This document shows, one piece after another, positions 1 to 64,000 of a DNA stretch of 64,000 bases. The stretch comes from Streptacidiphilus rugosus AM-16 (GTDB lineage Bacteria > Actinomycetota > Actinomycetes > Streptomycetales > Streptomycetaceae): contig NZ_JQMJ01000004.1 in assembly GCF_000744655.1 (NCBI RefSeq), positions 1 to 64,000 on the forward strand, given 5' to 3'. The notes beneath the pieces were generated by a model. The model searched no databases. It saw nothing but the letters and a program-made list of their open reading frames with translations, and was not told where the DNA came from. Position numbers and translations under genes: made by a program. How positions within the stretch are numbered: position 1 is the stretch's first letter; the number at the start of each line of letters is the position of its first letter.

Positions 1-65
1 AGGACCGCGCCGGAGTTCACCGCGGACAGCAGCGCGTCGACCGAGTCGAAGAGGTCCTCTGGCAC
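1..65 (-). CDS. Partial hypothetical protein (N-terminus only)
   Basis: Only the first 21 codons of a minus-strand gene lie in the window. It begins with GTG at 65-63 and runs off the left edge, starting VPEDLFDSVDALLSAV. A purine-rich ribosome binding site (AAGGAGA) sits about seven bases upstream. The start lies 12 bases after the stop of the minus-strand gene at 78-728, so the two are probably one operon. No domain can be recognised from so short a piece. Confidence 0.5.
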   Translation of the reverse strand, partial: MPEDLFDSVDALLSAVNSGAV

Positions 66-77
66 CGGGCGTCTCCT

Positions 78-728
78 TCAGCGTGCGTTCGGGCGGGTCG
101 GATCCACACGCGGGTCGCCGTGGAGCGCGTCGAAGACCGGTTCGGCCATGCACGCCGTCAGATCGGCCGAGTCGCACCGCAGCGTGAAACCGGCGCTGCG
201 TCCCAGTGCGGCGGCCGAGACCGGTACCCGGGGCCGGTAGTAGCACTCCAGCTCACGGCCGGTGAACCCGTTGCCGGTGCCATGCGCGAGGCCGGGCGCG
301 GTGGCCGGTGGCGTGGGTGGAAGGGGGAACGACGGCAGCGCCACGATGTCGTCCTCGGCGGCCAGGTGCAGGATGCCGTCGTCGGCGGTACGGAACGCGA
401 TCACGAGGTCGACTCCCCCGCCGCGGCGGTCCGTCGGCAGGCCGTGGCCCTCCAGGACCCGGCTCAGCTGGGACGGCGCGATGCCCGCGGCCGTGCTGAG
501 GGTGCGCCGGTTCGCGTAGGGGCCGGAGGTGTCCGCGCGGGCCAGGGCGATCTCCTTCACCGTGCTCAGGCGGGCGTTCAGGCGCTGGAGGTCTGCGACC
601 AGCTCGACCAACTCGTCGAAGTCCGTCGCCGTGGGCGGTGCCACAGGAGCCCCGCGCAACGCGCCGGCCAGCACACGGGCCAGATCGTCCGTGATGTCGA
701 ACCGCTCCCCGCCGATCTCTACCCGCAT
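78..728 (-). CDS. Hypothetical protein with an HTH-like segment
   Basis: A 216-residue cytoplasmic protein with no signal peptide or membrane segment. Residues about 78-100 (STAAGIAPSQLSRVLEGHGL) look like a helix-turn-helix. The N-terminal third, with FDELVELVADLQRLNARL, could form a coiled coil. The middle is rich in proline (PSFPLPPTPPATAPG). I do not recognise the family. It sits just upstream of the partial gene at the left edge in the same direction. It could be a small DNA-binding regulator whose partner is that next gene, but this is inference. Confidence 0.6.
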   Translation of the reverse strand: MRVEIGGERFDITDDLARVLAGALRGAPVAPPTATDFDELVELVADLQRLNARLSTVKEIALARADTSGPYANRRTLSTAAGIAPSQLSRVLEGHGLPTDRRGGGVDLVIAFRTADDGILHLAAEDDIVALPSFPLPPTPPATAPGLAHGTGNGFTGRELECYYRPRVPVSAAALGRSAGFTLRCDSADLTACMAEPVFDALHGDPRVDPTRPNAR

Positions 729-1478
729 CCCCCACCGCCCTCAAAAGCTACACCTGACTCAAATGCTACAGAGGGGTGTTGTTTTCTCCGCACGGCACGC
801 GCGGGTGCCGTGCGGGTGCCGTGCGGTTGTCGTGCGGTTGTCGTGCGGTTGTCGTGCGGGGGCGATGAGGTCGGAAGGGCGCGGGGGTGTTCGGGCGTGG
901 GTGGGTGGGGTGTCGGGTTGTGTCCGGCTGCTGGTGGGTCCGGGTGGGGTGGTCGGCGACGTGGCGTTGCGGCGTGCGACCGTCGGGGCGCGGCGCTCGG
1001 GTTGGTCGGTGTGGGGTGGCGGGTCCGTGTGCGGTCGCTGCGCCGTGGCTCTTCAAGGCCCGGGCTACCGGGCGTAGCGTCCACACCCATGACGCCGCCC
1101 GGCAGGCCTGCGGATGCCGCCGGGCGCTGGGCGCTGGGCGCGGCGTGCCGCAGCCGCGCTGCTCTGGGTTTCGATCACTCGCGGCCGGTATGCCGGCACC
1201 GGCGTCGACCCGGCCCGGGCCTGGTTCGTGACCGGGAGCCGGCGGATCGGGTCGGACCCGCCGCCGCCGAGGTCGCGCGTGGGCTGGTGGAGTCGGTTTC
1301 GGTATCGCGTCGCGCGCCGGGTGTGGCGGGGACAGGACGGTCGGGCCGGGTGTGGCCGTCGGCAGGGCGGGGGCAGGGGCGCGGTGGTTCCGGCGGATCG
1401 GGTCGGGCATGGTGTCGTGGCGCTCGGGGCGGGGTTCTGGGCCGGTGTGCGGCGTTGGGATCCCCGCCCCGTTCCGGG
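729..1478. other. Stretch without a convincing gene, with short tandem repeats
   Basis: Open frames on both strands here are proline/arginine- or glycine-rich and look like composition effects. The one local structure is a run of near-identical 11-base units (CGGTTGTCGTG and variants with GGGTGCCGTG) at about 805-860. No start site with a ribosome binding site precedes a credible protein. The stretch separates two minus-strand genes. Confidence 0.4.
805..860. repeat. Short tandem repeat, 10-11 base unit
   Basis: The plus strand shows about five consecutive copies of a 10-11 base unit, first as GTGCCGTGCGG and then as TTGTCGTGCGG. It lies in a non-coding stretch. No function is visible; replication slippage is enough to explain it. 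Confidence 0.6.
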
Positions 1479-2147
1479 TCACAGGCTGTGGGCGGTGATG
1501 TCGCCGCGGTGGGTGGTGGCGCGGATGGTGAGCCCGGTGGCGCCGTCGTTCTTCAGGGCGTTGCTGACACGGCCGTGGCCGGTGCCGGCGTTCAGGGAGG
1601 CGGAGACGCCGGGGGCGGCGGCGACGGTGACGTGGCCGTCCTGGGTGCGCAGGTCGACGGTGCCGCGGTGGGCCTCGGCGACGGTGATGTCGCCGCGGTG
1701 GGTGGTGATCTGGGCCGGGCCGGTGATCCGGCCGATCTCCACGTTCCCGTCGACGGCGGTCAGGCGCAGGCTCGCGGCCTCGTCGACCTTGATGTGCTGG
1801 TAGGCGCCCTCGAAGACCAGGTCGCCCAGGCGTCCGACGACGCGCAGTTCACAGGCGTCGGCCTTGGTCTGGACGTGGGAGCCGGCGGGCAGCTGCACGG
1901 TGACCTGGACCGACCCGGACGGGCCGAACAGCTGGTTCTTCGGCTCGGCGGTGCTGATCCGCAGCACGCCGTCGGTGTGGGCGACCGAGACCTGCTCGGC
2001 GGCCTTCACGTCCCGGCTGCGGGACGGGTCGGCGGGGCGGACCTCCACGGTGATGTCGGTGCGGTCGGCGGCGATCAGGTGGACGCGTCCGGAGGGGATG
2101 CCCAGGACGGCGGTGACCGGGGCGGTGGCGGGGAACTTCTGCATCAT
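1479..2147 (-). CDS. DUF4097 family beta-strand repeat protein
   Basis: A 222-residue protein made almost wholly of short beta-strand repeats such as VELRTQDGHVTVAAA and LRLTAVDGNVEIGRITG, the pattern of the DUF4097 (putative adhesin) family. The biochemical role of the family is unknown. There is no signal peptide or membrane segment, so it is probably cytoplasmic. The start is ATG at 2147, or the second ATG one codon in. It is divergent from the HTH-MarR regulator at 2324, and the shared 176-base region holds several palindromes, so the regulator very likely controls it. This pairing is common in streptomycetes (established knowledge); the control is inference. Confidence 0.85.
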   Translation of the reverse strand: MMQKFPATAPVTAVLGIPSGRVHLIAADRTDITVEVRPADPSRSRDVKAAEQVSVAHTDGVLRISTAEPKNQLFGPSGSVQVTVQLPAGSHVQTKADACELRVVGRLGDLVFEGAYQHIKVDEAASLRLTAVDGNVEIGRITGPAQITTHRGDITVAEAHRGTVDLRTQDGHVTVAAAPGVSASLNAGTGHGRVSNALKNDGATGLTIRATTHRGDITAHSL

Positions 2148-2180
2148 GCTCTCCTGTGTGCGTTGCTGTTTCTGATGTCG

Positions 2181-2312
2181 AGAACGCTACGTTGCGTTCT
2201 AGGTTTCGGCAACACACTTGTTGCGCCAAATCAGCTTCAGTACAGGTCAATGCCTGGATTTCGTTGCACCGAGCTTAGATCTAACGCAACGACAGGAGGA
2301 GGGATTCGTTGC
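2181..2312. promoter_or_regulatory. Cluster of palindromic operators in a divergent promoter region
   Basis: Three inverted repeats lie between the divergent genes. AGAACGC/GCGTTCT has a 6-base spacer at 2181-2200. GCAACA/TGTTGC has a 4-base spacer at 2209-2224. GCAACGA/TCGTTGC has a 13-base spacer at 2286-2312. All share a GTTGC or CGTT core, which also recurs singly at about 2162 and 2262. They are probably binding sites of the adjacent MarR/GbsR-type regulator. Confidence 0.65.
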
Positions 2313-2323
2313 ATTGATGTGGA

Positions 2324-3088
2324 GTGAACGCTAGGGTGGCGGCGAAGAGGACAGCTCACACGAGGGAGACGCAGGTGCCGGGAGGCCGACTCACCGCACA
2401 GGAACGCCAGCAGATCGCCTCAGGGCTGGCCGACGACCTCCCCTACGCCGAAATCGCCCGCCGCCTGGACCGCCCCACCTCCACCGTCACCCGCGAGGTC
2501 GAACGCAACGGCGGCCCCACCGCCTACCGCGCCGACCTCGCCCACCGCGCCACCGAACACCGCGCCCGCCGCCGCAAGCAGGCCGCACCCCGCGGCCCGG
2601 GCCCGGCGGGGCGCGGACGCGACGACGTCGCGCTGCGGGAGTACGAGGAGAGCTTCACCACCCTGCTGATGGGCCAGGGCCTGCCCCGGATGACCGCCCG
2701 GGTCCTGACCCGCCTGATGACCGCCGACACCGGCGTCACCGCCGCCGAACTGGCCACCGGCCTCGACATCAGCGCGGCGTCCGTCTCCAAGGCCATCACC
2801 TTCCTGGAGGCACAGGGCCTGACCCGCCGCGAACGCGACGAACGCCGCCGCGAGCGCTACTTCGTCGACGAGGACGTCTGGTACCAATCCACCATCGCCG
2901 CCGCACACGGCATCGCCCAGGTCGCCACCACCGCCCGCCAAGGCATCCCCGTCCTGGGACCCGACACCCCCGCCGCCACCCGCCTGGAAAACATCGCCCG
3001 CTTCAGCGACTTCATCAGCGAAACCATGCTCCACGCCGCCGAACAGGTCCGCGCCATCCTCCACACCAAACCCCCCACCACCCACTGA
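2324..3088 (+). CDS. Transcriptional regulator: IS30-type HTH fused to MarR/GbsR domain
   Basis: A DNA-binding regulator of 254 residues from GTG 2324. A second start at GTG 2375 has a much better ribosome binding site (GAGGGAGA at 2362-2369) and would give 237 residues. Residues about 21-63 (RLTAQERQQIASGLADD then YAEIARRLDRPTSTVTREV) match the N-terminal HTH of IS30 transposases. Residues about 110-170 form a winged helix of GbsR/MarR type (VTAAELATGLDISAASVSKA and LTRRERDERRRERYF). A helical tail may dimerise. It faces the DUF4097 gene and probably represses it and itself through the palindromes in between. The IS30-like arm suggests domestication of a transposase domain. Confidence 0.85.
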   Translation: MNARVAAKRTAHTRETQVPGGRLTAQERQQIASGLADDLPYAEIARRLDRPTSTVTREVERNGGPTAYRADLAHRATEHRARRRKQAAPRGPGPAGRGRDDVALREYEESFTTLLMGQGLPRMTARVLTRLMTADTGVTAAELATGLDISAASVSKAITFLEAQGLTRRERDERRRERYFVDEDVWYQSTIAAAHGIAQVATTARQGIPVLGPDTPAATRLENIARFSDFISETMLHAAEQVRAILHTKPPTTH

Positions 3089-3648
3089 CCGGCCAACCCC
3101 CAAGCCACCCCCTAGTGCTCCAACGCGGCTTCGCGACCCAGCCGGCCCCCGGCCCACCGCGCCCACCCCCGGGGCACGACACGCACACCACACACCACAA
3201 GAACCGGCAGGACCCAGCAGAAACCAGCCACCACCACACACAAGAGGGACCCGGCGGCCACCACCGACCCCGACCCGGTGATACCCATCCCCGAAACCAA
3301 CCGACCCACAGCCCCGCAGCCACCACCGAACCCGAACACACGCCCCGAACCGAGGCACGGCCACCCACACAGAGCCGGGCCGAGTCGCGCAGCGCGCCCG
3401 CGTGCAGCGGGACCGGACACCGCCTCACCCCCCGAACCGACCCCGCATCAGGCGACGCCGGCCTCAGCGGAAATGTCCGCCAAGGCGGCCACCCACCGGG
3501 CCGCACAAACCCACTCCAGGACGGGCACCAGGCAACCACCAGCCCCGCCGAGCCTGCTGAGCAAGGCCGACCCCGACCCCACAGCAAACAAGCACCACCG
3601 AGAAACCCGTGCCTAGAAGCAAGGTCACGTCCGCTGGCGTGGTGTATC
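3089..3648. other. Stretch without a convincing gene
   Basis: Plus-strand frames here are rich in His, Pro, Thr and Arg, and minus-strand frames are Gly/Val-rich. Both look like composition artefacts. A CTAGTGCTC motif at 3112-3120 resembles one at 47598-47606 and may be the worn end of an insertion sequence, but no transposase is attached. The left inverted repeat of the IS256 copy begins at about 3649. Confidence 0.4.
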
Positions 3649-4967
3649 GACGGCCAGTCGGTGATCTCTTTGCAGATTAGGCGGTGAGGGCGGTCGGGTT
3701 GGTGTCGTCGGTGGGTTCTCCCTCGATCGGGTGGAGGCGGCAGCGGCCGAGGATCTCGGACCCGATGTAGCGCCGTTGCTCGGCCCATTCGTCGCTCTGC
3801 TCGGCCAGGACAGCGCCGACCAGCCTGATGACGGAGGCTCGGTCGGGGAAGATCCCGACGACGTCGGTGCGGCGGCGGATCTCCTTGTTCAGCCGTTCCT
3901 GCGGGTTGTTGCTCCAGATGCTCTTCCAGACCGTGCGTGGGAAGGCGGCGAACGCCAGCAGGTCCTCGCGGGCGTTCTCCAGGTGCTCGGCCGCGGCGGG
4001 GAACTTCTCGTGCAGCGAGCCGATCACCTGACCCATCTGCTGATGGACCGCGTCGGCGTCGGGCTGCTCGAACACGGTCCGCAGCAGTGTGGCGACCCAC
4101 GGCTGGGCCGATTTGGGGACCTTAGTCAGGAGGTTGCGGGCGTAGTGGGTGCGGCAGCGCTGCCAGCTCGCGCCGGGCAGGACCCCGGCGACGGCGTCGA
4201 CCAGGCCTGTGTGGGCGTCGGAGACAACCAGCTTCACCCCGGCCAGGCCGCGGGCGACCAGGGACCGCAGGAATGCGGTCCAGCCGGCTCCGTCCTCGAC
4301 GGTGGCGACGTCCAGGCCCAGGACTTCGCGCTGGCCCTCGTTGTTGACGCCGACGGCGACCAGGCATGCGATGTTGACCACGCGGCCGCCCTCGCGGACC
4401 TTCTGGGTCAGCGCGTCGAGCCAGACGAAGGTGTAGGGCCCCTGGTCCAGGGGGCGGTTGCGGAACTCCGCGACCCGCCCGTCCAGGTGCTTGGCCATCT
4501 CGCTGACCTGGGACTTCGACAGCTGGGTGACGCCCAGGGTCTCGGCGAGCTTCTCGACACGGCGGGTGGAGACGCCGAGCAGGTAGGCGGTGGCGACGAC
4601 CGAGATCAGGGCCTGCTCGGCCCGGCGTCGGCGTTCCAGCAGCCAGGTGGGGAAGTAGGAGCCCGACCGCAGTTTGGGGATGGCCAGCTCGACGGTGCCG
4701 GCGCGGGTGTCCCACTCGCGCGGGCGGTAGCCGTTGCGGTGGTTGACGCGTTCGTCGCTGACCTGCCCGTATTCGGCGTTGCAGAGAGCGTCGGCCTCCG
4801 CGGACATGAGCGCGTCGGCGAACGTCTTGACCATCGCGCGCAGCAGATCGGGACTCGCCGAGGCCAAGTTCGCCTCAATCGTGGCGTGCAGGGGCAGACT
4901 GTCAGGTGCGGTCATCGTGCTGGTCTCCTTCGGGCTTAGACACCTCGAAGATCAGCCGATGGCCGTT
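3649..4967 (-). mobile_element. IS256-family insertion sequence, apparently complete
   Basis: One transposase gene is flanked by imperfect terminal inverted repeats. ACGGCCAGTCGGTGATCT lies at 3650-3667. At the other end AGATCAGCCGATGGCCGT lies at 4949-4966, which read inward becomes ACGGCCATCGGCTGATCT, the same but for one missing and one extra base. The length of about 1.32 kb suits IS256. No clear target duplication was found. A 21-base stretch covering the right repeat (4946-4966) recurs exactly at 43898-43918. Confidence 0.75.
3677..4915 (-). CDS. IS256-family transposase
   Basis: A full-length 412-residue DDE (RNase H-fold) transposase that cuts and joins its own element. Residues about 22-62 hold the conserved N-terminal region with NAEYGQ and NHRNGYRPREWDTRAGTVEL. 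Catalytic-type acids are D167 in FVWLDALTQKVR, D233 in VVSDAHTGL and E340 in NPQERLNKEIRRRT. The mutator/IS256 signature around CRTHYARNLL is present. No frameshift is visible, so it may be active. The ATG start is preceded by AAGGAGACC. Confidence 0.95.
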   Translation of the reverse strand: MTAPDSLPLHATIEANLASASPDLLRAMVKTFADALMSAEADALCNAEYGQVSDERVNHRNGYRPREWDTRAGTVELAIPKLRSGSYFPTWLLERRRRAEQALISVVATAYLLGVSTRRVEKLAETLGVTQLSKSQVSEMAKHLDGRVAEFRNRPLDQGPYTFVWLDALTQKVREGGRVVNIACLVAVGVNNEGQREVLGLDVATVEDGAGWTAFLRSLVARGLAGVKLVVSDAHTGLVDAVAGVLPGASWQRCRTHYARNLLTKVPKSAQPWVATLLRTVFEQPDADAVHQQMGQVIGSLHEKFPAAAEHLENAREDLLAFAAFPRTVWKSIWSNNPQERLNKEIRRRTDVVGIFPDRASVIRLVGAVLAEQSDEWAEQRRYIGSEILGRCRLHPIEGEPTDDTNPTALTA

Positions 4968-5208
4968 CAACTATGCGGGCACCCAACCGATTCAGGAGCA
5001 AACCCCCGGATCAGGTGGAAACCCGTACACCATTTCCCAGGACGCAACCATCTTTCAGACACGCTCCGAGGTCGAGCTTCCCAGCGACCGGCACCCAGGC
5101 CGAGATCCGGGGAATCCTCGGCGGCTCCCTCGACAGGCCGTCTACCACCGCGACGCACTGCTGTGGATCCACGGGAACGGCGCGAACGAGAGCCTACGGT
5201 CAACGCTG

Positions 5209-5243
5209 CAGGGAGCCCGCCGGAAAATCCGGAGGACTCCCTG
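5209..5243 (-). terminator. Hairpin downstream of the immunity-like gene
   Basis: CAGGGAG at 5209-5215 pairs with CTCCCTG at 5237-5243, and inside it CCGGA pairs with TCCGG around an AAA loop. It lies about 30 bases past the stop of the minus-strand gene ending at 5272. The rest of 4968-5271 holds no gene I can support. Confidence 0.5.
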
Positions 5244-5271
5244 TCACAGACAATCCGTCACCGGGCCAAGC

Positions 5272-5667
5272 CTAGCCCGCCGAAGAGTTTCCCTCGCAAG
5301 ACCAGGAAAATACTCCCGGAAATGAGATCTCTACCGTCGAGCCACGCCCGGCTGCTCGCGAGTTCAAATGGATACCCGAATCGAAGACCAATCGAAGCGC
5401 GCCAGACTTAAAGGCCACTGCAGACAGAATCCGCGACCGAGTAATATCCTCCAAAATCTCCTCAGACACCGCTGCGAGAGATTCAGTACGAGCCCTTGGA
5501 GCTGTTACCGCCCCGACTGAAACAACTGCAGAGTTTCCGACCTTGATCCAGCCGTCGGCACCGAGCTCGATGGTTGTTACCTCTCCGCGACGAACTGCAC
5601 TGATACGCGTATTGCGGAGTCCAAGGATCCATCGATCATCATTTTCGAGAACCGTCAGTTGGCTCAT
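5272..5667 (-). CDS. DUF6188-like protein, probable immunity partner of a polymorphic toxin
   Basis: A 131-residue cytoplasmic protein. The layout DRWILGLRNTRISAVRRGE, then TIELGADGWIKVG, then LSAVAFKSGALRLVFDSGIHL resembles the DUF6188 family, small beta-rich proteins often found after toxin-bearing genes. It begins with ATG 5667, nine bases after the stop of a polymorphic-toxin tail at 5677, the classical toxin-then-immunity order. The last 30 residues (after IHLNS) fit the family less well and may be altered. Naming it an immunity protein rests on context and fold resemblance only. Confidence 0.6.
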   Translation of the reverse strand: MSQLTVLENDDRWILGLRNTRISAVRRGEVTTIELGADGWIKVGNSAVVSVGAVTAPRARTESLAAVSEEILEDITRSRILSAVAFKSGALRLVFDSGIHLNSRAAGRGSTVEISFPGVFSWSCEGNSSAG

Positions 5668-5676
5668 GGCGCCATC

Positions 5677-6060
5677 CTACTCATCGGGAAGGTGGTCAAA
5701 CAGGTTGCCAATGCTATCCTCTGCCGGACTTCCGTCCGGGAGCTGCGGGTAGACCTCGCCCGTCTTGAGGTCGACGAGAATATCTGGATTCTTGTTACCA
5801 CCTATACCACGCCATCCCTTCCCGGCCTTGACAGCATGGATCGCATCCTTGATCTGCTTTGTCCTTTAGCCGAGATCGCTGGCAATTGCCCCCTCCTTTG
5901 ATGCCAGATCCATGTCCTCGGCATCGGATGCAGCTCCGGTCGACCAGCCGGAATTGGCTTCGTTCATCATCGTGCTGATGTCATTGCCGAAGCCCTGGGC
6001 GCCCGCAATTCCTATCTTCAGCCCGCCGTATGCGACGCCCGCAGCACCCAGCAGGTGCAG
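5677..6060 (-). pseudogene. Decayed C-terminal tail of a polymorphic (Rhs/secreted type) toxin
   Basis: One minus-strand frame reads LLGAAGVAYGGLKIGIAGAQ, then GFGNDISTMMNEANSGWSTG, a TAA stop at 5868-5866, and then in the same frame KQIKDAIHAVKAGKGWRGIG, NPDILVDLKTGEVYPQ and SIGNLFDHLPDE before a TAG at 5679-5677. The motif of NPD, VD, TGEVYP and SIGN-FDHLP is typical of the very C-terminus of bacterial polymorphic toxins (general knowledge; exact toxin class not assigned). The large N-terminal delivery part is absent and no start codon fits, so this is a relic with an in-frame nonsense codon. The immunity-like gene after it is intact. Confidence 0.6.
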
Positions 6061-6187
6061 CCGCAGGGCTCCTGATGGCTGTGGACGACGTCGCCAGCGC
6101 GCGGGGTGAACACGCGGGACACAGACGGTGCAGCCGTGGATGCGTCTCGCCGCGGCAGGCTCCGGAGTGCGCGTGGGTCGCCGTCAC
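5981..6187 (-). CDS. Possible small protein, third of a coupled set
   Basis: A 68-codon frame starts at GTG 6187, which overlaps the TGA of the preceding gene (GTGA). Its first half (HSGACRGETHPRLHRLCPAC) has the Cys spacing of small streptomycete proteins. Its second half runs into the toxin relic in another frame, so the original 3' end may have been lost at a junction near 6050. It may be a truncated gene or a chance frame. Confidence 0.35.
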   Translation of the reverse strand: MTATHAHSGACRGETHPRLHRLCPACSPRALATSSTAIRSPAAAPAGCCGRRIRRAEDRNCGRPGLRQ

Positions 6188-6390
6188 GGAGACGACTCAC
6201 CGTCACCTGGTTCGACGTGACAGGAGCAGGCGCAGGGCACCTTCACCCAGCCGAGTACTCGGTCTTGGTAACCCGGGTGGTGGCACATCTCATGCAGGTC
6301 GGGCCAACGGTCGGCACCAGTCCGGCACTCCGGAGTCGAGTACGCCCGCGGCAGCGGACCGGACACTACGCCCTTCACCGGAATCGTCAC
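6184..6390 (-). CDS. Small cysteine-rich protein
   Basis: A 68-residue protein from GTG 6390, whose start overlaps the stop of the upstream gene (GTGA). The segment TPECRTGADRWPDLHEMCHH followed by GWVKVPCACSCH places Cys and His as in a small zinc-binding or redox protein. I do not know a function. It is translationally coupled to the genes on both sides and sits divergent from the XRE regulator at 6700, an arrangement often seen in streptomycetes. Confidence 0.55.
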   Translation of the reverse strand: MTIPVKGVVSGPLPRAYSTPECRTGADRWPDLHEMCHHPGYQDRVLGWVKVPCACSCHVEPGDGESSP

Positions 6391-6569
6391 GGCTGACTCC
6401 AGCACGCCGCACACTTCACCACGGCGACCACCCTGCGGGCCACACGCTGCAGGCCGGCCGGAATCAACAGGGCAGCCCGGTTCCCGCAGGAGACGCACGA
6501 CTCGCCCAGGATCTGCGCCCTCGCCAGGGCGACCGCAAGCGGTTGGTTCGCGGCAACGGTGGTTTCCAC
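6387..6569 (-). CDS. Small CxxC protein
   Basis: A 60-residue protein, METTVAANQPLAVALARAQ and so on, with GESCVSCGNRAALL near residue 25-38 and VVKCAACWSQP at the end. The two CxxC pairs suggest a zinc ribbon. It is the first gene of a minus-strand set whose members overlap by four bases. The promoter must lie in 6570-6699, shared with the divergent XRE regulator, so common control is possible. Confidence 0.5.
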   Translation of the reverse strand: METTVAANQPLAVALARAQILGESCVSCGNRAALLIPAGLQRVARRVVAVVKCAACWSQP

Positions 6570-6699
6570 GGGTCAGCCCTCCACTACGCTGAGTTGCTGG
6601 CTTGAAATGCGTAGGTATGACGGTAGAAATCAGCGATCTCCGCCAGAAGTGACCCGCAGTACGAGTTGCGGAGCCCGCGCGACGGTACGAAGGCGACAC

Positions 6700-7803
6700 A
6701 TGTCCCCCGAGCCCCGCCCAACCCTGACCGGCAGTCAGGGTTCCCTTCCGCGTGCCCGCAGCGGAGTGATCAGCGGCTACGTCCTGCGCCTTGTCCGGGA
6801 ACACCTCGCCCTCACGCAAGAGCAGCTCGCACAGCACCTCAGCGTCTCCCTCGACACGATCGCCGGCTGGGAGACAGGCCGCAGGGCCCTCACCGCCGTG
6901 TCGGTCGGCCAGATGCTCATGTACCGGCACACCCTGCTGAACTTAGGCGCGACTGCCGATCTGGTGACCGCGCTCGACCGTGCCATGGAAGCCGACGTGC
7001 TCCTCACCTCCGCCCTCGAGGAGCGGCCCACTGAGGCGAGCCCGCTTGGTGCCTGGGTGATGCAGCGCGACCTCGCGGAGATGCTCACCTGGCCATTGCA
7101 CGGCCGCGCACCGGAAGCAGCCGCAGCACCGGCCGTCCGGCCGCGCCGCGGCCCCGTCCCCAGCGGCCCAACTCTCGGCGAGCAGGAAAGGACGAGGTTC
7201 TTCGCCTCACTGCGCACCACCGCCGAGCAGGCCCGCCAGCCCGAACAGTTCCTGCTCCGCCGCCAGGCGCTCTACTTGGCGGGCTACGATCGCAGCCCGG
7301 ACACCGGCGGCTGGGTCGCCCACCAGGAACACGAGACCCGGCCCGGCGACTGGCTGCAGCACTGGCTCACCGCCCGCTCCGTCGCCTCCATCGGCGCCCG
7401 CCAAGGCGACCACGACCGGGTTGCCTCGTTCGTCCGCACTGCCGTCGCCGGCGACGACCGCGGCGAGGCCGCGAACCTCAACTACTGGGCCTACTGGGTC
7501 GGCGAGACCTCCACGATCCAACTCGACGACTCATTCATCGCCACCGGGCAGGCGGGCGACTGGACCGGCCGACGGCTCCTGCAGCACCTCGTCGACCGCC
7601 TTGACCCGCGCTTTGGCTACCGCGAGCTGTATATCCACACCCTATGGGCGCTGATCGCCGCCCGCCCCGGCCTCCTGCAGTCCACCGACCGCGTGGTCCT
7701 GCGCGACCGCATGGAGATCCTGTTGGATAGCGGGGAGATCTCGGCCCAGGCCGGCCGGGAGCTCGAAGGAGTCAGGTACGCGCTGCGCCTCGCCCCTGGG
7801 TGA
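6700..7803 (+). CDS. XRE-family transcriptional regulator with a large C-terminal domain
   Basis: A 367-residue protein from ATG 6700; a longer upstream frame exists but its residues (residue bias, no ribosome binding site) do not look coding. Residues about 27-65 form a helix-turn-helix (LRLVREHLALTQEQLAQHLS then TIAGWETGRRAL). The remaining 290 residues are helical, as in streptomycete XRE proteins with a TPR-like sensor part. It lies 21 bases before the HD-domain gene, the usual partner, and the two probably form one transcript. Confidence 0.85.
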   Translation: MSPEPRPTLTGSQGSLPRARSGVISGYVLRLVREHLALTQEQLAQHLSVSLDTIAGWETGRRALTAVSVGQMLMYRHTLLNLGATADLVTALDRAMEADVLLTSALEERPTEASPLGAWVMQRDLAEMLTWPLHGRAPEAAAAPAVRPRRGPVPSGPTLGEQERTRFFASLRTTAEQARQPEQFLLRRQALYLAGYDRSPDTGGWVAHQEHETRPGDWLQHWLTARSVASIGARQGDHDRVASFVRTAVAGDDRGEAANLNYWAYWVGETSTIQLDDSFIATGQAGDWTGRRLLQHLVDRLDPRFGYRELYIHTLWALIAARPGLLQSTDRVVLRDRMEILLDSGEISAQAGRELEGVRYALRLAPG

Positions 7804-7824
7804 GCGCCGGAAGAGGGGCTCACG

Positions 7825-8403
7825 GTGACCGAAGACCTGTCCAAGGTGGCGGACTTCCTGTTCGAGACCGGCACGCTCAAGAACGCCCGCCGCACGGGCT
7901 GGTGGATGGCAGGAGTCCGTGACCCAGAGAGTGTCGCCGAGCATTCCTGGCGCACGTCGCTGCTGGCCTCCGTCATCGCAGGCCTAGAGGGTGCTGACCC
8001 GGCGCGCGCCGCGCTGATGGCGGTCTGGCACGACTCCCAGGAGTCCCGCACTGGGGACGTGAACCACCTCGGGAAGAAGTACCTGGGCCAGGAGGCCGAC
8101 CCCGTCCACGTGACCGCCGACCAGACTGCCGGGATGCCCGCGGCGCTCGCGAAGTCGATTCAGGACGTGGTCGCCGAGTATGAGGCCCGGCAGACACGGG
8201 AGGCGATCTGCGCGCGGGACGCGGACAAGCTGGAGTGCCTGCTGCAGGGCATCGAGTACAAGGCGCAGGGCTACGAGCACGCGCAGCGGTGGATCGACAA
8301 CAGCCGCGGCCGGCTCACGACAGAGTCCGCGAAGCGCCTGGCGGACGAGCTCATCGGTCGCGGCTCAATCGGCTGGCTCAAGACAGTGATGGGCGAGAGC
8401 TGA
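7825..8403 (+). CDS. HD-domain hydrolase (HDDC2/YfbR-like)
   Basis: A 192-residue metal-dependent phosphohydrolase. Metal ligands of the HD superfamily are visible: H40 in SVAEHSWRTS, H69-D70 in AVWHDSQE and D134 in CARDADKLE. The layout and length match the HDDC2/YfbR group, which removes phosphate from nucleoside 5'-monophosphates; the actual substrate here is not known. The GTG start follows GAGGGG by about eight bases. It lies immediately after the XRE regulator. Confidence 0.85.
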   Translation: MTEDLSKVADFLFETGTLKNARRTGWWMAGVRDPESVAEHSWRTSLLASVIAGLEGADPARAALMAVWHDSQESRTGDVNHLGKKYLGQEADPVHVTADQTAGMPAALAKSIQDVVAEYEARQTREAICARDADKLECLLQGIEYKAQGYEHAQRWIDNSRGRLTTESAKRLADELIGRGSIGWLKTVMGES

Positions 8404-8534
8404 TGGATCGACTCTGAGCGATACGGCCCCGAAGGCCCCGGACCGCGCACCGCCACGCGTAGGGAACTTGGCGCCCCGCACGCGGCCGGATCGTGGACGC
8501 ATCTGTACATCTGAGCCTGTCAACGAGCACGCCA

Positions 8535-8567
8535 ACGGCCCCGCCCGGTTCGCCAGCGCGGGGCCGT
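8535..8567 (+). terminator. Strong hairpin after the XRE-HD operon
   Basis: ACGGCCCCGC (8535-8544) and GCGGGGCCGT (8558-8567) form a perfect 10-base stem with a 13-base loop. It lies about 130 bases past the HD gene and just ahead of the small membrane gene. No U-tract follows, as is usual in actinomycetes. Confidence 0.6.
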
Positions 8568-8581
8568 GGCATCATCGCGGC

Positions 8582-8725
8582 ATGCTGATCGCTGCAAGCG
8601 TCCCGCGTGCCGGAGCAGGAATGTCGATGCCTGCGTGGCTTGCGGTGGCTCTGATCGTGGCCTCCACCGGAATTGCTGCGGTGGTCTTCGTGATCTCTTC
8701 CCGGCGCGAGGCTCGGAAGAAGTAG
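8582..8725 (+). CDS. Small single-pass membrane protein
   Basis: A 47-residue peptide from ATG 8582; a second ATG at 8624 would give 33 residues. Residues about 18-38 (AWLAVALIVASTGIAAVVFV) form one transmembrane helix, followed by a basic tail (SSRREARKK) that would stay in the cytoplasm. No clear ribosome binding site precedes either start. It ends about 40 bases before the CRISPR repeats. Function unknown. Confidence 0.5.
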   Translation: MLIAASVPRAGAGMSMPAWLAVALIVASTGIAAVVFVISSRREARKK

Positions 8726-8762
8726 CCGCCGCAGGCTGTGTCACCGCGCTGGGTGGAGGCCC

Positions 8763-9265
8763 CAGACCATCCCCGCGGGTGCGGGGAGCAGATGCTGAGC
8801 ACGGCGGACATGAACGCTTCGAAGGGACCATCCCCGCGGGTGCGGGGAGCACACCAGGATGCGCAGGTTCTTGCGCTCCCAGTCGGGACCATCCCCGCGC
8901 CCACGGGGATGATCTCCCGGAGACCCGGAGGCCATCTACCAGGCGAACCGGGACGGCTGCACCCTGCGCTCGCAGGGATGGTCCCAACCAGGTGGCCTAT
9001 ATCGCATCATCGAGCGCGTCTGCTCCCGGCAAGTGCGGGGAGGGTCCCATGCCGTTGGCCAGGGCGTCCGTCGGGGTGCCTTGTTCCCGGGCCCGTCACG
9101 ACGTGGGCTGACGACTGCTTCCCGCGACTGCGGGGATGCTCCCTGCGTCGGCTCGTTCACCGGGACGTTCGAGCGCTGCTCCCCGCGCCCGCGGGGATGA
9201 TCCCTTCACGTAGGCCGCGCTGTTCGGGTGGCTGATCTGCTCCCTGCACCTGCGGGGATGATCCC
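8763..9265. CRISPR. Degenerate type I-E-like CRISPR array with repeats in two orientations
   Basis: Repeats of about 28-29 bases recur with a period of 61. Copies 1 and 2 (8765-8790, 8826-8851) read GACCATCCCCGCGGGTGCGG. Copy 3 (8887-8912) begins like these but continues as CACGGGGATGATC, the opposite orientation. Copies at 8958-8983, 9021-9046, 9116-9141, 9177-9202 and 9238-9263 read TGCTCCCCGCGCCCGCGGGG or worn versions of it; a very worn one may lie at 9081-9108. The right-hand orientation matches the sense of the E. coli I-E repeat. Several inner repeats have many changes, so that part is probably decaying. No cas gene lies in the window. Confidence 0.85.
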
Positions 9266-9812
9266 GAAGTCCTCGGGCGGCCGCTTCCCCGACACGAGGA
9301 CCGCGCTGGTCACCCCCGCGTCGGCGAAGAGCAGGCCGCTGGTCAGGCAGGGTCCGGGCCGAGGTTCGAGACACCGGGAGCACCGTCACGCCCCGAGGAT
9401 CGCGAGGTTGGCGGGCCGACCACCCCGCCAACGCGTGAGACCGATGATAGTGAGCGTCCTCGCGGCCCTGCTGGAGGTACTCTCTCCTGACGCGGGACGC
9501 AGATGCGCTCCCTGGGCTGGCTCTGCAGCGTCAGCCTGGGTCTGTGCGGCTGGGAAGCCGCGTTGCCGTCAGTGTCATCTGGCCGCTGACGGACGACGCC
9601 GAGGTCCTGCAGATCGCGCTCGTTGTCCCCATCGCCGCAGGCGGTGGGCCCGGCATGGTCCGGGAGCTACCAGTGGCGGCACGGCCACACCGAGCCTCCG
9701 CCGCTGCGACGCCGCGTGGCACGGCCCGTACTCGAACGGCTCCTGGGTGTCCGAAGGGCCCGTCGATCCAGGTTGGGGCGGTGGAGCCACGGGCGAGCTC
9801 GCGTACTCGACG
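9266..9812. other. Stretch without a convincing gene after the CRISPR array
   Basis: No frame here has a ribosome binding site plus a protein-like sequence, and no cas gene remnant was recognised on either strand. It may contain the leader of the right-hand repeats or decayed DNA. Confidence 0.4.
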
Positions 9813-10631
9813 TCAGTTCCCGGAGATCACCCTCAGATCGCGCAGGGTCGCGGCCAAGGCGCCGGCCAGGAGGACGAGGCAGCCGGCCGCCGCCACGGCG
9901 ATCCGGTCGGGATGGGGACGACCAAAGCAAACGGCGAGGGCCACCGCCCCGGTGAGCAGGCTGCCTGCGGTCAGACTCCACAGGCCCAGGCGCAGGCTCG
10001 CAGCGGATGGCAGGACGAGCACGGCGCCGCCGACGTCCGAGACCGCACGAGCGGTCTGGACCGCGGCCGCGGCCAGGGCGAGCCACCAGGAGGCGACTGC
10101 CAGGTGCTCCCACAGCCCGGCTCGCCCCGTGTGGACCCGCGCGAGCACCACCACGCCAGCCCCGAGCAGCGCGGGAACGCCCAGACGACGGGCGGCACGA
10201 CCCGCCAGGACGCCCAGCGCGCCCGCCGAGAGTTTCGGGCGCGGCGCGGCGAGCCCGAGCCCGAGCAGCAGCAGGGCGGCACAGGCGCGCGCCGGCCAGG
10301 GTCCGCCCGGCGCGTCGGCGAGGGGGGCACCCTGCTCCCCGATTGCGTGGCCGAGCAGCACGGTGAACAGTGCGACCGTCACGCCGAGTGTCGCGGCCCG
10401 GCCGAAGCGTCTGTCGCGGGCGTCGGCGCGGCGAACGTCAGTGGGCCCGGCATCGACGAGCCCGGGGTCGACGGGCCAGAGGACCGGGTGCAGCCACAGG
10501 TCGGCGGCGCCGCGCAGTGCGTCGGACCAGCCGCGCCAGCCGGCCGCCCGCACCTCCTCGGCCATGGCCTCGCCCCAGCGGTCACGGAAAGCGGGCGGGT
10601 AGAGCCGCACCAGTCGGTCGGCGACGCTCAT
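9813..10631 (-). CDS. Multi-pass membrane protein coupled to a PadR regulator
   Basis: A 272-residue protein whose N-terminus (VRLYPPAFRDRWGEAMAEEV) is typical of membrane proteins found next to PadR regulators. About five hydrophobic segments follow, for example TLGVTVALFTVLLGHAIG near residue 80 and ALLLLGLGLAA near residue 118. Its ATG overlaps the stop of the PadR gene (ATGA), so translation is coupled. The role is unknown; related proteins are often listed as permease-like. The end of its reading frame lies 550 bases right of the CRISPR array. Confidence 0.8.
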   Translation of the reverse strand: MSVADRLVRLYPPAFRDRWGEAMAEEVRAAGWRGWSDALRGAADLWLHPVLWPVDPGLVDAGPTDVRRADARDRRFGRAATLGVTVALFTVLLGHAIGEQGAPLADAPGGPWPARACAALLLLGLGLAAPRPKLSAGALGVLAGRAARRLGVPALLGAGVVVLARVHTGRAGLWEHLAVASWWLALAAAAVQTARAVSDVGGAVLVLPSAASLRLGLWSLTAGSLLTGAVALAVCFGRPHPDRIAVAAAGCLVLLAGALAATLRDLRVISGN

Positions 10632-10927
10632 GTGGAGCTCACTCCCAAGCTGCGCAGCCCCGCGGCGGCCACCTTGGCCATGGACCGCAGTTCCCGTTCG
10701 AGCACCGCCCGCCCCTCGGCAGTCAGCCGCACGGGGCGCTGCCGCCCCGATTCCTCGACCGGCTCGACAAGCCCCTTGGCCTCCAGCCGGGTGAGTGCAC
10801 CGTACAGGCTGCCGGGGCCGAGGCGCTCCCCGACCAGCCGCTCAATGGCCGCGTTCACGGCATAGCCGTGCAGCGGCCCGTCGGCCAGGGCGCAAAGGAC
10901 CAGCCTCTGGGCGTCGTTGGCCTGCAT
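10628..10927 (-). CDS. PadR-family transcriptional regulator
   Basis: A 99-residue winged-helix repressor: LCALADGPLHGYAVNAAIER, then SLYGALTRLEAKGLVEP, then GRQRPVRLTAEGRAVLE, the standard PadR order. ATG 10927 is chosen because GGAGG lies seven bases upstream; an upstream in-frame extension crosses the divergent promoter. It overlaps the membrane protein gene by four bases. It probably represses itself and the divergent gene at 11003 through the palindromes at 10963-11000. Confidence 0.9.
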   Translation of the reverse strand: MQANDAQRLVLCALADGPLHGYAVNAAIERLVGERLGPGSLYGALTRLEAKGLVEPVEESGRQRPVRLTAEGRAVLERELRSMAKVAAAGLRSLGVSST

Positions 10928-10962
10928 GCCGACCGCCTCCCTCCGTACGCAGGGACTCAGAT

Positions 10963-11000
10963 TACTACGCACTGTGTAGTACGCGGCATGTACTATGCCG
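10963..11000. promoter_or_regulatory. Probable PadR operators in a divergent promoter
   Basis: Two adjacent inverted repeats lie between the divergent genes. TACTAC/GTAGTA with a 7-base spacer is at 10963-10981, and CGGCAT/ATGCCG around GTACT is at 10984-11000. The second overlaps an in-frame ATG (10988), which favours the later start at 11003 for the plus-strand gene. Palindromes centred on GTAC or AGTA elements are usual for PadR proteins. Confidence 0.6.
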
Positions 11001-11002
11001 CC

Positions 11003-12064
11003 ATGCCCAACCGTCCCGACGCGCAGCCCGCCGACGTGACGCTCCCCGCCGGCCACCCCGCCCGGGCCGCGGTCCGCCGGGCCGCCCGCGACGCCCTCGC
11101 CGCGGCCGTGCTATTCACCGCCTTCGCCGAGGTCACCTCCCACATCCGGGCAGTGCGCGCGGGCAGCCCGTGGCAGGACGACCCCTACGACGCCGTGGTC
11201 TCGTTCACCCTGTTCCTGGTCCCGGCCCTGGCGGCGCTCGCCGCCGCTCGGTCTCTTCTGCTGCGAAAGGACGAGCCGCAGCCGCGCTTCCGGATCGGTC
11301 AGCTCCTGCGCGCCTGGGGCGTGTGCGCCGCACTGATCGCGACCACCGCGCTCACCGACTGGACGGCCGTGGCCCTGCGCGCCGACCGGAGTCTGTGGAG
11401 CAGCGTGACGCCCTGGGTCGTCGCATCCCTGGTGCTCCCCACAGCGGCGGCCGCCGTGGCGGGCGCGCGCGTCCTGCGAGCTCGCCGGCTCCTCCCGCCG
11501 GGCCCTGGCGGGCGCGGGGACGGTCCGGTGGCGGGTGACTGGCTCGACGATCTGGCGCCCACGGTCCGGTACCTGGCCGTGCTTCTCCCAGCGCCGTTGA
11601 CGCGTCGAGTGGACCGAACTGTGACGCATCAGCGCTTCGCCTCCACCGTGCGGTTCACCCGCCAGCACATCGTCGGCCTCGCCGGGGCGGCGGCCGGGCT
11701 CGGCGGCGCGCTGCTGGCCGCCGCGGAGGCCGTCGGCGAGGGCTGGACCGACCCGCTGCTCTGGTTCACCGCCGCATGCGTCCACGCGGGCGGGTTCTTC
11801 GCCTTCGCCATGCTCTGCAACACGGCGCTGGCGATCTCCGTACCGCGCCCGAACGACCGCCGTCGCGGGCCCGCGCAAGCCGTGCGCTACGCCGTCACGG
11901 CGGCGGCTCTCGCCGTTCCGCTCACCGGAGCGCTGCGGGCACCGTTGCGTCCGCTGATCGGCCCTACGGACACCGTTCCGGCTCTCGCCGAACTGGTCCT
12001 CACCGGCGCCGCTGTCGCGGGCGTACTCACCTTCGTGATCACCATCGCGCTCGGCTCCGACTAG
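11003..12064 (+). CDS. Multi-pass membrane protein divergent from PadR
   Basis: A 353-residue protein with about eight hydrophobic segments, e.g. AAVLFTAFAEVTSHIRA, SFTLFLVPALAALAAARS, WVVASLVLPTAAAAVAG, LAGAAAGLGGALLAA and VLTGAAVAGVLTFVITIAL. No transport motif was recognised. ATG 11003 is taken as the start; 10988 is an alternative. The last codons are GAC TAG, and this TAG lies inside the CTAG that flanks the IS701 relic. The original stop may therefore have been replaced, though the tail is of plausible length. Confidence 0.75.
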   Translation: MPNRPDAQPADVTLPAGHPARAAVRRAARDALAAAVLFTAFAEVTSHIRAVRAGSPWQDDPYDAVVSFTLFLVPALAALAAARSLLLRKDEPQPRFRIGQLLRAWGVCAALIATTALTDWTAVALRADRSLWSSVTPWVVASLVLPTAAAAVAGARVLRARRLLPPGPGGRGDGPVAGDWLDDLAPTVRYLAVLLPAPLTRRVDRTVTHQRFASTVRFTRQHIVGLAGAAAGLGGALLAAAEAVGEGWTDPLLWFTAACVHAGGFFAFAMLCNTALAISVPRPNDRRRGPAQAVRYAVTAAALAVPLTGALRAPLRPLIGPTDTVPALAELVLTGAAVAGVLTFVITIALGSD

Positions 12065-12562
12065 TACTCCAGTGAGAGTTCTTCGTTTTCCCTGGTCAGC
12101 AGCCTGGCGGTCAGGAGTGAAGCGGGGCTGCGCCGGGGGTGGAGGAGCGTTCGCGGGATGTCACGCGAACGAGCGGCCGCGCCGCATGTAGTGGCAGCGA
12201 CGTGCGTGTGCCTTCTGGCGGCGGCGCCAGGTGGACCAGGTCAAGGTGCGGTCGCGGGACGCAGGATAGTGGCGGGGCCGAGTTGCCAGCAGACGGCGAA
12301 TCTCGGCCGGGGTGAGATCCACGAGATCGGGCGTGTCCCGAGCGCGTCCCCCTTTTCGCGCTCCTGGGCTGCCATAACCGCGAGGAATGCGTGGGCGAGC
12401 ATCGCGAGGGTGATGTGCCGGTACCAGCCCACGAAGCGCCGCACTTCGTACTGGTCCAGGCCGCGCGAGCCAGCGATCTGGACCAAGTCCGCGAGGGTCG
12501 CGTCCAGCGGTGCGAAGGCAAGGTAGAAGGCAATCTCGTCGGCCCTGGTGATGCCGCGGCGT
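12061..12562 (-). pseudogene. IS701-family relic (C-terminal part of transposase and one IS end)
   Basis: The left end is CTAG followed by TACTCCAG, as in the two IS701 units at 43-47 kb. The minus strand encodes [36 protein letters not shown] and [20 protein letters not shown], then in the -1 frame [15 protein letters not shown] and a basic tail ending near 12161. Compared with the full IS701 protein, the residues between IAGSR and GLDQYEVRR (the segment with EE-FQAAKNEC) are missing, an internal deletion. The frame change falls on an AAAAGGGGG run at 12348-12356. The N-terminal two thirds and the other IS end are gone. Confidence 0.8.
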
Positions 12563-12765
12563 GCAGCGCACGCTCAGGTCGTCGACTGGGGTGCGAAGCT
12601 GGTGGACGACAGCGGCGGCGACCGCAGCTGGCGGGTCTTCGCGGACCGGCGGGCCATCCGTTCTGCCTCTGCGGCGTGCGGAGCCGACTGAGCCAGCGGG
12701 GCCGAAGGCAGCGCAAAGCCCCCGGTGCGCCGGAATCGGAGGCTTCGTGCTGCCCGCGTGAGGGA
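12563..12765. other. Stretch between relics, no assigned gene
   Basis: A plus-strand frame at about 12571-12690 reads [20 protein letters not shown] and ends at TGA. It could be the C-terminal scrap of a lost gene, but has no start and cannot be assigned. Confidence 0.3.
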
Positions 12766-13000
12766 TCAGACGGTCACGCCTTGCGCCCGCAGGTAGGCGA
12801 GCGGGTCGACGTCCGAGTTGGGCGTGGCGCACGCCTCGACGTGCAGGTGTGGACCGATGACGTCGTACCAGGCTGCGGCGATGGCGGCGACCTCGTCCCG
12901 GGAGAAAGCCATGAGGGTCCGGAACTCCCAGTCCGGGAAGAACGGCCCGGTCACACGGCGTCCAAGCGCTGCTCGATGGTCTTCGTGTACTACCACAACG
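12766..13000 (-). pseudogene. Frameshifted small hypothetical protein
   Basis: Reading minus, one frame gives YTKTIEQRLDAV up to a TGA at about 12951, and the frame one base off continues TGPFFPDWEFRTLMAFSRDE, VAAIAAAWYDVIGPH and ends DPLAYLRAQGVTV at 12766. Joined, these match a very common small streptomycete protein of unknown role that carries KL/RLD-VTGPFFPDWEF-TLMGF near its N-terminus. No start codon precedes the first part, so the gene is broken at both the 5' end and the frameshift. A short GTG start at 12954 could still make 62 residues. Confidence 0.5.
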
Positions 13001-13537
13001 TCCGGTAGGCCACGAGTGCCTGGCAGGGCTGCGCCGGCCTGACCGCGCGAACGGCGACCCACGGGTCGCCGCCCAGGTCAGCACCTGGGGTCGGCCTCGT
13101 GAGAGGCCTCTCCGTGGAGTCATCGCCACCAGGATGGTCCGGCACGCCTTCGCGCGCCGGACCATCCTGCGCCGCGGTTCGCGGCGGTGCCTTCGATGCA
13201 TATCGGCTTGGTCGCTCTGATGCGGTGTGATGATCTTCTTCCTGGACCGGGCTGCGAGCGAGCCAGGTCGTCGCCGAGGTGACCGGCGCAAGCGCGGAGC
13301 GGGTCGCGCCGCTCTCAGGTCCGGATCTCGTGCGCGAGATCATGGACGGCCCACCCTGCCGCCGCCCCGGGGCAGCACCACTTCGGTGCCGTTCCAGGCG
13401 GGCGAAGATGCTGCTGGCTCGCCGACCTCTGCCGCCGTCACCTCGCTGCCGCAACCGAGCAGGAGTGATCCATCAGCGAGGACGGTGCCACCGGGCGAGA
13501 CCGCCACCGCGTCGTAGAGATGGCGCCTGGCCTGGTA
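13001..13537. other. Stretch without a convincing gene
   Basis: Frames on both strands are arginine- or proline-rich. After the stop of the secreted-protein gene at 13538, the same minus-strand frame continues with a protein-like run (RHLYDAVAVSPGGTVLADGS) to about 13355, which may be coincidence or a decayed 3' extension. Confidence 0.35.
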
Positions 13538-13961
13538 TCAGCCGGCGTCGGCTTCAGGGCCGGACCAGCTGCCGCTCTCCTGCGGCCGGAGGATCGCCTC
13601 GAAAGTCAGGTCGCCTGCACTGCAGGTGAACGTCGGCGAGTAGTTGATGTCCCAGACCTGGTCGCTTCTGTCGTTCCAGTTGATGTCGTACACGTCGCCG
13701 CACCCGCTCGCCAGGCGGAGGTAGAAACGCTCGTCCGTGCTGGCGAACGCCTGGTCGACGTCCCAAGTGGCGTAGGCGCGGTCCCAGGTGACGTAGTGCA
13801 GGCACAACGTGTACCGGGCCCCGAAGTTGCTGTGATAGGGCTGTGAGCAGAAGACGGGCTCGTCGGCGTGCGCGGCCCCGGCGCCCAGACCCACGAGTCC
13901 GGCGGTCGCGAGGCCCCAGGGCTGCAGCAGTGCGGGCGACTATGGCGAGTTTCGAATTCAT
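13538..13961 (-). pseudogene. Secreted four-cysteine protein with a frameshift in its signal peptide
   Basis: ATG 13961 begins MNSKLAIVARTAAAL and then needs a one-base shift at the four-G run 13917-13914 to continue GLATAGLVGLGAGAAHADEP, a proper signal peptide with an Ala-x-Ala type site. The mature part, about 100 residues, has exactly four Cys (VFCSQ, TLCLH, SGCGD, FTCSA) and many aromatic residues. It is the last of three tandem secreted genes on this strand. Either a single extra G broke the gene or the base call is wrong. Without correction only a leaderless form from an internal GTG could be made. Confidence 0.6.
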
Positions 13962-14216
13962 GTGCCTTCCATACTCGTTGGCTTTGGTTCCGCTCGAGTG
14001 GGGCAGACCAGTACTCAGCAAGGCAGGTTGACAGGCGAGGTCCAAGGCTGGGACACCCCGAGACGGCCTCAGGCTTGCCGGCTCAGGGGCCGGTCAAGGG
14101 CCCGTCGGGGCCGTGCGCCGCAGCAGCATTCGGACCCCTGGGTGATGTCCTTGACACACCTGATCCTTGTCGGCTGTGTCGTCAGGGAGATGACGCGTCA
14201 GAATCGGGGACGCAGC

Positions 14217-14726
14217 TCACCGGAAGCAGTCTCCAGGCGATTCGGCGGGACCGTACACGTGGCCACTCTCGGTGAACCACATCTTGGTGTAGTAGCAATA
14301 GCCAGGGGTGACGACTTCGCCGAATTCGTCGGTGATGTTGATGGCCTTGGCGAAGCTTCCCTGAAAGTCGCCCCAGTCGGAGACCGAACTGTCCCAGTTC
14401 GGCTCTCCCGGGACCGGGCTTCCGTTGGAGCCGAGGTACTTCCATCCCGTCTGCGTGTAGAGATGGATGGCGGTACTTGGGGAATAGGCGCTGCCGCCTC
14501 CCCAGAAACGGCTCGTTTCCTGAACGGAGTCGAAGCAGGGGTTGAGCTGAATTCCATACGGGTAGACGCCGGGAGCGGTGTTGCCCCGGCACGCCGCGGT
14601 GTTCCCCCAGTAGGTGGTCGCCGCTTGAGCGTTACCGCCGGCCGAGAGCAGCGCGCCCGCGGTGAGTCCGACGGCACATATGACCCTTGCTGCCGCAGCT
14701 TTCCTGCTTCGCGTGAAAATACGCAT
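14217..14726 (-). CDS. Secreted four-cysteine protein
   Basis: A 169-residue protein from ATG 14726, preceded by GAGAGGA. A signal peptide covers about residues 1-37: basic FTRSRKAAAARV, core VICAVGLTAGALLSAGG, site AQA|AT. The mature domain begins TTYWGNTAACRGNTAPG and ends ESPGDCFR, with exactly four Cys that could form two disulfides, and many Trp, Tyr and Gly. I do not recognise the family. Its neighbours on both sides are secreted four-Cys proteins of different sequence on the same strand. Confidence 0.75.
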   Translation of the reverse strand: MRIFTRSRKAAAARVICAVGLTAGALLSAGGNAQAATTYWGNTAACRGNTAPGVYPYGIQLNPCFDSVQETSRFWGGGSAYSPSTAIHLYTQTGWKYLGSNGSPVPGEPNWDSSVSDWGDFQGSFAKAINITDEFGEVVTPGYCYYTKMWFTESGHVYGPAESPGDCFR

Positions 14727-14877
14727 AATGGTCCTCTCGATGGTCGGGGTGGAGTGAATCGATGGCTGCGATCCGGATGCCGGCACCTGGCCGGCGTTCT
14801 CGCCCTGGATCCCGTCACGGCAGGTCTTGCCCTGCGAGCCGCAGTCATCCGCGATCGGGATCCGGCCAGCATTCCTC

Positions 14878-15309
14878 TTACGTGTAGTCCGGGCTGCATT
14901 CGATCGGGGACCTCGTCGTGAGGTCCCACACGCACACCGCGTCGTACAGAACGTCGCCGCTGCTCGCCGACCCGTGCCACCAGGTGGGCGTGTCGGCGCC
15001 GGTGTTGGGCGCGTACGCGTCTGCGGCCTTGAAGGCGTCGGGCCATTCGGGGGACTCGTTGGACTTCCACTGCGCAATGCTGATCTCGCAGTCGTCATGA
15101 GCGTGATCCCAGGTATGGCCGGTTACGTGATTGCCGTCCCAGGTGGTCCAGCCGAAACAGTTGCCCGACCAGGCAGACCAGTTGGCGCCATCGGCGTGGG
15201 CGCTGGGCGCCACGAGGAGGCCGGCGGCGACGGTCGCGAAGGTACAGAACGCGACCGTGACGGACGCGGGTCGTGCGACGCAGCGCTTGAGCGCCCGCAG
15301 TGCATGCAA
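14878..15309 (-). CDS. Secreted four-cysteine protein
   Basis: A 143-residue protein. The start is taken as TTG 15309, behind GGAGTAGGG. A signal peptide covers about residues 1-40 (RPASVTVAFCTFATVAAGLL then APSAHADG). The mature part starts ANWSAWSGNCFGWTTWDGNH and ends IECSPDYT, with four Cys and high Trp, Asp and His content. No family recognised. It is first of three tandem secreted genes, with 151 bases to the next, so each may have its own promoter. Confidence 0.7.
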   Translation of the reverse strand: MHALRALKRCVARPASVTVAFCTFATVAAGLLVAPSAHADGANWSAWSGNCFGWTTWDGNHVTGHTWDHAHDDCEISIAQWKSNESPEWPDAFKAADAYAPNTGADTPTWWHGSASSGDVLYDAVCVWDLTTRSPIECSPDYT

Positions 15310-16104
15310 GGTCCCTACTCCAATTCGGCATTGTGTGTCCGCCCCCCAGGACCGTCCCGCTTTCAAGGACGAGTCGCTGCAGCATGCTGTCCCGAGTCGT
15401 GTCGGCACCGGCGCGCCGGAATCACGGACAGGTGCGTTTACTCGACGGGGCTTTGGCGGGCAGCTGATCGTGCTCGGTGCGGCGGATCGCCCTGGACGAT
15501 GATCCACCGTCGGGTGCCTGTCCGCCAGGAATGTGAAGTGTCCATGCTGCGAAGACAGCGCCGGAGGACACGAGTGGACACCAGTGGACACGGGCGGACC
15601 TGCTCGACCGCGCCGTTGTGAGGGTTCGCGACGCCTGCCGCTCCCACCGCTTCGCCCCGCGGCCGACGTGGCGGAGGCCGTCAGACGGACCGCAGGACAC
15701 CGACCGGCCGACTGAGCCGGCGTACCTTGCGGGTCCACGACGCCTTGCGCTCTCGCTTCACGTGCCTATGTCGCGGGAACGGAAAAGCGCGACACTCATG
15801 GACACGACTGGACGGGTGAACGCGGCACTGGACACCAACGACTCGGGAGCGAGAGTTCGCGCGCGCCTGGAGCGGCTGTGCCATGAACCAGCCGGGCCGG
15901 CTCGCGTTCAAGTCGATTCCCGGCAACAAGTGGTGCTTCTAGCCTCGGGCTTTCATGAATGTCGGACGAGGTGTGAGGGCCGGACGCCAGCCCTTGTCGC
16001 TGACCTGCCGCGATGCCCTTCTGGCTTCTTGCGGCTGTGACTTGCTGCTCTGCACCTGCTGGTGAGGGTTACGCCAACACAGACTGTCTGAAACGCTGTG
16101 CAGC
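15310..16104. other. Stretch without a convincing gene; GGACAC repeats
   Basis: No frame here looks coding. At about 15567-15591 three GGACAC words occur at 10-11 base spacing (GGACACGAGTGGACACCAG and onward), with further GGACAC/TGGAC words near 15800-15840. These could be binding sites or chance. The promoter of the secreted gene at 15309 must lie near the left edge. Confidence 0.35.
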
Positions 16105-16542
16105 ATGGACGTATCCCAGCTCACCGCCGAGGACTACGCGTCCGCAGAGGACGCCCAGCAGCGGCTCGCGAGCCCGTCCGGTGCCGCGCCGAGCCTCTTT
16201 CGACAGATGAAGTCGTGGCAGGACTTCGTGACCGGTGTCGAGGAGGGCTTCGACACGACGTGGCTCTGGGAGTACCACAACGACCTGGGTTGCCGTGATT
16301 GGCTACACGACGCCGGTCCGCTGCTCACCCCGGCGTTGCGGACGCTGTGTCAGACCGTGATCGATGAGTGTGACGCCCGCTACCGCGCGGCGACGGGGCC
16401 GGCCATGCCACAGGTACCCGGGGCAAGCCGGTGGACGGTGCAAGGCAGGTGGTGGCACGACCGCTTTCCGTTGTTGATCGACCATGACGAGGACGTGGAA
16501 CTGCCGCCGTCCTGGTCGCCGACGCCCAAGCGCCTGCTCTAG
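16105..16542 (+). CDS. Hypothetical protein, Trp- and Asp-rich
   Basis: A 145-residue soluble acidic protein from ATG 16105. It reads MDVSQLTAEDYASAEDAQQR at the start, WLWEYHNDLGCRDWLHDAGP in the middle and ends LPPSWSPTPKRLL. No signal peptide, membrane helix or known motif. It is a well-formed gene with actinomycete codon bias, and stands alone just upstream of the IS1380 copy, which does not interrupt it. Confidence 0.7.
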   Translation: MDVSQLTAEDYASAEDAQQRLASPSGAAPSLFRQMKSWQDFVTGVEEGFDTTWLWEYHNDLGCRDWLHDAGPLLTPALRTLCQTVIDECDARYRAATGPAMPQVPGASRWTVQGRWWHDRFPLLIDHDEDVELPPSWSPTPKRLL

Positions 16543-16662
16543 CGGGATGTCGCCGGAAGCGATCCCGTCCCATCCTTGATCAAGTAAATGGAGAGCACTG
16601 CTGACCTGCAACGATGGGACTTCTCTAGGGTCCTGTCAGCTGCAAGGAAAGAAACTCTCCAG

Positions 16663-18039
16663 GTGAGCAAACGTAGTGGGCTGTACCCGCGTGTCCGCGT
16701 CCGGGGCGATGGTGAGGGGGCGGTCTCGCAGGCCGGCGGGGTGCTGCTGGTGGAGGCCGCCCGCCGGGTCGGCCTGGACGCCGGCCTTTCGAAGGCGCTC
16801 GCACCGTGGCGCAAGCCGCGCACAGTTCATGATCCCGGCAAGGTCCTGCTCGACCTCGCCCTGGCGGTCGCGTTCGGTGGCGACTGCCTGTCGGACATCG
16901 GCGTGCTGCGGGCCGAGCCTGCCGTGTTCGGCCCGGTGGCATCCGACCCTACGGTGTCCCGGCTGGTTGAGGCCCTGGCCGCAGCGGGTCCCCGCGCGCT
17001 GGAGGCCATCCGCCAGGCTCGGTCCGACGTGCGCCAGCGAGTCTGGAAGCTGGCCGGCAACGCCGCGCCGGACTTCGGCGGCGAGGTGATCGTGGACATC
17101 GACGGCGTGCTGGTCCTGGCCCATTCGGAGAAGCAGGACGCCGCCGCAACGTGGAAGAAGACCTTCGGTCACCACCCCCTGGTCGCGTTCGTCGACCACG
17201 GCCGCGAAGGGTCGGGAGAGCCTGTCGCGGGTCTGCTGCGGCCCGGGAACGCGGGCAGCAACACCGCTGCCGACCACATCACTGTCACCCGCCAGGCACT
17301 GTCCCAGCTCCCGAAGAAGTACCGCCGTGGACGGCGCACGCTGATCCGAACCGACTCCGCCGGTGGCACCCACGAGTTCCTGAACTGGCTCACCCGGCGT
17401 GGGCGGTGGCTGTCCTACTCGGTCGGGATGGGCATCACCGACGCCGTCCACCAGGCCGTTCTCCTGGTTCCCGACTCGGCCTGGACCCCGGCCGTCGAAC
17501 CCGGCGGCGACATACGCCACGGCGCGTGGGTCGCCGAGATCGCAGGCGACGTCCTGAAGGGCTGGCCGAAGGGCATGCGGCTGATCGTCCGCAAGGAACG
17601 GCCCCACCCCGGAGCCCAGTTGCGGTTCACCGACGCCGAGGGGATGCGGCTGACCTGCTTCGCGACGAACACCACCGGCACCGCGACCGCGGCCCTGGAA
17701 CTACGGCACCGCCAGCGCGCGCGGGCCGAGGACCGCATCCGGGCGGCCCGCGACACCGGCCTGCGGAACCTGCCCCTGCACCACGCCGCCCAGAACCAGG
17801 TCTGGCTGGAGGTCGTCCAACTCGCCCTGGACCTGCTGGCCTGGATGCCGATGCTCACCCTGACCGGCGAAGCCCGCCGATGGGAGCCCAAGCGCCTGCG
17901 GTTGCGGCTGTTCTCCGCCGCCGCCCGGCTCGTCACCACCGGCCGCCGACGCTGGCTCCGACTCGGCCGGCACTGGCCCTGGATCCCGGTCATCATCGCC
18001 GCGTTCGAACGACTGCAGGCCCTACCTGACCCCGGCTGA
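16663..18039 (+). CDS. IS1380-family transposase
   Basis: About 458 residues from GTG 16663 (an upstream in-frame ATG at 16588 would add 25 residues). DDE catalytic regions are visible: VIVDIDGVLVLAHSEKQDAA, then TLIRTDSAGGTHEFLNWLTR, and an acidic helix RARAEDRIRAARDTGLRNLP. The C-terminal core LWLEVVQLALDLLAWM-type sequence (QVWLEVVQLALDLLAWMPML) is typical of the family. The gene looks intact. The element ends were not fixed; GTCACGAAACATCGAGGCTAG near 18187 is a candidate right end. A broken methyltransferase gene follows at once, so the insertion probably cut it. Confidence 0.9.
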   Translation: MSKRSGLYPRVRVRGDGEGAVSQAGGVLLVEAARRVGLDAGLSKALAPWRKPRTVHDPGKVLLDLALAVAFGGDCLSDIGVLRAEPAVFGPVASDPTVSRLVEALAAAGPRALEAIRQARSDVRQRVWKLAGNAAPDFGGEVIVDIDGVLVLAHSEKQDAAATWKKTFGHHPLVAFVDHGREGSGEPVAGLLRPGNAGSNTAADHITVTRQALSQLPKKYRRGRRTLIRTDSAGGTHEFLNWLTRRGRWLSYSVGMGITDAVHQAVLLVPDSAWTPAVEPGGDIRHGAWVAEIAGDVLKGWPKGMRLIVRKERPHPGAQLRFTDAEGMRLTCFATNTTGTATAALELRHRQRARAEDRIRAARDTGLRNLPLHHAAQNQVWLEVVQLALDLLAWMPMLTLTGEARRWEPKRLRLRLFSAAARLVTTGRRRWLRLGRHWPWIPVIIAAFERLQALPDPG

Positions 18040-18276
18040 CCAGCAACAACACCCGCCCCGACGAGCAGCACCACACCCGGAGCAGTGGAACCCGGCGCCC
18101 ACCCGACGTGACAAGCCGGGCCGCAGCCATGCCCACGACCAGCCCGAACAGCCGAAACGGCCCGCCGAGCAAACCGACGGACCGTCACGAAACATCGAGG
18201 CTAGGACGGCGGGCAGCCCAATGTCGGCTCCCTCGACATCGATATCGGCTACGTCTGCAACAACACCCCGTACGAC

Positions 18277-18915
18277 ATGCAGCTTCACGGCGGCCCGTTC
18301 GGCCACTACGAAGAGCGACTGGCCCAGCTACTCCAGACTCACGGCCGGGGTTCGCGAAGCTCGTTTCGCTCTCGCCGAGGCATCGCAACTTCTCGGCTCC
18401 CCGGCCGCGGATTTGGGCCGCCCCACCCAGGGGGAACCGAGTCTCAACCAAGGGCTGGGGCCCCGAGGCTATATGCGCCCTGCGGAGCGTTCCCCGACCG
18501 GGTACTGGCTGAGGTATGCCGCGTCCTGCGCCCGGGCGGCCGGCTGGTCGTGGCGGAACCCGACTGGGAGTCCCTGGTCTTCGACCACCCGGACCTGGAG
18601 GCTTCGCGCGCCTACACACGCCACCTGGTCGACAGGATCGTCCGCAACGCCCTCATGGGACGTCAGCTCGCCCGTCGTGCGGAACAGGCCGGGCTCCAGG
18701 TCCGCGACGTCGTGGCCGTCACCTCGGTTCTGCGCGACGCGCGCGAGGCAGACCGGGTGCTGGGGCTGCAGCGCAATGCCCAACGGGCCGTGGACGCCGG
18801 CTACCTCACCGCGACCGTGGCGCAGCGGTGGCTGGACGGCCTCACGCGTGAGCCGTTCCTGGCCGCCGTCACCGTCTACATCGTCGCGGCCGACCGTGCC
18901 GCCGGCGCAGCGTGA
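18277..18915 (+). pseudogene. C-terminal fragment of a SAM-dependent methyltransferase
   Basis: From about 18490 the frame reads FPDRVLAEVCRVLRPGGRLV, VAEPDWESLVFDHPDLEA, then a helical tail to GLTREPFLAAVTVYIVAADR, the second half of a class I methyltransferase (the RVLRPGGRLVV-EPD motif after strand 4). The SAM-binding N-terminal half is missing, and 18277-18480 in the same frame is not methyltransferase-like. It lies just downstream of the IS1380 copy, which likely removed the 5' part. Confidence 0.7.
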
Positions 18916-19212
18916 GAACCCGCAACGTCAGGAACCTGTCACCCGCGGCGAGGCCGCATCACCCAGCGAAGACAACCGTGCCGGTCAGTAGGGGCGCTGA
19001 CGAGGGTCAGCGCTGTGCTGGGGGCGAGCGTGCTGCGGACGCTGTTCAACCCGGTGGCAGCCAGGATGCTGCCCCGCAGCCCGAGCGAATACAGCTAGCG
19101 ATCACCGGCTGAGAAAACCTTGAATGTGCCTCATCACTGACACGCCGGTCGGGCAGGGGCACAATCGCATCGGCGGCCGGTCCAGGAGAGCCCGGCGCCT
19201 GTGGAGCGGGGG

Positions 19213-19878
19213 ATGACGATGGGCGACGTGCCGTCCGACGCCGAACTGGAGCGACAGTGGGCACGGATCATGCGCGAGTTGCCTCCAGGTGCCGCTCAGA
19301 AACTGGACAACCTGGCGGAAGCGCTGCGGACGGAGCTGGTGGCGCCAAAGAAGGCCTGGAGCCGCGAGTGGGGCAGCGTTCTGGGGCAGTACCCGGACCC
19401 GGAGAGCGGCTGGTCGTTGCCTCATCTGCGCTGGGCTGCCGTGATGCACGCCCGGCTTGCCAACAACGAACTCCTCAGGCACAGGCTCGTAGTGCACGAC
19501 GGTCTCGAGAGCCTCCCGCGCCCGTGGCGGCTCGACCGGGACCAGGGCCGGTTGGAGTGGGACCACCCCGTGTCGTTCCGACGTCCGGACGGCGTCCGGG
19601 TGGAGGCCGTGCCGGGCAGCGTTGCCCTGATCGTCGGCTACGCGGACGCACCCGCCGTGGCCCAGGCCTTCTCCGTGGATGACCTCGGCGTGGCTCGTTG
19701 GCCATGGCAGAGCGACCTGCTGATAATCGTCGTCGACGTCTTCAAGGTCGTCCAGGGGCCGGGAACCCAGGTCGACCTGCTGACCGAGATCGCCGCTGCG
19801 ATGCGGCGCGAACTCGCGGCGATAGGCGTCACCGATCCCGTGGCTTGGCTGGACTCCCTGGACACGACCGGCGACTGA
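19213..19878 (+). CDS. Hypothetical cytoplasmic protein
   Basis: A protein of about 221 residues starting at ATG 19213 or 19219, behind GAGCGGGGG. Sequence: ERQWARIMRELPPGAAQKLD near the N-terminus, KKAWSREWGSVLGQYPDPES, then a beta-rich half with HPVSFRRPDGVRVEAVPGSV. No signal peptide or known motif. The gene is convincing by codon use. It is converging with the minus-strand membrane gene at 20184. Confidence 0.7.
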   Translation: MTMGDVPSDAELERQWARIMRELPPGAAQKLDNLAEALRTELVAPKKAWSREWGSVLGQYPDPESGWSLPHLRWAAVMHARLANNELLRHRLVVHDGLESLPRPWRLDRDQGRLEWDHPVSFRRPDGVRVEAVPGSVALIVGYADAPAVAQAFSVDDLGVARWPWQSDLLIIVVDVFKVVQGPGTQVDLLTEIAAAMRRELAAIGVTDPVAWLDSLDTTGD

Positions 19879-20183
19879 CGCGCCGCCCCTGGGCATGACC
19901 GCGAGCACCGAGCAGGCACCGGCCCGGCTGGGTCAGCAGCGTCGGTCAGGACGGAACCCGAGCTGGATGCAGCCCGGCATGGGCTAATCCATGGGCGCGG
20001 GACCGGGTTTGGCGCGCCTCGTTCCTGCCGCAGCCTGTCCCGTCGGATGCGCCGTGATTCCGGTGCGACGCTCTCGTGCGGCGGATTGAGCTGCCCGACC
20101 CTCGCCGCCAGATCCTCGAGCCGAGTGAGGCTTGCCGACAGTTCTTCGAAATTGATGGCGCTGCCCGTGCACGCCAGGTCGGT
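19879..20183. other. Intergenic stretch between convergent genes
   Basis: After the stop of the minus-strand membrane gene the same frame stays open and protein-like (TDLACTGSAINFEELSASLT, RLEDLAARVGQLNPP) to about 19985, so that gene may once have had a longer C-terminus cut by a TAG. No independent start is seen. Confidence 0.35.
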
Positions 20184-20618
20184 CTATGCTCTGCGGCGCT
20201 CTCGGCGATCCTCCGCCAAGGAGCCGAGCTGGTCGCGGAATTGGGGCGGCACGAGGAAACGCGGCCGGTTGAGCGTCACGATGACGCCCACCAGCAGGCC
20301 GCTCACCGCGGTTCCTACCAGGATCGCCACGAGGAAGATCATGAGGACCGTGGTACCCCAGCCGTGCTTGTTCGCTGACTCCCCGGCGAGGCCGAGGAAG
20401 TCGACCGCGAGGATGAGGCAGCTGACGAGCCAGAGGAAGACGGCCTCCGGCACCAGGGCACGCACGATGCCCTGCTGCAGCCCCTTGCTCACCGCCGGGT
20501 TCGGCCGGGTCAGCCATGCCGGGCACGGCAGGTTCCGCCAGGTGAGCCGACCGGCGCGGAACATCGCGGTGCCCGACCACGCACAGATCAGCACCACGAC
20601 TGCTGCCAAGATGATCAT
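20184..20618 (-). CDS. Three-helix membrane protein
   Basis: A 144-residue protein. Membrane segments: IILAAVVVLICAWSGTAMF (residues 2-20), AVFLWLVSCLILAVDFLGL (about 60-78) and TVLMIFLVAILVGTAVSGLL (about 90-112), then a basic tail ending DRRERRRA. The short loop NLPCPAWLTRPNPAVSKGLQ is cytoplasmic or external. Family not recognised. See the next stretch for a possible lost C-terminal extension. Confidence 0.65.
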   Translation of the reverse strand: MIILAAVVVLICAWSGTAMFRAGRLTWRNLPCPAWLTRPNPAVSKGLQQGIVRALVPEAVFLWLVSCLILAVDFLGLAGESANKHGWGTTVLMIFLVAILVGTAVSGLLVGVIVTLNRPRFLVPPQFRDQLGSLAEDRRERRRA

Positions 20619-20774
20619 TGGGCCTCACTGCTAGGACCGGGCGCCGGCCAGCGTATGGGCCACGCCGTCGATACGGAAGCCACTGGTGGCGCTCGTCACA
20701 CGCGACCGGCGCCGTTCGGTGTGCAACCCTTCCGTCTTTCATCGCATTAGACGGGTGTGAAGGGAGGTGGACCG

Positions 20775-21293
20775 GTGACGGAACACCAGGGTGATGCCGA
20801 GTTCTGCGAGTTCGCGGCCGCGCGAGTGACGTGGCTGCGGCGGATCGGATATCTGCTGTGCGGGGACTGGCACCAGGCGGACGACCTGACGCAGATCGCA
20901 CTGACGCGGCTCTACCGACACTGGGGGCGGGTCAGCCGCATGGACAATCCCGACGGCTACGCCCGCACGACGCTGGTCAACGCCTTCCTCGCGGAGCGGC
21001 GCTCGCCGTGGCGGCGGGTCCTGCTCCAGGCGCCTCCCGAGCGGGAGCTGCCGGTGGCGGACCTGGTCGCGATCCTCGACGTAAGGGAGGCGCTGGCCGC
21101 TCTGCCGCCGAGACAGCGAGCGACGGTGGTGTTGCGCTACTACTGCGACCTGAGTGTGGAGCAGACCGCACAAGCGCTGGACTGTTCCGTGGGGAACGTG
21201 AAGAGCCAGACCTCGCGCGGGCTGGACGCCCTGCGCCGGGCACTTGCGGCGTACGCCACTGACACTGCGGCGACGGAAGGGCTCCGGCGATGA
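20775..21293 (+). CDS. SigE-family ECF RNA polymerase sigma factor
   Basis: A 172-residue sigma factor from GTG 20775, behind GGGAGGTGG. Region 2 holds GYLLCGDWHQADDLTQIAL and RVSRMDNPDGYARTTLVNAF; region 4 holds ALPPRQRATVVLRYYCDLSV and CSVGNVKSQTSRGLDALRRA. This is the SigE family of actinomycete ECF factors, which direct RNA polymerase to stress or envelope promoters. Its stop overlaps the start of the membrane protein gene at 21290 (ATGA), the usual sigma/anti-sigma layout. A close paralogue lies at 24865. Confidence 0.92.
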   Translation: MTEHQGDAEFCEFAAARVTWLRRIGYLLCGDWHQADDLTQIALTRLYRHWGRVSRMDNPDGYARTTLVNAFLAERRSPWRRVLLQAPPERELPVADLVAILDVREALAALPPRQRATVVLRYYCDLSVEQTAQALDCSVGNVKSQTSRGLDALRRALAAYATDTAATEGLRR

Positions 21294-22360
21294 TCGACGA
21301 GCGAGAAGAGCTCCTGACCCGGGCCCTCGGTGCGCTGGCCGGGGATCCGGCCCCACCGTGCCGGGTCGACATCGGCTCGGTGGTCGCCGCCGGGCGCCGC
21401 GACCGCGGCAGGCGCCGCGTCTGGAAGGTCGGCAGCGCTGCCGCACTCGCCGGCGTGGTGATCGGCGCGGGTCTGGTCATCCACCACGGCGACGACGTCG
21501 AATCGACACCCGCGCACAGACCCCACAAGTCACTCCGCGCCCCTGCCCCTGTGCCGGCTCTCGCGCTCACCCTCACCCCGGACGACCCGCACCAGGTCCT
21601 GAAGCCCGGCGGACAGGCCGGGATCGTCCTGATGAAGATCACCAACACGACCGGAGCCGCCGAACAGTTCACCGGCCTTGTCAGCTTCTGGCCCAAAGGC
21701 TCGCTGACCTTGAGCCGGCACGACACCGACGTCACGTTCACCTCCGTGGGCGGCGCCCCCAAGCTGCCGGCCACGACCGACGGCTGGACGCATCCCGTCT
21801 CGATCCCCGCCCACGCCAGCTACACCTGGAAGGCGGCGGTGCGGGCGACGACGGCTTGGCCGCGCAACGACAGCGGTCTCGGCTTCGAGGTCGGCGTCCT
21901 CGGCCAGAACCCCTTCGTCATCAACAAGCAGATGACCTGGTACGCCGTCGGATCCGCGAAGACCGGCCCCATCGTCACCGCCTTGGCCGGAGACACCCGT
22001 CTGGCCCCCGGCCACCCGGCCGTCGAGAAGCTCACCGTGACCAACCACAGCGGCGCCAGGATCGACCAGCCGCTGACCATCCAGGCGAGCCTCGCCCCGC
22101 CCGGCCCCACTCGGCTGGCCATCGACGAATGGATCGGCACCACCGCCCACGGCCACTGGCAGGCCCTCACCAACCCCACCCTGCAGGTCCCGGCAGGTCT
22201 GGACAACGACGCCACCAGCACCTTCACCCTGCGCGTCCGGGTGGTCAGCTACAGCGGGCCCACCAGCCAGGTCAACGCCGACCTCATCGCAATGGACCAG
22301 GACACCACTGGCCCCGGCACCACCGCCGACCAGCCACTCACCGTCCTGCGAACACTCTGA
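21290..22360 (+). CDS. Single-pass membrane protein, probable partner of the sigma factor
   Basis: A 356-residue protein. Residues 1-43 are cytoplasmic and charged (IDEREELLTRALGALAGDPA, RRDRGRRRVWK). Residues about 46-64 form a membrane helix (GSAAALAGVVIGAGLVI). The outer 290 residues are beta-rich with Ig-like repeats (AGIVLMKITNTTGAAEQFTG, EKLTVTNHSGARIDQPL). Its gene overlaps the sigma factor gene by four bases, so it is likely a membrane-bound regulator of it. No zinc anti-sigma motif (HxxxCxxC) is present, so the mode of control is open. Confidence 0.75.
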   Translation: MIDEREELLTRALGALAGDPAPPCRVDIGSVVAAGRRDRGRRRVWKVGSAAALAGVVIGAGLVIHHGDDVESTPAHRPHKSLRAPAPVPALALTLTPDDPHQVLKPGGQAGIVLMKITNTTGAAEQFTGLVSFWPKGSLTLSRHDTDVTFTSVGGAPKLPATTDGWTHPVSIPAHASYTWKAAVRATTAWPRNDSGLGFEVGVLGQNPFVINKQMTWYAVGSAKTGPIVTALAGDTRLAPGHPAVEKLTVTNHSGARIDQPLTIQASLAPPGPTRLAIDEWIGTTAHGHWQALTNPTLQVPAGLDNDATSTFTLRVRVVSYSGPTSQVNADLIAMDQDTTGPGTTADQPLTVLRTL

Positions 22361-22543
22361 CCCCTCAGGTGACCCTCCCGGCGATGCGGGGTGTGGCGGT
22401 GACGCAGGGGCGTCGGCGGGAGGGGATCTTCGTGGTGTCGTGGACCGCGGCCCGGGGTTTCGCGGACGAGCCGGCGGTGTGGTGGGCCGCGTCGATGACC
22501 GCAGGGTCGAAGCCGGGTGTTCGTGGGCCTGAATAATGCTCCC

Positions 22544-23566
22544 ATGAGGGCAGAGCTTGTAACGAAGGTTCAGATGCCGCAGCCGGGACTCAGCCGGCTC
22601 AAGGGCGGTCGCGGATGGCAGCTGCAGGAGGGAGGCATGCTCAAGCTCCTCGACTCGGAGTTTGCTCCGGTCCGGCAGTACGACCTCGGAGGCCAGGTCT
22701 CGTCGTTGGCCGTCAGCCCGGACGGGGCTCGCGTCGTCGTCGGCGGGAAGGATGACATACGCCTCGTCGACGAGCACGGCGACGTTCTCTGGTCCGTACG
22801 ACACGCCCCCTGGGGAACCGGGTATTCGTACTCCGGCTCGTGTGAATTCTCGGCGGACGGACAAACCGTCTGGGCCACCGTCCCCGAGACCGAACTGGAC
22901 TCCGACGAGGAGGACGGGCTCTGGGGAGACGATCAGGAGGTGGAGACGGCGGCTCCCAGTGGCAGCTGGAGTGCGCCCGAGGGCTGGGGCGACCAGTGGT
23001 GGGTGATCGACGCCACGACCGGCAAGATCATCGGGCGCAGGTGGCTCGGGTGCGAGGCCACGGGCTCGGTGACGCTTCGCCATGCGGACGGGGTGCACAT
23101 GGGCCTGAATGTCGGGGAGGGTCAGGACGGCTCACGCATCTACTGGGGCAGTGTCAATGACGGCTCTCCGCAGGTGGTGACCAACGGTGACGTGTCGCGG
23201 GCCCTGGCCGACCTTCATCCCGACGGTGCCACCTACGTGACCCTCCCGCGCGATTCGGACGGGCTCATGCTCCACGACTTCTCCAGCAGGTCCGTGATCG
23301 CGCACCGGCCGAACAGCGATTTTCTCGAAAGCGACGAGTGGCCGCTCCACGCCCAGTACCTCGACCGGGAGACAATTCTCCTGGAGACGGTTGACAGAAA
23401 ATGGAAGACTGCCCGCCATCTCGCTTTCGACGCCCTTCGCCTGGAATACCTGGGAGAGGTCGTGTACCCCACGGGCATCGACAGCTCGACATTTCATTCC
23501 GTCCACGCCGGCACGTGGGCGACGAACGATGCCGGCGGTCTCTGTCAGTGGCGGCTGACTGTATAG
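22544..23566 (+). CDS. Predicted beta-propeller protein
   Basis: A protein of about 340 residues from ATG 22544 (GTG 22517 is possible). Repeated blade-like units are visible: YDLGGQVSSLAVSPDGARVV, DIRLVDEHGDVLWSVRHA, CEFSADGQTVWATVPE, WWVIDATTGKIIGRRWLG, ADLHPDGATYVTLP. No signal peptide, so it is cytoplasmic. Such proteins usually bind partners rather than catalyse. It lies between the two sigma factor units with no clear operon link. Confidence 0.7.
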   Translation: MRAELVTKVQMPQPGLSRLKGGRGWQLQEGGMLKLLDSEFAPVRQYDLGGQVSSLAVSPDGARVVVGGKDDIRLVDEHGDVLWSVRHAPWGTGYSYSGSCEFSADGQTVWATVPETELDSDEEDGLWGDDQEVETAAPSGSWSAPEGWGDQWWVIDATTGKIIGRRWLGCEATGSVTLRHADGVHMGLNVGEGQDGSRIYWGSVNDGSPQVVTNGDVSRALADLHPDGATYVTLPRDSDGLMLHDFSSRSVIAHRPNSDFLESDEWPLHAQYLDRETILLETVDRKWKTARHLAFDALRLEYLGEVVYPTGIDSSTFHSVHAGTWATNDAGGLCQWRLTV

Positions 23567-23703
23567 TCCCGCACCCCGGACGGCGGCGGACGGTGCTGGC
23601 GCGGAAGGGGCCGGTCGGCGTCAGATCCGGTAGCAGCAGGGGTGACCTCGACCCTGGTTGCTGGGATCGGTCGAGGCGGGAATTCGAGTTGGGGTGACGT
23701 CAT

Positions 23704-24183
23704 ATGTCGGACGAGAGCGAGATCGAAGCCGTCCTGGCCCGGCTGCGGGCCTCCGGAAGCGACGAGGAGTCCGAACCTCATCCGCTGGCCGGTGAGCTGG
23801 TTCTCCCCGACGGGCGGCCCGCACCGGAGTGCATCCGCGCGTGGGCGGCATTCGACAGCTTCTACCCGTTGAACGGTGGCCGCAGCAGCGTGCCGGTCGC
23901 CGACCTCGAGGGCGTCCTCCTCGTGCAGCCGATGAGCCATGTTCTGCGCCATGTGTGCCTCGAGTCGATCGAGGACGAGGTCGACGAGGAGACGACGGAA
24001 TACCTCGAGGAGCTCATCGAGGACCTGTCCGCAGACCTTGAGGGCTATGGGGCCGTCCTCGCGAACGAGCACCCGGACCCGGTCCTGTGGATCTCCGGCA
24101 CGGGCGAGGTGAGCATCCTCTGGTACAAGCACGACGCCTTCGACCGGCGGATCCGGTTCCTCGACATGGTCGCCGGGCTCTGA
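23704..24183 (+). CDS. Hypothetical acidic protein
   Basis: A 159-residue soluble, strongly acidic protein (SIEDEVDEETTEYLEELIED). It contains RAWAAFDSFYPLNGG and HPDPVLWISGTGEVSILWYK, a pattern seen in some SUKH-like and immunity-like proteins, but I cannot assign a family. GTG at 24190 of the next gene starts seven bases after its stop, so both are probably co-transcribed. Confidence 0.65.
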   Translation: MSDESEIEAVLARLRASGSDEESEPHPLAGELVLPDGRPAPECIRAWAAFDSFYPLNGGRSSVPVADLEGVLLVQPMSHVLRHVCLESIEDEVDEETTEYLEELIEDLSADLEGYGAVLANEHPDPVLWISGTGEVSILWYKHDAFDRRIRFLDMVAGL

Positions 24184-24189
24184 AGCGAC

Positions 24190-24702
24190 GTGACCGTACT
24201 TCTCGGAGACAAGCGCCGGTTCGCCGCCGAGGTCGGCGACTGGGACAACGCACTGTGTCGGGTGGACCTGTGGGCTGCTGAAGAGTGGCTGACCTGCGAC
24301 GACAACATGGCCTTCGCCGGGCAGTTTCGCCGTGGCGTGCTGGACACGGCCGCCTGGCTCCGTACGGGGCAGGGCTCCCCGCTGCCGTTCGACGGCTTGT
24401 CCCCGCAGTCCACGCACCGGCGTCTCCTGCGCAACGCCGGGACCGACGACGAAACCGAAGCAGAGTACGAGCTGCGTACCCGCTTCCGGGCCCTGACCTG
24501 GGGGCCGACGACCGACAACGTGATCGCTCACCTCTTCCGCGACGCGGACCGCTTGCTGCTCACTGTTCAGTTCTGGCGCGAGGAACACCTGATCAAGCAT
24601 CCCGAGGACGCGGGCAAGGTCCTTGTGGCGGAGATCCCGACCGTGGAGTTCGTCACGGTCCTGGAAGACCTTGCCGTGGTGCTCGCCGGTGGGGCCCGCT
24701 GA
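24190..24702 (+). CDS. Hypothetical protein
   Basis: A 170-residue soluble protein from GTG 24190. It has DWDNALCRVDLWAAEEWLTC near the N-terminus and ends with a helical EIPTVEFVTVLEDLAVVLAG. The middle DRLLLTVQFWREEHLIKHPE has an alternating pattern suggesting a beta sheet. No motif recognised. It follows the acidic gene at 23704 by seven bases. Two small unlike proteins in a row could be stray immunity genes, which is inference only. Confidence 0.65.
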   Translation: MTVLLGDKRRFAAEVGDWDNALCRVDLWAAEEWLTCDDNMAFAGQFRRGVLDTAAWLRTGQGSPLPFDGLSPQSTHRRLLRNAGTDDETEAEYELRTRFRALTWGPTTDNVIAHLFRDADRLLLTVQFWREEHLIKHPEDAGKVLVAEIPTVEFVTVLEDLAVVLAGGAR

Positions 24703-24864
24703 TCTCCACCGCGATGGTCGAGGAGGGGTGGCGGGTGGGGCCCGTTGTTCGCGGTTCCTGCCCGCGGTGGCACGGCGCCCGTGCTCGGGGCGCTCGGTGA
24801 ACGCCTCCGATCTCGTGCAACCATTCGGACCCGCCGGGGATTAGGGAGGCGGAAAGGAGGCCGA

Positions 24865-25380
24865 GTGACAGGAAACGATCGGGATGAGGACTTCACGGCG
24901 TACGTCAGCGCCAAGCTGGCCTGGCTTCGGCAGGTCGCGCTCGTCCTGTGCGGTGACTGGCATCGTGCGGACGACCTCACCCAGACGACGATCACCAGGC
25001 TGTACACCCACTGGCCTCGGGTGAGCAGGATGGACAACCCCGATGGCTACCTCAGGACGATGCTGGTCAACGCCTTCCTCAAGGAGCAACGCTCCATCAG
25101 CCGGTGGCGGTTCATGCGGACCGCGGAGGACTGGGCGGCCCCGCAGTTCGACGTGGAGGCGGGGCTCGACCTGCGCCGAGCGCTTGCCGCGGTTCCGCCG
25201 CGTCAGCGCGCGACGGTGGTGCTGCGTTTCTACGAGGACCTCACTGTGGAGCAGACCGCCGAGGCGCTCAACTGCTCGACCGGAACCGTCAAGAGCCAGA
25301 CGGCACGCGGCCTGGAGGCGCTGCGCCGCGTGCTCGAACCACGCAGTCCGGCGATGGCCGAAGGAGGTGCAGGTCAGTGA
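24865..25380 (+). CDS. SigE-family ECF RNA polymerase sigma factor (second copy)
   Basis: A 171-residue sigma factor from GTG 24865, behind GGAAAGGAGG. It shares long blocks with the factor at 20775: LCGDWHRADDLTQTTITRLY, RVSRMDNPDGYLRTMLVNAF, PPRQRATVVLRFYEDLTVEQ, GTVKSQTARGLEALRRV. Region 2 and region 4 are both complete. GTG 25377 of the next gene overlaps its TGA (GTGA). The two copies, about 4 kb apart in the same direction, probably arose by duplication or belong to one regulatory theme. Confidence 0.92.
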   Translation: MTGNDRDEDFTAYVSAKLAWLRQVALVLCGDWHRADDLTQTTITRLYTHWPRVSRMDNPDGYLRTMLVNAFLKEQRSISRWRFMRTAEDWAAPQFDVEAGLDLRRALAAVPPRQRATVVLRFYEDLTVEQTAEALNCSTGTVKSQTARGLEALRRVLEPRSPAMAEGGAGQ

Positions 25381-26384
25381 CTGACCAGTCGTACGAGCAG
25401 GACTCTCTGGCCCGGGAGCTGGCGGAACTCCCACCCGTCCCGGCCCCGCTGGGCACGGTGGACGTGAACAGGGCCGTCCATGACGGGAGGGCCCGGATCC
25501 GGCGGCGGCGCGGAGCCACAGCCGCTGCGGCGGCCGGGCTGGTGGCGGTCGCCGTGCTCGGCCTGCTGGTGGGCGGGGTCGGAGGGTCCGACTCCAGCTT
25601 GCCGGTGGAAGTCACCTCATCGCGTCCCACCGTCGATCCGCACGATCCGCTCACCCTGTCCGCCGGCTTCGGCTGGCTGCCTCCGGGGTTCACCAAGGTC
25701 GTCCGGTCCCGGGGGAACGGGCAGGAGTACTTCGGGGCCTACGTTCCCGACCCGCACAGCTCGCTTGCCGTCGCGGACGTTCTGGTCTCCTTCGAGACGG
25801 GCTCCCCTGTGCTCCCGAAGACGGCCACCTCTGCCCCGGACGTGAACGGACGCCCGGGGTACTGGATCACCGCGAGCAAGCCGGTCAGCCCGAACCGCGC
25901 CCTGGTCCTGCTGTGGCAGGCCGCCGACGGGCGCTGGGTGAGGATGGAGGCCAGGAGCATGCCGGGGACTGACCCGAAGCGGGACCTGCTGCGCACCGCG
26001 GCCGGGTTCGACGTTCGGGAGGTGTCGGTCCCCCTGCCCTTCCACGTGTCGAACACGGAGTCGGGGCTCACGGTGGACAACATCCAGATGACGACGACGG
26101 ACAGCGGCGCCAAGTGGATGGTCACCGCGAGCTTCAAGAAGGGGAACTACGACGTCGGCCTGCTCGTGGGCCCGGCGAACGCCTACGACGCGAGTAACTT
26201 CTCCGGCCTCGTGAACTGCGCCATTCACGCGGGGATCAAGGCCTGCACCTTCGGGGGCGAGCTCGCCTACCGCGCCGAGCCGGTCCCGAGTGACGCGGCG
26301 TGGGTCAAGCGGTTCATGTCCCTCGCCGACGTCACCCTGCTCGACACGGACGCCCGTCACTGGACCACCGACGTCCTGCGCTGA
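25377..26384 (+). CDS. Single-pass membrane protein, probable partner of the second sigma factor
   Basis: A 335-residue protein from GTG 25377. Cytoplasmic N-terminus with VTDQSYEQDSLARELAELPP and an Arg-rich stretch (RARIRRRRGATAAA); membrane helix about residues 45-65 (GLVAVAVLGLLVGGVGG); outer beta-rich domain. Same design as the partner of the first sigma factor, but the outer domains differ in sequence. Overlap with the sigma gene argues for a regulatory pair. No zinc anti-sigma motif. Confidence 0.75.
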   Translation: MTDQSYEQDSLARELAELPPVPAPLGTVDVNRAVHDGRARIRRRRGATAAAAAGLVAVAVLGLLVGGVGGSDSSLPVEVTSSRPTVDPHDPLTLSAGFGWLPPGFTKVVRSRGNGQEYFGAYVPDPHSSLAVADVLVSFETGSPVLPKTATSAPDVNGRPGYWITASKPVSPNRALVLLWQAADGRWVRMEARSMPGTDPKRDLLRTAAGFDVREVSVPLPFHVSNTESGLTVDNIQMTTTDSGAKWMVTASFKKGNYDVGLLVGPANAYDASNFSGLVNCAIHAGIKACTFGGELAYRAEPVPSDAAWVKRFMSLADVTLLDTDARHWTTDVLR

Positions 26385-26570
26385 TGCCATGCGTTCTCCG
26401 GCGCGTGCGCCGGGGGCGACGGTTCTCCCGAACCGGGTGGGCCGTCGCCCGCGCGCACGTGCATCAGTTTCGACCGGCCGATTCGTGCCCCTGACAGGAC
26501 CGAGTCGGGTACGGAAGGATGACGCCGAAGATCATGTCGGGTGCGGTCGAGCCAGGATGTTGAGGTCCGG

Positions 26571-27941
26571 ATGGGCGAGGGCGGCAGGGTTCGTTGGGGT
26601 CGAGCGGTGATCGTGGGCGGGAGCTTCGCGGGCCTGGTCGCCGCACGGGTTCTTGCCGACCACTTCGACGAGGTGGTGCTGGTGGAGCAGGACGAAGTGA
26701 CCGATGAGACGGGCGTCCATCCGCATACTCCGCAGGGTCATCATGCCCACGCGATGCTCGCCAGAGGCGCCGAGGTCCTCGAGGGGCTCTTTCCGGGCCT
26801 GCGTGCTGAGTTGGCCAGGCTGGGCGCGCCCGTCTACGAGTACGGCGAGCGCATCAACTTCCTGCTGCCGACCGGCTTCGCCCCGCGCTGCGAAACCGGG
26901 GTGCTCATTCAGTCGTTCACCCGCGGCACCCTGGAACGCACGCTGCGCCGCAGGGTCCTCGAGTCTCCGCGCGTCGTGGCGCTGTCGTCGGTCCGCTGCG
27001 AGGCTCTGGTCTCCGCCCGGGCGGGTGCGGTCACGGGTGTCCGGTACCGTCCCGTCGGCGGCGGCGGTGAGTCGGTCGTGCTCGACGCCGACCTCGTGGT
27101 GGACGCCTCAGGTCGGGCGGGGGGTCTGGACGAGCGGCTCGGCGCCCTGGGTGTCGTCGTGCCGGCCCCGCGGGTCCTGGACGGGCGTGTCACCTACGCC
27201 TCGCTCAACTTCCCCCGGACGCGGACGGCGGACTTCGATGTCGCCTACCAGATGACCTTCGCGCCCGGGATCGCGCGGGGCGGTGTTCTGGTCGCCGTGG
27301 AGGGCGACCGTTGGACCTGCTCGCTCTTGGGCCACAAGGACCAGGCTCCTCCCGTCGACGCGGCCGGCTACCTGGGCTTCGCCCGCTCGTTGGGCAATCC
27401 TCGGCTGGCCGACCACCTCACGGAGCGTTCCGAGGCCGAGCGTGTCCATCGCTACACCCACGTGCACAGTCGCTGGAACCAGTACCACCGCGGGAGGGGC
27501 TGGCCTGAACGGCTGGTCGTCGTCGGGGACGCCGTCGCGGCCTTCAACCCGGTGTACGGACAAGGCCTCACCGTCGCGGCGTTGGAGGCCGAGCTGCTGC
27601 GTCGCAGCCTGAGTGCCCGTCATTCCCGCGGCGGCGGCCTCGACGGTGTGAGTCGTCCGTTCCAGCGTGGGGTGGCCGGGCTCGTGCGCGGGCCCTGGAC
27701 CTTGTCCGGCAGCTCGGACTTGATGTGGGACCAGCGGAAGCAGCCCCTTACGGCCAGGATCTCGCACTGGTACAACCGCCGCCTGCTCGCCGCCGCGGTC
27801 GACGACCCGAAGGTGTGGACCCGGTTCGTCAGGGTGATCAACATGAGCGCCTCCCCCGGCACACTGTTCCATCCCACCGTCGTGGCCAAGATCGTCCGGA
27901 CCGCCGTGCTCACCCGCGCTGCGCCGACGGCGCGCCGGTAG
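26571..27941 (+). CDS. FAD-dependent oxidoreductase/monooxygenase
   Basis: A protein of about 456 residues from ATG 26571. FAD-binding Rossmann motif at residues 12-30 (AVIVGGSFAGLVAARVLADH) and the second FAD motif near residue 317 (RLVVVGDAVAAFNPVYGQGL), as in aromatic hydroxylases and squalene-epoxidase-like enzymes. PHTPQGHHAHAMLARGAEVL is typical of the FAD-dependent oxidoreductases placed near MAB_1171c clusters. It probably hydroxylates or epoxidises a small lipophilic substrate with NAD(P)H and oxygen; the substrate is unknown. 500 bases separate it from the XRE gene, so it may be a separate transcript of the same locus. Confidence 0.85.
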   Translation: MGEGGRVRWGRAVIVGGSFAGLVAARVLADHFDEVVLVEQDEVTDETGVHPHTPQGHHAHAMLARGAEVLEGLFPGLRAELARLGAPVYEYGERINFLLPTGFAPRCETGVLIQSFTRGTLERTLRRRVLESPRVVALSSVRCEALVSARAGAVTGVRYRPVGGGGESVVLDADLVVDASGRAGGLDERLGALGVVVPAPRVLDGRVTYASLNFPRTRTADFDVAYQMTFAPGIARGGVLVAVEGDRWTCSLLGHKDQAPPVDAAGYLGFARSLGNPRLADHLTERSEAERVHRYTHVHSRWNQYHRGRGWPERLVVVGDAVAAFNPVYGQGLTVAALEAELLRRSLSARHSRGGGLDGVSRPFQRGVAGLVRGPWTLSGSSDLMWDQRKQPLTARISHWYNRRLLAAAVDDPKVWTRFVRVINMSASPGTLFHPTVVAKIVRTAVLTRAAPTARR

Positions 27942-28474
27942 CGGCCGCGTGAGTCGAGCACCAGCCGCCGGCACGGCTCTCGGCGGCGCGGGCACGCGCG
28001 CCCTGCTCGGCGGACGGGTGCGCTGGGCACCCAGGGCGGCGGCATGCCGCGGCGGACCAGTCGGTGCGGCCCCCCGGCCGCGGCACCTCCTGGTCCGCCA
28101 CGGATATGCGGAGCCGGACACAAGGCCCGGCCCTTCGTCTGCCCGGAGCGATGCGGATGGCGCTCGTGGCAGGGGTGACTGGAAGGACCCCCTTGCGAGC
28201 TCTCCGCCGGGCAAGCCGACTTCACTGTCCGCGACCGGAATTGGCCACGGTTCGGTCCCCCGTCACGCTGTGGTCCCGTCCCAGGGCACGCCACCAGGTG
28301 CATCCGTCGGTTCGGCGGCCCATCGTCACGTCAGGTGGTCGGCACGTCCACGATCGTGCAGATTCCCCCGACTTCTTGTCAAGCCCAATAGATGGATGAC
28401 ATAGGCGAGCTGATCTCTCGTCAAGTAGAGTAGATGCGCGGGGGGATCCGGTGGAGTCTGAAGGAGTTGATCGA
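27942..28474. promoter_or_regulatory. Intergenic region with the probable promoter of the XRE-P450 operon
   Basis: No gene is seen here. The last 90 bases (28370-28450) are clearly richer in A/T than the surroundings (e.g. AAGCCCAATAGATGGATGAC, TCAAGTAGAGTAGATGC) and are the likely promoter. AAGGAG at 28461-28466 sets the start of the next gene at GTG 28475. Confidence 0.5.
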
Positions 28475-29194
28475 GTGGGTGACGCCTCACTCGCGGCCCG
28501 CGTGGCCGAGAGGCTCGACTACCTCATGCGGACCGGCCATCCCGACGGCGGCGGTCCCACCGACTACGCAGCCGTCGCGGAGGCGAGCCATGCCTACGCG
28601 CGCGAGCACGGCGGACCCACCATCAGCCACCAGGGCGTCTTCAACCTACGCAACGCGAAGACGGCGAACCCGAGCGTCAACAGCCTGGAAGCCCTGGCCC
28701 ATGTGTACGGGGTCGACATCACCTACTTCCTCGCCGAACCGGACCAGGGCGGCGACCGGCCTGCGCCGACGACGGATGACGCGGGCGCGGGCGCCGCCGA
28801 CCCGGAGGCGGTGCTCGGCCGGCTGTTGCTGCTGGTCTCGATCAGGGAGCGCCGTGATCTCGAGGGGAACTACGGCGACAAGGAGCTGGCGAGGCTCGTA
28901 CAGGGCCAGGGCGGCCATCTCACGGAGGACGACATCGTGCGGCTGCGCGGCGGCGAGTGGCAGCCGCACCTGACGGCCCGGCTGACGTCGTTCGCCACCG
29001 CCAGCGGCGTGCCCGCGGCCTTCTTCTTCGACGACGAGGTCGCCGCCAGGGTGTCCGAGGACCTCAAGCTGCTGAGCGCCTTGAGGGACATCGGGGCCCG
29101 GCAGGTCGCGATGCGCATGGTCGAGCTCGACCCCGAGGACGTGTCGGCGATCAGACCGATGATCGAGCACTTGATCAGCCGGAAGAAGTCGTAG
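28475..29194 (+). CDS. XRE-type regulator with two helix-turn-helix halves
   Basis: A 239-residue protein from GTG 28475. First half: a helix-turn-helix with ISHQGVFNLRNAKTANPSVN and ALAHVYGVDITYFLAEP (residues about 45-85). Second half repeats the design: LTEDDIVRLRGGEWQPHLTA and TSFATASGVPAAFFFDDE (residues about 148-185). Between them is a helical segment with LGRLLLLVSIRERRDLE. Regulators of this kind begin MAB_1171c clusters in actinomycetes. It is followed by the ImmA/IrrE-type peptidase, the pairing seen in phage and ICE switches where the peptidase cleaves the repressor; that mechanism here is inference. Confidence 0.85.
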   Translation: MGDASLAARVAERLDYLMRTGHPDGGGPTDYAAVAEASHAYAREHGGPTISHQGVFNLRNAKTANPSVNSLEALAHVYGVDITYFLAEPDQGGDRPAPTTDDAGAGAADPEAVLGRLLLLVSIRERRDLEGNYGDKELARLVQGQGGHLTEDDIVRLRGGEWQPHLTARLTSFATASGVPAAFFFDDEVAARVSEDLKLLSALRDIGARQVAMRMVELDPEDVSAIRPMIEHLISRKKS

Positions 29195-29368
29195 GGCGCG
29201 GTGGTTCTGGCTGACGGGGCGCGGCGGGCCCGGCGGGGTCGGGCGCGCCGGGCCGGGATAGGCTCCGGCCCGGTCGTCATGATTCGCGAGAGCTGGGGCC
29301 GGACGCCCGGGGGGTCACATGAGGTCCGTATCTTGGCATGATCCGGTCATAGATGGGGAGGTCGGGAG

Positions 29369-29917
29369 TTGAACGACAGGGAGCTGAGGCGCGCCTGCGC
29401 CGACCTGGTCGACGGCCTCGACGTCCCGCGCCCGTTCTCCATCCCGGCGCTGGCCGAAAGCATCGCGGCGCGCCGCGGCCGGAACATCGAGATGGTGCCG
29501 ATGCCCATGGCTCCTCGCCCGGCCAGCCCTTGCGGGTTGTGGGTGGCCACGGACCACACCGACTACGTGATGTATTCCGAGCAGACGACGCGTCGGCAGC
29601 AGCAGCACATCCAACTGCACGAGCTCGCCCACATCGTGCTCGGCCACAAGTCGACCGAGTCCGACGCGGACGAGATGTCCCGGCTCCTCATGCCGAACCT
29701 CGATCCCGCTCTGGTCCGGCTCGTGCTCGGCAGAACGGTCTACGACACCGAGGAGGAACGCGAGGCCGAGACCGTGGCCAGCCTTCTCCCCCTCCACGCC
29801 GGACGCCAGGCGGCGGTCCCACCGACGCAACGCCCCGAACTGTCCAGGGGGACCGAGAACCTGGCCTGGCATCTCGGCGCCGCCCTCGAGCGCAGCGCCC
29901 GACGGAATCAGGACTGA
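29369..29917 (+). CDS. ImmA/IrrE-type metallopeptidase
   Basis: A 182-residue protein from TTG 29369, with GGGAGG seven bases upstream. The zinc site is H84-E-L-A-H88 with a third acidic ligand probably E134 (EEREAETVASLL), the arrangement of ImmA/IrrE peptidases. DHTDYVMYSEQTTRRQQQHI precedes it. These proteins often cut or inactivate a partner XRE repressor, and are often mislabelled as toxin components. It sits directly behind the XRE gene and six bases ahead of the membrane protein gene, so one operon is likely. Confidence 0.85.
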   Translation: MNDRELRRACADLVDGLDVPRPFSIPALAESIAARRGRNIEMVPMPMAPRPASPCGLWVATDHTDYVMYSEQTTRRQQQHIQLHELAHIVLGHKSTESDADEMSRLLMPNLDPALVRLVLGRTVYDTEEEREAETVASLLPLHAGRQAAVPPTQRPELSRGTENLAWHLGAALERSARRNQD

Positions 29918-29922
29918 CCGAC

Positions 29923-31272
29923 ATGCTGCTGTTCACCGTCGTCTACGGTGTCCTCGCTCTGATCAACACCTGCGCGCTGGTCTACAAACTGCGGGACCTG
30001 GTGCGGGACCCGCGCAACCGGGAACTCCGGCTGCTGTGCCTGGCCATCGCGACCTACGACGCCCCGTTCGTGCTGGCCTCCCCCGCCGTGTACACGGGCA
30101 TCGACCACGTGCTGGGGATCGCGAACTTCGCGACGCTCCTCGTCTACATCAGCGTCGCCGTCTGTCTGACCGCCTTCGTCGCGCTCCTGGTGAGCTGGTC
30201 CTCGGCCCAGGACAAGATCCGCCTGCGACACCGTCTTCTGGTGAGCTACTCCGTGGTCACCCTCGCTGTGATGACGGCGTTCTTCTTCCTCGGCCAGAGC
30301 CACGTCGACGGCGTGGAGCACCCGATGGACTTCGACGTGCACTTCGAGGCCACGCCGTACATCTCGGTCTTCCTGATCTCCTACCAGCTCCTTTTCTGCG
30401 TGAGCCAGGCGATGCTGGGGATCCTGTGCTGGCGGTACGCCCGGATCGTGTCGGACCGCCCCTGGCTGGCCAGGGGCCTGCGGATCGTGACGGTCGGCTC
30501 CGTGTTCGGCGAGGGCTACTCCGTCCCGAAGATCGTCAACATGGTGTGGGACCAGGTGGGCCCGAGCCCGATGCACACCTTCAGCAGCGTCGTCGCCCCG
30601 ATGAGCGCCAGCGTGGCCGCGGCCCTGTTCTCCCTCGGATTCACCATGCCGGCCTGGGGTTCCGGGTACGCCCGCACCCGCGAGCGGGCCGCGGCCTACC
30701 GCCGCTATCAGCGCATCTACCCGCTCTGGCGCGACGTCGCCGACACCCTGCCCGGCCTCGTGCTGTTCAACAGCCCGCCGCGCACCACGCGCTGGACGGC
30801 GGGAAGGCTGTGGCGCCTGGCGGGCCCACAGGTCGTCGAGGTGCGCGACGGACGGGTGGCCCTGCGGCCGAAGAACGACCCCGAGGTGCAGTACACCCTC
30901 GACGACATCGCCCTGCTCCTCGCCCGGCAGATCACCGAGATCCGCGACGCGCAGTGGCAGCTGCGGCAGCTCTTCACCGCCCAGACCGCCGCCGTCGCTC
31001 GGTCGCTCGCCGAGGACCAGGGCCTGACCGGTGAGGACGCCGACGCCGTGGCCGAAGCCGCGCAGCTCGCCATCGCGCTGCGGGCGCGCGCGGCCGGGGT
31101 GCAGGTGCCCGGCGAGGACGGGAGCCCGCTGATCGATCCCGGCGGCGAAGGCGGCGCAGGCGACGACGACGAGGCGGCATGGCTCATGAAGGTCGCCGAC
31201 GCCTACCGCACTTCGCCGATCATCCCGATCGCACTGTCCCGCACCTTCGAGAGCGAGTGGGCCGACGCGTGA
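29923..31272 (+). CDS. MAB_1171c-family membrane protein (putative transporter)
   Basis: A 449-residue protein. The first 240 residues hold about seven membrane helices, starting LLFTVVYGVLALINTCALVY and including FATLLVYISVAVCLTAFVAL, VVTLAVMTAFFFLGQ, VFLISYQLLFCVSQAMLGIL and VVAPMSASVAAALFSLGF. The last 200 residues are soluble (RRYQRIYPLWRDVADTLPGL and a helical DDIALLLARQITEIRDAQWQ), the DUF6545-like region. The family is named as a putative transporter but no activity is proven. The P450 gene overlaps its stop (GTGA). Confidence 0.85.
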   Translation: MLLFTVVYGVLALINTCALVYKLRDLVRDPRNRELRLLCLAIATYDAPFVLASPAVYTGIDHVLGIANFATLLVYISVAVCLTAFVALLVSWSSAQDKIRLRHRLLVSYSVVTLAVMTAFFFLGQSHVDGVEHPMDFDVHFEATPYISVFLISYQLLFCVSQAMLGILCWRYARIVSDRPWLARGLRIVTVGSVFGEGYSVPKIVNMVWDQVGPSPMHTFSSVVAPMSASVAAALFSLGFTMPAWGSGYARTRERAAAYRRYQRIYPLWRDVADTLPGLVLFNSPPRTTRWTAGRLWRLAGPQVVEVRDGRVALRPKNDPEVQYTLDDIALLLARQITEIRDAQWQLRQLFTAQTAAVARSLAEDQGLTGEDADAVAEAAQLAIALRARAAGVQVPGEDGSPLIDPGGEGGAGDDDEAAWLMKVADAYRTSPIIPIALSRTFESEWADA

Positions 31273-32477
31273 CCCGCACATCACCCTCCCCTGCGATGCC
31301 GTCGCTGTTCACCGCGGCTCTGCTCGACGACCCGCACACCGGCTACGCCGCCCTTCGGGCCGCAGCCCCGATCCAGCGCACCACGACCCCGGACGGCGCC
31401 CCGGTCTGGCTGGTCACGCACTACCAGGACGTACGCCGTCTGCTCGCCGACGACCGGCTCTCGCTGAACAAGGCGACCGCCTCGACCGTCGGCGACCACG
31501 GCGCCTCCATGCCGCCGGAGCTGGACGCCCACATGCTCAACGCGGACGCGCCCGACCACACCCGGCTGCGGCGCCTGGTGTCGAAGGCCTTCACGCCCCG
31601 CAGCATCGAGGCCATGCGCCCGGTCGTGGTCCGACGGGTCGACGAGCTCCTCGCGGCCCTGGAGGATCGGGAGAGCGTCGACCTGATGGCGGCGCTGGCC
31701 ATGCCGCTGGCTCTGTCCGTGATCTGTGACGTCCTCGGCATCGAGGAGGCCGACCGGGCCGACTTCCGGCAGTGGACCAACACGCTGCGCTCCCCCGCGC
31801 CGGACGCCGCCGTGGCCTCACGCCAGGCCCTGAAGAGCATGCACGCCTTCCTGCGCGACCTCATCGCCGGCAAGCGCGCCGGCACGCCGGGCGACGACCT
31901 GCTCTCCCAGATGATCGCCGCACGTGACGAGGGGGACCGCCTGTCGGAGGGAGAACTGGTCGCGATGGCGTTCCTGCTCCTCTTCGCCGGCTACGACAAC
32001 GCGGCGAACCTCCTCGGCACGACGCTCCTCGCGCTGCTGACTCACCCGCCGGTGCTCCACGACCTCCGGTCGGGCACCGTGCCACTGGACCAGATCCTGG
32101 ACGAGGCGCTGCGGTGGGAAACCCCCTCGATGCTCGCCTCCCGGCGGTTCGCACGCGAGGACATCGAGTTCGACGGCCACGTCATCGCGGCCGGCGACCG
32201 TGTATGGCTGTCGCTGGTGTCCGCCAACCGGGACGAAGACCAGTTCGCAGCGGCATCCGAGTTCCGTCCCGACCGCGGAGGAGCCGGCCACCTCGGCTTC
32301 GGCCACGGCCTGCACTACTGCCTGGGCGCTGCGCTGGCGCGTCTGGAGGCGAGCGTGGCGATCGAGGCCCTCGTGACCCGCCTCCCACGGCTCGCCCTGG
32401 CGCGTCCGCCGGAGGAACTGGAATGGGCTGCGTCCTACCGCTCGCGAGGGCTGGTGACCTTGCCGGTCACCTGGTAG
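31269..32477 (+). CDS. Cytochrome P450
   Basis: A 402-residue soluble bacterial P450 from GTG 31269. The I-helix is FAGYDNAANLLG, where the usual Thr of the oxygen-activation motif (AGxxT) is replaced by Asn or Ala, an oddity. The K-helix ExxR is EALRWE. The haem loop is LGFGHGLHYCLGAALARLEA with ligand C351. It oxidises a small molecule using electrons from a ferredoxin partner that is not encoded nearby. It is translationally coupled to the MAB_1171c gene and is the last gene of the operon. Confidence 0.93.
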   Translation: MTRTSPSPAMPSLFTAALLDDPHTGYAALRAAAPIQRTTTPDGAPVWLVTHYQDVRRLLADDRLSLNKATASTVGDHGASMPPELDAHMLNADAPDHTRLRRLVSKAFTPRSIEAMRPVVVRRVDELLAALEDRESVDLMAALAMPLALSVICDVLGIEEADRADFRQWTNTLRSPAPDAAVASRQALKSMHAFLRDLIAGKRAGTPGDDLLSQMIAARDEGDRLSEGELVAMAFLLLFAGYDNAANLLGTTLLALLTHPPVLHDLRSGTVPLDQILDEALRWETPSMLASRRFAREDIEFDGHVIAAGDRVWLSLVSANRDEDQFAAASEFRPDRGGAGHLGFGHGLHYCLGAALARLEASVAIEALVTRLPRLALARPPEELEWAASYRSRGLVTLPVTW

Positions 32478-32792
32478 CGGTCGGCAGTGCCGGGCGACGC
32501 CGACGGCAGCGCCGCGTGGCGGCTCGCGTCGTCGGGATCGGACGGTGCGCCGGCGCACACGCGACGAGGCGGGCGGAGATCCGAGGACCAGGAGCCCGAG
32601 GCAGCCGGAAGAGCCCGGCAGAACGAGCAGACGGCCCTGGTCACCTGCTCGGCGAGCCGCCCCCTGCACTGTCGGGTCGAAGACTCAGAGACAGGTGACG
32701 GCGCGGCCGAGACCGCGTGCGGCGGCGAGCGTACCGGTGTCGATGAGGGTGTCGGAGTGTCCGGCGGACCGGACGGACGCGACTCGCCGCCG

Positions 32793-33316
32793 CTACACCT
32801 GCTGCTCCACGGGGCCGTCCACGCTCCGGGTCCGCCGGGCCAGCTGCTCGTAGGCGCCCAGGCCGTAGACCTCGTACGCGACCTGGGCGACAGCGGCTGC
32901 CTGGGCCTCACCGGGCGGCCCCAACGCAGCCGCTGTCCTGCGGCGGCCAGCGGCACCCAGGCGCGCCGGTAGACGATCCCGTTGTCCGGGTCAGGGGTCT
33001 GCTCGAGCCACTCATCGACGCGGGCCACGACGCGCAGTTGCGCGATCGAAGCCTGCTGGTCCTCGCTGACCAGTTGGAAGCCCAGCGGGACGAGGTCCCG
33101 CAGGGTCACGTCCGCTTCCTCAAGGGCCTCGCGTCGGACCGTCGCCTGCCAGTCGGCGTCGGTGTCCTCCGGCGTCCCTCCAGGGAGGTTCCACGCGCCG
33201 GGCATCTCGATCAGGAGCACACGGCCCCGGTCGTCGACGATCCAGGCGTACACCTGCCGGACGGGAATGCCCGCCGGGGCGGGCCAACTCGGATGCCAGG
33301 CGTAGGTGGTGGTCAC
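32793..33316 (-). pseudogene. NUDIX hydrolase, frameshifted
   Basis: ATG 33316 begins MTTTYAWHPSWPAPAGIPVR. The NUDIX box is NLPGGTPEDTDADW then RREALEEADV, which has Asp where the consensus has Glu and Gly, so activity is uncertain. After residue about 131 (QRLRWG) the frame must shift by one base at the four-G run 32922-32919 to continue PPGEAQAAAVAQVAYEVYGL, GAYEQLARRTRSVDGP and stop at 32793. Without the shift the protein runs on into a nonsense tail that would overlap the P450 3' end. So one G is missing, or miscalled. Confidence 0.7.
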
Positions 33317-33425
33317 AGCTCGTCAGGGTAGCGGCGTCCGGCCCTGCGGTACGGGCAATCCGCCGGGGCCGGACGGGCCGGGCACCGGGCCGGTGCCTGA
33401 TGTTCCGCCGCGCGGCCGGGCACCA

Positions 33426-33458
33426 CGGGCGGTGTGCCGTCGGCGGACACACCGCCCG
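33426..33458 (-). terminator. Hairpin after the glycoside hydrolase gene
   Basis: CGGGCGGTGTG (33426-33436) and CACACCGCCCG (33448-33458) form a perfect 11-base stem with an 11-base loop, starting about 30 bases after the stop of the minus-strand gene ending at 33489. Confidence 0.7.
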
Positions 33459-33488
33459 GCATCTCCAACCACTCTCGCCTGTCGCACT

Positions 33489-35669
33489 TCAGCCGCAGGC
33501 GGCGCCGTTCAGCGTGAAGCCGCCAGGCGCCTGGTTGCTCCCCGAGTACGAGGCGTTGAAGCCGACCGTGGTGCTCGCGCCCGGTGCCAGCGTGCCGTTG
33601 TAGGAGAGGCTCGTCGCGGTCACCGTGCTGCCCGACTGGGTCCAGGTGGCGTTCCAGCCGTTGGTCAGCTTCTGGTTGCCGGGCCAGCCGAAGAAGAGTG
33701 TCCATCCGTCGACCGGCGTGCTGCCGGTGTTGGTGAGCACGAGGGTGGCGGTGAAGCCGCTGCCCCAGTCGTTCACCGAGTATCCGACCTTGCAGCCGCC
33801 GCCGGTCGCCGCAGGCGTGGTGACGGTGAGGGTGCCCGAGCGGGCCGAGCGGACTCCCGCCGTGTCCTTCGCGTAGACGGCGAAGGTGTACGCCGTGTTC
33901 GGTTGGAGCGCGCTCACCGTGGCACTCGCACCGGTCGGTGAGGCGACCACGGTCTCCGTGCTGCCGGACACCTGCACCACCTGGTAGCCCGCGAGGCCCG
34001 TCTGGCTCGTGGACGGCGCCCAGCTGAGGTTCACCGAGGTGCTGGTGACGCCCGTGGCGGTCGGCGTGCCGGGGGTGGTCGGCGGCGTCGCCGCGCCGCC
34101 CGGTTGCAGGGAGAGGAGCACCGCGCTGTACGGCGCGACGGTCTGCGAACCCGCCGCGCCTGCGCTCGCGGTGGTCAGCGTCGCGGCGGCTCCTGCCATC
34201 GTGGTGACCGTCGGCGCGCCGGAGGCGGGGGTGAATCCCGCGTAGGACAGGCTCACCTGGTAGGTGTTGACCGGATCGTCGTTCACGAGCAGGACGCGCA
34301 ACGAGCCGTCGGCGGCCTTCACGCTGTAGGCCTGGAGCAGGGACTGGCTGGAGCCGGCGGAGACCAGGGTGTCGCCCGGGTGCGCGAAGCGGCTGAGCAG
34401 CGTCATGCCGTTGTACGCCGGGAAGGGCGTGTCGGCCGCCGGCTCGCACAGCTGGGCGCCCGCGACGGCGGCGCAGCTTCCGTCGGCGAGCATGCCGTAG
34501 TCGCCGTAGGCGGCCGTGCCGTTGAGCGAGGAGCTGTTGTCACCGGTGGTGACGATCCCGTTGTGGATCTGCCACCAGTCCACGCTCGAGACGCCGCCTG
34601 CGAGCCAGCCCAGGTAGTCCTGCGGCAGGAACAGGGCGTTGACCAGGCCGACGGTCTGCTTGCCGGGGTTGGACGAGACGGAGTTGGTCTCGGTCACCAT
34701 GACCGGCACCGACGAGCTGCCGGCGTACTGGCCGAGCTGTGAGCGCAAGGTGCTCACCATGGTGGGGATCTGTGCGGCGTCGGCGAGCAGTCCCGCGTCC
34801 GTGGGGCCGGGCGGGGTGACGCTGCTCGGGTTCTGCGGGTACCAGTGCACGTCGGCGAACCCGATCTGCCCGGCCAGGGCCGTCATCACGGTCTGGTTCC
34901 ACGGCTGCGGGCTGCCCGCCGAGGTCGTGCCGTCGGGCCAGTTGCCGGGCGCGGTGAGCACGACGCCCACCTGGATGGTGGGGTCGACGGCTTTCATCGC
35001 GGCGATGTACGCCTTGACGTTCTGCGCGTACACCGCCGGCCCGCAGTTGGCCGGGTTCGCGCCGGTGGAGCAGTGCTTGTCGGTCTCCCAGTCGGCGCCG
35101 TAGGTTCCGTTGCCGTAGATCTCGTTGCCGATCTCCCAGTACTTGATGTGGTAACCGTGCGTGATGTTGGCGTACCGCACCCAGTCCGCGGCCAACTGCG
35201 CGCCGGTCTCGGCCGGGGACTCGGCGGCGCCGATGACGTCTCCGCTGCCGTAGTTGACCGTCACCATGCCCTGGGCGCCGGACTGCTGGAGCATGGTGGC
35301 GTACTGGTCGAAGTCGACCGCCTGGGTGCCGTTGGTGAGGTCGCTGTTGGTCTTCCAGTTGTAGCTGTCGGACGAGCTGCCGCCCGGGAAGCGGACCAGG
35401 CCGACGCCGGCCTGCTTCAGCAGGCCCGGTACGGCGGCGTCGGTCAGTTTGCTGTCGTAGACCGAGGCGTTGGTGCCGATCGCGGTGGTCGGCACGGTGG
35501 CGAGGGACTGTGCTGCGTTCACGCTCACCGTGGCCGTGGTTGCGGAGGTGGCCGCGCCGGAGGTGGCCGCGCCGGCGGTCGGCGCGGAACTCCACAGCGG
35601 TCCGGCCGCCAGCAGGGCTGCGGTGGCCAGGAAGACGGGCAGGCGTAACGTGCGCGATGGAGGTCGCAT
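33489..35669 (-). CDS. Secreted alpha-L-arabinofuranosidase-like glycoside hydrolase with FN3 and CBM2 modules
   Basis: A 726-residue exoenzyme from ATG 35669 (the frame is open further upstream but lacks a signal). Signal peptide: LRLPVFLATAALLAAGPLW ending near AGA. The catalytic domain, residues about 45-515, resembles GH51/clan GH-A arabinofuranosidases: the acid/base is probably E183 in YWEIGNEIYGNG and the nucleophile E327 in PVMVTETNSVS. An FN3 module covers about 528-615 (TSVNLSWAPSTSQTGLAGYQ). A CBM2 cellulose-binding module covers about 625-726 (CKVGYSVNDWGSGFTATL, WTLFFGWPGNQKLTNGWNA). It would attack arabinose side chains of plant polysaccharide outside the cell. Exact substrate not determined. 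Confidence 0.88.
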   Translation of the reverse strand: MRPPSRTLRLPVFLATAALLAAGPLWSSAPTAGAATSGAATSATTATVSVNAAQSLATVPTTAIGTNASVYDSKLTDAAVPGLLKQAGVGLVRFPGGSSSDSYNWKTNSDLTNGTQAVDFDQYATMLQQSGAQGMVTVNYGSGDVIGAAESPAETGAQLAADWVRYANITHGYHIKYWEIGNEIYGNGTYGADWETDKHCSTGANPANCGPAVYAQNVKAYIAAMKAVDPTIQVGVVLTAPGNWPDGTTSAGSPQPWNQTVMTALAGQIGFADVHWYPQNPSSVTPPGPTDAGLLADAAQIPTMVSTLRSQLGQYAGSSSVPVMVTETNSVSSNPGKQTVGLVNALFLPQDYLGWLAGGVSSVDWWQIHNGIVTTGDNSSSLNGTAAYGDYGMLADGSCAAVAGAQLCEPAADTPFPAYNGMTLLSRFAHPGDTLVSAGSSQSLLQAYSVKAADGSLRVLLVNDDPVNTYQVSLSYAGFTPASGAPTVTTMAGAAATLTTASAGAAGSQTVAPYSAVLLSLQPGGAATPPTTPGTPTATGVTSTSVNLSWAPSTSQTGLAGYQVVQVSGSTETVVASPTGASATVSALQPNTAYTFAVYAKDTAGVRSARSGTLTVTTPAATGGGCKVGYSVNDWGSGFTATLVLTNTGSTPVDGWTLFFGWPGNQKLTNGWNATWTQSGSTVTATSLSYNGTLAPGASTTVGFNASYSGSNQAPGGFTLNGAACG

Positions 35670-36084
35670 GGGCGTGGACCGTTCTGTCTCGACGGGTGGG
35701 CTACCGGCGGGGCATCGCGACGGGTGTGGGTCCGGCCGCCGACCGTGCCCCGAGGGTCGGACGGCGAGTCGGCCGACGTCAACGGCGCCACCTTCCGTCA
35801 CGATGGGCGCCTGGCTCACCTGCGGAGATCTACGGGATCACCGGATGTAGCTTTCAGGACCCAGGCCTTCCGCAGGAATGGAACCGCCCGCCGGCATCCA
35901 CGGCTCATCCCGGTTCTCCGGGCCGGCCGACTCTTGGAGGGTGTTGCACATCCCGAGGCGCGGACAGGCCTACCCCTGAACTGAGCTGCGGTTTCGCGCG
36001 TCGAGGGCGAGGCTGGACATGTGTGTGACGGCTTGGACCTACAGTGGATCTTGCCAGGAGATGTGCGGGCGGAGGGAGTCGGTG
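35670..36084. promoter_or_regulatory. Divergent promoter region
   Basis: A 415-base region between the minus-strand glycoside hydrolase and the plus-strand DUF427 gene. I see no gene in it and no clear operator; both promoters should lie here. Confidence 0.4.
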
Positions 36085-36939
36085 ATGAGTACGCGAATGC
36101 GCAGCTTGCTTGCCGCAGGGCTGGGTGAGCTCCGGTACGAACCGATCGACAAGCGCATCCGCGCCGTCCTGGACGGCGGCACGGTCGTGGACACCACGAG
36201 GGCGGTGCTGGTGTGGGAACCGCGCCGGATCGTGCCGTCGTATGCCGTTCCTGCGGATGACATCGCCGCGGAGCTGACGCCGGTCGGCCTGGTCGCCACG
36301 GACACGGCGGACAGCACCGGCGCGCGCATGCCCGAGCTGTCCGCCCGGCCGGTGCTCGACCCCTCCGTCCCGTTCACGGTGCACAGCGCCGAAGGCCGCG
36401 CGGCCGATCTCAGAGCCGGGCGGCGGCAGCTCGCGGGCGCCGCGTTCCGTCCCGCCGACCCCGCCCTGGACGGGTACGTCGTCCTGGACTTCCGCGCCTT
36501 CGACACCTGGTACGAGGAGGACGAGCTCAACGTGGCCCACCCCCGCGACCCGTTCCACCGCATCGAGGTGATCCCCAGCTCCCGTCACGTGCGCGTGGAG
36601 CTGGACGGCCACGTCCTGGCCGAGTCGTCCCGGCCCACGCTGCTGTTCGAGACCATGCTGCCCACCCGCTACTACCTGCCCGCAGACGACATCCGCGCCG
36701 AGCTCACCCCCAGCAGCACCCGCACCTGGTGCGCCTACAAGGGCGAGGCGTCCTACTGGTCAGCAGCGGCGGGTGATCGCGTCGTGGCCGACATCGGCTG
36801 GACGTACCAGGAGCCCCGGCACGACGCCGCGCACGTCCAGGGCCTCGTCGCGTTCTTCAACGAGCGACTCGACTTCATCGTGGACGGTGAACGCGCCGAG
36901 CGACCGATCACCCCGTGGTCGCCCCGACCGAAAGCCTGA
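36085..36939 (+). CDS. DUF427 protein with two copies of the domain
   Basis: A 284-residue cytoplasmic protein from ATG 36085, behind GGAGGGAG. It contains two DUF427 units. The first is about residues 14-110 (DKRIRAVLDGGTVVDTTRAV, VWEPRRIVPSYAVPADDI) and the second about 168-265 (RHVRVELDGHVLAESSRPTL, LFETMLPTRYYLPADDIRAE, KGEASYWSAAAGDRVV). DUF427 proteins are beta-barrel proteins of unknown function common in actinomycetes and proteobacteria; double-domain forms are usual in streptomycetes. It ends next to an IS5 fragment on the other strand. Confidence 0.9.
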   Translation: MSTRMRSLLAAGLGELRYEPIDKRIRAVLDGGTVVDTTRAVLVWEPRRIVPSYAVPADDIAAELTPVGLVATDTADSTGARMPELSARPVLDPSVPFTVHSAEGRAADLRAGRRQLAGAAFRPADPALDGYVVLDFRAFDTWYEEDELNVAHPRDPFHRIEVIPSSRHVRVELDGHVLAESSRPTLLFETMLPTRYYLPADDIRAELTPSSTRTWCAYKGEASYWSAAAGDRVVADIGWTYQEPRHDAAHVQGLVAFFNERLDFIVDGERAERPITPWSPRPKA

Positions 36940-36949
36940 AGGCGGCAGC

Positions 36950-37094
36950 GATGCCGCTGCTCGAGCACCAGGAGTGGCCCGGTGCGATCGACGATGCGGT
37001 CCGCCGCGGACTTCGACAGCCCGAACAGAGGCGCAAGCTGTCACAGCGTCAGGTTCGTGCGCCGGTAGGCCGCCACCAGCGGCACCCGATCCAT
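36950..37094 (-). pseudogene. N-terminal fragment of an IS5-family transposase
   Basis: From ATG 37094 the minus strand reads MDRVPLVAAYRRTNLTL, a TGA at 37043-37041, then in the same frame QLAPLFGLSKSAADRIVDR and TGPLLVLEQRHRC. This is the helix-turn-helix start of streptomycete IS5-type transposases (VAAYRRTNLTLRQLAPLFGV). The catalytic part is missing, and the fragment ends near the stop of the DUF427 gene. Confidence 0.6.
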
Positions 37095-37292
37095 CCGGCC
37101 CGGTGCCAGTTGGCGATCATGAAGACGGCAGGCAATACCGACAGGCCGATGACCCAGCCCTCGGACAACCATTCAGACGCTTCGCCACGGTCGCCCTTCC
37201 GACCGGTCTCGCCGCAGCCGTCCGCGGCGGAGACGACGTCGGCCAGGTGCCCGGAGCGCTCCGCGGTGGACGGCCCCACGTAGTCTCGAGCC
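37095..37292. other. Stretch without a convincing gene
   Basis: A 200-base region between the IS5 fragment and the hypothetical gene at 37293. Nothing recognised; it should hold the promoter for the plus-strand gene. Confidence 0.35.
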
Positions 37293-37736
37293 GTGGTGGA
37301 CGAACACGTGGCAAACGACGCCTTCAAGAACCGATGCACGAACGCGGCGCTGACGTTGAGGTCATGCGGCGGCTACTTCATCGAACGCATCACGTTGGAC
37401 CGGTCCAACGAGGACAACAAGGACAAGGCGCTGGACGTGTGGCTGCGAGAGGGACCTTGGAAGCCCGATGTGGTCGTCTCCCTGTCCAATCTCTACTCCG
37501 TCCGCCCGTGGGAACCCGCCTTGGGAGCTTCGCCCATCTTCGGGATCTCCCTCATCCACCTGCCGAAGATTCCCTTGCCCTGGCCTGCAGAAGCCGTCGG
37601 CCGTCTCGACCGTTCCGAGGATCTTCCCGAACTGGTCTGGCTGAGGATCTCGGGCCCGGTCGAGGTCGACGCTGTCGCCTCGATTGTGACTGTCTATCAG
37701 GCACAGAGCGACGATGAGGCTTCCGAGCTCCGGTGA
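37293..37736 (+). CDS. Hypothetical protein
   Basis: A 147-residue soluble protein from GTG 37293. It reads RCTNAALTLRSCGGYFIERI, KALDVWLREGPWKPDVVVSL, WEPALGASPIFGISLIHLPK. It contains two Cys, no signal and no membrane segment. Family not recognised; the G/C bias supports a real gene. It converges with the minus-strand gene at 37896. Confidence 0.6.
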   Translation: MVDEHVANDAFKNRCTNAALTLRSCGGYFIERITLDRSNEDNKDKALDVWLREGPWKPDVVVSLSNLYSVRPWEPALGASPIFGISLIHLPKIPLPWPAEAVGRLDRSEDLPELVWLRISGPVEVDAVASIVTVYQAQSDDEASELR

Positions 37737-37895
37737 CGGTCCGAATCTGACGCAGTTCTTCACGCGCGACCCGCATCCCAGATCACCGGCTCCCATGGAA
37801 GGGCGGGCGGAGAGCGGCTGTCTGCCGCCCTCGGGGTGGCCTGCGGAAGTCCCGATGGAACAGGACTGCCCCAGTTCACTACCGCGTGGCCGGGA

Positions 37896-38468
37896 CTACT
37901 TCATGATCGCCGTGCGCCTGGCTTCGGCTCGATCGAAGATCACCGTCACGTCGTCGGTGGCGAACTGGAACCGGTCACCCTGCCAGCGTCCGGCTGCGAT
38001 CCATACCGATTCCGGCGTGGATCGCTGCATCGCATCGGGGCCGAGGTCCAGGCGCACCCAGCACGGTGTCGCACCTCCCGAGGCCCAGTCGACCCACGCC
38101 AACTCGGTGCCGACGATCTCCCGACCCAGCAGTTGCTGCCAGCGAGGATGGCTGGCAACCGGTACGACGACTGGACCCCATAGCTCGCCAATGTTGGTGA
38201 GGAACGCCTCGAGGGGTTGCTCGAAGACCTCCAAGCCGTAGCAGCCGAAGGTGTTCCCCCAGGTGAAGGTGAACCGGACTCCCAGGTCCGTGGTGAGCCG
38301 GCACCCGTGGGTCGGCTCGTGGGATGTGCCGCGGTCCCAGGTCAGCGGCTCGCGCCCATCCTCGTCGCTGCCGGTCATCAGGGCGTACTCGACTCCCGTG
38401 ACGCGCAGTCCGCGCAGCGAGGCCACGACGCGCTCGAGCTGCGAGTGGGTGAGCCGAGGAGGGGTCAT
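37896..38468 (-). CDS. Hypothetical protein
   Basis: A 190-residue cytoplasmic protein from ATG 38468: TPPRLTHSQLERVVASLRGL at the start, a Trp/Thr-rich centre (VRFTFTWGNTFGCYGLEVFE) and TDDVTVIFDRAEARRTAIMK at the end. It looks like a beta-rich, possibly immunity-like or binding protein, but I know no family. Its ATG overlaps the stop of an upstream open frame (ATGA), which hints at coupling to a gene that is now incomplete. Confidence 0.65.
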   Translation of the reverse strand: MTPPRLTHSQLERVVASLRGLRVTGVEYALMTGSDEDGREPLTWDRGTSHEPTHGCRLTTDLGVRFTFTWGNTFGCYGLEVFEQPLEAFLTNIGELWGPVVVPVASHPRWQQLLGREIVGTELAWVDWASGGATPCWVRLDLGPDAMQRSTPESVWIAAGRWQGDRFQFATDDVTVIFDRAEARRTAIMK

Positions 38469-38797
38469 GCCGTGATCATCTCACTGCTCGGCCACGGTGT
38501 TGGACAGGCGAACGGGCGGGTGGGTGGTCCGGCATTTGGTGGCGGCGACAACCGACGGGCTGCGGCTTTGACGTGCGCCACGAGGATGCGTTCGCCGGGG
38601 CAACAGCTGCGAGCCGCTGCCAGCGGAACCGGTGACTTCGCCGCCAGCACCTCCGCGCCCGCTTGCAGCGCGGCCGCAGTCAGCTCGCACAGCTCGGCCT
38701 CCGTGGTTACGCCGGCCCCGTAGAACCCTTCGGGTCCGAGCTGGGTCGGCGCACCCGAGGCATGGATGGCGATGTCGTTGACATCCTCCCCGCGCTA
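38465..38797 (-). pseudogene. 5'-incomplete open frame coupled to the next gene
   Basis: Minus strand, after a TAG near 38798 the frame reads DVNDIAIHASGAPTQLGPEG, FYGAGVTTEAELCELTAAAL, AGAEVLAAKSPVPLAAARS and ends ITA with TGA overlapping the next ATG. The first 60 residues look protein-like, but there is no credible start codon until a GTG at 38650. It may be the C-terminus of a lost gene. Family unknown. Confidence 0.35.
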
Positions 38798-38928
38798 GAC
38801 CACGGGACTCCGGCCGCACCCGCGGTGTGGGGCTGGCGCCCTATACCGCCGGCGTTCCGGTGGGTTCCTGCCGTTCCGTGCGCTGGCCGGTTCCGGCGCC
38901 CGGACTGGACTCGCTCGGCTCCGGGCGT

Positions 38929-39965
38929 CTACGGGCAGGGCTTGCGGAAGGCTGATTCCGGCGCGTAGGTGCCCCATTGGGCCGCGGTGACGGTGTTGCC
39001 GGTGACCGTGCACAGCTGGGCGGCCACTGCCCTGGGGTCGGTGTCGACGAAGGACACGGAGTACTCACGCTGGATCAGCAGCTTCCTGCCGTCCGTGGTG
39101 AAGCCCATCGAGGCGATGGTGTCGACCGCGTCGCCCGGCGGGGTGAGGGTGGCGAGCCGGACCGGGTGGGCGGGGCTGGTGATGTTCCACAGCTCGATCG
39201 CGGTGCCGTTGGTGACGGCCATCATGGTGGCGCTGTGGTTGATGCTGACGGAGGTGACTCCGGTGAGCGTGGCCATGTCGGCGACCTGGCGCGGGTGTCC
39301 GGGGTCGGTCGTGTCCCAGAGGGTCAGGGCGTCGTTGCTGGGACCGGTCGTGGCCAGCAGCCGGTTGTCGTCGGACAGCGCCAGTTGCGGTCCGATCATC
39401 CCCTCGGGCGCGGATGACGTGACCGGTGTCCCGCCCAGGACCTTGACCAGGTGCATCTGCGCCCCGGAGGTCCCGGCGGCGGGCTCGAACGCGACGACGT
39501 CGCCGTCGGGTCCGCCGCCGGGGGCCGCCTGGCCGAGATCGTTGCTGAGTCGACCGGTGTGACGCCCCGCTTGACGGGGTGCGCGGGGTCGCGGACATCC
39601 CACCAGTCGAACCCGGTCGGCGTCAGAACCAAGGCCGTCTTCCCGTCCGGCAGGACCACGGCGACCGTGGTCACTCCGTGGGTGTCCGGATAGGGGAAGG
39701 AACCGGCCTCCGTGGCCCGCATCGCGCCGGAGAGCCGCCAGAGGTGCACCCGGCCGTCCTCGGACAGCACGGCCGCCAGGTCGCCCGCGGAGTCGGCGCT
39801 GACGTAGTTCTGGAAGCGGGGAATCAAGGTCTCGGTGTGCCGGTCGGCCGTACCCAGCCGGGCCCCCTTGACCGGGTGACGGGGGTCGGTCAGATCCCAG
39901 AGCTGGACGGTGCCATCGAGAGCCACCGTCAGCAGCGTCTTCGCGCTCAGGAAGGAGACGACGTG
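38929..39965 (-). pseudogene. WD40/beta-propeller protein, 5'-truncated by a TnpB element and frameshifted
   Basis: From the edge of the TnpB element the minus strand reads VVSFLSAKTLLTVALDGTVQ, LWDLTDPRHPVKGARLG, HLWRLSGAMRATEAGSF and DWWDVRDPAHPVKRGVT, then shifts one base near 39545 and continues DLGQAAPGGGPDGDVVAF, NDALTLWDTTDPGHPRQVAD, IELWNITSPAHPVRLATLT and ends PESAFRKPCP. The repeated LWD-DP-HP pattern is that of WD40 proteins whose N-terminus often carries a kinase or NACHT/BTAD region. Here only the last 340 residues remain. Confidence 0.75.
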
Positions 39966-40100
39966 ACTACTCCCCGGCGTGAACGCCAGGGCTTCTCGCT
40001 ATGCCGGTTGGGCTTCGCGACGGGCCAGCCCGGCCCGTAGAACGTTGATCGCTCCCACAGTGTCAGCGTGCGCGCGGTGGCCGCAGCTGACGCAGTGGAA
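39945..40100 (-). ncRNA. Predicted omega (reRNA) guide RNA of the TnpB element
   Basis: In IS605-type elements the RNA guide comes from the 3' end of tnpB and the right end, with the guide just outside the element (established). Here the scaffold would include the hairpin at 39972-39991, and the guide would begin about GTCGTCTCCTTCCTGAGC reading minus from 39962, i.e. the truncated WD40 gene. Boundaries are estimates. Confidence 0.4.
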
Positions 40101-41385
40101 TGTCTCCTGTGTGGGCCGGTTCTCCTTCGCGGTGTGCCCGCAGGACGGGCAGGTGCGGGAGGTGTTGCGGGGGTCCACGGCGACCACCACTCGACCGGCG
40201 CTTTCAGCCTTGCTGGTGAGGATCGTGAGGAACACCCCCCAACCGGCATCCATGATCGAGCGGTTGAGTCCGGTCTTGGCTGCTGCCCCGTTGGGCAGGA
40301 AGACGCCCGGCGTCTCGGGATCGGGCTTGGGCGCGACCGAGCGGGACATGTTGCGGATCTCGAGGTCTTCGTGCGCGATGAAGTCGTGCTCACGGACCAG
40401 GGTGAGGGTGGTCTTGTGCGCGTGGTCCAGGCGCTGGCGGCGGACCTTGCCGTGTAGCTTCGCGACCTTCTCGACCGCCCGCTGGTGGTTGCCGGTGCGC
40501 TTGTCGCGGCGGACACGCGGGAACCGCGAGAGTGCCTGCTGTGCGGATTCGAGCTTCGCGGCGGCGGTACGGCCGTGGCGCGGGTTGGGCACGAACTCGC
40601 CGTTTGAGTCGGCGAGGAAGTTGGCTATGCCCAGGTCGATCCCGATCACGCTACCGGTCGCGGGCAGCGGTTCGGGCTGCTCCTGCTCGGCGGTCAGGAT
40701 CACGTACCAGCGCTTTCCCTCACGCTTCACGGACACCGTCTTGACCTTGCCGGCCACCGGCCGGTGCTGGTTGACCTTGACGTGTCCCACCCCCTGGAAG
40801 CGGACGCGGGTCTGCGGGTCGTGCGGAGTGGCATCCCAGCGGACCCCGTCCCCGTCCTTGGGGAACTCGACCGTGTCGAACCATTTGACGCCCCGAAAGC
40901 GGGGGTATCCGGGCTTGTCACCATTCTTGATCCGGCGGAAGAACGCTGCGAACGCCTTGTCCAACCGGCGAAGCGTCGCCTGCTGGCTAGAGAATGACCA
41001 ACGCCCCTGACGCTCCGGGTCGAACGCGCGGATGTCCTTGAGCTGCGCGGACTGCTGCCCGTACCGGACCGTCGTCTTCGAGGGATGACGGTAGGCGTCA
41101 CGCCGCTCCTGCAACGCCGCATTGTAGAGAGAGCAGTGATCCCGAAGCATCTCCGACAAGGCCTGCTGCTGGCCCACGGTGGGCCTGATCAGGAACTTGT
41201 ACGCCCGGATCATCCGGCCCACCTCCTCTCGGCTTCGGTGATCAACATGCCACACCCCACCGACAACGGGCATGACCAGACCTGAACCTCACCCCGCAAC
41301 GCAGAGACCCCCGCCGCTACACGGCTCCGGGTTCGAGATCGCATTCCCGCCCGGCCTAAAGGCCGGGATTCCCTGCGAAGATCAA
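39964..41385 (-). mobile_element. IS605-type element carrying tnpB only
   Basis: The element is read on the minus strand. At its left end (high coordinates) it starts after TTGAT (41385-41381), the pentamer used as target and TAM by ISDra2-type elements, and has a perfect hairpin CCCGGCC-TAAA-GGCCGGG at 41350-41367. Its right end has a hairpin CCCCGGCG/CGCCAGGG at 39972-39991 and stops near 39964 (GAGTAGTCAC). No tnpA is present, so it would need a transposase from elsewhere. The right end cuts into the WD40 gene. Confidence 0.75.
39999..41213 (-). CDS. tnpB: RNA-guided endonuclease TnpB
   Basis: A 404-residue protein from ATG 41213, behind GAGGAGG; the frame is open 20 codons further but those residues are not conserved. 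N-terminal region RAYKFLIRPTVGQQQALSEM (HTH/OrfB). The split RuvC site has D193 (VIGIDLGIANFL), E282 (AHEDLEIRNMSRSV) and D384 (HADTVGAINVL). A zinc finger is CPSCGHTAKENRPT with FHCVSCGHRA. All catalytic residues are present, so it is probably active: it cuts DNA next to TTGAT at a site matching its guide, keeping the element at its donor site. Confidence 0.95.
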   Translation of the reverse strand: MIRAYKFLIRPTVGQQQALSEMLRDHCSLYNAALQERRDAYRHPSKTTVRYGQQSAQLKDIRAFDPERQGRWSFSSQQATLRRLDKAFAAFFRRIKNGDKPGYPRFRGVKWFDTVEFPKDGDGVRWDATPHDPQTRVRFQGVGHVKVNQHRPVAGKVKTVSVKREGKRWYVILTAEQEQPEPLPATGSVIGIDLGIANFLADSNGEFVPNPRHGRTAAAKLESAQQALSRFPRVRRDKRTGNHQRAVEKVAKLHGKVRRQRLDHAHKTTLTLVREHDFIAHEDLEIRNMSRSVAPKPDPETPGVFLPNGAAAKTGLNRSIMDAGWGVFLTILTSKAESAGRVVVAVDPRNTSRTCPSCGHTAKENRPTQETFHCVSCGHRAHADTVGAINVLRAGLARREAQPA

Positions 41386-41389
41386 GGGA

Positions 41390-42027
41390 TGGGAGCGGGC
41401 ACGGCCGTCTCCTTCACGCTGGAGCAGTGCCTGTTCTACGGCGTCTCCCTCACCGCTCCCTTGGTGCGCGAGGTGACCCTCATCAATATCGCCGTGTTCG
41501 GCCTCGTCTTCGGCGCGGCGGCGACACTCGTCTTCGGTTTCCTCGCCGCCATGGAGGCACCGCTCGACACCAGTTCCGCGGCGACTCCCTCAGCGCTGCT
41601 GTCCGCAAACCGCAGGGAGGCCGGGCGGCTGCTTCTGCTGCTGGTCCCACTGCTGACGCTCGCCGTCGCCGGCGTCGGCCAGGTCGTCGTCACCGTCCTG
41701 CAGGGCACCCTCGGCCCGCTGGTGTGGGGAACGAGCGGATTCGAGATCGGCGCCGTCGGCGGGGCAGGCGGCTCCGTCGCCTACATCCTCACCTTCACCG
41801 CTTGGGGCCAGTGGCTCGTCCTGGTCCGCTTCTAGCTTCCGCTCACCGGCCGACTCCCCTGGAACACCCGCGCGTTCCTGGACGACGCCTACCGGCGCGG
41901 CGCACTGCGCCGCTGCGGCGCGGTCTACCAGTTCCGCCATGTGCGCCTCCAGCACCACCTCGCCCGCGCACACCGCCGACAGGCTGGCCACTTCACGGAG
42001 GCTCGCCTCTCCGACAACGTCACGTGA
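41390..42027 (+). pseudogene. C-terminal membrane part of a NACHT-like protein with an in-frame stop
   Basis: The plus frame from ATG 41390 reads SFTLEQCLFYGVSLTAPLVR, then two hydrophobic segments (INIAVFGLVFGAAATLVFGF, RLLLLLVPLLTLAVAGVGQV) and ends WGQWLVLVRF at a TAG (41833-41835). The same frame goes on with LPLTGRLPWNTRAFLDDAYR, RGALRRCGAVYQFRHVRLQH to TGA at 42027. That continuation is the conserved C-terminus of large streptomycete NACHT/AAA-type membrane proteins (recalled pattern: W-LPLTGRLPW, FLDDA, GAVYQFRH), where the stop position is Trp. So a TGG to TAG change broke it, and its 5' part is lost at the TnpB junction. Confidence 0.6.
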
Positions 42028-42238
42028 GCTCGCAGCGAGCATCGAAGAACCTGGGCACCCTTGCCCGTTCGTCCGTGCTACGCCGCGGGGTCCCGATGAC
42101 GACCTGTGTGGACCCGTTGCCGCCTGCGTGCCCGGCCTCGGGTACTGAGCCCGGCGTGGCGCGCGTATGGTCCGCCGGGTGGATCAAAAGCAGCTCATCG
42201 TCGCTCATCGTCGCGCTGAACGCATAGGCTGACGGGTT

Positions 42239-42550
42239 GTGAGCGGCAACGACGACGTGCGGATACGCGACGGTCTCCGTCGGAAGCAATCAGTGCGATG
42301 CCGGGTGACGGGCCACCGGGGCCGCTTCGGCGTCGAGGTCTCTGTGGTCACTCCTGGCATCGAAGTCCCCGCCTTCATCGACTTCGTGAACCTGACGGAC
42401 AGCCCTGAGCATCCGCTCCCCGAGGACTTCCCAGCGATCGGGAGCGTCCTGGACGCAGTCGTGCTCGACGTCATGTCCTCGGGCGAACTGCGGCTCGCCG
42501 TATGCAGTCAGTGGGGTGTTCGATTCTCCGGAGGTCCGCCTGTGCGATGA
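42239..42550 (+). CDS. Small hypothetical protein, S1-like
   Basis: A 103-residue protein from GTG 42239. The core RCRVTGHRGRFGVEVSVVTP, then PAFIDFVNLTDSP and GSVLDAVVLDVMSSGELRLA has the order of an S1/OB-fold RNA-binding domain (five strands), a resemblance only. No membrane part. The preceding 42028-42238 has no gene I can support. Confidence 0.6.
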   Translation: MSGNDDVRIRDGLRRKQSVRCRVTGHRGRFGVEVSVVTPGIEVPAFIDFVNLTDSPEHPLPEDFPAIGSVLDAVVLDVMSSGELRLAVCSQWGVRFSGGPPVR

Positions 42551-42557
42551 TCCCGAG

Positions 42558-42940
42558 ATGGATGGCCTTGTTCCTGGTGCTCGTCGCTCCCTGCTCATTG
42601 CGTCGCTCACAGTTGTGGCTGCGGATGCGTCGGAACAGTTGGCCTGCGTGGACCGATACCGGATGGGAACGGACGGATCGCGCTGGACTTCGAACACGCT
42701 TACCGAGGCGTGTCCGGCGCCGGCGAAGCTGAGCTTGATCGGGAAGTCCTGGCAGATCTGAAGACGATCGACGAGATCTTCGATGGTATGAGCGGCCAGG
42801 ACCAGGCGGACCGCTGGTGCGATAAGGCCCTGGCAGCTGACTCTGGATGGGCCGAGACAAGGGCTTTGGCTCGCCGGGTTCTCCTGGTGCTCGTGGGCAA
42901 TTGGCGACTGCCGATGCCCGAGCTGCGCGAGTGGCCGTGA
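42558..42940 (+). pseudogene. Small hypothetical protein, frameshifted
   Basis: From ATG 42558 the frame reads MDGLVPGARRSLLIASLTVV, AADASEQLACVDRYRMGTDG and then loses sense. One base later the frame gives LDFEHAYRGVSGAGEAELDR, TIDEIFDGMSGQDQADRWCD and ends LPMPELREWP at 42940. The two halves make one coherent cytoplasmic protein of about 127 residues if a base is added or removed near 42680. Family unknown. Confidence 0.5.
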
Positions 42941-42999
42941 TCAGGGATTGTCCAGGTCACTGCCCTGGCGGTCGGTCCGGTCAGCGGCCGGCCCTCTGC

Positions 43000-43271
43000 T
43001 AAAGCCGGGTCAGGATCCTCTTCACGGTGGGCCGATGCTCGGGCGGGCGTCCAAATCGTCCAGCAGCCACTGGTCGATCATCTTCTTGAACGGCTTCAAT
43101 CTGGGCGAATGCCGCCTCGGTGTCCGCCGCGGCGCGGATACCGCCGAAGAATGTGCCTCGCGCACCAGACGCCGGTGAACCCGTACCTGCACGCCAGCGC
43201 GGACCGACAACTCCTCGCCCCACGAGTTCCGGCGGATCAGTAGGAACAGCTCTTCCTTCGAGGACACCATC
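43000..43271 (-). pseudogene. N-terminal fragment of an IS21-family (IstA) transposase
   Basis: Minus strand: MVSSKEELFLLIRRNSWGEE, LSVRA, one-base shift, then VHRRLVREAHSSAVSAP and PRRTPRRHSPRLKPFKKMID, WLLDDLDA. This matches the helix-turn-helix start of IS21 IstA proteins (ELSVRELARRHGVHRRTVRQAL). The rest of istA and istB is missing. The upstream side lies 24 bases from the CTAG where the passenger-carrying IS701 unit begins. Confidence 0.65.
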
Positions 43272-43417
43272 CGGCGTCGTCCTCTCACGGTGACCTAGTA
43301 CTCCAGCTGTAGATCTTGATCTTGGCCTGTGGGCGGAGGGCATCTCGGGTCGGTGGGTCGATTTCTGCTGGCCGCGGGCTGGTAGACCGAGCCCGGTGGA
43401 GCAGGCACTGTTCCCCG

Positions 43418-43855
43418 GTGAGCATCGTCATCAAGTTCTTCGTGGCGCCGGACGCTGAAGCTGCCGCTGGTGTCGCGGAGGGTGGTCCTGACGGGGTCTT
43501 CGAGTCGCTGACGTTCGGCAACTTCGATGTCGAGGAGGCCCTGATCGAGTGGGAGGGCATCTTCACCGGTCGGAGCTTTGAGGAAGTCCTTGACGACGAT
43601 GTGCCCGAGACTGTTGCCGACCTGGGCGACAGCGAGGGGCCGCTCGTCCTCGCCGTCTCCGGCACCCTTCAAGCCGCCCTGAGCTCCGCCAGCGAGGACC
43701 GGCTCGCTGAGGTCAGCCTGCTGTGGGTGGCCGAGCGGGCGGCGGACGGCGAGGTCTTCGATCCCGAGATCGCCGTGTGGATCCTGGGCGGCTTGGCCAA
43801 CGTGGCTCGCACTGTCGGCGAGGGAGACGAGAAGTTGTACTGCTGGGTGGCGTAG
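43418..43855 (+). CDS. Passenger gene 1: acidic hypothetical protein
   Basis: A 145-residue acidic protein from GTG 43418. It reads MSIVIKFFVAPDAEAAAGVA, GVFESLTFGNFDVEEALIEW, LVLAVSGTLQAALSSASEDR and ends EKLYCWVA. It is a compact alpha/beta protein with no motif of transposition. I know similar hypothetical streptomycete proteins but no function. It lies within the terminal repeats of unit A, 55 bases upstream of the transposase gene and in the same direction. Confidence 0.7.
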   Translation: MSIVIKFFVAPDAEAAAGVAEGGPDGVFESLTFGNFDVEEALIEWEGIFTGRSFEEVLDDDVPETVADLGDSEGPLVLAVSGTLQAALSSASEDRLAEVSLLWVAERAADGEVFDPEIAVWILGGLANVARTVGEGDEKLYCWVA

Positions 43856-43910
43856 AAGGGACGGCCACCGTTGATCATCGTCGGTTGTGTGGACAGACGA
43901 AGATCAGCCG

Positions 43911-45209
43911 ATGGCCGTGGGCCACAGCGTAGACCCTGCCCGGTGGCAGCCGGTGTTCGACAGCTTGATGGCGAGGGTGGCAGGGCGGTTCGCCCGGGTC
44001 GAGCCGCGTCGCAGAGCACGGGCGTTCGTGCTGGGCCTGCTGGCCGAGCTGCCGCGGAAGAACTGCTGGACGATCGCCGAGCACGCCGGTGACAGCAGTC
44101 CGGCCGGGATGCAGCACCTGCTCAGCCGCGCGTCCTGGGACGCCGACCGAGTCCGCGACGACATACGGGACTTCGTGGTAGAGCACCTCGGCAACCAGGA
44201 CGCCGTCCTCGTGGTGGACGAGACCGGCGACCTGAAGAAGGGCACCGCGAGCGTCGGGGTGCAACGCCAGTACACCGGAACCGCAGGACGAATCGAAAAC
44301 GCCCAGGTCGCCGTCTACCTCGTCTACTCCACTCCGGTTGGCCACGCTGCCATCGACCGGCGCCTCTATATCCCACACTCCTGGACCCAGGACCCCGACC
44401 GGTGCCGAGCGGCTGGCATCCCAGAGAACACGGGGTTCGACACCAAGCCCGCCCTGGCCACCGAGATGATCGCCCAGACCCTGGAGGCCGGCGTCACGGC
44501 CGCATGGGTCACCGGCGACGAGGTCTACGGCGGCGACCCCCACCTCAGCGCCGAGCTGGAGCGCCGTCAGATCGGCTATGTACTGGCCGTCTCACGCAAG
44601 CGACCGATCCCGACCCGCGCGGGCGTCTTCACGGCCGGCATGCTGGCCCACTGCCTCCCGAAGACTGCCTGGCAGCGACTCTCGGCCGGAGACGGTGCCA
44701 AAGGACACCGCTTCTATGACTGGGCACAGGTCGAGATCGACAGCCCGTCCGGCAGCAAGGGTCACCGGTCATTGCTCATTCGACGCAACCGGCGAACCGG
44801 CGAACTCGCCTTCTACCGTTGCTACTCGGCCGCTCCCGTTCCCCTGAGCACCCTGGTCAGGGTGGCCGGACGCCGCTGGACGGTGGAGGAGACCTTTCAG
44901 TCCGCGAAGGGACTGACCGGGCTCGACGAGCACCAGGTCCGCCGCTGGACCTCCTGGCACCGCTGGACCACGCTGGCCATGCTCGCACACGCCTTCCTCG
45001 TAGTCACAGCCGCCATCGAACGGACCTCCGTGGCCACCTCACCAGGGCTCGCTCCGCTGACCTGCGGCGAGATCCAACGCCTCTTCGCCGCCTTCACAGC
45101 ACCAATACCCCGCAGCCTGGCGCACCGACTCGGCTGGTCGCGTTGGCGCCGACGACATCAGGCCCGCGCGCGCAGCAGCCACTACCAGCGCCAAGCCCTT
45201 CAACGGTAA
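43911..45209 (+). CDS. IS701-family transposase (unit A)
   Basis: A 432-residue DDE transposase (counted from ATG 43911; 8 further codons are open upstream). DDE regions: AVLVVDETGDLKKGTASVGV, then AAWVTGDEVYGGDPHLSAEL, then WTVEETFQSAKGLTGLDEHQ. Unlike units B and the relic at 12 kb, its C-terminus (SLAHRLGWSRWRRRHQARAR) is read in a single frame. The stop is CGG TAA; ACCGTTGA words lie at 43868 and, inverted, at 45200, so a nested IS with short ends is also possible. Confidence 0.92.
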   Translation: MAVGHSVDPARWQPVFDSLMARVAGRFARVEPRRRARAFVLGLLAELPRKNCWTIAEHAGDSSPAGMQHLLSRASWDADRVRDDIRDFVVEHLGNQDAVLVVDETGDLKKGTASVGVQRQYTGTAGRIENAQVAVYLVYSTPVGHAAIDRRLYIPHSWTQDPDRCRAAGIPENTGFDTKPALATEMIAQTLEAGVTAAWVTGDEVYGGDPHLSAELERRQIGYVLAVSRKRPIPTRAGVFTAGMLAHCLPKTAWQRLSAGDGAKGHRFYDWAQVEIDSPSGSKGHRSLLIRRNRRTGELAFYRCYSAAPVPLSTLVRVAGRRWTVEETFQSAKGLTGLDEHQVRRWTSWHRWTTLAMLAHAFLVVTAAIERTSVATSPGLAPLTCGEIQRLFAAFTAPIPRSLAHRLGWSRWRRRHQARARSSHYQRQALQR

Positions 45210-45276
45210 CCTTCCCGGTCACGGCACTGGCTTTCCCCTTCGCCGGTCTTGAGCGACGTGGATGTAAGGAGCGCGG

Positions 45277-45912
45277 ATGGGCGGGATGGGGGTCTGGGTC
45301 GTCGGCGTTGTAGCGGACGATGCTATTGAGGACGCGCGTCGCCGATTCCCCGACGCGGCAGGCGCCCACGGCACGTGGCCGGCGTCGTCCGCCGACGTAA
45401 GCCAGTGGTGCGAGTCTCTCGAGCCTGCGGAATTGCCCGATGGGACACCCGAGCGGCCGTCGAGCATTGACGAAATCGCGCGCTTTGCCGACGCGGTCTA
45501 CAGAGTCCGGAACGACGAGACCGAGGTGGACGAGTTCCAGGACTGCCTGCTTCACCTGGTCCCGCAGCAGGAGAGCGAAGGCATGTTCTGCTCCGCCGTA
45601 CCCAGGGGCGACGGCGCAGCGGCGCTCATGTGGGGGCTCGGCCGCGACACGACGCTGCGAATCCCAGGCTGCTGCGGGCAGTTCCTGTTCGATGCCGCCC
45701 AAGTGCATGCCGCGCTTCCTGCGGCCGAACAAGCGCTCACCTTTCCCCTGCGGCGCCGGGCCCACGTGACCGCCCGGATCCGGCAATGGCTAGACGAGAT
45801 GGCGGACGACCCGAACTGCGACATCGACGAGCTGATCGACGGCCCACTTCGGGTGCTGCGTCACGCGGCGCGCACCGGAGTCGGCGCGGTCGGGCTCACT
45901 CTCTGGTACTAA
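45277..45912 (+). CDS. Passenger gene 2: hypothetical protein
   Basis: A 211-residue soluble protein from ATG 45277 (a second ATG at 45286). It reads GVWVVGVVADDAIEDARRRF, WCESLEPAELPDGTPERPSS, ARFADAVYRVRNDETEVDEF, RGDGAAALMWGLGRDTTLRI and ends TGVGAVGLTLWY. Family not recognised and no link to transposition. It lies between the transposase gene and the right terminal repeat of unit A, so it moves with the unit if the unit moves. Confidence 0.7.
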   Translation: MGGMGVWVVGVVADDAIEDARRRFPDAAGAHGTWPASSADVSQWCESLEPAELPDGTPERPSSIDEIARFADAVYRVRNDETEVDEFQDCLLHLVPQQESEGMFCSAVPRGDGAAALMWGLGRDTTLRIPGCCGQFLFDAAQVHAALPAAEQALTFPLRRRAHVTARIRQWLDEMADDPNCDIDELIDGPLRVLRHAARTGVGAVGLTLWY

Positions 45913-45976
45913 CAGGAATTCATGGAGGCCGTGGTCGCTGCACTAGCAAGATCAAGATCTACAGCTGGAGTACTAG

Positions 45977-46116
45977 TACTCCAGCAGGACTTTGCTATCT
46001 GACCTGGGGCGATGCAGGCGGAGTGGAGTGTAGTCAGGGTGCCAGGCGTCAGGGGCGGCTTCGTGTGGGCTGCCCCTCGATCGTGTGACTGCGCCGTCGG
46101 TAGTGGCTGCGGCGGG
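45977..46116. repeat. Left long terminal inverted repeat of unit B
   Basis: Exact inverted copy of 47420-47559. It carries an inward-facing copy of the transposase start (TAPSVVAAAG frame at 46085 on), which soon runs out of frame in the transposase 3' region. A promoter in it would read into the 3' end of the transposase gene. Confidence 0.85.
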
Positions 46117-46152
46117 CGACGGCCTGGCGTCGTCGACGCCAGGCGGACCAGC

Positions 46153-47451
46153 TCAGCGCGTGAGTGCGGGGCGAGCGCCGTGGCGGACACGGGCCACCGC
46201 CGCCGCCAACTGCCAGGAGCCTGCGGATCTCCGCCACGGTGAGGTCGACCAGGGTGCCGGAACCGTTTCTGCAGCCCCTTTTGACGCCGCGGCGGCCGCC
46301 ATCGCGGCCAAGAACGCGTGCGCGAGCATGGCGAGCGTGATGTGCCGCATCCAGCCGGTGTAACGGCGGACTTCGTACTGATCCAGACCGCATTCGTTCT
46401 TCGCGGCCTGGAAGCACTCCTCGATCGCCCACCGCATCCCCGCGATCCGCACCAACTCCGTCACGGTGGTCTCCGGCGGCGCGTAGGCGAGGTAGTAGGC
46501 GATCTCGTCCGGCTTGGCGATGCTGCGGCGGGCCATCGCCCAGCGTGCTCGGACCAGGACCTCGCCCTGGTAGTCGTACTCCGCCACGGCCCGCAGCCGG
46601 ATCGCCGCCCAGTCGTAGACGCGCGGGCCCTTGGCGCCGTCACCGCACGACATCCGCTCCCAGGCCTCGTCCGGGGCCTGCGCGAACAGCCAGTCGATGC
46701 GGGGACCGCCCAGGCTGAACTGGGACTTGGGCACCGCCAGGACGTAGCCGACACCGGATTCCTCCAGCAGCCGGCGGAAGCGTCCCTCCTGCCCATAGGC
46801 CGAGTCCGCGGTGACCCAGGCGATGGGCAGATCGGAGCCCAGCGCCCGCAGCACCAGCCGCTTCGCCAGCTCGCCCTTGGTGCAGAACTCCCGCTCGTCG
46901 GGGATCCTCGCCGCACGGCAGCGATCGCGGTCTTCGGTCCATGACTTGGGCAGGTAGAGCTCACGGTCGACCAGGGCCCGGCCCCGGACGGAGGCATAGG
47001 CGGCGAACACTCCGATCTGGCAGTTCTCGGTCCGGCCGGCGGTGCCGGAGTACTGGCGCTGCACCCCGGCGGAGGTGGTGCCCTTCTTCACGAAGCCGGT
47101 GTCGTCGAGGATCAGTACCCCGTCAGGCTCGCCCAACCGCTCGGCGACAAATGCCTGCAGGTCATCGCGGATCTCGTCCGGGTCCCACGCGGCCCCGGCG
47201 AGCAGATGCTGCAAGCCGTCGGGGGTGCGGTGACCGGCCTGCTCGGCCAGCTGCCAGCTGTTCTTCCTGGCGACTGGAGCCAGCAGGCCGCGCACGTAGT
47301 CCCGCATCCGGCGCCGCGCTTCGACGCGACGGAAGCGGTGTCCCACGGTCAAGAAGAGTTCGTCCAGTTCGCGGTCCCACGTCTCGGCGACGGTCTCGGT
47401 GATCACATCGAGAGGCTGCCCCGCCGCAGCCACTACCGACGGCGCAGTCAC
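46153..47451 (-). CDS. IS701-family transposase (unit B), probable -1 frameshift near the C-terminus
   Basis: A 432-residue frame from ATG 47451. DDE regions: GVLILDDTGFVKKGTTSAGV, IAWVTADSAYGQEGRFRRLL, WAIEECFQAAKNECGLDQYE. After [18 protein letters not shown] the zero frame ends with a low-complexity tail at 46153. The -1 frame, entered at the AAAAGGGG run 46282-46275, continues [17 protein letters not shown] and THALSWSAWRRRRQAVARRS to 46049, the true family C-terminus, which reaches into the left terminal repeat. So either the gene uses programmed frameshifting or it carries an indel. Confidence 0.9.
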   Translation of the reverse strand: MTAPSVVAAAGQPLDVITETVAETWDRELDELFLTVGHRFRRVEARRRMRDYVRGLLAPVARKNSWQLAEQAGHRTPDGLQHLLAGAAWDPDEIRDDLQAFVAERLGEPDGVLILDDTGFVKKGTTSAGVQRQYSGTAGRTENCQIGVFAAYASVRGRALVDRELYLPKSWTEDRDRCRAARIPDEREFCTKGELAKRLVLRALGSDLPIAWVTADSAYGQEGRFRRLLEESGVGYVLAVPKSQFSLGGPRIDWLFAQAPDEAWERMSCGDGAKGPRVYDWAAIRLRAVAEYDYQGEVLVRARWAMARRSIAKPDEIAYYLAYAPPETTVTELVRIAGMRWAIEECFQAAKNECGLDQYEVRRYTGWMRHITLAMLAHAFLAAMAAAAASKGAAETVPAPWSTSPWRRSAGSWQLAAAVARVRHGARPALTR

Positions 47452-47559
47452 ACGATCGAGGGGCAGCCCACACGAAGCCGCCCCTGACGCCTGGCACCCT
47501 GACTACACTCCACTCCGCCTGCATCGCCCCAGGTCAGATAGCAAAGTCCTGCTGGAGTA
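47420..47559. repeat. Right long terminal inverted repeat of unit B
   Basis: Contains the transposase start codon (47451) and upstream region. Identical to the inverted left copy over 140 bases, plus the flanking CTAG. Confidence 0.85.
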
Positions 47560-47716
47560 CTAGCCGTGAGCATCCCAGCGCTCCCCGCAAAGTGGGGCTA
47601 GTGCTCTGACCACATAGTTCACCGGGTTGGCGGCGTGCTGGGTGCCTCGGTGGATCCGGCGGCGGAGACCCCCGCCATAGGAGATTGAGGGCAGGGCGGG
47701 ATGTCGGAGGGTGAGG

Positions 47717-48115
47717 ATGGAAGAGTCGCAGATGCGCCTCGGCAACGATGTTGCGTGGCTGGACCTGACTCGGATAGGTGAAGACACCTGGCGGGTCACC
47801 GCAGACTGGTGCTCCCAGCTGACTGCCGAGTTCGCCGCTCACCTCACCGATGCCGAGGTCATGGACTTCGCGGGACGGATGCTCTCCCACTTGGACGCGG
47901 CGTCGGGGGCGAGCTTCTCAGCGGCGGTCACCCCCGGCCGGAACAATCCGCTGGTGTTGAAGGCGGAGCCCGTCGAGGACGGTTACGCCTTCTCCGTTCG
48001 CCTGACTCCCAATGGTGACGACGGCGCATGTCACCTGCAGATGGAACTCGATCCGATCGCGATCCCGGACCTGCGCGAGGTGTTCGACGCGCTGCACGCG
48101 TCCCTGGTGGTCTGA
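47717..48115 (+). CDS. Hypothetical protein
   Basis: A 132-residue protein from ATG 47717, with GGAGG six bases upstream (GTG 47711 is too close to it). It reads QMRLGNDVAWLDLTRIGEDT, FAAHLTDAEVMDFAGRMLSH and ends LREVFDALHASLVV. It is beta-rich with amphipathic strands, possibly an immunity-like protein, but no family is sure. It stands between unit B and the IS630 relic. Confidence 0.65.
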   Translation: MEESQMRLGNDVAWLDLTRIGEDTWRVTADWCSQLTAEFAAHLTDAEVMDFAGRMLSHLDAASGASFSAAVTPGRNNPLVLKAEPVEDGYAFSVRLTPNGDDGACHLQMELDPIAIPDLREVFDALHASLVV

Positions 48116-48129
48116 CGGTCTGGAGTGCG

Positions 48130-49060
48130 GGGTCGGTCAGGCCGCCGCTGTGAGCGGGCGTCCACCCCAGCGGATGCCCTTCTCGCTGCGGACCCGAGCA
48201 CGCTCCCTGCGCTGGGCTGTCAGCACGTCGGGGTGTCGGGCGTTCTCGCAGGTAGGCTCCTCGCCCACCGCCGGATCTTGTCGCCCTTGTGGGCCGACAG
48301 GTTGTCCAAGATGACGTAGCTCGGAGCGCCGTCCGGTCTAGCCGCGCGGATCGACCTGAGCGCGGCCAGGGTGTTCGCGGCGCCCTTCTTGCGGCGGTTG
48401 ACGCCCCAGAGCCTGTCGTCGCCGACCGATTAACAGCCGTGGAAGTAACGGACTCCGTAGGTGCGGTGGTAGGTCGCGGGATGCCGCTCAGGGTGGCCGG
48501 CCCGAGCCCAGCCTGAGCCGGCGGCAGGCCGGATGCCGAGCGGACCGAACTCGTCGAACGCGAAGACCCGGTCGGGGAAGCGGTCTAGGACGTGCTCGCT
48601 CCGGTCGAGCTTGGTGTCACGGTCGGGGTCGGGTGATTCCTTCCAGGTCTTGGTGCGCTGGAAGGTGACATCGCGGCGGGCGAGCAGGCACCGTAACGCC
48701 TCGCGGCCGATCCGTATGACGCGGCCGTGGACTTTCCGCAGGTAGGCGGCGAGTTTGCGGATGGACCAACGGGTGAAGGGCTGGCAGAGCTTGGTCGGGC
48801 GGGTAGTGGGCGTCGCGACGACGAAGTCCTCGTCGTCAGGACTGATCAGGCGGGGACGGCCTCACGCCCACCGAGGGTCCAGGCAGGCCAGGCCGATCTC
48901 GTTGAACCGGTGGATCACATCGCGGACGGTGTCCTCGTCGGCCTGCACCAGTTGGGCGATCACCGGGACCCGGTTCCCGCCGGCCGACGCCAGCAGCATC
49001 ATCGCCCGCCGGAACCACACCGAACTGGTGCTGCCCCGGCGCACGATCTGCTGCAGCTTC
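48130..49060 (-). pseudogene. IS630-family transposase relic with in-frame stops
   Basis: One minus-strand frame from 49044 reads NRVPVIAQLVQADEDTVRDV, IHRFNEIGLACLDPRWA, TGA (48864-48862), GRPRLISPDDEDFVVA, then IRKLAAYLRKVHGRVIRIGR, VFAFDEFGPLGIRPAAG, YGVRYFHGC, TAA (48432-48430), SVGDDRLWGVNRRKKGAA and PSYVILDNLSAHKGDKIRRW before degrading. These are the HTH, linker and DDE regions of IS630 (D in FAFDEF, D in LDNLSAH). Two nonsense codons and a lost C-terminus make it inactive. Confidence 0.85.
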
Positions 49061-49115
49061 TAGCTCAAGCCGGAACAGCCCCGGACGCTCCTACGAGCTC
49101 GTAAAACGATCTTGG

Positions 49116-49505
49116 CTACGCAACCGGGCGCTTTCCGTAGTATGCGCGCAAGGTCCTGGCCAGCTTTCGCTGGATCGCCCGGAGGATCGGGAGGGTGGCT
49201 TCGTCGGTGAGCCCGGTGGTCGTTCGCCACTCGACGCCCGAGCCGACGAGGTCACTGACGAAGACGATCTCCGCAGCCAGAAGGGTCCGCGCCCAATCGA
49301 CGGGCTTGATCGGATCATCGTCGCCCAGAGCGCGGCTCAGGATCCGGCACTGATCGAGCAGATCGCGAGCGTCCACGAACCCCATTCCGAAAGCGAGTTC
49401 GTCGCTGCACCGCGCGGGCCCGCCCCATTCACCGAGAGCCCGTCGCAGCAGTCGAACCTCGTCTTCCGCCAGGACCTGGCTTGGCCTCACACCTTGCTCC
49501 GACAT
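49116..49505 (-). CDS. Hypothetical protein
   Basis: A 129-residue helical cytoplasmic protein: VLAEDEVRLLRRALGEWGGP, ARCSDELAFGMGFVDARDLL, ARTLLAAEIVFVSDLVGSGV and a basic C-terminus (AIQRKLARTLRAYYGKRPVA). Found as a stand-alone gene between IS relics. Family unknown, codon use normal for the region. Confidence 0.65.
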   Translation of the reverse strand: MSEQGVRPSQVLAEDEVRLLRRALGEWGGPARCSDELAFGMGFVDARDLLDQCRILSRALGDDDPIKPVDWARTLLAAEIVFVSDLVGSGVEWRTTTGLTDEATLPILRAIQRKLARTLRAYYGKRPVA

Positions 49506-49543
49506 CCGTCCCGCCCTTCCGTCCTCGTCACAGGACGATCAAG

Positions 49544-49985
49544 CTACCCCTTTCGGAGTCTCCTCCAGCAGATCAGCGAGCAGGCGAGCGAGGCAAAAGC
49601 GTCGTGGAGGTCCTGGCGACTTTCCCAGCGGACGGCGAGGCGCTTGAACTGGTGCAGAAGGGCGAACGTCTGCTCCACGACGTACCGCAGCTTGCCCAGG
49701 CCATGAATGTCGGGCTGACCTTTGCGAGAGACGACGGGCAGGATCCCTGGCCGTAGCAGTTTTTTCCGGTTGGGGTTGCTGTCGCAGCCCTTGTCGCCCA
49801 AGAGCGCGTCGGTGACGGCAGCCTCAAGAGCCCGCTCGTCGACCACATTCCGAACCACGAAGCCAACCTACGGTGACCCACCGACATCCGTCTCCACCGG
49901 CAGCCCCGCATCTGCCGGATGGCGTTTGCGCGTGGTCGGTGTGCGGGTGGAGAGGGCAGGTGTTGTGACCCATAACCCCACATCC
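49544..49985 (-). pseudogene. C-terminal fragment of an IS5-family transposase
   Basis: The minus strand reads VVDERALEAAVTDALLGDKG, CDSNPNRKKLLRPGILPVVS, GLGKLRYVVEQTFALLHQFK and RLAVRWESRQDLHDAFASLA, the second half of an IS5 DDE transposase (the Glu is in VEQTFALLHQFKRLAVRWE). Upstream, RTPTTRKRHPADAGLPVET is out of register and closed by a TGA at 49870. The N-terminal half is deleted. The ROCO gene starts 57 bases further on the other strand. Confidence 0.75.
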
Positions 49986-50041
49986 GGAGCCTCGATCGGG
50001 GACGATGGGCAGTCTGTGATCAGGCCGTCTGAGGGGACTGG

Positions 50042-53000
50042 ATGACGACCCGCCCTACCACCGCGAGTCAGGAGGTTCAGAAGCGCTTCGACGACGCCGT
50101 GCGAGCGGGCGGGAAACAGCTTGACCTTGCCGGGCTCCACCTGTCGGAGCTGCCGGACTGGGAGGCGTGGCCGAGCGACCTCGGCGGACTGGCGCACCTG
50201 GACCTGTCCTACAACCTGCTGACCACGCTGCCGGAGTGTCTGCGCAACCTCCGTCAGCTCGAGAGCATCGACCTGGAGGGGAACGGGCTCGCCTCGCTGC
50301 CGGACTGGCTGGAAAGCCTCAGCGGACTCGTGACCTTGTATGTGGGACGGAACAACCTGACGGATCTCCCGCGGTGGAGACCTGGGGTGTTCGACCGCCT
50401 GACGGACGTGGACCTCTCTGGAAATCAACTGTCCGAGCTGCCCCCATGGATGGCCGAGCTCCCCAATGTCCTGGCTCTCTACCTACGGGACAACCGGCTT
50501 ACGTCGCTCCCTGAGTGGCTGGGCAACTTCGGCCGTCTGAACTCCCTGGACGTGTCCGGCAACGACCTTGGGGCGTTGCCGGAGTGGCTGGGGAGGTTGA
50601 AAGGCCTGGCCAGGCTGTCCGTGGGCCGCACCGGACTGTCGGAGCTCCCCCGGTCACTGCAGTTCCGGTCTCTCGAGTACCTGGACCTGTCCGGGAACCG
50701 GCTCACACAGCTTCCCGACTGGGTGGGCACCCTGCCCGTGCTGAGGGAGCTGGACTTGTCCGGCAACGCCCTGTCGGCCCTGCCGGAGTCGCTGGGCACC
50801 CTGGCTGCGCTCAGCATCCTGGACCTTTCGAGGAATCCGCTGCCACAGGTCCCGCCCGAGATCCAGGGGGCGCAGGCCGCGGTCGCGTTCCTGCTGGGGG
50901 TTCAGGCGGACCCCGTGCAGTTGTGGACGTCGAAGATGCTTCTCGTCGGTCAGGGAAGGTCCGGCAAGACGTCCCTGCTGAAGGCCCTGCAGGGGCTCGA
51001 ACACGATCCGGGTGAGCTGAGCACGCACGGGGTGCACGTCGCCGGACTCGAGTTGGCGCACCCGCGTCGGGAGGGGGTGACGATGGAGCTGAGCACCTGG
51101 GACTTCGGGGGCCAGGACATCTACCACGCCACCCACCAGTTCTTCCTCAGTGAGCGCTCGTTGTTCCTGCTCCTGTGGGACGCGCAGGTCGGCTGGGAGG
51201 AGAGCAAGCTCTACTACTGGCTCGACATGATCAAGGCCCGGGCGCCGCACGCGCCCGTGGTGCTGGTGGCCACCCATCTGGGGCCGCGGCCTCCGGACCT
51301 GCCGCTGCACCTGCTCCACGAGGCCTATCCCGGCATGATCGCCCGCAGCGTGGCCGTCGACAGCGCCACCGGTGAGGGCCTGGACGAGTTGCGGGCCCTC
51401 ATCACGGGTCTCGCCGCCGACCTGCCCTTGATGGGAATCCGTTGGCCACGGTCCTGGCTCGACTCCGCCCAGTCGCTGCGGCAGCGACCCGACACCCACA
51501 TCACCAGCGAGGAACTCCAACGTGCCCTGGACGAACACGGCATCGGCGATCCAGTGCACCGGCACGCGCTGGCCACGGCGCTGCACAGCCTGGGAGACAT
51601 CCTGTACTACCCGGGCGACGAAGACCTCGCCGACATGGTGGTGCTTCGCCCGCAGTGGTTGACCGGCTACCTGAGCAAGGTGCTGGACGACCCGGAGGTG
51701 CGACTCAATCACGGGATTCTCACGGCGGAGGCGCGGCGGCGAATCTGGCATGACCTGGAACCGGGCCTCCGAGAGCATTTCGTGTCGATGATGGACCGGT
51801 TCGACCTCTCCTACCGGACCAGTGAGCACAGCAACGTCCTGGTCGTGGAGCTGCTGCCGTGGCAGCCCCCGGCCTACGGCGACGTCTGGGACGAGCAGCC
51901 TGCCGGCGGCGAGCGCGAGCTGCGGTTGCGCTACCGGCTGCACACGGTGCCGCCGGGGATCCCGACCTGGTTCATCGCCCGTGAGCACCGCTTCACCACC
52001 GGGCTGCACTGGCGGACCGGCGTCGTCCTGGCTCACCCCGACGGGGAGCACCGCGCTCTGCTCAGCGTGGACCGTCATGCCAGAACGGCGGAGCTGACGG
52101 TCCGCGGCCCCTATCCGCACGACTTCTTCGCTCTGCTGAGTGACGGTTTCGAAGAGACCCTCGGTCGTTACCCGGGACTCGAGGTCACCCGTCTGGTCCC
52201 CTGCCCCCACCACGACCAGGACGGGGAGCACTGCGCTCACGAGTTCCCCCACCAGCTGCTGCTGCAGCGGCTGCGCCGGACGCCCCCGCTGGTCCGGGTG
52301 GAGTGTCCGGTCCACCTCGATCCGCCGCTGGATGTGCGACAGCTTCTGCAGGGCCTCGAACCGCCGGCGCCCGAGCGGTCGGTCGAGCTGGCTCAGGCCG
52401 CCCTGGAAGCGGTCCAGCACCTGGAGCACGCCGTCACGCAGCAGCACGGTGACGTCGTCGACCAGCTGCGGCAGGTCCGCGCCCAGCAGCAGTCGATCGC
52501 CACCGAGCAGCAGCGCCGCTTCCTGGCGCTCGCGCGGATGCAGCGCGATGCCCAGGAGGTGGTGTGCCCGTCCGTCGTGTCGGTCCTTCCGGCCCGTCGA
52601 CGGATCGGTGGGGTGCTGCCGGTGAAGATGCTGCACTTGCACCTGTACTGCGAGGCTCCCGGGGCCTGGCACCGCCTTCCGGGGGTCGCCCCCTACGAAG
52701 TCCGCCTGTCGTCGGAAATAAGGCGGACCGTCCTACCCTACGTCCAGCGGGTCCTCACGGTTCTCAAGTACGCGGTTCCGGTGGCTGGGGCGGCCGTGGG
52801 CATCGCATCGGAGGATCTGGCCAAGCACCTCAAGGCCGACATCGAGACCATGGAAGCCCTGATCGAGGGTCTCCCTGATCAACTGCATGAGCCCCAGCAC
52901 CTGGTGGCCCCGAGCGTCCGTGTCGTACGGGCGGAGACCGATGCCGCGTTCCGGCGTATGCAGGACCTGCTGACGCACCTGGACCCCAAGCGCTCGTGGG

Positions 53001-53110
53001 CGGGTCTGAGCAAGGTGAGCACTCCCGAGGGCCACGTCTACTGGCTGTGCCCCGCCCACGCGACGCAGTACCGGGGCCTTCCGGGAGATGCGGTGTCACC
53101 GACCGCCTGA
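50042..53110 (+). CDS. LRR-Roc-COR (ROCO) family GTPase
   Basis: A 1022-residue cytoplasmic protein. Residues about 25-290 hold about 11 leucine-rich repeats (LAHLDLSYNLLTTLPECLRN, LRELDLSGNALSALPESLGT). The Roc GTPase domain follows: P-loop G303-QGRSGKT310, switch II D354-FGGQD and 411-THLG where NKxD is usual. The part after about residue 480 resembles a COR domain, with VVLRPQWLTGYLSKVLDD and LLPWQPPAYGDVWDEQ. A C-terminal region of 250 residues (HLEHAVTQQHGDVVDQLRQV coiled coil, then KMLHLHLYCEAPGAWHRLP) is unassigned. ROCO proteins are dimeric GTPases acting in signalling; bacterial roles are mostly unknown. No kinase or toxin domain is seen, and no neighbour is clearly linked. Confidence 0.9.
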   Translation: MTTRPTTASQEVQKRFDDAVRAGGKQLDLAGLHLSELPDWEAWPSDLGGLAHLDLSYNLLTTLPECLRNLRQLESIDLEGNGLASLPDWLESLSGLVTLYVGRNNLTDLPRWRPGVFDRLTDVDLSGNQLSELPPWMAELPNVLALYLRDNRLTSLPEWLGNFGRLNSLDVSGNDLGALPEWLGRLKGLARLSVGRTGLSELPRSLQFRSLEYLDLSGNRLTQLPDWVGTLPVLRELDLSGNALSALPESLGTLAALSILDLSRNPLPQVPPEIQGAQAAVAFLLGVQADPVQLWTSKMLLVGQGRSGKTSLLKALQGLEHDPGELSTHGVHVAGLELAHPRREGVTMELSTWDFGGQDIYHATHQFFLSERSLFLLLWDAQVGWEESKLYYWLDMIKARAPHAPVVLVATHLGPRPPDLPLHLLHEAYPGMIARSVAVDSATGEGLDELRALITGLAADLPLMGIRWPRSWLDSAQSLRQRPDTHITSEELQRALDEHGIGDPVHRHALATALHSLGDILYYPGDEDLADMVVLRPQWLTGYLSKVLDDPEVRLNHGILTAEARRRIWHDLEPGLREHFVSMMDRFDLSYRTSEHSNVLVVELLPWQPPAYGDVWDEQPAGGERELRLRYRLHTVPPGIPTWFIAREHRFTTGLHWRTGVVLAHPDGEHRALLSVDRHARTAELTVRGPYPHDFFALLSDGFEETLGRYPGLEVTRLVPCPHHDQDGEHCAHEFPHQLLLQRLRRTPPLVRVECPVHLDPPLDVRQLLQGLEPPAPERSVELAQAALEAVQHLEHAVTQQHGDVVDQLRQVRAQQQSIATEQQRRFLALARMQRDAQEVVCPSVVSVLPARRRIGGVLPVKMLHLHLYCEAPGAWHRLPGVAPYEVRLSSEIRRTVLPYVQRVLTVLKYAVPVAGAAVGIASEDLAKHLKADIETMEALIEGLPDQLHEPQHLVAPSVRVVRAETDAAFRRMQDLLTHLDPKRSWAGLSKVSTPEGHVYWLCPAHATQYRGLPGDAVSPTA

Positions 53111-53217
53111 TGCCGGGCCGGCGATCCCGCCACGGGAGGAAGGATCGGACGGGCCCGGCAGCGAGGGCCACCAGCCGCGGCGCGGCTCGGCCGGCACGGA
53201 GCTCGGCGTACGGGCAG

Positions 53218-53259
53218 GCCCGGCGCGCCTTCTTGGGGGGATCCGAGGGCGCGCCGGGC
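53218..53259. terminator. Bidirectional terminator hairpin between convergent genes
   Basis: GCCCGGCGCGCC (53218-53229) and GGCGCGCCGGGC (53248-53259) form a perfect 12-base stem around an 18-base loop. It lies between the stop of the plus-strand ROCO gene (53110) and the end of the minus-strand APC gene (53272), so it can end both. Confidence 0.75.
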
Positions 53260-53271
53260 TCTGGTCCGGCG

Positions 53272-54933
53272 TCAGGCGACGGCCGTGGCGGGCGGGGCCG
53301 GGAGGTCGCGGGACTCGTCCGCGGCGACGGCGGTGACCACGGCTTCGGCGGGCAGGGCCTTGCGGACGGCGTAGTAGTAGACGGCCAGACTGTAGGCCGT
53401 GACGGTGGCGAGGTCCCACCAGTTCGGGAGGATGCCGCGGGCGGCGGTGCCGTAGCGGCCCAGGTAGCCGATGAGCAGCATGCCGCCGAGCCAGGGGGCG
53501 ATCCACAGGGCGGAGCGCCAGTGCAGGTCGGTGCGGGCTTCGGCGGGGGTCAGGCGGCGGATGCCGGCGAAGACGGTGAGGCCGAGGGCCAGGGAGGCGC
53601 AGATCTTCCAGTTGGCCTCGAAGCCGGACCAGTAGACGGTGAGGTTGGCGAAGACGAACGCGAGGGGCGACAGGACCCGCCAGGCCGGGGTGCGGTAGGG
53701 GCGGTGGCGGAAGGGGTCGCGCAGGCGCAGGGCGTGCAGGGCGACCGGGGCGTAGGCGTACATGATCATGGTGGCGGAGGTGACCAGGCCGACCAGGGAC
53801 TGCCAGCTGGGGAACGGGAGCAGGCACAGTTCGCCGATGACGAAGGCGGCGAGGATCGACCAGACCGGGACGCCGCGCACGTTGATCCGGGCCAGTTGGG
53901 CGGGCAGGGAGCGTTCCCGGCCCATCGCGTAGGTGATGCGCGCGGTGGTGCCGACGTAGACGAGGCCGGTGGCGGCCGGGGAGACGACGGCGTCGAGGTA
54001 GAGCACGAAGGCGAGCCACCCGACCCCCAGGGCGCTGGCGATCTGGGCGTAGGGGCCGAAGGCGCCGGCCCCGATCGGACTGGCCCAGCCGTGCACGAGG
54101 TTGGCCGGGACGAGCGCTCCGATGAACGCGGCCTCGAGCAGCAGGTAGACGACCATGCCGATGACGGTGGAGACGATGACGGCGCGGGAGACGTCCTGCT
54201 GCGGGCGGCGCGCCTCGCCCGCCATCTGGATGGCCTGTTCGAAGCCCTGGAGGGCGAAGACGACGCCGGCGGGCAGCGCGGCGAAGACTCCGTGGACGCC
54301 GAAGGGCATGAAGCCGCCGCCGGCGGTGAAGTTGCCCGCGTGGAAGGACAGGGTGACCAGCACGACGACGGTCAGCAGCGGGACGAGGGTCTTCCAGACC
54401 ACGGCGACGGCGTTGGAGTCCGACAGCATGCGCACGCCGACGAGGTTGATCAGGGTGAACAGGAGCAGGAACGCGCTGGCGATGGCGATGCCCGGCCAGG
54501 TCAGGTCGCCGTGGGGGTCGAGAATGGTGACGTGGCGGCTCACCCAGCCGATGTGGGCGGTGTAGGACAGGGTCGCCTCGACCTCGATCGGGGCGATGGT
54601 CACCGCCTGAAGGAAGGTCATCCAGCCTGCGGTGAACGCGGCGAGGGGTCCGAAGGCGAAGCTGGGGAACCGAGCCGTGCCGCCGGCGAAGGGGTAGGCG
54701 GCGCCGAGTTCCGCGTGGACGAGGGCGATCACCAGGAGCATGACGGCGGCGAGGGCCCAGGAGATCAGGGAGGCGGGCCCGGCGACGGTGGCGGCGGTCA
54801 GCGCGCCCAGCAGCCAGCCGGATCCGATGATGGAGCCGAGCGAGACGAACATCAGGCCCCAGAACCCGAGGTTGCGCTGGAGGCCTCTGGGGGCGCCGGT
54901 GACGTGCACGGGGGCGGTGCTGGTCGTTGTCAT
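53272..54933 (-). CDS. APC-family amino acid permease
   Basis: A 553-residue protein with about 12 membrane helices. It starts GLQRNLGFWGLMFVSLGSII, with GSIIGSGWLLGA, the conserved helix 1 motif of the APC (amino acid-polyamine-organocation) superfamily; WALAAVMLLVIALVHAELGA and PAGVVFALQGFEQAIQMAGE follow. It imports amino acids or amines, substrate unknown. Its ATG overlaps the stop of the MFS gene (ATGA), and AAGGAGA lies before the start. It is the last gene of the minus-strand transport operon. Confidence 0.88.
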   Translation of the reverse strand: MTTTSTAPVHVTGAPRGLQRNLGFWGLMFVSLGSIIGSGWLLGALTAATVAGPASLISWALAAVMLLVIALVHAELGAAYPFAGGTARFPSFAFGPLAAFTAGWMTFLQAVTIAPIEVEATLSYTAHIGWVSRHVTILDPHGDLTWPGIAIASAFLLLFTLINLVGVRMLSDSNAVAVVWKTLVPLLTVVVLVTLSFHAGNFTAGGGFMPFGVHGVFAALPAGVVFALQGFEQAIQMAGEARRPQQDVSRAVIVSTVIGMVVYLLLEAAFIGALVPANLVHGWASPIGAGAFGPYAQIASALGVGWLAFVLYLDAVVSPAATGLVYVGTTARITYAMGRERSLPAQLARINVRGVPVWSILAAFVIGELCLLPFPSWQSLVGLVTSATMIMYAYAPVALHALRLRDPFRHRPYRTPAWRVLSPLAFVFANLTVYWSGFEANWKICASLALGLTVFAGIRRLTPAEARTDLHWRSALWIAPWLGGMLLIGYLGRYGTAARGILPNWWDLATVTAYSLAVYYYAVRKALPAEAVVTAVAADESRDLPAPPATAVA

Positions 54934-56396
54934 GGGTTGTTCTCCTTCGTGGCGGACGGTGTGCGGGAGGACACGTGCAGGGGCCGGGGTCGGTCGGCCG
55001 GGGTGGCGATGCCTTCCAGGGGGCGGGCGTTGGTGGCGGGCCCGAAGGCGGCGATGACGAGCGCGACGGTGACCATGGCGGCCGCGGAGACCGTGAAGAC
55101 CCAGGCCGTGCCCGCGTTGTGGAGCAGCGGCACCAGGACGAAGGGCATGGCCGCGGTGGACAGGCGCGACATGGCGTAGGCGCTGCCGGTGGCGACGGCA
55201 CGCACCGAGGTCGGGAAGAGTTCGGTCTGGTAGACGTGGAAGGCGTTGGAGAAGACGTTGGAGACCATCGTGTAGGCGAGGCCTGCCAGGACCAGCCACA
55301 CGGGGCTGGCGGCGAGCGCGTAGCCGAGGCCGAGGGCCGCCATCAGCAGCGCGGAGCCGGTGATGAGCCACTTGCGTTCGACGCGTTCGATCAGGGGCAG
55401 TGAGAGCAGGGATCCGATCGGGTAGCCGAGGTAGGCGGCCGCGGTGTAGCCGAGGGAGCCCACGACGGAGTAGCCCTTGGCGGTCAGCACCAGCGGGGCG
55501 AGGCTGCCGAAGCCGTAGTAGCCGAAGGTCTGCAGTGTCTGGAAGGCGCCCATGAGTGCGGTGTTGCGGGCCAGCGGTCGGCGCAGCAGCGCGCGGATGG
55601 GCAGGCGGGGCGCGGGGTCGATGTCGTGGCGGGGCGGGGCGAGGGGACCGCGGCGGGCGGCCTGGTGTTCGAGCTCGGCGGTGATGCGGGCGGCTTCGTC
55701 GTGCCGGCCGACGGCCTCGAGCCAGCGGGGCGACTCGGGCAGGGCGCGGCGGACGAAGGCGACGGCCACGGCGCCGAGGGAGCCGGCGACGAGCAGCCAG
55801 CGCCAGCCCTCGAGGCCGAGCAGGTGTGAGGTGGCCAGGGTGCGGCCCAGCAGGCCGACCACGGGGACGCCGCAGAAGGCGACGGTGTAGGCGACGGCGA
55901 TGAACCGGCCGCGGACGCGTTCGGGCAGCAGGTCGGCGAGATAGGTGTCGGCGACGGGGAGTTCCGCGCCGATGCCGATGCCGGCGACGAACCGGGCGAT
56001 GACCAGCCACAGCAGGGTGGGGCTGAACGCGCCGGCGAGCGAGGCGGCCGAGTAGAGCGCGAGCGTGGTCAGGAACGCGGTGCGGCGCCCGATCCGGTCG
56101 GCGACCAGCGGCAGGACGCAGGCGCCGAGGAAGGCTCCCAGGAACGCGGAGCTGAGGATCCAGGGGAGCCGGCCGGCGGTGACGTGGAAGTCCCGGACGA
56201 GGGTGGCGCTGAGGACTCCGGCGAGGAAGACCTCGTACAGGTCGAAGAAGAGGCCGAGGCCGATGACGGCGGTGATCCGGCGGTGGGCGGGCAGGACGGG
56301 GAGTCGGTTCAGGCGTGCCGCGACGGAGAACACGGCGACGGGGGCCCCGGGGGTGGGCGCCGTGTTCGCTGCGCTGGTGGGGATGGCCTGCGTCAT
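54930..56396 (-). CDS. MFS transporter
   Basis: A 488-residue protein with 12 predicted helices, starting ITAVIGLGLFFDLYEVFLAG. Sugar-porter/MHS-like motifs are visible: VADRIGRRTAFLTTLALY after helix 2, ARFVAGIGIGAELPVADTYL and LPERVRGRFIAVAYTVAF, and LFPTSVRAVATGSAYAMSRL in the second half. It is likely an aromatic/organic acid or sugar symporter, substrate unknown. A strong hairpin (56420-56451) separates it from the upstream lipoprotein gene, so its expression may be reduced or controlled there. Confidence 0.88.
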   Translation of the reverse strand: MTQAIPTSAANTAPTPGAPVAVFSVAARLNRLPVLPAHRRITAVIGLGLFFDLYEVFLAGVLSATLVRDFHVTAGRLPWILSSAFLGAFLGACVLPLVADRIGRRTAFLTTLALYSAASLAGAFSPTLLWLVIARFVAGIGIGAELPVADTYLADLLPERVRGRFIAVAYTVAFCGVPVVGLLGRTLATSHLLGLEGWRWLLVAGSLGAVAVAFVRRALPESPRWLEAVGRHDEAARITAELEHQAARRGPLAPPRHDIDPAPRLPIRALLRRPLARNTALMGAFQTLQTFGYYGFGSLAPLVLTAKGYSVVGSLGYTAAAYLGYPIGSLLSLPLIERVERKWLITGSALLMAALGLGYALAASPVWLVLAGLAYTMVSNVFSNAFHVYQTELFPTSVRAVATGSAYAMSRLSTAAMPFVLVPLLHNAGTAWVFTVSAAAMVTVALVIAAFGPATNARPLEGIATPADRPRPLHVSSRTPSATKENNP

Positions 56397-56419
56397 GGGT
56401 GGTGGGCTTTCTCCTGGGT

Positions 56420-56451
56420 CGCGGGGGCGGCCGGGTGGCGCCGCCCCCGCG
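56420..56451 (-). terminator. Hairpin between the lipoprotein and MFS genes
   Basis: CGCGGGGGCGGC (56420-56431) and GCCGCCCCCGCG (56440-56451) form a perfect 12-base stem with an 8-base loop. It lies right after the stop of the binding-protein gene (56458) and just before the MFS start (56396). It may act as a partial terminator or protect mRNA ends. Confidence 0.65.
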
Positions 56452-56457
56452 GGCTGG

Positions 56458-57606
56458 TCAGTTGATCGGGCTGTAGACGCCGTTCTCGATCACCAGGGGG
56501 ACGGCCCGGTAGTTGCCGTCGCGTCCGGCGGTGAAGTTGAAGCTGCCGAGGACCGTGTCGAGGTTCTTCGTCTGCTTCAGCCCGGCGAGGATGCCGGCCC
56601 GGTCGGCGCCGCCGGTGGCGATGGCGTGGGCGAGGATGAACGCTCCGGCGTAGGCCTGGGCGCCGAACTGGTCCGGGTCGGTGCCGTAGGCCTTGCGGTA
56701 TTCGGCGACGAAGGCCTTGGACAGGGGGTCGGCGGAGTGGGAGTCCCAGGCCGAGGCGACCAGCGTGTTGTTCGCCGCGGCACCGGCTCCGCCGATGAAC
56801 TTGGGGCTGTTGAAGCCGTTGCTGCCGACCACGGGCTGGTTCAGGCCGAGTTGGCGGGCCTGCTGCAGCAGACCGATGCCGCCCTGCGGGACGGCGGCGA
56901 CGAACAGGGCGTCGGGGTTCGCCTGCTTGGCCTGGGTGAGCTGGGCGGCGAAGTCCTTGTCGGTGGAGGCGAAGGACAGCTTGGCGGCGAGCTGGATGCC
57001 CTGGGCCCGCATGGCGGCTTCGAAGGTCTTGGCGGAGGAGGTGGTGGTGGCGTCGTCGTCGGCGTAGAGGAGGACGGCGCGCTTGATGTGGTAGCGGGCC
57101 TTGGCGGCGGCGACGGCCTGCGGGACGAGTTGGCTGTCCGTCAGGGAGTCGCGCCAGATCTTGTCGCCGACGTCGGTGATGCCCTTGGTGGCGGAGGCGG
57201 AGACGAGCAGCACCGGCACTCCGGCGCTCTGGGCGACCGGGGAGGTGGTCTGGGCGCTGGTGGAGGAGGTGGGGCCGATGATCGCGGCCACCTGGTCGGC
57301 GTTGATGAGCTGGTCGTAGAGGGTGGACGCCTGGGCGACCTGGGAGTGGTCGTCGGTGAACTCGAAGTGGATGCGGCGGCTCGCGAGTATGCCGGAGGCG
57401 TTGATGTCCTTCTCGGCGAGTTTCAGCGCTCTTTGCTGGGCGGTGCCGAAGGGGGCGGCCGCGCCGGTGGTGGAGACGACGACGCCGATGTTCACGGTGC
57501 CGTCGCTGCTCGTCGCGCTGGCGGTGCCGGCGCAGCCGGAGGCGAGCAGGCCGAGTGCGGTGGCGGCGGCGGAGGCGGCGAGGGCGCGGCGGTTGCGGGG
57601 GTTCAT
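56458..57606 (-). CDS. LivJ-type ABC transporter substrate-binding lipoprotein
   Basis: A 382-residue protein with a lipobox (ALGLLASGCAG, Cys about residue 25), so it is anchored outside the membrane. It has the periplasmic-binding fold of branched-chain amino acid binding proteins: VNIGVVVSTTGAAAPFGTAQ, HFEFTDDHSQVAQASTLYDQ, VAAIIGPTSSTSAQTTSPVA, AYAGAFILAHAIATGG. It delivers its ligand to LivH/LivM. Its ATG overlaps the stop of the hydrolase gene (ATGA). The placement after a hydrolase is unusual. Confidence 0.9.
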   Translation of the reverse strand: MNPRNRRALAASAAATALGLLASGCAGTASATSSDGTVNIGVVVSTTGAAAPFGTAQQRALKLAEKDINASGILASRRIHFEFTDDHSQVAQASTLYDQLINADQVAAIIGPTSSTSAQTTSPVAQSAGVPVLLVSASATKGITDVGDKIWRDSLTDSQLVPQAVAAAKARYHIKRAVLLYADDDATTTSSAKTFEAAMRAQGIQLAAKLSFASTDKDFAAQLTQAKQANPDALFVAAVPQGGIGLLQQARQLGLNQPVVGSNGFNSPKFIGGAGAAANNTLVASAWDSHSADPLSKAFVAEYRKAYGTDPDQFGAQAYAGAFILAHAIATGGADRAGILAGLKQTKNLDTVLGSFNFTAGRDGNYRAVPLVIENGVYSPIN

Positions 57607-58472
57607 GAGACTCCTCGGTCGGTGAGGTGGTGCGCGGCGGTACTGGTCACGAATTCGGTGACCAGGGCGTTGAAGCGGTCGGGCTCCTCGAAGAAGGGCA
57701 GGTGGCCGCTGTCGGGGAAGAGTTCGAGCCGGTGGTGCGGCAGGGTGGCGATGGCGCTTCGGGCGCTATCGAGTGGCACCCGGGGGTCTTTGCCGCCCCA
57801 GACGACGAGGGTGGGGGCGGTGACCTGGTGCAGCCGGTCGCGCACGTGCCACTGGCCGGCGAGGTGGGGGTCCATCAGCTCGGAGAGCATCAGGGTGTTG
57901 GCTGCGGTGCGTCCTGGCAGGGCCTGGGCGGTGGTGAAGGGCAGCAGGATCTCCATGAGCTGGTGCCGGGCGGCGGGCGCGAGATGGCGCAGTTCCCTCT
58001 CGACGTCCTGGTCCGAGCACTGGCCGGCTGCGGTGAGGGTGCTGCGGGTGAGGGTGTCGCGGACGGAGTCGTAGATCTGCTGGGCGCTGTGGAAGGCGGA
58101 GGCGGAGGCGGTGAGGACCAGCCGTTCGACGCGCCGGGGGGCGGCGAGGTGGGCGAGGACCGCGACCTGGGCGCCCAGGGAGCTGCCGAGCACGGTGAAC
58201 CGGTCGTGGCCCAGGTGGTCGGCGACGGCCAGGACCTGGTCGCGGCAGAGGGCGGCGACGGGGCGGCTGGTGTCGGTGGGGGCGTCGCTGTAACCGCAGC
58301 CGGGCAGGTCCAGCGCGGCGACCTGGAAGTGGTCCGCCAGGCCGCGCACGGTGGGCGCGAAGAGGTCGGCGCTGAGTCCGCCGCCGTGCACCAGGACGAG
58401 GGCGGGCCCTCGGGTGCCGGCGGTCAGGATGCGGGTGCGCAGGCCTCGGATGCGCGCGAAGGCGATGTTCAT
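57603..58472 (-). CDS. Alpha/beta hydrolase
   Basis: A 289-residue alpha/beta-fold hydrolase. The oxyanion strand is LVLVHGGGLSADLF, the nucleophile elbow is VLGSSLGAQVAVL (Ser in GSSLG), the acid is probably Asp in WGGKDPRVPL, and the His is in FPDSGHLPFFEEPD. All parts of the triad are visible. It cuts an ester, lactone or amide; the substrate is unknown. It overlaps both livF upstream and the lipoprotein gene downstream by four bases, which places it inside the transport operon. Confidence 0.9.
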   Translation of the reverse strand: MNIAFARIRGLRTRILTAGTRGPALVLVHGGGLSADLFAPTVRGLADHFQVAALDLPGCGYSDAPTDTSRPVAALCRDQVLAVADHLGHDRFTVLGSSLGAQVAVLAHLAAPRRVERLVLTASASAFHSAQQIYDSVRDTLTRSTLTAAGQCSDQDVERELRHLAPAARHQLMEILLPFTTAQALPGRTAANTLMLSELMDPHLAGQWHVRDRLHQVTAPTLVVWGGKDPRVPLDSARSAIATLPHHRLELFPDSGHLPFFEEPDRFNALVTEFVTSTAAHHLTDRGVS

Positions 58473-59171
58473 GCCGGGCTCGTGGCGAGCGGGCGGGTCG
58501 CGCCGCCGCCGAGGTAGGCGGCGGCGACCGACTCGTCGGCGAGCAGGTCCTGCCCGGTGCCGGTGACCGCGAGGCGTCCGGTCTCCAGGACGGCGGCGCG
58601 GTCGGCGACGGCCAGGGCGCGGCGGGCGTTCTGCTCGACCACGACGACGGTGGTGCCGTCGGCGCGTATCTGTCCGATCAGGTCGAAGACCTGAGTGGCC
58701 ATCAGCGGGGACAGGCCGAGGGTGGGCTCGTCGAGCAGCAGGACGCGGGGGCGCAGCAGCAACCCGCGGGCGATGGCGAGCATCTGCTGCTCGCCGCCGC
58801 TGAGGGTGCCGGCGGGTGCGTGCCAGCGCTGGGTGAGGATCGGAAAGCGGTCCAGTACGCCGGTGCGGTCGGTTCCGGCGATCGCGAGGTTGTCGCGGAC
58901 ACTCATGCGGGCCTGCACGGCGCGGCCTTCGGGGACGAGCACCAGGCCGGCGCGCACGCGCCGGTGGGAGGGCATGCGGGTGATGTCGCGTCCGTCGAAG
59001 ACGACGCGACCCGCGGAGGGGCGCAGCAGTCCGGCGACGGCTTTGAGGGTGGTGGTCTTGCCGGCGCCGTTGGCGCCGACCAGGGCGAAGGTGGAGTCGT
59101 CGGGGACGGCCAGGTCGAGGCCGCGGACGACGTCGGGGGTTCCCGGGTAGCGGACGCTGAGCCCGGTTGTC

Positions 59172-59182
<11 letters not shown>
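58469..59182 (-). CDS. ABC transporter ATP-binding protein, LivF type
   Basis: A 237-residue ATPase. Walker A GANGAGKTTTLKAVAGLL, signature LSGGEQQMLAIARGL, Walker B VLLLDEPTLGLSP and H-loop VVVVEQNARRALAVADRA. The length and the AVxxGxTxxLLA tail match LivF of branched-chain amino acid-type ABC importers. The GTG start lies inside the last codons of the LivM-LivG gene (11-base overlap). Confidence 0.93.
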
Positions 59183-60809
<1,627 letters not shown>

Positions 60810-60813
60810 GGGC

Positions 60814-61689
60814 TCAGGCCTCTCTGGTCTGCACGGCGCCAAGGAGGCCGCGGGGGCGGACCAGCAGGACGGCGAGGATGACCGCGAATGCCGCGATGTC
60901 CTTCCAGTCCGCGCCCAGCCAGACGATGGTGGCGACCTCGGCGAGGCCGAGGAGCAGGCCGCCGAGGGCGGAGCCGACGGCGGAGCCCATGCCGCCGAGG
61001 ATGATCGCGGCCAGGCCCTTGAGCTCGACGGAGTGGCCGAGGTCCGGGGTGATGCTGTTGAACTGCAGCACGAACAGCAGTCCGGCGAGGCCGCCGAGGA
61101 CGGAGGAGAGGGCGACGGTGGAACGGTAGGTGCCCTCGACGTTGATGCCGGTGACGCGGGCGCCGGTGGGGTTCTCGGCGACGGCGCGGACGCGCCGGCC
61201 CCAGGCGGTGTACCGCAGGGCGGCGGCCAGGGCGGCCATCACCGTCAGGGCGACGGCGCCGCAGAGGATCTGGGCGAGGGTCACGTCGGCGCCGAGCAGG
61301 TGGAGGCCGGTGGTGGGCAGCCAGCCGTCGGGGAAGGTCTGCGGGTCGGGGCCCATCCAGCCGAGCATGGCGGCGTCGAGGACGGCGCCGAGCCCGATGG
61401 CGGCGACCAGGGTGCGCAGGTCGGCACCGGGGCGGCCGCGCAGTCGGCGCAGCACCGCCTGGTCGAGCAGGACGCCGACCACGCCGCAGCCGGCCATGGT
61501 CACCGGCGCCGCCGCCCACAGCGGCAGGCCGGCGCGGGCGCAGACCAGGGTGAGGTAGGCGCCGAGGGTGAAGATGGAGACCTGGGCGAGGTTGAGGATG
61601 TCGAGCACGCCGAACAGCAGCGAGAAGCTGACGGCGAAGAGCGCGTAGACGGCGCCGAGTGTGAGGCCGTTCGCGAGGTACTGGAGCAC
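60814..61689 (-). CDS. ABC transporter permease, LivH type
   Basis: A 291-residue membrane protein with about eight helices: LANGLTLGAVYALFAVSFSL, LDILNLAQVSIFTLGAYLTL, and the loop GINVEGTYRSTVALSSVLGG, KGLAAIILGGMGSAVGSALG. These are typical of branched-chain amino acid-type permeases. It is the first gene of the minus-strand operon; the promoter lies in 61690-61732, and the LivM-LivG start is a few bases after its stop. Confidence 0.93.
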   Translation of the reverse strand: MLQYLANGLTLGAVYALFAVSFSLLFGVLDILNLAQVSIFTLGAYLTLVCARAGLPLWAAAPVTMAGCGVVGVLLDQAVLRRLRGRPGADLRTLVAAIGLGAVLDAAMLGWMGPDPQTFPDGWLPTTGLHLLGADVTLAQILCGAVALTVMAALAAALRYTAWGRRVRAVAENPTGARVTGINVEGTYRSTVALSSVLGGLAGLLFVLQFNSITPDLGHSVELKGLAAIILGGMGSAVGSALGGLLLGLAEVATIVWLGADWKDIAAFAVILAVLLVRPRGLLGAVQTREA

Positions 61690-61732
61690 GGGTTGTCCCC
61701 CTTCGTGTGTGCGGCGTGCGGCCGCGGTGGGC

Positions 61733-61762
61733 GGCGGGCGGGAGGTGGGGCTCCCGCCCGCC
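61733..61762 (-). terminator. Terminator hairpin after the PEBP gene
   Basis: GGCGGGCGGGAG (61733-61744) and CTCCCGCCCGCC (61751-61762) form a perfect 12-base stem with a GTGGGG loop, starting eight bases after the stop of the minus-strand gene at 61770. It separates that gene from the liv operon. Confidence 0.75.
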
Positions 61763-61769
61763 GGACCCG

Positions 61770-62297
61770 TCAGCGGACCGGCCGCAGGACGGCGCGGGCC
61801 AGGGTGTGGGCGGTGAGGTTGAAGCCGACGAGGGCGGGGCTGAGGTCCGGGGCCACGTCGAGGGCGTCGGTGTCCAGGGCGTGGACGGCGAAGAGGTAGC
61901 GGTGCGGACGGTCCCCGGGCGGCGGGGCTGCGCCGTCGTAGCCGTCGCCGCCGAGGTCGTTGCGGGTGTGGAAGGCGCCGTCGGCGAGCTTGGCCTCGCC
62001 GCCCGCTCCGGTGGGGAGTTCGGTGGTGGTGGCGGGGAGGTTGACCAGGAGCCAGTGCCAGGCGCCGCTGCCGGTGGGGGCGTCGGGGTCCAGGCAGGTG
62101 ACCGCGTAGGAGCGGGTGCCCGCCGGTGCGCCGGACCAGGACAGGTGCGGGGAGGCGTTGCCGCCGCCGGCGCTGTGGTGGGCGTGGGCGTCGGCGATGC
62201 GCTCGCCGGAGGCGATGTCGTTGCTGGTGAGGGTGAAGTCGGGGACGGCCGGGAGGAAGTTGTAGGGCTCCGGCGGGGTGGGACGGTCGAGGTTCAT
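61770..62297 (-). CDS. YbhB/YbcL-type PEBP-family protein
   Basis: A 175-residue protein of the phosphatidylethanolamine-binding / Raf kinase inhibitor-like family. Conserved pieces are ASPHLSWSGAPAGTRSYAVT, CLDPDAPTGSGAWHWLLVNL and HRYLFAVHALDTDALDV. It has no signal peptide and is probably cytoplasmic. The function in bacteria is unclear. AAGGAGAACC precedes the ATG. It sits 33 bases after the IclR gene and ends before a strong terminator. Confidence 0.9.
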   Translation of the reverse strand: MNLDRPTPPEPYNFLPAVPDFTLTSNDIASGERIADAHAHHSAGGGNASPHLSWSGAPAGTRSYAVTCLDPDAPTGSGAWHWLLVNLPATTTELPTGAGGEAKLADGAFHTRNDLGGDGYDGAAPPPGDRPHRYLFAVHALDTDALDVAPDLSPALVGFNLTAHTLARAVLRPVR

Positions 62298-62330
62298 CTG
62301 GTTCTCCTTCTCAGTGGGTGAGACGGGCGG

Positions 62331-62987
62331 TCACAGGCGCTGGGCTGCGTGCAGCAGTTGGCGCCGGATCGCGGCGGCTTTCGGGCGGATCCTGCGGGCG
62401 GGGCCGCTGACGCTGAGGGCGGCCCTGATCTGGCCGTCGTCGCCGGGGACGGGCACGGCCACGGACCACACGCCGGGTTCGTCCTCGCGTGGCCCTTCGC
62501 CGAAGCCGCGCAGGCGGATCCGGTCGAGTTCGGCCGTGGTGTCGAAGCGGTGCTGGTCAAGGGCCCAGGCCAGGAGAACCTTGCCGGGGGCGGTGGCGGG
62601 CAGCGGCCATCCGGTGCCGCGCGGGACGGTGTCGCGCAGTCCCTGGTCGGGCTCGACCGAGGCGATGCACAGACAGCGGTCGTCCAGGCGGCGGTAGAGC
62701 TGGACGCTTTCCCCGGTCCGGTCCCGCAACTGACGCAGCACCGGATAGTTCACGCGTATCACCGGCTGGGATTCGCCCGCGCTGTTCCAGGCCCGCACCC
62801 GCATGCCGACGCTGAGGTAGCCGGACTGGGCGCGGTGCAGGACGTCGTCCTCGACCAGTTGGGCGACCAGCCGATGGGCGCTGGATCCGGGGATCCCGGT
62901 GGCCTCCCGTACCAGGTCAACGCTGTTCGCACCGGCCACGACGGCATCGACGATGGCCAGGACTCGGTCCATTCCAGTTCTGGGCAT
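62331..62987 (-). CDS. IclR-family transcriptional regulator
   Basis: A 218-residue protein. N-terminal winged helix (DRVLAIVDAVVAGANSVDLV, ATGIPGSSAHRLVAQLVEDD) and a C-terminal sensor domain (LRQLRDRTGESVQLYRRLDD, GLRDTVPRGTGWPLPATAPG, IRAALSVSGPARRIRP). The TGESxQLYRR and GLRDTVP motifs resemble NdgR, which in streptomycetes is divergent from and activates leuCD (established). Here the divergent gene is leuC-like, so the same design is present. Whether this is NdgR itself or a paralogue cannot be told; it is shorter and differs in the DNA-binding part. Confidence 0.88.
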   Translation of the reverse strand: MPRTGMDRVLAIVDAVVAGANSVDLVREATGIPGSSAHRLVAQLVEDDVLHRAQSGYLSVGMRVRAWNSAGESQPVIRVNYPVLRQLRDRTGESVQLYRRLDDRCLCIASVEPDQGLRDTVPRGTGWPLPATAPGKVLLAWALDQHRFDTTAELDRIRLRGFGEGPREDEPGVWSVAVPVPGDDGQIRAALSVSGPARRIRPKAAAIRRQLLHAAQRL

Positions 62988-63097
62988 GACGTCCGGTTTC
63001 CCCTTCGCGCAACCGAGCTGACTGTGGTTAACTTACGACCCATCCGAAGGACGAGACAGTTCGTTTCACATACTGGACACTCTGAAAGTAGGGAACC
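62988..63097. promoter_or_regulatory. Divergent IclR/leuC-type promoter with an imperfect palindrome
   Basis: The 110-base region between the IclR start and the leuC-like start holds TTCACATACTGG then ACACTCTGAA (63065-63086), an imperfect dyad with TTCA/TGAA ends. This is a candidate IclR operator. It lies about 12 bases ahead of the plus-strand start codon. Confidence 0.45.
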
Positions 63098-64000
63098 GTG
63101 GCACCGACCACCCTCGTCGACAAGATCTGGGACCGGCACGTCGTCGATCGCGGCGAGGCCGACCTGCTCTACATCGACCTGCATCTGCTGCACGAGGTCA
63201 CCAGCCCGCAGGCCTTCGAGGGCCTGCGCATGACGGGCCGTAAGGTCCGCCGGCCCGACCTGTCGATCGCGACGGCCGACCACGACGTCCCGACCGCCAA
63301 CACCCACCTGCCGCTGGCCGACAGGATCGGGGCCAGGCAGCTGCAGCTGCAGATCGACAACTGCCGGGAGTTCGGCGTCGAGCTCCACCCGATGAACACC
63401 CCGGGCCAGGGCATCGTCCACGTCATCGGCCCGCAGATGGGCCTGACCCAGCCGGGCATGACCATCGTCTGCGGCGACAGCCACACCGCCACCCACGGCG
63501 CTTTCGGCGCGGTCGCGTTCGGCATCGGCACGAGCCAGGTCGAGCACGTCCTGGCCACCCAGACGCTGCGGATGGCCCGGCCCAAGTCGATGGCCGTCAC
63601 CGTGGACGGGACGCTGCGCCCCGGGGTCACCGCCAAGGACCTGGTGCTGGCCGTCATCGCGAAGATCGGCACCAACGGCGGCACCCAGACGCTGATCGAG
63701 TTCCGCGGCGAGGCCGTGCGGCAGCTGTCCATGGCGGGCCGCATGACGGTGTGCAACATGGCCATCGAGGCCGGTGCGCGCAGCGGCCTGGTCGCGCCCG
63801 ACGAGACGACCTTCGCCTACCTGGAGGGCCGCGAGCGCACCCCCAGGGGCGCCGCGTGGGAGCGGGCGCTGGAGGACTGGCGCACCCTGCACAGCGACGA
63901 GGGCGCGGTGTTCGACCGTGAGGTCCGTCTGCACGCGGACGACATCTTCACGCAGGCCAGCTGGGGCACCAACCCCGGTCAGACGGTCGGCATCGACCAG
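63098..64000 (+). CDS. leuC: 3-isopropylmalate dehydratase large subunit-like protein (5' part)
   Basis: The first 301 residues of an aconitase-superfamily hydro-lyase from GTG 63098; the full family length is about 470, so the 3' part with most iron-sulfur ligands lies outside the window. Conserved pieces are [23 protein letters not shown]-type opening ([20 protein letters not shown]), [40 protein letters not shown] and [16 protein letters not shown]. LeuC with LeuD turns 2-isopropylmalate into 3-isopropylmalate in leucine synthesis. The neighbours (importer, hydrolase, IclR) allow a paralogue working on a related acid. Confidence 0.88.

What the first reader, a model, noticed from the sequence alone, without database searches (positions are those of the whole stretch)
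8763..9265. CRISPR array whose repeats face two ways around a hybrid repeat, with no cas genes
Copies 1-2 are in one orientation and copies 4 onward in the other. Copy 3 (8887-8912) has the start of one and the end of the other. The I-E repeat core is palindromic, so recombination between inverted repeats could flip part of an array and create exactly this hybrid. The inner copies near the junction are the most worn, and some spacings differ from 61 (71, 63, 95).
Basis: seen in the sequence. Interest (0 to 1): 0.52.

Follow-up and report, generated by a model that had tools for sequence, protein, structure and literature searches.

The report
Fused CRISPR arrays with palindromic scar
Two bacterial immune-memory arrays appear to have been joined head to head through a palindromic repeat, leaving a relic without the defence genes; the same scar recurs in many related soil bacteria and may mark how these defences are lost.

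Summary
At 8763-9265 there are two type I-E repeats facing left, a 32-nt hybrid repeat (H, 8885-8916) and five repeats facing right. Searches of the 9.0 Mb genome found no Cas1, Cas7e or Cse1.

The hybrid is not a one-off. A congener has four left-facing repeats, a 32-nt H and four right-facing repeats, all on a 61-nt period. One scan of 84,980 species' genomes gave 31 stretches, 24 with a repeat one unit away; plasmids gave more. Over 46 palindromes, that neighbour faces outward 49 times and inward once.

All eight cas-bearing loci seen with arrays on both sides have them head to head around cas. Their palindromic cores read as direct repeats, so recombination there deletes leaders and cas and leaves exactly H. 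In Planobispora, H's halves match the different repeats of its two arms, arguing for fusion over inversion or copying. In S. anulatus an H locus shares one outer flank with a cas-bearing locus.

Against it: one-armed H outnumber two-armed, a few H have symmetric rare variants, and cas absence is not significantly above the genus base rate.

The parts
8763..8791 (-). I-E repeat, left arm, outermost (first bases worn)
   Evidence: 22 of 24
8792..8823 (-). 32-nt spacer, left arm
8824..8852 (-). I-E repeat, left arm (24 of 24)
8853..8884 (-). 32-nt spacer, left arm
8885..8916 (.). 32-nt hybrid repeat H: 3' half of a (-) repeat joined to 3' half of a (+) repeat; left half has the left-arm variant (GGT), right half a variant (GAT) found in 2 of 5 right-arm repeats
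8917..8956 (+). 40-nt spacer
8957..8985 (+). I-E repeat, right arm
   Evidence: 21 of 24
9020..9048 (+). I-E repeat, right arm
   Evidence: 22 of 24
9081..9096 (+). probable 5' half of a further repeat, cut by a 27-nt deletion
   Evidence: read: exactly 61 nt after 9020, 10 of 16 bases; inference
9115..9143 (+). I-E repeat, right arm
   Evidence: 22 of 24
9176..9204 (+). I-E repeat, right arm (24 of 24)
9237..9265 (+). I-E repeat, right arm, last
   Evidence: 23 of 24

Best explanation
This is a relic of an actinomycete type I-E CRISPR-Cas locus. Such loci normally have two arrays head to head on either side of the cas operon (8 of 8 loci seen here with both sides). The repeat's palindromic core TCCCCGCNNNNGCGGGGA reads almost the same in both arrays, so between them it acts as a short direct repeat. 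Recombination or slippage between one repeat of each array deletes both leaders and the cas operon. It joins the 3' half of an inverted repeat to the 3' half of a forward repeat, giving a 32-nt palindromic hybrid with outward-facing arms. With no cas genes the arms then decay and shrink. Shown: structure, recurrence, orientation rule, arm-specific halves in L050, layout of cas-bearing loci. Inferred: that the DNA lost in this genome was a cas operon, and the enzymology.
For: Window structure and the same structure in congener G012. 31 stretches in genome contigs hold the palindrome; 24 of the 31 have a repeat one unit away, 7 do not (L039, L042, L049, L051, L053, L054, L063). Over 46 palindromes (32 from those stretches, 3 from the window, G012 and G293, and 11 from plasmids), the neighbour at 61 +/- 5 is outward on the left 25 and inward 1, outward on the right 24 and inward 0. 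Eight of eight cas-bearing loci with both sides in view have head-to-head arrays (L107, L108, L110, G011; L140, L141; L154; L159). PMC4762764 says the same for most actinomycete I-E systems (passages). L050: left arm 9 of 9 G at the variable site, right arm 4 of 4 A, H left half G (GGT) and right half A (GAT). Cas-bearing loci can carry different repeats in the two arrays (L140, L141, L108, L110). H locus L041 shares its left flank (94.7% over 866 nt, up to H) with the outer flank of the cas-bearing locus L107 in the same genome. Partial cas losses beside arrays exist: a lone cas2 remnant in L114 and cas1 cut short without cas2 in L110.
Against: None of 14 congeners gave both flanks of this locus with cas between them, in a search that scores a capped number of candidates. 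At 61 +/- 5, H with one arm outnumber H with two: 22 vs 13 of 46, 1 with a (+) left neighbour, 10 with none; with a looser arm rule it is 20 vs 18, 4 none, of 42. Two loci have symmetric rare variants, better explained by copying one half (L140/L141; L143/L145/L146). L045 and L064 hold H in a same-direction setting beside cas genes. L058's H lies just after a stretch matching the cas3 start. L142 has H within a chain of arrays left of cas3. Cse1 is absent in 21 of 27 H genomes but also in 215 of 343 Streptomyces (Fisher p 0.15). L041's right flank matches many genomes and could not be tied to L107, so only one side was matched.
Confidence: 0.64

Rival explanations
1. Template switching or hairpin fill-in at one repeat: the repeat end folds on its palindrome, one half is copied from the other, and the end is joined to other DNA. 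No second array is needed.
For: Explains one-armed H, H in same-direction arrays (L045, L064) and symmetric rare variants in L140 and L143. Outer flanks of 13 one-armed H do not resemble ten putative leaders above shuffles, so H may mark a junction; but the test is weak, as only 1 of 45 leader pairs aligned well.
Against: Does not produce (-) repeats on the left and (+) on the right at exact 61-nt period with unrelated spacers. Does not give the arm-specific asymmetric halves of L050 and of the window.
Confidence: 0.18
2. Inversion of part of a single array by crossing over between palindromic cores.
For: Produces an H and outward-facing arms.
Against: No 5'-5' hybrid in the window; 2 of 343 vs 6 of 343 for H in Streptomyces, neither as a breakpoint in an array. 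Arms carry different repeats in L050.
Confidence: 0.11
3. Misassembly of the palindromic region.
For: Palindromes are error-prone in draft assemblies (recalled).
Against: Recurs in plasmids described as complete sequence and in single-contig G012, with exact 61-nt register in many taxa.
Confidence: 0.02
4. A working bidirectional array in which H serves as first repeat for two divergent crRNA transcripts, with effector proteins from elsewhere.
For: H keeps a 3' half, and hence a crRNA handle, for both directions (inference from the sequence).
Against: No Cas1, Cas7e or Cse1 found in this genome, no room for a leader between the arms, worn repeats; no convincing phage match.
Confidence: 0.03

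Closest known systems
Type I-E CRISPR-Cas of Streptomyces avermitilis (PMC4762764, passages seen)
   Same: 29-bp repeats with the CCCCGCNNNNGCGGGG-type core; two arrays transcribed in opposite directions on either side of cas; the two arrays' repeats differ
   Different: Here no cas genes were found, there is no leader between the arms, and the two arrays are one continuous block joined by H
Spacer-repeat deletion by recombination between direct repeats (PMC8047081, passages seen)
   Same: Recombination between CRISPR repeats removes DNA
   Different: There the repeats lie in one array; here they are in opposite orientation, only the palindromic core pairs, and the product is a hybrid
Orphan (cas-less) CRISPR arrays (recalled; papers listed, not read)
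   Same: Array without cas in the genome
   Different: The hybrid and outward arms give a mark of how this one may have been orphaned
Quasi-palindrome correction mutations (recalled, from no call)
   Same: Turns an imperfect palindrome into a perfect one
   Different: Acts at one site and leaves neighbouring repeats in their old direction

Membership tests
Type I-E CRISPR array | 29-nt repeat with palindromic core and I-E consensus | tested here: met
   7 repeats score 21-24 of 24; next best outside the array in 64 kb is 18
Type I-E CRISPR array | about 32-nt spacers, 61-nt period | tested here: met
   4 of 7 intervals are 61; the rest 69, 63, 95
Type I-E CRISPR array | all repeats in one direction from a leader | tested here: not met
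   2 repeats (-), 5 repeats (+), joined by H; no stretch between the arms for a leader
[quoted passage not shown]
   no Cas1, Cas7e, Cse1; no cas remnant by tblastn with seven references in the first 22 kb of the window. Caveat: of 14 control genomes PF09481 and PF09344 rang in 2 each, not in E. coli
Head-to-head array fusion (this report) | 32-nt or 28-nt 3'-3' palindrome with outward arms in register | tested here: met
   left neighbour at 61 (-), right at 69 (+), so the right side is slightly out of register
Head-to-head array fusion (this report) | outer flanks equal the outer flanks of a cas-bearing locus | tested here: inconclusive
   No such congener for the window; one flank matched for L041/L107
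Inverted array segment | reciprocal 5'-5' hybrid at the other breakpoint | tested here: not met
   best matches in the 64 kb are ordinary repeats of this array

The most novel reading that the evidence does not exclude
The fusion is made by the system's own integrase. Cas1-Cas2 cuts at the two leader-repeat borders leave 29-nt single-stranded repeat ends whose palindromic cores anneal to each other, excising the whole cas operon and leaders at once; the same end folding on itself gives the one-armed H. CRISPR would then carry a built-in route to self-excision, with H as its scar.
Probability: 0.08. Interest if true: 0.75.

Novelty: new variant of a known kind. Interest (0 to 1): 0.5.

Why it matters
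Many bacteria carry CRISPR arrays with no cas genes (recalled), and how they lost them is usually invisible. A 32-nt palindrome between outward-facing arms would be a searchable mark of one such loss route, in a group where two head-to-head arrays around cas are the rule. It would let that route be counted across genomes and tested in a laboratory Streptomyces.

Tried and rejected
Fold-back duplication: rejected for the window and L026, whose spacers are not mirrored. Conversion of the leader-side repeat in place: for 13 one-armed H the outer 120 nt score below the 95% shuffle level against ten putative leaders; weak, since only 1 of 45 leader pairs scored 40 or more and two of the ten (L110p, L112m) do not look like the rest. 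Spacer targets: the 25 of 48 phage records listed had E 0.1-0.5; plasmid hits were dominated by repeats and I did not parse spacers from them. Orthologue hunt for L040: 20 relatives fetched, flanking gene conserved, no array or cas in those stretches, two with a single repeat-like hit. Orthologue hunt for the window: left flank in G002 and G001, right flank in G006 and G008, no arrays or cas in the stretches fetched. L143: its left flank is a gene interior that runs on in L156 and L157; its right flank follows (+) arrays in L154 and L155; in L159 and L160 the arrays abut the other end of that gene, so a fusion is possible there but not shown. Cas absence as proof: dropped after the base rate. 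E. coli analogue of H: no match, but megablast needs a 28-base word. Literature: searches did not turn up this hybrid or scar; I judged from listings and abstract starts, plus passages of two papers.

Rows dropped: of 36 plasmid records with 80% or more of H covered I fetched 15 by rank, not all in unbroken order; L141, L145 and L146 duplicate other loci and L153 is not a hybrid, leaving 11. The 7 stretches without a neighbour stay in the 46. L049, L053, L054, L063 were left out. The strict pattern misses two known H genomes in its own sample (G020, G039), so 6 of 343 is a floor.

Full report
WHAT IS THERE. The window is bases 1-64000 of a 7.1 Mb contig of a 9.0 Mb, four-contig genome. At 8763-9265 lie two type I-E repeats on the minus strand, a 32-nt hybrid H (8885-8916) and five repeats on the plus strand. 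H has the 3' half of a minus repeat on its left and the 3' half of a plus repeat on its right. Joining at the dyad centre of a 29-nt repeat (13 + 16) predicts exactly 16 + 16 = 32 nt. The 95-nt gap contains a half-repeat in register (9081-9096; my reading). Cas1, Cas7e and Cse1 profiles find nothing in the genome. With seven Cas references, tblastn gives nothing better than E 0.15 in the first 22 kb of the window.

IT RECURS. In the genus (14 genomes), G012 has four minus repeats, a 32-nt H and four plus repeats, all spaced 61, and no Cas1 or Cse1 match. The array stretches fetched from G001, G006 and G011 show no hybrid. One scan of genome contigs for the palindrome gave 31 stretches with 32 palindromes. 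In 24 of the 31 a repeat stands one unit away; 7 have none (L039, L042, L049, L051, L053, L054, L063). The 24 come from Streptomyces, Streptosporangium, Sphaerimonospora, Actinomadura, Planobispora and Planomonospora. Some H are 28 nt (L044, L050, L058, L061, and L051 which has no good neighbour), as expected if the loop slips by four bases. In 343 sampled Streptomyces a strict H pattern occurs in 6, the reversed control in none; G020 and G039, H genomes in the same sample, escape the strict pattern. Plasmids gave further cases: 36 records cover 80% or more of H, of which I fetched 15 and kept 11 distinct hybrids.

THE ORIENTATION RULE. For 46 palindromes (32 in the 31 stretches, 3 in the window, G012 and G293, and 11 on plasmids) I asked which way the repeat at 61 +/- 5 faces. 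Left: outward 25, inward 1. Right: outward 24, inward 0. Both sides outward 13, one side only 22, neither 10, and one with (+) on both sides. The window's own right neighbour stands at 69 and so counts as one-sided in that tally. These loci are not all independent by descent. The exceptions are L064 by this count and L045 by context: H in a plus-only setting next to cas genes.

WHY FUSION. Cas-bearing loci of this type have one array on each side of cas, pointing away from it: 8 of 8 with both sides in view (L107, L108, L110, G011; L140, L141; L154; L159). In L110 the cas1-cas2 end is itself damaged. For G011 five Cas proteins were confirmed by Pfam; cas7 and cas2 are named by position there; the plasmid loci carry record annotation. 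L109 and L112 show one side only because contigs end; L111 has no array of this repeat; L113 and L117 are fragments; L142, L144 and L153 were not seen with both sides. The S. avermitilis paper states this layout for most actinomycete I-E systems and that its two arrays have different repeats (PMC4762764, passages). Between two such arrays the palindromic core reads as a direct repeat, so one exchange removes leaders and cas and leaves H. In Planobispora rosea (L050) the left arm has G at the variable site in 9 of 9 repeats, the right arm A in 4 of 4, and H has G on the left and A on the right. In the window the left arm has GGT in 2 of 2, the right arm GAT in 2 of 5, and H has GGT then GAT. 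A one-array inversion or a copied half would not predict this.

A FLANK TEST. The S. anulatus genome G021 holds both an H locus (L041) and a cas-bearing locus (L107). The 866 nt left of H are 94.7% identical to the outer left flank of L107, and the match runs up to H and to the outermost minus repeat. G280 has the same flank without any array in its 13 kb contig; similarity stops at the array border. L041's right side matches many genomes, probably a mobile element (inference), so the second flank could not be tested.

WHAT DOES NOT FIT. One-armed H are common: 22 vs 13, or 20 vs 18 with a looser arm rule. Arm shrinkage by recombination between repeats (a known process: PMC8047081, passages) can produce them, but so can hairpin fill-in of a single broken repeat. 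Symmetric rare variants in L140/L141 (AGGACC / GGTCCT) and in L143, L145, L146 (GGGGCC / GGCCCC) favour copying in those loci. L058 has a stretch matching the cas3 start next to H, and L142 has H at the end of one of many minus clusters left of cas3. Two origins may be mixed. Cse1 is absent in 21 of 27 H genomes against 215 of 343 Streptomyces, Fisher p 0.15. The control E. coli genome did not ring for PF09481 or PF09344, so those profiles may miss some relatives.

RECIPROCAL PRODUCT. The window has no 5'-5' hybrid. It occurs in 2 of 343 Streptomyces. L105 stands alone. L106/L114 is a perfect palindrome at a cas2 remnant, with three plus repeats further on and no other cas gene found in the 20 kb, so itself probably a cas-loss scar of another shape. 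Neither looks like the second breakpoint of an inversion.

LITERATURE. Seven searches turned up no description of this hybrid; only listings, abstract starts and passages of two papers were seen. Many subscription journals and bioRxiv preprints are outside that library.

VERDICT. A relic of two head-to-head type I-E arrays joined through their palindromic repeat core, in a genome where no cas was found: observation confirmed, fusion favoured over inversion. The lost cas operon and the enzyme involved are inferred. On checking, the counts of one-armed cases and of stretches in CRISPR context were corrected against the reading, and the confidence was lowered slightly (0.66 to 0.64).

Noticed in passing
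L114:10483-10994 (G361): Perfect 5'-5' palindrome at a cas2 remnant (tblastn to residues 25-109), three plus repeats further on, no other cas gene found in 20 kb: a different cas-loss scar.
   Followed up: partly
L110:14292-15220 (G037): I-E locus whose cas1 is cut short and cas2 not found, with the plus array directly after it.
   Followed up: no
L154, L142, L159: S. anulatus plasmids carry chains of arrays separated by stretches of other DNA; several clusters are preceded by about 70 nt resembling one another, probably leader copies.
   Followed up: partly
L143:12094-13155: A 1.06 kb stretch bounded by two single plus repeats; in L154 the same stretch lies between array blocks of 11 and 23 repeats, suggesting collapse of arrays to one repeat.
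   Followed up: partly
L024:10318-11990 (G006): 27-repeat single-direction I-E array in a genome without Cas1 or Cse1 matches.
   Followed up: no
L026 spacers 5 and 8: Two spacers of the G012 array, one beside H and the last of the right arm, differ at only 2 of 32 bases (by eye).
   Followed up: no
window 3677-4915, 16588-18039: Mutator-family and DDE transposases near the contig start, in a stretch whose two flanks lie at separate places in congeners.
   Followed up: partly
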